Origin: an uncultured bacterium | GTDB taxonomy: Bacteria; Patescibacteriota; Patescibacteriia; UBA1558; GWA2-36-10 | Assembly: GCA_937912185.1 (NCBI GenBank) | Contig: CALDOH010000018.1 | Location: forward strand, 1-16,474 | DNA: 16,474 bases | Direction of reading: 5' to 3' | Translations under genes and position numbers: made by a program | Shown: piece after piece, positions 1 to 16,474 of the stretch | Layout of the letters: each line of letters begins with the position of its first letter | Numbering within the stretch: position 1 is the first letter of the stretch | The notes under the pieces: model-generated | The model's database searches: none | Seen by the model: the letters and a program-made list of their open reading frames with translations, nothing else | What the model was told of the DNA's origin: nothing

Positions 1-103
1 AAGAAATTATATCTAATTATTTATTAATTTAATAAAAAAGTATACAAGAATTCCCCCCTTGATGTCAATAGCACATATGCTCTCACCTCAAACTTACTAC
101 AAT

Positions 104-1900
104 TTAGAAGATTGTCAAGAATCCTATAAGTAGAATCAAGCCTAAAGTAGACATGATTGTATGAGGTTTTTGTTTTTTGAACTCTATAAATATATTGAGT
201 AGCAAAGCAATTATAGCTAATGCTAGCAAAATTTTAAAATAAACAGAGCTTATACTAAACAAAGGTTTAATATACTCTGATGGGTTGTCTTTAACGAATA
301 AATATTGTTTTAAAGCCGAATTCTTGACCGGAGTGATGTCTCGCCAGTTAATATCCTCAGTTAGAACATTTCCAGCCTGATCTTTAGCAATCAAGGTAGG
401 TAAAACAATTGGATTGAATAATTCTTGATAACTAACATCATCGATGATCAAACTGCCGGTCCATTTACCCTCTTCACTATAATCAGGGCTCAAGGCAATA
501 GAGTAGTTATTAAAAGCGATTTGGGCCTCACTAGTGTCATCACTTAAATAAGCTACGGCTTTCATCACAATATCATCCTGACCAATTGGCTGGTTTACCA
601 AAATATAAGTTTTGTCATTAACCAAGACTGGCACAGACTTATCCACAGCCAGATAGTAAGTAGAAGACTGGGCTGTTTCATCACCACGGTAAGAAACAAT
701 ATTCATAGCATAACTACCTTCATCGAGGGTAACGATAAAAGTAGCAAAGCCAGTATCAGTCTCTTTGCTAAGAAGTAACTCATCGTCAGCAAAAATACTG
801 ATTCTTTCAGCGTTCATAGCTGAGACTTCTAAATTTATAATGCTTTCTTTGCTAATATACCTATCACTAGGACTAAGTAAGGTTGGAGTTACCAGTGGTT
901 CAAATGATTCCTGTTCACCTAAAACTTCAGTTGGTTCTGGTTCAGGAATAGGCTCTGGAATAGGCTCTGGAGCTGGAATTGGAGTTGGTTCTGGTTCAGG
1001 AATAGGCTCTGGAATAGGCTCTGGAGCTGGAATTGGAGTTGGTTCTGGTTCAGGAATAGGCTCTGGAATAGGCTCTGGAGCTGGAATTACGGCCGCTATT
1101 ACCTTTGGTTGACCAAAATACTGAGCCACCAAGGTGGTTTCATAGCCTTTATAGGTGCCATTTACTGCCCCTACGCCTATTTCGGTAAATTCAGGGTCAA
1201 TTATATTAGCATAATGGGTTGGAGACTTTTTCCAAGCATTAAATACACTTTCAGCGCTTGAAAAACCAACTGCTAGATTTTCCCCAGCCACCTTAAAGGC
1301 ATAGCCAGATTCGAGCAACCAGGTCTTTAAACTCTTATTATCCGGCCCAATATGAGCAAAATATTCGTTTATCACCATGTCCTGGGCTTTATTGAGCGCA
1401 GCGCTCTGCAAAGCAGGACTCTGTTGTAAAATTCCAAGATTTAAACTCTGCCTTAAAGTATTAGTAAGTTGAACAATTTTTTGACTTTGTTCATACAAAA
1501 TATCCGGAGATAGCCAAGCTTGAATTGGAAATGACAACAAAAAGCCCACCATTACTACTTTGATGGCAATGGCAGACAAGGCGTGAAAAGCTAGTCTATG
1601 TGGATGTAGAGCTTTTGGTCGATAGTTATTTCTGGCACTAGGAATAAACATATCTGCCAAAATACCTCCTCCTTTTGGATTTCGACCAAGCATAATTTCG
1701 ATACCGTCTTCGATACCGTCATCATCTGTGTCACGATCATTTGGGTCTGTCTTGTAGACATTTACTTCCTGATAATCTCCCAGACCATCATAGTCAGAGT
1801 CTGGATTATTAGGGTCAGTGCCTAGCTTTTTTTCTTCGTCATCAGTCAGACCATCAGCGTCGGCATCTAATATTTCTTTGTCCTTATTTTCGTCAGACAT
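104..1900 (-). CDS. Membrane-anchored CAP (SCP/PR1) domain protein with calcium-binding repeats, Pro/Glu repeat linker and C-terminal TM segments
   Basis: The 598-aa protein has several parts. Residues 12-75 carry Asp-rich thrombospondin-3-type repeats (DADADGLTDDEE, DSDYDGLGDYQE, DTDDDGIEDGIE), expected to bind calcium. A first hydrophobic segment lies at about 105-129. A CAP domain at about 147-266 keeps the family landmarks: FAH at 181-183, GENLA at 206-210, SPTHYANI at 226-233, and TEIGVG at 239-244. A threefold Pro/Glu repeat follows (about 274-325), then a region of probable Ig-like beta domains (about 335-520), and two hydrophobic stretches at about 552-577 and 582-598. Bacterial CAP proteins of the YkwD type are usually surface proteins of unclear function. 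The calcium repeats lie before the first TM segment and there is no N-terminal signal peptide, so the topology is unclear. The start follows a good promoter by about 17 bases and has no Shine-Dalgarno. The domain calls are confident; the function is not. Confidence 0.88.
   Translation of the reverse strand: MSDENKDKEILDADADGLTDDEEKKLGTDPNNPDSDYDGLGDYQEVNVYKTDPNDRDTDDDGIEDGIEIMLGRNPKGGGILADMFIPSARNNYRPKALHPHRLAFHALSAIAIKVVMVGFLLSFPIQAWLSPDILYEQSQKIVQLTNTLRQSLNLGILQQSPALQSAALNKAQDMVINEYFAHIGPDNKSLKTWLLESGYAFKVAGENLAVGFSSAESVFNAWKKSPTHYANIIDPEFTEIGVGAVNGTYKGYETTLVAQYFGQPKVIAAVIPAPEPIPEPIPEPEPTPIPAPEPIPEPIPEPEPTPIPAPEPIPEPIPEPEPTEVLGEQESFEPLVTPTLLSPSDRYISKESIINLEVSAMNAERISIFADDELLLSKETDTGFATFIVTLDEGSYAMNIVSYRGDETAQSSTYYLAVDKSVPVLVNDKTYILVNQPIGQDDIVMKAVAYLSDDTSEAQIAFNNYSIALSPDYSEEGKWTGSLIIDDVSYQELFNPIVLPTLIAKDQAGNVLTEDINWRDITPVKNSALKQYLFVKDNPSEYIKPLFSISSVYFKILLALAIIALLLNIFIEFKKQKPHTIMSTLGLILLIGFLTIF
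933..1088 (-). repeat. 54-bp tandem repeat, 2.9 copies, inside the CAP-protein gene
   Basis: Copies lie at 933-986, 987-1040 and 1041-1088, the last lacking 6 bases. They look identical by eye. Each encodes an 18-residue Pro/Glu/Ile unit in the linker between the CAP domain and the following beta domains. Identical copies suggest recent expansion, and the copy number may vary between strains. It is coding, so it is not a CRISPR array. Confidence 0.95.
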
Positions 1901-1923
1901 ATATAGATATTAAATAATGTATA

Positions 1924-1952
1924 ATTAAAGCATATATCCTACATTTTGTCAA
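1924..1952 (-). promoter_or_regulatory. Promoter of the CAP-protein gene
   Basis: On the - strand TTGACA (1947-1952) is followed by a 17-base spacer and TTTAAT (1924-1929), with an extended -10 TG one base upstream of the -10. The predicted transcript starts near 1917, giving a leader of only about 17 bases before the ATG at 1900. It diverges from the promoter at 2129-2157. Confidence 0.75.
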
Positions 1953-2128
1953 TGTTAGGACAAAGTCCCCTATTCTTAGTTATTAATTATACCACAAATT
2001 TTAAGTAATAAAAAAGATTCGTAGTTATAAGACGAGCTTGGTAATAAGCTTCTAGCCAGTAGGTTTGTAGATGAAAAGACCATTAGAATAAACACTTGGT
2101 ATAAAGAATATAAGCTATAGTAAACCAC
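1953..2128. other. AT-rich intergenic stretch without a recognisable gene
   Basis: This stretch between the two divergent promoters is AT-rich and stop-rich in all frames I checked. A short GCTT/AAGC hairpin is possible near 2036-2050. I see no tRNA, no strong terminator and no transposase remnant. Confidence 0.5.
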
Positions 2129-2157
2129 TTGACAAAAATAAGTATATATGATATATT
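2129..2157 (+). promoter_or_regulatory. Strong sigma-70-type promoter of the GC-rich operon
   Basis: A perfect -35 TTGACA (2129-2134), a 17-base spacer and TATATT (2152-2157), with an extended -10 TG at 2149-2150, predict a start near 2164. No + strand gene lies between it and the first operon gene at 2497, so it most likely drives the whole central block. Its AT-rich surroundings look like host sequence, not like the GC-rich genes it serves. Confidence 0.8.
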
Positions 2158-2203
2158 AGCTCATTAAAAACATAATCTAAGTAGCCCCCTGCCTATATAT
2201 TTT

Positions 2204-2230
2204 ATGAAAAAAACGAATAGAAAACCATAA
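2204..2230 (+). CDS. Possible 8-codon leader peptide (MKKTNRKP)
   Basis: An ATG about 40 bases after the predicted transcript start opens eight codons rich in Lys and Arg. The TAA stop ends exactly where the long inverted repeat at 2230-2300 begins. That layout resembles translational or transcriptional attenuators, but there is no Shine-Dalgarno and an AT-rich leader yields such mini-ORFs by chance. Confidence 0.15.
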   Translation: MKKTNRKP

Positions 2231-2300
2231 AAATACCCTTATAGAGAGATATTAAAAAAGACGTCTTGCCCATATTTTATATTTTTTATAAGGGTATTTT
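2230..2300 (+). promoter_or_regulatory. 13-bp perfect inverted repeat in the operon leader
   Basis: The arms at 2230-2242 and 2288-2300 (AAAATACCCTTAT and its complement) pair perfectly around a 45-base loop. Inside the loop is a 10-bp palindrome, AAGACGTCTT (2258-2267). The right arm ends in TTTT but no long U run follows, so it is a weak candidate for a simple terminator. It could be an RNA processing stem, an attenuator or a protein-binding site. Confidence 0.6.
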
Positions 2301-2310
2301 ACCTGAAAGA

Positions 2311-2327
2311 TCCTTGAAAACTGAATA
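2311..2327 (+). promoter_or_regulatory. boxA/rRNA-spacer-like motif in the leader
   Basis: The sequence TCCTTGAAAACTGAATA resembles the CTTTGAAAACTGAATA-type motif in the leaders and 16S-23S spacers of many Firmicutes rRNA operons, where boxA supports Nus-dependent antitermination. No rRNA gene follows. If real, it could help polymerase read through the long operon, including its internal terminator. The resemblance is from memory and the motif is short. Confidence 0.3.
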
Positions 2328-2348
2328 TTACATAATACTAAGATAGAA

Positions 2349-2371
2349 GGTTTAAACAAAAGGGTTTAAAC
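2349..2371. repeat. Pair of GTTTAAAC palindromes
   Basis: The 9-mer GGTTTAAAC occurs at 2349-2357 and 2363-2371, 14 bases apart. Each holds the 8-bp palindrome GTTTAAAC. The two copies can act as a double operator in DNA, or fold in RNA as an 8-bp hairpin with a 6-base loop. A near match, GTTTAAAT, occurs just past the distal end of the block near 12508. Confidence 0.45.
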
Positions 2372-2399
2372 ATAAAATCAAGCAGAGGTTTGAGAAAAC

Positions 2400-2419
2400 T
2401 TCAGAATAGGAGGTCTGAA
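2400..2419 (+). promoter_or_regulatory. Small hairpin presenting an orphan Shine-Dalgarno (AGGAGG)
   Basis: TTCAGA (2400-2405) and TCTGAA (2414-2419) form a 6-bp stem whose 8-base loop is ATAGGAGG. No start codon lies at a proper distance; the nearest ATG is at 2438, about 24 bases away. It may be a ribosome standby site or a decoy upstream of the first gene, whose own AGGAGGT is at 2484-2490. GC content rises about here, so this is roughly where the acquired segment begins. Confidence 0.35.
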
Positions 2420-2496
2420 AAACCAATCGAAGGATCGATGGTTCTAATCTCAAGTTCGCAAGTCACTTCAATCCCTTTACCGCAGGAGGTCCAAGT

Positions 2497-2769
2497 ATGG
2501 ATCCCACTATCGAAATCACCGGAAAGGTCATCGGCTTTTTCGGCACGATTGTCGGGTTTACCGGCTTCATCATCATCCTCAAGATCATCTTGGGCGATTA
2601 CCTCAAGGTCGGTTTCACTCGGGCAGCCATCTGGATGTTCGAGGCGGGCGACGACCGGGCCAAGGAGCTCTACTGGCGCTACCTGGTCAACAAGAGGGAA
2701 GTCCTCGAGGAGATCTACCAGCAACTGCACACTCGCTTTGGCGAGGGTGCGGGAGATCAACCGCAGTAG
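2497..2769 (+). CDS. Small membrane protein, first gene of the operon (gene A)
   Basis: The 90-aa product has a long glycine-containing hydrophobic segment at about residues 8-35, enough for one TM helix or a short hairpin. A charged amphipathic helix follows at about 53-83 (RAKELYWRYL, KREVLEEIYQQLH) and a polar tail ends it. I recognise no family. An excellent AGGAGGT at 2484-2490 lies 6 bases before the ATG. It is the first gene of the co-directional block, with the first SPFH gene 71 bases downstream, so it may be a membrane subunit or helper of the SPFH pair. Two longer ORFs overlapping it in other frames are shadows. Confidence 0.75.
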   Translation: MDPTIEITGKVIGFFGTIVGFTGFIIILKIILGDYLKVGFTRAAIWMFEAGDDRAKELYWRYLVNKREVLEEIYQQLHTRFGEGAGDQPQ

Positions 2770-2840
2770 TTCCAGCCGAAGTGGTTTGAGCCTAACAGCT
2801 TGAACCAAGTCAAGAAGTTTCAATCTTAGGAGGCAATCCG

Positions 2841-4124
2841 ATGAGTATCGATTCTATCCTCGACAAGGCCCAACGGACCAAATGGACCCCCGGCCGAGTG
2901 ATCATCCTGGCGATGTGCGTCGTCATGGTGTTCATCGTTGCAATCAACGGTACCAAGCTGGTCGGCCGCAACGGATCGGGCATCTACCTGGTCCAGCAGG
3001 CCTACTACACCGGCAAGCTGAGCTGCAAGTTCAGCCCCGGCATCTACGCCAAGAAACTGGCGCTGGTCGAACCCTACAACGTGGCTTCGAGCTACAAATA
3101 TTCGGACAAGGAAGCCGACAGGAAAACCGCGATTGCCCCGCCGATCGAAGTTCGCTTCAACGACGGTGGTAAGGCCAAGGTCTACGGCGACGTTCGCTTC
3201 GTCCTGCCGGCCAACGATGTGGACATGGCTCACATCCACACCATCTTCGACAGCCATGAAGGGCTCATGCAGGAGTGCTACTCCCAGATCACCAAGGAAG
3301 CAGTCGTGATGACCGCCGCCCTGATGAGCTCGGAAGAAAGCTACGCCAGCAAGCGTAGCCAGTTTTCCGACTGGGTATCGGACCAGATCCAGAACGGCAT
3401 CTACCTGACCGAAGGTCGATGGGTCCAGGAGGGCATGAATGACAATGGCACGCCGAACATGAAGTTCCGTGTCGAAATCGCCAAGGACCCGACCACCGGA
3501 GAATTCCTCCGCAAAGAAAAGGTGGTCTCAACCTTCAACATTCGTGTGGCACAGTGTGTCATCAACGACATCGTCTATCTGGACGGCCTCGACGAATTGA
3601 TCGGCGCCAAGCGCGAATTCCTGACTTCGATCATCGCCGCCAATTCGGGAGCTGAAAAGGCCGAGCAGGACATGCTCACCGCCGAAGCTACCGGACGGAA
3701 GGAAGTCGAAGTCACGCGTTACGCCGCCAAGGAGCTAGCGGAAAAGAAGACTGCTGAGGCCAAGAACCAGAAGAAACAGGCTCTGATCGGTGCCGAAAAA
3801 CGGCTGGCTGTCGCTGAAGACAACTACTATGCCGCTTTGGACCAGAAAGAGACCTGGATCCTCCAGGGTACTGGCGAAGCAGAGATCCGTCGTCTGGCCA
3901 TGGAGGCTGACGGCGCCATCGTCACCAAGAAGGAGTACTACGAAAAAGCCTGGAAGGGCTATCGTGACGCCCTAATCAAGCAACGTCTGGTACCTGATGT
4001 GACCACATCCTACGACGCTGGCGAACTGCCGGCGGGTATCGTGGTCCTCAATGCTATCGACCGGCAGCTCCAGCAGGAGCTGGGCATCGATCTGACTTTC
4101 GCAACCAGCGGCAACAGTCGCTAG
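2841..4124 (+). CDS. SPFH/band-7 family membrane protein (gene B)
   Basis: The 427-aa protein has a single N-terminal TM helix (about residues 18-37), an SPFH/band-7-like domain (about 45-260) and a charged Ala/Glu/Lys-rich coiled coil (about 263-335). The conserved ILQGTGEAEIRRLA (340-353) is typical of the end of the prohibitin/flotillin coiled coil, and a further helical tail follows. SPFH proteins form large ring or cage assemblies on membranes; HflK/HflC enclose the AAA+ protease FtsH. The next gene is a diverged paralogue, sharing the segments AALM..EESY, DPTTGE..RKE and GTGEA, so B and C probably form a hetero-oligomer. AGGAGG at 2828-2833 lies 7 bases before the ATG. The family call comes from architecture and motifs seen by eye. 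Confidence 0.82.
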   Translation: MSIDSILDKAQRTKWTPGRVIILAMCVVMVFIVAINGTKLVGRNGSGIYLVQQAYYTGKLSCKFSPGIYAKKLALVEPYNVASSYKYSDKEADRKTAIAPPIEVRFNDGGKAKVYGDVRFVLPANDVDMAHIHTIFDSHEGLMQECYSQITKEAVVMTAALMSSEESYASKRSQFSDWVSDQIQNGIYLTEGRWVQEGMNDNGTPNMKFRVEIAKDPTTGEFLRKEKVVSTFNIRVAQCVINDIVYLDGLDELIGAKREFLTSIIAANSGAEKAEQDMLTAEATGRKEVEVTRYAAKELAEKKTAEAKNQKKQALIGAEKRLAVAEDNYYAALDQKETWILQGTGEAEIRRLAMEADGAIVTKKEYYEKAWKGYRDALIKQRLVPDVTTSYDAGELPAGIVVLNAIDRQLQQELGIDLTFATSGNSR

Positions 4125-4173
4125 GATGCTCGATCGTCAGATCAAATTTGAAACCTGAAAAAGTTAGGAGACC

Positions 4174-5424
4174 ATGATGTCCAGCTTCGGAGATCAAAGC
4201 AATAGCCGAGGGTCCAACAAGCTTCGCTTTGGCGTTGCGGCCCTCGCGATCGTATTCCTCGCGATGATCAGTTACGTCACGCTGTTCAAGAACTGCGTGG
4301 CCGGCTACTACCACATCATCGAGCCCATCAGTGGGCACCAGGAGTACTCGGCCCGGATGGAACCGGGTCGCTACCTCCTCGGCTTCGACAAGAAGCATGA
4401 GTGGGAGATCAGTCGGACCTTCTGGTTCTCGGCCGACGAGACCGAGGGCTCTCCGACGGATCAGAGTGTTGGCGTACGATTCAGTGATGGCGGCCAGGCC
4501 GGCATCAGTGGTTCTGTCCGCTACACCATCGGACCCGACGAGGAGAAGTTCATCGGCATGCACATCGAATACAGAAGCGAAAGCAACTTTCTCGATCGAG
4601 CTATCAACCAGCTCGTGACGGAAACGCTCACACTGACGGCCACGCTGATGCCGGCCGAAGAATCCTACACCACCCACAAGGCCACTTTCACCCAGTGGGC
4701 CTTGGACCAGTTGAACAACGGTGTTTACCTGGTAATAACCGAGTCGGACACACTGAGGACCCAAGACGGCGAGATGCATATCACGTCCCGGGCAATTCCC
4801 CGGCGAGATCCCGCTACCGGCGAGATCATGCGCAAGGAATACAGCCTGAAGGACTTTGATATCAACTTCTCGCAATTCGTGATCCAGGATCCGGACTACG
4901 AAACTCCGATCCTGGCTCAGATCAAGACCAAGCTGACCAACCTCATGGGCAAGGTTGCCAAAATCGCGGAAGCGGAGATGGCGGCTGCCCAGGAGAAGCA
5001 AGCCAAGGCCGAGGGTGCCTACAACGTCGTCACTGCTTTTTACGAGCAGGAGAAGGACAACGTTGTCAAGATCGTTGAAGAAGAACGAGACAAGAGCATT
5101 GCTCAGGCACAGTCTTCCCAACGCCGGGAAGTCGCGGCTCTCGACAAGAAAACCGCCGACTGGCAGAAGAAGGCCGACATCCTGTCTGGCACCGGTGAGG
5201 CACAATACAAGCAGCTGCTGCAAAACGCAGACAGCAACTTGGATATTCGCCTCCAGATGTGGTTGGTTTCGCACCTGGCACGAGCATCGGCCATTGCTGA
5301 TGGCCAATCGCCCGTACCGCACACTGTCCTGCAACAGGGCCTGTCCAACGCGGACCGGAACCTGGAGATCCTCGGCGTCGAAGCGGCCCGTGGTCTCCGC
5401 AAGACCGAAGGAAGCACTCCTTAG
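4174..5424 (+). CDS. Second SPFH/band-7 family membrane protein (gene C), paralogue of gene B
   Basis: The 416-aa product has a short polar N-terminus, one TM helix (about residues 19-38), an SPFH-like region (about 42-250) and a long coiled coil (about 250-335). The latter is followed by ILSGTGEAQYKQLL, the counterpart of ILQGTGEAEIRRLA in gene B. The two share many aligned blocks (ATLMPAEESY/AALMSSEESY; DPATGEIMRKE/DPTTGEFLRKE), so they arose by duplication, as HflK and HflC did. Two adjacent ATGs exist, at 4174 and 4177. AGGAG (4166-4170) is 3 bases from the first and 6 from the second, so translation probably starts at 4177. A long antisense ORF at 4054-5334 is a shadow. Probable role: a membrane scaffold with gene B. 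Confidence 0.82.
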   Translation: MMSSFGDQSNSRGSNKLRFGVAALAIVFLAMISYVTLFKNCVAGYYHIIEPISGHQEYSARMEPGRYLLGFDKKHEWEISRTFWFSADETEGSPTDQSVGVRFSDGGQAGISGSVRYTIGPDEEKFIGMHIEYRSESNFLDRAINQLVTETLTLTATLMPAEESYTTHKATFTQWALDQLNNGVYLVITESDTLRTQDGEMHITSRAIPRRDPATGEIMRKEYSLKDFDINFSQFVIQDPDYETPILAQIKTKLTNLMGKVAKIAEAEMAAAQEKQAKAEGAYNVVTAFYEQEKDNVVKIVEEERDKSIAQAQSSQRREVAALDKKTADWQKKADILSGTGEAQYKQLLQNADSNLDIRLQMWLVSHLARASAIADGQSPVPHTVLQQGLSNADRNLEILGVEAARGLRKTEGSTP

Positions 5425-5443
5425 CAGGGAGCGATCGTCTCAA

Positions 5444-5470
5444 GCTGGAGCGGATATAGTCCGCTCCAGC
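5444..5470 (+). promoter_or_regulatory. Strong intercistronic hairpin between genes C and D
   Basis: A perfect 11-bp stem (5444-5454 with 5460-5470, GCTGGAGCGGA and its complement) closes on a 5-base loop, TATAG. No U run follows, so it is not a classic terminator. It sits 19 bases after the stop of gene C and 23 bases before the Shine-Dalgarno of gene D. A role in mRNA processing or 3' protection, allowing more SPFH protein than downstream products, is likely. Confidence 0.7.
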
Positions 5471-5507
5471 ATCACTACATCGCAATCTCGCTAGGAGGTG
5501 AGAACGA

Positions 5508-6125
5508 ATGAACCATCAAATCACCCAATACCGCATCAGGCGGAAACAATTCCGTTCCTGGGGTGCTTGGGGATTGATAGGCGCCGGATTGATTTTCCTA
5601 TTGTTCGGCACCCCCTTCCCCACTCCGTTCGTCATCATACCGTTGATCTATCTCAGCATCATACTGGCAGTGGTGTCTGTCGCCATCTTCTTGGCCGGCA
5701 GTATGCCCCCCAGCACGAAGCTGCTGACGATCATCGCTCGAGAAACGAACGCTTACATCACCTGCGGTATCCTGATCGACCGCCTAGGCATCTCAGCCAC
5801 GGCCGCCGAAAGCGTGATCAAGCGCCACTTTGTCGAAGGTTACCTGATTCTGATGAATAAGGTCACCAACGAGACACAGCTGGCACAATGGATTACGCAA
5901 TTCGTCGGCGTCGGGCCCGATGCCGCCGGTATCGCCTGTCCCAAGACCGACGACACTGGAAATTCATCGCCCGAGTCGCAGATCGACCTGGGCACACTGA
6001 CCTCGGAGCTCCCGGAGATGGACGTCAGCGATATCAATAACATGATACTCGCCAACACCATGCACCTGGGATCCTCGGGTCAACCGACCAATGGACCTCA
6101 AAGGGGTGGTCGCCGGCGCTTCTAG
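5508..6125 (+). CDS. Two-TM protein with a cytoplasmic helical (possibly winged-helix) domain (gene D)
   Basis: The 205-aa product has a basic N-terminus (YRIRRKQFR) and two hydrophobic segments, about residues 18-37 and 40-65, with a FGTPFPTPF turn between them. A compact helical region (about 71-115) contains a helix-turn-helix-like pattern around ITCGILIDRLGISATAAESVIKRHFVEGYLI, reminiscent of winged-helix domains. The last 70 residues are polar and acidic, ending in a basic GGRRRF. The basic N-terminus and the two TM helices place the C-terminal domain in the cytoplasm. A near-perfect AGGAGGTGA (5493-5501) precedes the ATG. I recognise no family. The winged helix could be a protein-interaction module linking the membrane scaffold to the conjugation enzymes. 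Confidence 0.72.
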   Translation: MNHQITQYRIRRKQFRSWGAWGLIGAGLIFLLFGTPFPTPFVIIPLIYLSIILAVVSVAIFLAGSMPPSTKLLTIIARETNAYITCGILIDRLGISATAAESVIKRHFVEGYLILMNKVTNETQLAQWITQFVGVGPDAAGIACPKTDDTGNSSPESQIDLGTLTSELPEMDVSDINNMILANTMHLGSSGQPTNGPQRGGRRRF

Positions 6126-6178
6126 CAGCCGGCTACTCCCCTCCCATCTACTCTGAAGAATGACGGAAGGAGCAAACG

Positions 6179-6619
6179 ATGACGGATGACACGCGCGCAG
6201 ACGTCACCACCGAAACCGCTTCGGCGACTACGGCGGAAGACAATCTGCTTTGCCAATGCTGCGATCCGGCCAAACCCCTGGTCCCGAAAATGGACATGGG
6301 GCAAACCAACGATGGTACGGCCAAGATCGCGATCTGCATCTACCACAAGCCCGACAAGTCGGTCTACGTGCTCAACGCGGCCGGCAAGTACGAGCTCCGT
6401 GACGACCTCGAGGTTAGGGGCACCCAGATCGTCGTCAAAGAGACCGGTGAACCTTTCGGCCAGGCCGGAGCGCCGCCGCGTCTGATGGATCTCGAATCCG
6501 ACGACGACGTTCAGCCCGAGACGACTCCGAAACCGGATCCGACGCCTCCCTCCTCGGGAGACGATCGACCGGCGACCGGACCGACCCGGACGAACCTCGA
6601 AGGCGACGGTTTTTACTAG
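6179..6619 (+). CDS. Small protein with a CxCC motif and acidic Pro-rich tail (gene E); possible modifier protein
   Basis: The 146-aa product starts with about 20 Thr/Ala/Asp-rich residues. Then come LCQCC (24-28) and a compact region at about 47-95 with alternating beta-type segments (TAKIAICIY, SVYVLNA, YELRDDL, TQIVVKET). A disordered acidic and Pro-rich tail (about 104-140) ends in LEGDGFY. I recognise no family. It lies directly before the E2-like gene, whose GTG start is 2 bases after its stop, so the two are probably translationally coupled. A small, largely beta core with a flexible tail just before an E2 fits a ubiquitin-like modifier, perhaps trimmed by the JAMM protease to expose a Gly near the end (Gly142 or Gly144). 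There is no terminal GG, and the Cys cluster could instead bind zinc. AAGGAG precedes the ATG. Confidence 0.7.
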   Translation: MTDDTRADVTTETASATTAEDNLLCQCCDPAKPLVPKMDMGQTNDGTAKIAICIYHKPDKSVYVLNAAGKYELRDDLEVRGTQIVVKETGEPFGQAGAPPRLMDLESDDDVQPETTPKPDPTPPSSGDDRPATGPTRTNLEGDGFY

Positions 6620-6621
6620 CC

Positions 6622-7494
6622 GTGGTCCAAGAAAAGTACGACCTCACCGGACATCTGCAACGCTGGTCCATCGATGCTGATGCCGTCTACGACGGCATCA
6701 GCTGGGCCGGCAGCAACCGCGACCTATTCAGGCGAGAGCTCGAGGATATGCAGCAGCATTTCCCCTACTTCTACCTGACGGTCTCTACCGACACCAAAAT
6801 CCGCCAGGATGGAATCTTCTGCCCTCAGTGCGGTGACCTGATAACGGTAGCCGAAGGCGCGGGGCTGAGCTGCATCTGCTGTTCAGCCCTGTACAACTTC
6901 CCTCGGGAAGCGCTACTCGGATGGATTGGGCGTATACCCAGTCTCATAGGCCATACAGTCCGCGGCGAGTTCGGTAAAAGCGGCAACGTTAGAGGTAGAC
7001 CCTTTCTCAAGAAAGTCCATTCCCGCTTGCGGCGAATGGATGATCAGAGTTCTGACTGGCTACGTAGCCAGTTCATGACTCGCGAGGACAAGATTTACTT
7101 TGCCCCAAACGTTTTCGCCTTCTATCCCAACAACTGGCCGAGAAGTGGCCCCCGCGTCCTAGTGGCAAAGGAATACTTTGACGAGGTGCTCTTCACGGGC
7201 TCTCGCCATACACATTCCGATTTCCACGCCTATTCGGATATGGGCGGCAACTTCCTCCAGTTATGCATTTTCGGTACATGGCATCAAATGACAATGCGCA
7301 GCGTGCTACAGCAACGGATCGTGACCAAGATAATCATTGATTTGATGGTCGCGGATCTAGTTGCCGTTGGCAAGCTCAACGAGGTTGTCGGTTCGCTCGG
7401 CACTTCAGTGCACAGTTTGTACAACTGGATCGGCAAGTCCGGTCGTAGCGAACGATTTCAGCAAGAATACAACCGCCACGTTCAGATCACTTGA
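6622..7494 (+). CDS. Zinc-ribbon plus E2/UBC-like protein (gene F)
   Basis: The 290-aa protein has an N-terminal helical part, then a likely zinc ribbon C67-x2-C70-x13-C84-x2-C87 (with an extra Cys86). The second half resembles a ubiquitin-conjugating (E2) fold: FYPNNWPRSGPRVLV (167-181), a His-rich segment GSRHTHSDFHAY (193-204), GGNFLQLCIFGTW (208-220), then an amphipathic helical tail. E2 enzymes have a PxxP segment, an HPN-like motif, and the catalytic Cys in a G-x-hCL...W context, so Cys215 is the likely thioester Cys. It starts at GTG, 2 bases after gene E, with no Shine-Dalgarno, which implies coupling to E. A strong terminator follows. The E2 assignment rests on this motif order and on the E1 and JAMM neighbours, not on a database match. 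Confidence 0.65.
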   Translation: MVQEKYDLTGHLQRWSIDADAVYDGISWAGSNRDLFRRELEDMQQHFPYFYLTVSTDTKIRQDGIFCPQCGDLITVAEGAGLSCICCSALYNFPREALLGWIGRIPSLIGHTVRGEFGKSGNVRGRPFLKKVHSRLRRMDDQSSDWLRSQFMTREDKIYFAPNVFAFYPNNWPRSGPRVLVAKEYFDEVLFTGSRHTHSDFHAYSDMGGNFLQLCIFGTWHQMTMRSVLQQRIVTKIIIDLMVADLVAVGKLNEVVGSLGTSVHSLYNWIGKSGRSERFQQEYNRHVQIT

Positions 7495-7500
7495 GCGTAT

Positions 7501-7547
7501 GGGGCTACGGCAAACGCGCAAGCAAATGCTGTAGTCCCCTTTTTTTT
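7501..7547 (+). terminator. Intrinsic terminator inside the operon, between genes F and G
   Basis: GGGGCTACGGCA (7501-7512) pairs with TGCTGTAGTCCCC (7527-7539), giving 12 bp with one bulged T and one G-U pair, followed by eight Ts (7540-7547). This is a textbook rho-independent terminator just after the E2-like gene. Only 25 bases separate it from the Shine-Dalgarno of gene G and I see no promoter there. Genes G-I must therefore depend on read-through, regulated antitermination, or a promoter hidden within gene F. Confidence 0.85.
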
Positions 7548-7585
7548 ACAAGTTCCAGAACCAACAACCAGCTAGGAGTCTTGTC

Positions 7586-8494
7586 ATGAAAAAACTACCA
7601 ACTGTTTACTTCTGCAGTGATGCCTGGCAAAAGGCCACTAATGAAGTGCAGCGGTGGTTTGATATCGGCCAAAGGCTACAAGGACAGCGCTGGGAAAGCG
7701 CTATGTATCCGCTGGCTACTATCGAGACAAGCACAGGCAAGTCTCCATTAGAGCTGGTAGGTCTTGATGAGATCGACAAAGTAGTCGTTACTCATGTTCT
7801 CTGGCCACACGATAAGTTCAAGGACTACGGTCCTGGACGAGCCGGTTTCAAACCAGGAGTCAATGAGCACTTCAATCCCATGGTCGAGTCCATGATCGCA
7901 CGCTATCCTCGAATCGAAGCTTGTGCGAAAATGCACTCCCACACTTTCAAGGCTCGCTCTCTGTCGGAGGGTGACAAGAAATGCCATATCTTCAACGCCG
8001 TCGATTGGTACCAGTCAAAAGGACTCAACACCATGTTTAGCTTCTTGGTTAGTCCAAACGGCGACAACTTTGACCTACATTGCTTCGCGCCCGACAAAAA
8101 AGCGCGAATCGTTAGGCTAAAGGTGCGTTTCATTTCACGGGGTCATTCCCTGATTCAAGCCGCCCGGTTAGCACCCTACTATCGGACTGAATCCGGCAGC
8201 CAGTGGTGCGACCACAACAAGAACCTGTTGAAGAGGCATTTCCCAACGCTGAGAAACAACCTACCGTCATTTGGCTGGCGACGCTATGTGTTAAGCATAA
8301 ACCAAACCGAATACGTCATCTGTATACCGCCACGTTTCCCCTTCCAGGGACTGAGGTTGTACGCAGTTGACTACGAAAACGGTGAGTTCTTCTACCAAGC
8401 CCTTGCCTTACCCCGCTGGTGGCCAAGCAGCACCGAGCTAGCAGACTACAATCTGCTCAGTTTGGCAGAGTGGCTACAGAAAGAGAGTCCATAA
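7586..8494 (+). CDS. JAMM/JAB-domain metalloprotease with C-terminal UBC-like region (gene G)
   Basis: The 302-aa protein carries a full JAMM zinc motif: H117-S-H119, seven residues, S127, two residues, D130. The Glu of the family is probably E37 (QRWESAMYPLA), before the expected strand and turn. JAMM enzymes are zinc isopeptidases that remove or mature ubiquitin-like proteins. The C-terminal third (about 200-302) contains CIPPRFPFQGLRLYAV, PRWWPSSTEL and YNLLSLAEWL, with an order like that of an E2/RWD fold (P-FPF, W-P, terminal helix) but no obvious catalytic Cys, so it may be an inactive substrate- or E1-binding domain. AGGAG (7574-7578) precedes the ATG. The stop overlaps the start of the E1-like gene (TAATG). 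The JAMM call is firm; the UBC-like call is tentative. Confidence 0.85.
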   Translation: MKKLPTVYFCSDAWQKATNEVQRWFDIGQRLQGQRWESAMYPLATIETSTGKSPLELVGLDEIDKVVVTHVLWPHDKFKDYGPGRAGFKPGVNEHFNPMVESMIARYPRIEACAKMHSHTFKARSLSEGDKKCHIFNAVDWYQSKGLNTMFSFLVSPNGDNFDLHCFAPDKKARIVRLKVRFISRGHSLIQAARLAPYYRTESGSQWCDHNKNLLKRHFPTLRNNLPSFGWRRYVLSINQTEYVICIPPRFPFQGLRLYAVDYENGEFFYQALALPRWWPSSTELADYNLLSLAEWLQKESP

Positions 8495-10149
8495 TGAACG
8501 ACCTGGACCTTTACTTCAATCGGGTATTGCCGGTAATCGGTCGCCAGCTCGAGGGAAAGCGAATTGCTTTCTGCAACCTCGAGATGACGCACTTGATCGC
8601 CGATGCCTTTGCCCGTTGTGGAGTCAGGAACATGTTGTTCGTTGACTCTGCAGAAGCACAAACTGAAGGACCCTTTGTCCTGTCCTACGGCCAGCAATAC
8701 GCCGGCCGCAACATTGGACAGGCCATATCGGATCAAATCACTAGTCACAATCGCCTGATTGAGAATTGGCGACACCTTCAAGTCAAACGCGTCGAGGCTC
8801 TAAGGGCTCAAGACGTAGACCTGATTGTGGCAGCCGGAAACATCGCAGACTACCAGACCTTGGCGCGATTCAATACGCCACTGGTATTCTTCCTGGTGCT
8901 ATCCGGCACACCCGTCAACTCCCTGATACTGGTGAAACATCCGGAGCTACCGGATCCGAGCCCTGTTTTGGACAATGTCCGATCGGAGGATGTCCTAACA
9001 TCAATCGATCTTAAGCATCGTCTGATCTGGCTCGAAGCCAGCGACCTAGCCATGAACTTTGCCAAGGCACTGCTACTACGGGACAGTCCGTATGAACGCA
9101 CTGACCTGGAAGACTTGTTCTTCCGACAGGGCCGCAACGTGGTCCTACATGGTCAGACCAAATGGCCTTGGTGGGTACACTACCTCAATCCGCAACACGA
9201 ACTGGAGTACATCCAGCGCGTGCTCAATCAGCGCTACTTCGTTCCCCAGCCACCTATCAACATCCTCGCAGAAAAACGAGTGATGGTGATTGGCTGCGGC
9301 ACTGCTTCCTTACTAGTTGGCGAACTGGTAAACCATTGTCGGCAACTGTTCTTGGTTGACCCCAAGAGCTTCAGTTCCTTCAATCCAGTCAGACAACTAC
9401 TGGGAACAGACGCTATCAAGCAGCCAAAGCCGCAGGCCATTGCCGACTACCTACTCAAACGGGTCGGAAGCAATGAAGCTGGGACTTACAATTTCGAAAC
9501 ATCCAACCTGAAGATCAGCGACAGCGACCCCCGAACCCTACAAGAGTTCGAGGCAATACTGGACGGCTGGCAACCAGACCTGGTGGTAGTAGCTACCGGA
9601 CGCACCTACGATGACAACTATGCCATCTGCGAAATTCTTCGTCGCCGAGGCATCAGACACGTCATTCCCAGTGCTTTCCCGGGAGCCACCCACTACAAAA
9701 ACATCGTCGTCGATGGCAGTGACGGACCCTGTTACGAATGTATTCGTGGTAATACCAACCTCGACTACGCGGATGGAGTCGATCTCAATGCCCAAGCGCG
9801 CGAGATGTTTTACACGGATGTAGACGACCCGACTCAACCGGCCACGATCTTCGAAACCTGGCCCTCGAGTCATAGTCTTCTCAGACTGAGCATAGAGCTG
9901 CTGCTCGACCCCGAACTGAGGTCAGAGTGGTTCAACTCTTGCTTAGCCGGAGATAGAAGCTGTTTCGTAGGGGCCAACCTGACGCAAAAGACCGATGAAG
10001 GTGCTTACGCCTACGGCGTGACCTTTCCCGGTCAGATGGTGGTCTATGGAATGGACGAGCTCATCAGAGTGGACGAGGACGTCTATACTTGTCCCACCTG
10101 TCAGCGGAGCTATTCTGTCCAAAACAAGATAAGCACGGAAGGGAGTTAG
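8494..10149 (+). CDS. E1-like ThiF-family activating enzyme with two Rossmann domains (gene H)
   Basis: The 551-aa protein has a degenerate first Rossmann-like half (about 1-230; GKRIAFCNLEMTHLI where a glycine-rich loop would be, then GVRNMLFVD). The second half is intact and ThiF-like: VMVIGCGTAS (263-272), LFLVD (285-289), N297-x2-R300-Q301 for ATP, LVVVATG (363-369), and Cys pairs C413-x2-C416 and C533-x2-C536 likely to hold zinc. E1 enzymes adenylate the C-terminus of a ubiquitin-like protein and pass it to an E2. A catalytic Cys is not obvious; Cys483 and Cys490 are candidates. The ATG at 8494 overlaps the stop of gene G, so an upstream in-frame extension to 8419 is rejected. The next gene begins 2 bases after its stop. 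The tandem layout recalls E1s of two-domain type such as Cap2 or eukaryotic E1. Confidence 0.85.
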   Translation: MNDLDLYFNRVLPVIGRQLEGKRIAFCNLEMTHLIADAFARCGVRNMLFVDSAEAQTEGPFVLSYGQQYAGRNIGQAISDQITSHNRLIENWRHLQVKRVEALRAQDVDLIVAAGNIADYQTLARFNTPLVFFLVLSGTPVNSLILVKHPELPDPSPVLDNVRSEDVLTSIDLKHRLIWLEASDLAMNFAKALLLRDSPYERTDLEDLFFRQGRNVVLHGQTKWPWWVHYLNPQHELEYIQRVLNQRYFVPQPPINILAEKRVMVIGCGTASLLVGELVNHCRQLFLVDPKSFSSFNPVRQLLGTDAIKQPKPQAIADYLLKRVGSNEAGTYNFETSNLKISDSDPRTLQEFEAILDGWQPDLVVVATGRTYDDNYAICEILRRRGIRHVIPSAFPGATHYKNIVVDGSDGPCYECIRGNTNLDYADGVDLNAQAREMFYTDVDDPTQPATIFETWPSSHSLLRLSIELLLDPELRSEWFNSCLAGDRSCFVGANLTQKTDEGAYAYGVTFPGQMVVYGMDELIRVDEDVYTCPTCQRSYSVQNKISTEGS

Positions 10150-10151
10150 CC

Positions 10152-12398
10152 ATGCCAGAAAACAACCTGGTCCAGGCAGTACTGGAAACAGCACGTGATC
10201 TGGCAACAACCTCCTCTCGGAGGTTGTCCACTTCATTCGTGCTTCTCGCCATCGTAGACGCTGCTGAAAGTCAGTTGAAAGAAGCCTTGGATGCCTTCGG
10301 GTTGACCCTGGGCAATCTGACCAACAGCATCGTCAACGACACTTCGCAGGAACATGAAGGCTTGCTACGCAACGCCACCAATAGCTTCCAGCGAATGGCC
10401 CAAATGAGTGGCCAACAGCAACCGGATTTGGTTCACATCCTACTCGGTTTGCTGGTGGTACCACACACCAAGGTCCGAGATGTTCTAACAACTCAGCAAG
10501 TGGATGTCAGTTTGCTTCAAGCCAGCCTTTACCAGCTGGCAGAGATCGAACAACCACGACATCGCTCAGCTGGTAACACCAGACTGCCTCAGCGGCCTAT
10601 AGCAAGCAATGCAACGCCTGTTGCCCAACCACGGCAGATTTCCGAATTGTCGCTAGGCAACGGATCGGTCCTAGGACAATGTTCCAAAGACCTGACTCTG
10701 CTAGCCAGTCGCGGCGAGCTGGATCCGGTGATCGGTCGAGAAGATGAACTCACTCGTGCGTTCCAGATTCTCGGTCGTCGCAAGAAGAACAACCCAGTTT
10801 TCATCGGTGATGCTGGGGTAGGCAAAACTGCTCTGGCTGAGGGAATCGCCAGGATGATCGTCTTTGAAAGCGACAAGGTCCCAACCAAGTTGCGTGACAA
10901 ACACATCCTGGCTCTCAACGTCAGTAGCATCATTGCCGGCACCATCTGGCGCGGCAGCTTCGAAGACAAAATGCAACGACTCCTCAAGGAGATCTCTGAT
11001 CACCCCGAGGTAATCATCTTCATCGATGAGTTGCATACCGTCGTCGGCGCTGGTTCTGCTTCTGGATCCAACATGGACGTCAGCAACATCCTCAAGCCAG
11101 CCTTGGCTCGAGGTGATATGGTCTGCATCGGCGCCACTACTCTGGATGAGTATCGCAAGATCGAAAAAGATGAAGCCCTGGAGCGACGCTTCCAGCCCAT
11201 CACTATCGATCAACCCACTCCAGAGCAAACGCTACGCATCCTCAATCAGTTGGCAGTTCGGTACGAAGAGTACCACGGTGTCAGCTACGAAGATGATGCT
11301 CTCGAAGCAGCAGTCAGATTGTCTGTGCAATATATCCCCGACCGGAATCTACCCGATAAGGCCATCGACCTGATCGACGAAGCCGGTTCTCGCAAGAGTA
11401 TGAGTGGCAGCGAAGTTGTCACCGAAGAGGATATTGCTCAGGTGATCGCCAGTTGGAAGGGAGTTCTAATCCTGACCTCTGGACAAAAGAAGAAGAGAAT
11501 CCTCGACCTCGAGCAGCGGCTCAAGTCGAGTGTCATCGGCCAAGATCATGCCATCGAGGCCACCTGTGGTCGCCTGATAGCCCTACGCAATCCGGATAGA
11601 CCGATCGGCTCCTTCATCTTTATGGGGCCGACCGGTGTTGGCAAAAGCCTGATACCGGAGAAGCTGGCTGAATTTCTCTTTGCTGACCCCAAAGCTCTTG
11701 TGCAAATCGACATGAGCGAATACCAAGAGAAGTTCTCCGTCAGTCGACTGATCGGAGCACCGCCCGGCTATGTCGGACACGATGAAGGCGGGCAACTGAC
11801 CGAAAAGGTCAGACGCAAGCCTTTCTGCGTGGTACTACTCGACGAAATCGAGAAGGCCCACGTCGATGTCTTCGATCTCCTGCTCCAGGTCCTCGAAAAA
11901 GGTCATCTGACTGATGGTCAGGGCAGAAGCGTTAGCTTCAAGAATACCATCATCATCATGACCTCCAACGTGAGACCTGAAACCAGCAAGAGAGTGGGTT
12001 TCGGTGCCGACGAGTCATCGCCCTCTGTGGACGAAGCTCTGGCCGCCGCCCTAATGAAGCGTGGTTTCCGAAGGGAATTCCTCAATCGCGTAGATCAGAT
12101 CGTCCTGTTCCACGAGCTTGGTCCAGTGGACCTGCAGAGTATCGTCGACCTCGAGTTGACCAAGACAAAGCAGATCCTCCATGACCAGCATATGGAGCTC
12201 ACCGACGTGACGACAGCGGTCAAGGATCACTTGATCGCCAAAGGCTACAGCCAGCAATATGGAGCACGCAACCTGCGTCGCACCATCGAACGGCTGATAC
12301 TGACGCCTTTGGGTAGACTCATCATGGAAGGACAATTCCAAGAGGGTGATCACATCACCGCCAACCTGAAGGAAGGCAGTATCGTTTTTTCAAAATAA
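10152..12398 (+). CDS. ClpC/ClpA-type double AAA+ unfoldase lacking the M domain (gene I)
   Basis: The 748-aa protein has an N-terminal domain of probable Clp-N repeats (about 1-130) and a polar linker. AAA+ domain 1 follows (Walker A GDAGVGKT 219-226, Walker B IIFIDEL 288-294, pore loop GTIWRG with Trp in place of the usual Tyr). Domain 2 then follows (Walker A GPTGVGKS 492-499, pore loop GYVG 539-542, Walker [12 protein letters not shown] 560-570, sensor 1 TSN 604-606, arginine finger FLNRVD 643-648, sensor 2 GARNLRR 704-710). VGF at 616-618 matches the ClpP-docking loop of ClpC in position and sequence. The coiled-coil M domain of ClpB/ClpC is missing between domains 1 and 2. It begins 2 bases after gene H, preceded by GGGAG. 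It should unfold or degrade proteins, presumably those marked by the E1/E2 pathway. No ClpP gene is in the window. Confidence 0.93.
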
Positions 12399-12425
12399 TA
12401 TCCAACAACGGCAAGTAGCCCACAC

Positions 12426-12462
12426 CGCTCACTGAGCGATCTGGACTCAAGTCCGTAGTACG
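12426..12462. repeat. Three consecutive small palindromes at the distal end of the block
   Basis: Within 37 bases lie CGCTCA-C-TGAGCG (12426-12438), GGACT-CA-AGTCC (about 12443-12454) and CCGTA-G-TACGG (about 12453-12463), just before the terminator. They could be weak RNA hairpins or recombination/protein-binding sites at the edge of the transferred segment. Coordinates are accurate to within a base or two. Confidence 0.4.
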
Positions 12463-12467
12463 GAAAA

Positions 12468-12498
12468 AGGAGTCTCTACGGAGGCTCCTCTTTTTTTT
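12468..12498 (+). terminator. Intrinsic terminator at the end of the operon
   Basis: AGGAGTCTC (12468-12476) pairs with GAGGCTCCT (12481-12489) around a TACG tetraloop of the stable UNCG class, then eight Ts at 12491-12498. It closes the + strand operon, and base composition falls to the AT-rich host level immediately after it. Confidence 0.9.
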
Positions 12499-12522
12499 GT
12501 TTTATTTGTTTAAATTAAAAAA

Positions 12523-13008
12523 CTAATCATCATCGTCGTCATCATCTCCTCTACCACCTGTATTGGCTATAGGATTATTATTGACCGCCTCAATCGCTGT
12601 GCTATCGACAACTGTCCCCAAGATACCTATCTTGTAGCTAGCCATAATATTGCTGGCATTGGCAGAGTGCCCCTGAGATGCAAAGGCAGCGCCAATATCA
12701 GCTCCACAATAGCTAGTAATATTGCTAGCACCGCCTGGATGCGCCCTAATATAGCTAGTTACGTTATAGACATTGTTTCCAACAGTTGCCCAACAATCAG
12801 CCGCTGTATTGTGCTGAGCTACTAAAGCTGTAGTTAAAGTATAGCTAATTGGACTTGGAACATTTGAATCACTATTGGCACTCGTATTAGTATTGATATT
12901 AGCAGCAACATTCTTGCCCCCAAGATTTTGTTCTACCAAAGTATTGGCATAAAAAAAGCTAACTGCTATCCAAAAAATAAAAACCGCTACAATAACAATT
13001 TTACTCAT
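12523..13008 (-). CDS. Membrane-anchored cytochrome b5-like heme-binding protein
   Basis: The 161-aa product has an N-terminal signal anchor (about residues 3-21) and a Ser/Asn/Thr-rich spacer (about 35-55). A cytochrome b5-like domain (about 58-132) follows: HNTAADCW (66-73), NVYNVTSYIRAHPGG (79-93), and a second His in QGHS (112-115). His90 and His114 are the expected axial heme ligands. The C-terminus is an acidic run of seven Asp. It starts at the ATG at 13008, 8 bases after the stop of the flavocytochrome gene. An in-frame start 14 codons upstream would overlap that gene and is less likely. The heme domain is predicted outside the membrane, where it could take electrons from the neighbouring ferric-reductase-like protein. 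No Shine-Dalgarno. Confidence 0.87.
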   Translation of the reverse strand: MSKIVIVAVFIFWIAVSFFYANTLVEQNLGGKNVAANINTNTSANSDSNVPSPISYTLTTALVAQHNTAADCWATVGNNVYNVTSYIRAHPGGASNITSYCGADIGAAFASQGHSANASNIMASYKIGILGTVVDSTAIEAVNNNPIANTGGRGDDDDDDD

Positions 13009-13016
13009 AAATTTTA

Positions 13017-14333
13017 TTACAATAATTTGAAAGCTTCTATGTTTATACAATTTTTAGGAATATTCTCTTTTCTCAAGACTGAAACAAAATATTCAATCAT
13101 ACCAGCTGGCCCGCAAATATAAAATTGACATGATTTGAGGTCTTTGGCCATTGATCTGAGTTTTTCTAGATCAAAGCGACCTTCTTTGTCTGAAATATAG
13201 GTCGTCAAATTAAAATTTGGACAAGCGGCAGACATTTTTTTAAGACTGTCGGCTTCAGCCAAGTCATCCAGTGATGATACGACATAAAACAAATCTACCT
13301 TGGCATTTTGGGTGGGACAAGAAGTAAAATCTCGAGCCATAGATAAAAATGGTGTAATACCAATGCCACCAGCAATCCATACCTGGCGCTCATTTATACT
13401 AATACCGTCGCCAAAAGAACCATAAGGTCCATCAACATAAGCCTTAAAACCTTTTTCTAAAGAATCCATTTTCTTGGTATAGTCACCCAATATCTTGGCA
13501 ACAATAGCAATACTACCGTCAGAATTTATCTCTGCTACAGAGAAAGGATGTTCCTCACCTTTTTTAATATCTGGAAAGCTGACAAAGATAAATTGTCCTG
13601 GCTTCATCTCAATGGCTTTCTTGTCTGGTGCGAGCGTAACTTTGATAGAATTTTTACTAGAATGTCCTATAGCTAGGATACTATAGGCTTTGGCTTTTAT
13701 ACCATAGTGGACCAAGGCCAAGCGCAGCAGATAAGCTACAACACTGACTGATATCAAGATTATAAAATAAGCAGCCAACCAAGGAATTCTTTTTATATCG
13801 CTATCTATCAGCAGACCATGAATACCACCAATCATCAGTGGTACTGACAATAAACTATGCAGTGACTTGAGTCGCTCGTAGCGCAGCCGCCACAAAAAAG
13901 TCATTAGTATCAACCCCATAAATATCAACATAGCAATATAACCAAATAGATAGGCCGCGTTGCCCCAAAATGAAAATATTAACCAGGCTGCTTGACTAGA
14001 CACTGGCAAAAACCTAGCGGCTAAAAATAAAGGATGAAAAATAATAAATACAAAGGATATTACCCCTAGCCAACGATGAACATTGAGTACCCTAGGTAAT
14101 CCATGAAATAGCCGATCTAGCCAAACAAAGCGACTAGCCAAGAGTAAACTAAAAGAAAAAGCTGCTAGACCAATAAGTCCTGTCAATTTGCCTAAGGTAC
14201 CAAATAGTACTGGCCAGGGACTAAATAACTTGGCCAAAGGTAGACTTTGCGACAAAATAAAAACTGGTAGCAATATAAGCAAAACCAATACCAATAGGCC
14301 AATATATGACTTTAATTTTTTAGCTATAGGCAT
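13017..14333 (-). CDS. Ferric-reductase-like transmembrane flavocytochrome
   Basis: The 438-aa protein has a multi-helix membrane half (about residues 9-205) and a cytoplasmic ferredoxin-reductase half (about 215-438). His86 (VHRWLG) and His100 (IFHPLF), paired with His159 (LHSLLS) and His172 (GIHGLL), are the likely ligands of membrane hemes, as in the ferric-reductase/NADPH-oxidase superfamily. The reductase half has the FAD motif HPFSVAEI (262-269), the nucleotide-binding GGIGITP (322-328) and CGPAGM (407-412). It should carry electrons from NAD(P)H through FAD and heme across the membrane. It starts 3 bases after the upstream 80-aa gene, and the cytochrome b5-like gene follows 8 bases later, so the three look co-transcribed. 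The end acceptor is unknown: iron, oxygen or the b5-like protein. Confidence 0.9.
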   Translation of the reverse strand: MPIAKKLKSYIGLLVLVLLILLPVFILSQSLPLAKLFSPWPVLFGTLGKLTGLIGLAAFSFSLLLASRFVWLDRLFHGLPRVLNVHRWLGVISFVFIIFHPLFLAARFLPVSSQAAWLIFSFWGNAAYLFGYIAMLIFMGLILMTFLWRLRYERLKSLHSLLSVPLMIGGIHGLLIDSDIKRIPWLAAYFIILISVSVVAYLLRLALVHYGIKAKAYSILAIGHSSKNSIKVTLAPDKKAIEMKPGQFIFVSFPDIKKGEEHPFSVAEINSDGSIAIVAKILGDYTKKMDSLEKGFKAYVDGPYGSFGDGISINERQVWIAGGIGITPFLSMARDFTSCPTQNAKVDLFYVVSSLDDLAEADSLKKMSAACPNFNLTTYISDKEGRFDLEKLRSMAKDLKSCQFYICGPAGMIEYFVSVLRKENIPKNCINIEAFKLL

Positions 14334-14336
14334 AGT

Positions 14337-14579
14337 CTATTGCTCTTTTCTTTGCAACTCCTCGGCAATTTCTTCTGGAGTCTTTTTGCCCATCTTGAGC
14401 ATAATCTGCTGGTCCAAACCAGAGACAATTTCATTGATAGTCTTGTCACCATAGCCACCGTCTCTCATGAGCATGAGTACGTCAGCAAACTCATTCATTT
14501 CTTGAGCTGACATTATTTTGGCAGCTGGGCTTTTTTCTGGCGCCGGTGTTGCTGGTATTTCCATATTAAATTCTTTCAT
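14337..14579 (-). CDS. Small hypothetical protein leading the redox operon
   Basis: The 80-aa product has a short Pro/Ala-rich start, then a mostly helical region (about 20-78): SAQEMNEFADVLMLMRDGGYGDKTINEIVSGL and a charged C-terminal helix, PEEIAEELQRKEQ. I recognise no family, and there is no TM segment or signal peptide. It ends 3 bases before the flavocytochrome start, so it is probably the first gene of that operon and perhaps a cytoplasmic accessory. An alternative start at Met6 exists; neither has a Shine-Dalgarno. Upstream (14580-14689) the sequence is AT-rich and I cannot point to one convincing promoter. Confidence 0.65.
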   Translation of the reverse strand: MKEFNMEIPATPAPEKSPAAKIMSAQEMNEFADVLMLMRDGGYGDKTINEIVSGLDQQIMLKMGKKTPEEIAEELQRKEQ

Positions 14580-14689
14580 ATGTTTTTTGATTAATTTTTA
14601 ATTTATTTAGCTTCCTCAAACGTCTGTCTTTGATATTTACCTATAAGTTTTACCTATTTTATTTATAATCTCATATTCATTCAAAAAAA

Positions 14690-15589
14690 TCAGAGCAAAG
14701 AAATTTTATCATTAAATTCAAACTCACTTCTCCCGACAAAAATTGCTGGCTGCAGTACTTGGACATATTTGCGACTCAGTGGCAGTCCAGACTTATTCCA
14801 AAAATCCAGTTTATACTCCCGAGCTATTGGTGATTTGATAGGGATATTGAAACCGTTACTAAATACTACTCTCCAATCACTCCTTTGCCCAAAATACTTG
14901 GCCTTGTTTTTTTCTATGGCTGCGTACTGAGGATCAAAATCTAACCAAGCCTGTTTTTTGAAATAAGCACTGACCCAACCATGCTCGACTATTTTCTTTT
15001 CTCTAGGAAAAATTACAAAACCAGTTTGATTCATAGCTGGTACGCCAAGGATTCTCAGCATAGTGACCAACAGAGCCCCATACTCACCACAATCACCTCG
15101 GAGCCTTTCCAAGTTTAGATGTCTAGCTCCTCTTCTTTTGACTGGATAAGTATAACAAAAATTGTCCACTATAAAATCAAAAACTGCCCTGACCTTATCA
15201 TGTAGATCTTCTTTATCCTTGGTAATTGACTCTACTAGTTTTTTTATCTCCGTTGTCTGTTCTAAGTAGCGTTCTGACTTCAAATATCTTTTTAGCTTGC
15301 CGCTAGCTGGTAAGTGCCAATCTTTGTCGAGTAGTTTTTTGCCCTTGGTGAGCTCTAGGTCTAGATCAAGGCTAAATTCTTTACTGTCCTTTAGATTAAA
15401 ATAAAATATTTTATTGTTTTGCTTGTCGCTATATTTTTTGGCCGGACTAAGAGAAGTATTAAAGTTTACAAGTCTTTGGTGTTCACTTTTTATGGGCATG
15501 GCCAACCAAAGCTTTATCTGATTATTGAGGTCTTTATAGCTAAACTGTATTTTATAGACTATTTTAAAGTTTTTTGTTGATAGCTTCAT
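14690..15589 (-). CDS. Transglutaminase-like (papain-fold) protein, cytoplasmic
   Basis: The 299-aa protein has an N-terminal beta-rich region (about 1-85) resembling the bacterial transglutaminase N-terminal domain, a helical linker, and a transglutaminase-like core with the expected triad. Cys167 lies in LRGDCGEYGALLVTMLR, His203 in VEHGWVSAYF, and Asp217 or Asp219 in WLDFDP. Such proteins act as proteases, peptidases or cross-linking enzymes. No signal peptide or TM segment is visible. I choose the ATG at 15589; a TTG nine codons upstream (15616) is in frame but lies in a stem-loop. A 10-bp inverted repeat and a small-RNA terminator sit directly upstream, so expression may be regulated at the RNA level. 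Confidence 0.87.
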   Translation of the reverse strand: MKLSTKNFKIVYKIQFSYKDLNNQIKLWLAMPIKSEHQRLVNFNTSLSPAKKYSDKQNNKIFYFNLKDSKEFSLDLDLELTKGKKLLDKDWHLPASGKLKRYLKSERYLEQTTEIKKLVESITKDKEDLHDKVRAVFDFIVDNFCYTYPVKRRGARHLNLERLRGDCGEYGALLVTMLRILGVPAMNQTGFVIFPREKKIVEHGWVSAYFKKQAWLDFDPQYAAIEKNKAKYFGQRSDWRVVFSNGFNIPIKSPIAREYKLDFWNKSGLPLSRKYVQVLQPAIFVGRSEFEFNDKISLL

Positions 15590-15590
15590 T

Positions 15591-15626
15591 AATTGATTAT
15601 CCCATTTTTGAGCCAAATAATCAATT
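15591..15626 (-). promoter_or_regulatory. 10-bp perfect inverted repeat directly before the transglutaminase start codon
   Basis: AATTGATTAT and ATAATCAATT (15591-15600 and 15617-15626) pair perfectly around a 16-base loop, ending one base before the ATG at 15589. As RNA the stem would occupy the ribosome landing region; as DNA it is a plausible operator. It lies between the small-RNA terminator and the gene. Confidence 0.6.
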
Positions 15627-15631
15627 CAAAG

Positions 15632-15657
15632 AAAAAACTCGTAGCCGCAACTACGAG
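15632..15657 (-). terminator. Intrinsic terminator of the small RNA
   Basis: On the - strand CTCGTAG (15651-15657) pairs with CTACGAG (15638-15644) around a TTGCGG loop, followed by six Ts (15632-15637). It lies 42 bases before the transglutaminase ATG, so it could also act as an attenuator for that gene. Confidence 0.85.
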
Positions 15658-15787
15658 GTCGACACCGATTCCCACTCCTTAGGATATGCGCGCTGGCCTT
15701 CAGGCCCCTAAGTACCAACGTAAGTATCGTGTCTTTTAACCCAGCAGGGGTTCGAGCGGGTTTGCGGCCCCTAGTGCCTACTGGCTA
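15632..15787 (-). ncRNA. Unidentified structured small RNA of about 156 nt
   Basis: A complete - strand transcription unit without a coding frame: a promoter at 15794-15822, predicted start near 15787, and a terminator at 15632-15657. Between them, helices fold without overlap. They are CCAGTAGG (15777-15784) with CCTGCTGG (15741-15748), 8 bp including one G-U; GACACGAT (15726-15733) with ATCGGTGTC (15661-15669), 8 bp with one bulge; and nested inside, CTTAGG (15707-15712) with CCTAAG (15678-15683) plus a GGCC-TGAA-GGCC hairpin (15695-15706). It is far more GC-rich than the surrounding intergenic DNA, as structured RNAs in AT-rich genomes are. I could not match it to tmRNA, SRP RNA or RNase P RNA. 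A 6S-like RNA or a leader attenuator of the transglutaminase gene remains possible. Confidence 0.7.
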
Positions 15788-15793
15788 ATTAAT

Positions 15794-15822
15794 AGGTTAG
15801 TAGATGTGTTTATTTTTGTCAA
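15794..15822 (-). promoter_or_regulatory. Promoter of the small RNA
   Basis: TTGACA (15817-15822) is followed by a 17-base spacer and TAACCT (15794-15799). The -35 is perfect and the -10 moderate. The -35 region TTGACAAAAATAA is identical to that of the operon promoter at 2129. Confidence 0.65.
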
Positions 15823-15863
15823 ATAAAAAAAACCACTACCAGAGGAATGATTTTTATTTTTTA

Positions 15864-16310
15864 TTATTTTTGAATATCTCTTAAATCTTGCCACGAATAC
15901 TTAATAACATCCCCCTTAGTGTTAACCGAGAAAATATAAAACAACAATTTCTTGGCTATCTGCCATGGAATTCTCTTTATGGCTTTTTTTGCACTCATCT
16001 CAGGCAAACCAATACCATAATAATACCTAGTAGCGCTACTCGTCGTCATTCTAGTTAAAATTTGACCCAAAGCGTAAATAAATATGACCTCTCTTCTGGA
16101 ATTTATATTTTTAATATTGGCACTACCCTCTCCTTTTGCTTCTATTAAAAAATATCTAGAATATTTATTATGTCTAACTTTGATATCAACTCCCTTATCT
16201 CTAATATCACCATATTCTAAATTGGTACCCCAACCGTTTTTTGATAAATATTTAATAATCTGCCTTTCAACAAACTGTTCTGTAATGGGTTTGTATTTTT
16301 TATCTTTCAT
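15864..16310 (-). CDS. Small PD-(D/E)XK nuclease-like protein
   Basis: The 148-aa product fits a restriction-endonuclease-like core: an N-terminal helix with E12, a strand/turn GVDIKV with D42 (40-45), and YFLIEAKGEG with E57-x-K59 (53-62), followed by helices. D-xn-E-x-K is the metal-binding signature of PD-(D/E)XK nucleases. Many short proteins of this type act as restriction or repair nucleases, or have unknown roles. I chose the ATG at 16310, 4 bases after the stop of the upstream gene; an ATG at 16343 would overlap that gene. There is no Shine-Dalgarno. It looks co-transcribed with the upstream partial gene. No methyltransferase is visible nearby. Confidence 0.65.
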   Translation of the reverse strand: MKDKKYKPITEQFVERQIIKYLSKNGWGTNLEYGDIRDKGVDIKVRHNKYSRYFLIEAKGEGSANIKNINSRREVIFIYALGQILTRMTTSSATRYYYGIGLPEMSAKKAIKRIPWQIAKKLLFYIFSVNTKGDVIKYSWQDLRDIQK

Positions 16311-16314
16311 ACAT

Positions 16315-16474
16315 TTATTTCTGAAACACAAACAAATGTTCATGCATTATTAAATAAAATTTATCTTTTTCTGCTTGAAGTACTTCTTCTGCTGTTGGTT
16401 CTTCTTTTATAACTTCTACTTCAACTTCTTGATTTTCTTCAATTTGAACAGTTTCTTGTTCGTTCTTTATTTCT
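16315..16474 (-). CDS. 3' end of a Glu-rich protein gene (partial)
   Basis: An open - strand frame enters from the right edge and runs 52 codons to a TAA at 16315-16317. It encodes a Glu/Val-rich stretch (QEVEVEVIKEEPTAEEV) and ends in a short helical segment with LIMHEHLFVFQK. It overlaps no other likely gene and stops 4 bases before the next start, which supports a real gene. Nothing can be said about function from this tail. Confidence 0.6.
   Translation of the reverse strand, partial: EIKNEQETVQIEENQEVEVEVIKEEPTAEEVLQAEKDKFYLIMHEHLFVFQK

Follow-up and report, generated by a model that had tools for sequence, protein, structure and literature searches.

A patescibacterial operon in which E1-, E2- and JAMM-like genes adjoin SPFH genes and a Clp unfoldase gene

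The locus analyzed here raises the question of whether a bacterial ubiquitin-like conjugation set, a pair of SPFH membrane proteins and a Clp-type unfoldase, all encoded side by side, act as one system. It lies in a stretch of 16,474 nucleotides from an uncultured bacterium of the Patescibacteriota (hereafter the window). A preliminary description proposed that tagged proteins are gathered at a membrane SPFH assembly and unfolded by the Clp ring.

Layout of the operon and its recurrence in other genomes

All nine reading frames were found on the forward strand, in agreement with the co-directional arrangement proposed before (Table 1). Start codons had been said to overlap or abut the previous stop, and this holds at three of the eight junctions (E-F, 2 nt; H-I, 2 nt; G-H, -1 nt, where the ATG of H overlaps the stop codon of G), whereas the other five gaps are 49-91 nt long (A-B 71, B-C 49, C-D 83, D-E 53, F-G 91). 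F starts with GTG in the window and with ATG in BM519, a genome of the same genus; dN/dS of the operon genes between the two is 0.11-0.34, only the first two thirds being compared for I. DNA similarity to BM519 starts at 2221, and one conserved leader lies upstream of all nine genes in both congeners. The leader RNA fold has a z of -3.4, and Rfam gave no match at the gathering score. Since terminator-like sites number 7 in the region and 10.6 in shuffles, the terminator call downstream of I is weak when taken alone.

Table 1. Positions of the operon, its genes and adjoining elements in the window
Feature	Position	Strand	Description	Evidence
Leader	2221..2496	+	AT-rich, carried with operon; long inverted repeat (2230-2243 paired with 2287-2300)	DNA similarity to BM519
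Operon A-I	2497-12398	+	nine genes	all nine reading frames present
A	2497..2769	+	single TM helix (14-32), 90 aa	G993 A, 32% over 72 aa (E 1.6e-10)
B	2841..4124	+	SPFH paralogue, 427 aa, N-terminal TM 20-38	homology to C, G993 orthologue 47%, tree
C	4174..5424	+	SPFH protein, 416 aa, N-terminal TM 19-37	Pfam Band_7, 50% to G993
D	5508..6125	+	two-TM protein, basic N-terminus, predicted cytoplasmic tail	34% to G993
E	6179..6619	+	small Cys-rich protein, possibly metal-binding	G993 34%, G890 39% over 33 aa
F	6622..7494	+	E2-like (UBC fold), inserted zinc-ribbon-like element, candidate catalytic Cys	AF2 model, Foldseek, alignment
G	7586..8494	+	JAMM-type protein	motif, alignment
H	8494..10149	+	E1/ThiF-like enzyme	Pfam, PADLOC, alignment
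I	10152..12398	+	Clp unfoldase; two Walker A motifs (219, 492), VGF loop (615), without M domain	Pfam, NCBIfam, structure match
Terminator-like hairpin	12468..12489	+	hairpin, then T run	terminator scan

All nine genes are present in BM519 (78-87% identity) and, with their order kept, in G993, which belongs to another family (32-50% identity), supporting the proposed gene identities and the operon as one unit. The locus in G890 has E-F-G-H-I only (24-39% identity). Judged from these sequences, E to I form the constant core, from which A-D can be separated as a membrane module, because A-D are absent from the G890 locus while the other loci have all nine genes; thus the SPFH genes are not the fixed component of the system that they had been taken for. 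Homologues usually found apart would have spoken against a common system, but the genes adjoin in BM519, G993 and G890. The E1, E2, JAMM and Clp genes stand side by side in all four loci found, and I carries an [IVL]GF loop in each, which strengthens the link between the conjugation enzymes and Clp. In BM519 the frame of I is interrupted at an ambiguous base and the loop was read in the second piece.

The distribution of the system is sporadic. By tblastn, H had no match in plasmids and phages; in plasmids, G had no match and F only two chance-level ones (E values of 4 and 9), and the 2283 plasmid records matching I are general Clp kin, each below 60% identity, and are not informative. Viral contigs searched with H, with pieces of H and with a piece of G yielded no relative. 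A single-sequence search with H of 286 genomes of the phylum returned only H itself, and alignment searches with G (379 genomes) and with H (35 genomes of BM519's order) returned only BM519. An H profile matched weakly in 6 of 379 genomes besides the window, and in two of these six (G267 and G175) no relatives of F, G or I were found at E 1e-3. Genome G1117, in which an E1 lies beside a small JAB-like protein, was rejected as a further locus, its 5.3 kb contig holding no relative of F or I. A ThiF match elsewhere in the window's genome was also set aside; its frame looked malic-enzyme-like by eye.

The encoded proteins

H matched Pfam ThiF (3.7e-6) with 26.7 bits, below the cut-off of 28.1, and its G890 counterpart scored 29.1 bits; H also matched PADLOC E1-E2 models (best 2.8e-9), whereas its match to the 6A-MBL cap2_3 model, an anti-phage one, was weak. 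Lack of the ATP site would have told against an E1-like role, but the adenylation-site residues G267-x-G269, D289, N297, R300 and K312 are invariant in 4/4 loci. ThiF and MoeB have a TDN motif where H reads TGR, and the Asp is not at the expected place. The zinc tetrad C413/C416/C533/C536 is kept, and outside it C490 and C42 are invariant, C490 being the candidate thioester Cys.

F had been called E2-like, and structure prediction agreed: a two-sequence AlphaFold2 model was of low confidence (pLDDT 31.8), but the model from four sequences (pLDDT 71) takes a UBC fold, and UBC-fold entries made up all 50 Foldseek matches listed, albeit with weak E values (best 0.018, none below 0.001). UEV domains, a group without the catalytic Cys, gave the best fold matches. 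C215, W220 and H221 of F are invariant in 4/4 loci, and C215 is the candidate catalytic residue. An insertion carries a zinc-ribbon-like set of cysteines (C67/C70/C84/C87).

G carries HSHTFKARSLSEGD at 117-130, with motif residues H117, H119, S127 and D130 and with E20 and E37, both invariant in the alignment, as Glu candidates. When G was shuffled 20000 times, 38 of the shuffles contained such a motif with a gap of 7 or 8. The perfect JAMM motif that had been reported (HxH-x7-S-x2-D) is complete in the window and BM519, and in G993 with a gap of 8, but the aligned Asp is missing in G890 and no JAB family model, Pfam JAB included, matched G. The C-terminal half of G may be RWD/UBC-like, as judged by eye.

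I matched Pfam AAA_2, AAA, ClpB_D2-small and Clp_N. Its assignment as a double AAA+ ATPase of ClpC type stood in part: the AAA+ domains are in tandem, a ClpB-type middle domain is missing and ClpC is the best match among solved structures, but among NCBIfam models ClpB scored best, then ClpA, both below cut-off. ClpP is encoded in the window's host genome.

B and C are paralogues as described before (28% identity over 338 aa, E 1e-27); C matched Pfam Band_7 above cut-off (7.1e-6), and B, with no Pfam match, was assigned to SPFH by homology to C and to annotated SPFH proteins. The SPFH domains of both are predicted to be extracytoplasmic, which does not fit an SPFH assembly next to the Clp ring; they would therefore act as HflKC does for FtsH rather than beside the ring.

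For the modifier itself, none of the nine operon proteins matched ubiquitin-like families, in a search that may miss a divergent Ubl, and no conserved C-terminal Gly was found among them. We considered that G trims the tail of E or D to expose a glycine and rejected it, because the tails (GDGFY in E, GGRRRF in D) are not kept in G993. Candidate metal ligands of E (C25, C27, C28, C53 and H56, chosen by eye) differ among loci. The proposal that tagged proteins are unfolded by the Clp ring thus gains from the conserved enzyme/Clp set and loses from the missing modifier, so that protein tagging is something we infer.

What the operon may do

We consider that the operon is probably one system in which a ubiquitin-like conjugation cycle is coupled to a dedicated Clp ring that unfolds proteins, in most cases at the membrane, and such coupling is its likeliest function. 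H would adenylate the C-terminus of a modifier and hand the modifier on, probably via Cys490, to Cys215 of F, which would attach it to target proteins; the zinc ribbon of F and the Cys-rich E may stand in for an E3, and G would take off or trim the modifier. I would recognise the conjugates and pass them to the host ClpP by its VGF loop. A-D would form a membrane platform that offers membrane proteins for extraction: B and C would build an SPFH cage at its outer side, and A and D would serve as connectors, their tails extending to the enzymes in the cytoplasm. Tentatively, and short of calling it probable, we may liken the operon to ER-associated degradation, as a self-contained set with marking of membrane proteins by E1 and E2 at an SPFH platform and their extraction and degradation by a dedicated Clp-ClpP machine, in which case the modifier could be something other than a classical beta-grasp Ubl. 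It is conceivable, but unlikely, that H and F instead join one of the operon's own proteins (such as E, D or one of the SPFH pair) by its C-terminus to targets as a switch, similar to the modifier-free conjugation of type II CBASS, that G reverses this and that I takes the complex apart instead of feeding ClpP; the operon would then be a regulated device, associated with the membrane, for defence or stress. The lack of a recognised Ubl, the CBASS-like E1-E2 and cap2_3 matches of H and the sporadic distribution fit such a switch, but none of the nine proteins was recognised as a cyclase or an effector, the C-termini of D and E differ among loci and the [IVL]GF loop in every locus favours work with ClpP.

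Many other loci have SPFH relatives without the enzymes, among them loci of phages, of plasmids and of further genomes in the phylum, and A-E have a higher GC3 (0.72-0.79) than G-I (0.58-0.61). Together with the G890 locus, these observations could mean that a phage- or plasmid-type SPFH module (A-D) merely neighbours an independent conjugation/Clp module (E-I) with no common biochemistry, which is improbable given that the A-I order is kept between families at 32-50% identity and that a single leader precedes all nine genes in both congeners. The ThiF-type matches of H and the missing modifier would also suit activation of a small molecule or peptide in the style of ThiF, MoeB or peptide-modifying enzymes, with F and G shaping the product and I as a chaperone; we regard this as very improbable, because the UBC-fold model and conserved Cys of F, and the JAMM partner, suit protein conjugation better and no biosynthetic enzyme was recognised in the operon. 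The GC content of about 50-60% in the operon, which drops at sharp edges to 34-41% in the flanks, might point to a high-GC fragment misjoined into a low-GC genome, but the chance of this is negligible, since the BM519 assembly holds the same high-GC block in low-GC flanks with different neighbour genes, and in G993 the operon has a GC of 0.38-0.45, near flanks with 0.31-0.36. Recent transfer argued from GC alone was likewise no longer taken as proven, given that BM519 is of the same genus and that the operon of G993 has a much lower GC.

Relation to known systems and meaning

Type II CBASS and Bil use bacterial E1, E2 and JAB-type chemistry and, to our knowledge, have no SPFH or Clp component. 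H resembles them in its PADLOC E1-E2 matches, but the present operon has no effector, its E1 and E2 are unfused, and CD-NTase, the marker of type II CBASS, was not matched among the nine proteins in Pfam, PADLOC or NCBIfam. Bil combines a BilA-type Ubl with E1, E2 and JAB; E1, E2 and JAMM are present here, and no Ubl was recognised, though a divergent one could be missed. PRTRC is defined by its marker proteins, and no PRTRC model was among the NCBIfam matches listed for the nine proteins (for I, the best 25), where divergent members could be missed. Erlin-dependent ER-associated degradation joins a lumenal SPFH complex to ubiquitin conjugation and to extraction by an AAA+ protein, with a JAMM enzyme further downstream. 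That system is eukaryotic, with separate genes, p97 and the proteasome, and the likeness is one of function only.

Bacterial E1/E2/JAB operons in which these genes adjoin were described as types 6a-6e by Iyer, Burroughs and Aravind (2006, PMC1779556); the E2 of type 6d has a conserved His downstream of its Cys, as F has H221. According to the excerpted text of that paper, however, these types have no SPFH or Clp unfoldase gene, JAB and E1 are typically fused, whereas G and H are separate, and type 6d includes a small Ubl that ends in a C-terminal Gly, of which no counterpart was found in the present operon; an operon there with JAB, a ThiS/MoaD-like protein and ClpS is an earlier hint of a tie to Clp. 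The MoxR-vWA FtsH ternary systems (PMC7159879) also place JAB, E1 and E2 with an AAA+ machine in an operon, and rare vWA proteins with ClpN repeats occur in them, but the extracts of that source describe an FtsH-type ATPase, MoxR, vWA, a Ubl-E2 fusion and a caspase-like effector, and name no SPFH protein or Clp ring. HflK/HflC-FtsH (PMC12005517, PMC12048511) shares two SPFH paralogues with an N-terminal TM, predicted extracytoplasmic domains and an adjoining AAA+ machine, but the present operon has a Clp ring, not membrane-bound FtsH, plus the conjugation set. The AAA+ protein of the operon being of Clp type, it is not an FtsH ternary system, which is recognised by genes for an FtsH double ATPase, MoxR and vWA.

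No report of such a combination of genes was found in the literature searched, and the operon is a novel variety of bacterial ubiquitin-like system. Bacterial ubiquitin-like systems so far have mostly been found tuning antiviral enzymes or phage particles. Because the nine genes recur in the same order in another family, their sequences suggest a compact analogue, at membranes, of protein removal by tagging and destruction. The operon also poses two puzzles, namely how conjugation enzymes work when no modifier can be recognised, and what leads Patescibacteria, with their small genomes, to retain a nine-gene membrane device. Since E1, E2, JAMM and Clp occur together in all four known loci, whether ubiquitin-like marks serve degradation in bacteria becomes a question testable with one operon.

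Conservation and rarity of the nine-gene locus

The operon is conserved and rare. In it an E1-E2-JAMM set is paired with a Clp unfoldase, and three of the four loci also carry an SPFH membrane module. An H-based pattern search through one genome per species (84,980 species) gave a single relative, BM519; the search relied on two narrow patterns shaped with artificial variants, and its result is not an occurrence count. G286, a genome in the class set, gives match coordinates identical to those of BM519's genome, G319; we therefore treat the two as one genome and BM519 as a congener of the window. Its nine genes are split over two contigs, with the break inside B, and its proteins are 78-87% identical to those of the window, with dN/dS of 0.11-0.34 (for I, over only ~496 codons). 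The DNA similarity between the two runs from 2221 to 12408 and ends there, the flanks being unlike.

Among 380 genomes from the class, a two-sequence H profile matched 4, namely the window, BM519 (as G286), and G993 and G890 from two other families; another congener, G287, gave no match to this profile. In G993 the order A-B-C-D-E-F-G-H-I is preserved on one strand at 32-50% identity. The G890 locus holds E-F-G-H-I at 24-39% identity (E over 33 aa only), and no relatives of A-D were detected at E 0.1 within the 19.9 kb fetched around it, the stretch that this result covers. The nine-gene operon of the preliminary description is thus borne out by the gene order in another family and by all nine genes in BM519, and the E1, E2, JAMM and Clp genes were found grouped in all four loci, as its neighbourhood check had envisaged. 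Its joining of SPFH proteins to the conjugation set and Clp stands in three loci and fails in that of G890.

With a four-sequence H profile, matches were obtained in 1 of 10 genomes of G890's order (G890 itself), 2 of 111 of G993's order (G993 itself and the weak match G1117) and 7 of 379 of the phylum (six weak, partial matches besides the window), the genome sets of these searches overlapping. These counts indicate a rare and sporadic system in the phylum, and the sequence divergence indicates an old one. Beyond the phylum, coverage consisted of the narrow pattern scan and plasmid and phage records.

The window is one entire contig, and its genome, patescibacterial by kinship, is 866 kb and 89% complete. 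The operon block has ~50-60% GC versus 34-41% in the flanks, where two low-GC genes outside the operon adjoin each other. GC3 is 0.72-0.79 in A-E, 0.66 in F and 0.58-0.61 in G-I; in BM519, where I was left out of the calculation, it falls from 0.78-0.91 to 0.59-0.64 for G and H. From this drop along the genes, the operon looks to be of two-piece origin. The conserved leader contains a perfect 14-base inverted repeat, of which BM519 keeps the right arm with the left arm altered; an attenuator or operator is possible.

Coordinates of the operon and of neighbouring or related features
Sequence	Coordinates	Feature	Basis
Window	2230-2300	leader inverted repeat	
Window	2497-12398 (+)	genes A-I	
Window	12523-13050	cytochrome b5-like gene	by eye
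Window	13017-14333	ferric-reductase-like membrane gene	by eye
L050 (G993)	5022-5819	short SPFH-like gene	19% to B, E 3e-5
L051 (G890)	4282-5268	protein with E-like motifs	weak fn3-like match
L051 (G890)	12192-15970	genes after the E-I core	
L063 (G1117)	2-1953	E1 and small JAB-like protein	by eye
L029	14710-16179	small-TM + SPFH pair	by eye
L032	1438-2896	small-TM + SPFH pair	by eye
L034	9741-11224	small-TM + SPFH pair	by eye
L006	11989-13360	small-TM + SPFH pair	by eye

Proposed conjugation proteins and unfoldase

Pfam searches identified C as Band_7, I as a Clp AAA+ protein and H as ThiF, the last with a score under the cut-off; B is paralogous to C. In PADLOC, H had matches to 26 families at E up to 1, and the best 25 of these were all E1-E2 (top 2.8e-9). 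Pfam, PADLOC and NCBIfam yielded no significant match for A, B or D-G, nor did PHROGs for the proteins compared with it, A and D-H.

Invariant in all four H proteins are G267, G269, D289, N297, R300, Q301 and K312; the zinc cysteines are 413, 416, 533 and 536, and the remaining invariant cysteines are C490 and C42. G keeps H117, S118, H119, S127, Glu 20 and Glu 37, while D130 is found in three loci and is unaligned in G890. E is Cys-rich (C25, C27, C28, C53); G993 has another pattern (CKCEEH followed by a single Cys), so metal binding by E would be a guess. An L051 protein carries repeated CxCC-type motifs resembling E and ends in GGTGRNRRR. The E1 of L063 adjoins a small JAB-like protein (HTHPSTTADPSGQD) and appears CBASS-like. 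After the G890 core lie ADP-ribosylglycohydrolase-like, nicotinate-nucleotide adenylyltransferase-like, Nudix-like (by eye) and nicotinate phosphoribosyltransferase genes.

In I, both Walker A motifs are kept in the window, G993 and G890, and the loop reads VGF, IGF and IGF, respectively; it is LGF in BM519, whose reading frame is broken by an N and was kept uncorrected. I has no ClpB middle domain, as its match to the ClpB model falls into two stretches and that to the ClpA model forms one; the ClpC match also splits. A ClpP gene is present in 31 of 35 genomes searched, including the window's.

Membrane module and its SPFH kin

A TM scan gave one TM in A, an N-terminal one in each of B and C, and two in D; the single hydrophobic stretches in F and H are read as buried. 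The charges before and after the TM (3 and 2 in window B; 2 and 0 in window C and in both G993 SPFH proteins) suggest that B and C would be N-in with external SPFH domains, as in HflK/C, window B resting on a one-charge difference. A 17-row tree sets the B sequences (window, G993) apart from the C sequences (window, BM519, G993), each group with support 100/100, so the duplication predates the split of the lineages.

Among the wider kin of B and C (~20-34% identity) are single SPFH proteins encoded by Vibrio phages, by crAss001 and a 462 kb phage, by plasmids and by two phylum genomes. No relatives of F, G, H or I occur in 15 stretches fetched around such kin, from a longer list of records. 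In phages and a plasmid a small one-TM gene adjoins the SPFH gene, as A adjoins B; this is a recurring pair. Downstream of the G993 operon, a short SPFH-like gene lies near prepilin-like and lipoprotein-like genes (by eye).

Function

Searches of the open PMC literature, which leaves aside subscription papers and outside preprints, turned up no title or abstract describing the combination. Among the closest works, Iyer 2006 (PMC1779556) also reports an operon of JAB, Ubl and ClpS, and the passages considered on FtsH ternary systems that include a Ubl set (PMC7159879) have SPFH once, inside a cited title. For P. aeruginosa, the passages considered from a 2026 survey covering nine SPFH proteins lack the words ubiquitin and ThiF.

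We infer the biochemistry of the operon. Against the functional reading stand the best fold match of F, which is to UEV domains, the SPFH platform, which is not obligatory, and the modifier: family scans of the operon proteins found no ubiquitin-like one, and no conserved C-terminal glycine occurs among the A-I termini. E, D or the N-terminal 220 residues of H may hide a beta-grasp. Conjugation coupled to unfolding is the most likely function, somewhat more probable than not. The boldest reading remaining, which we hold only tentatively, is that the system would degrade membrane proteins via a non-classical modifier.
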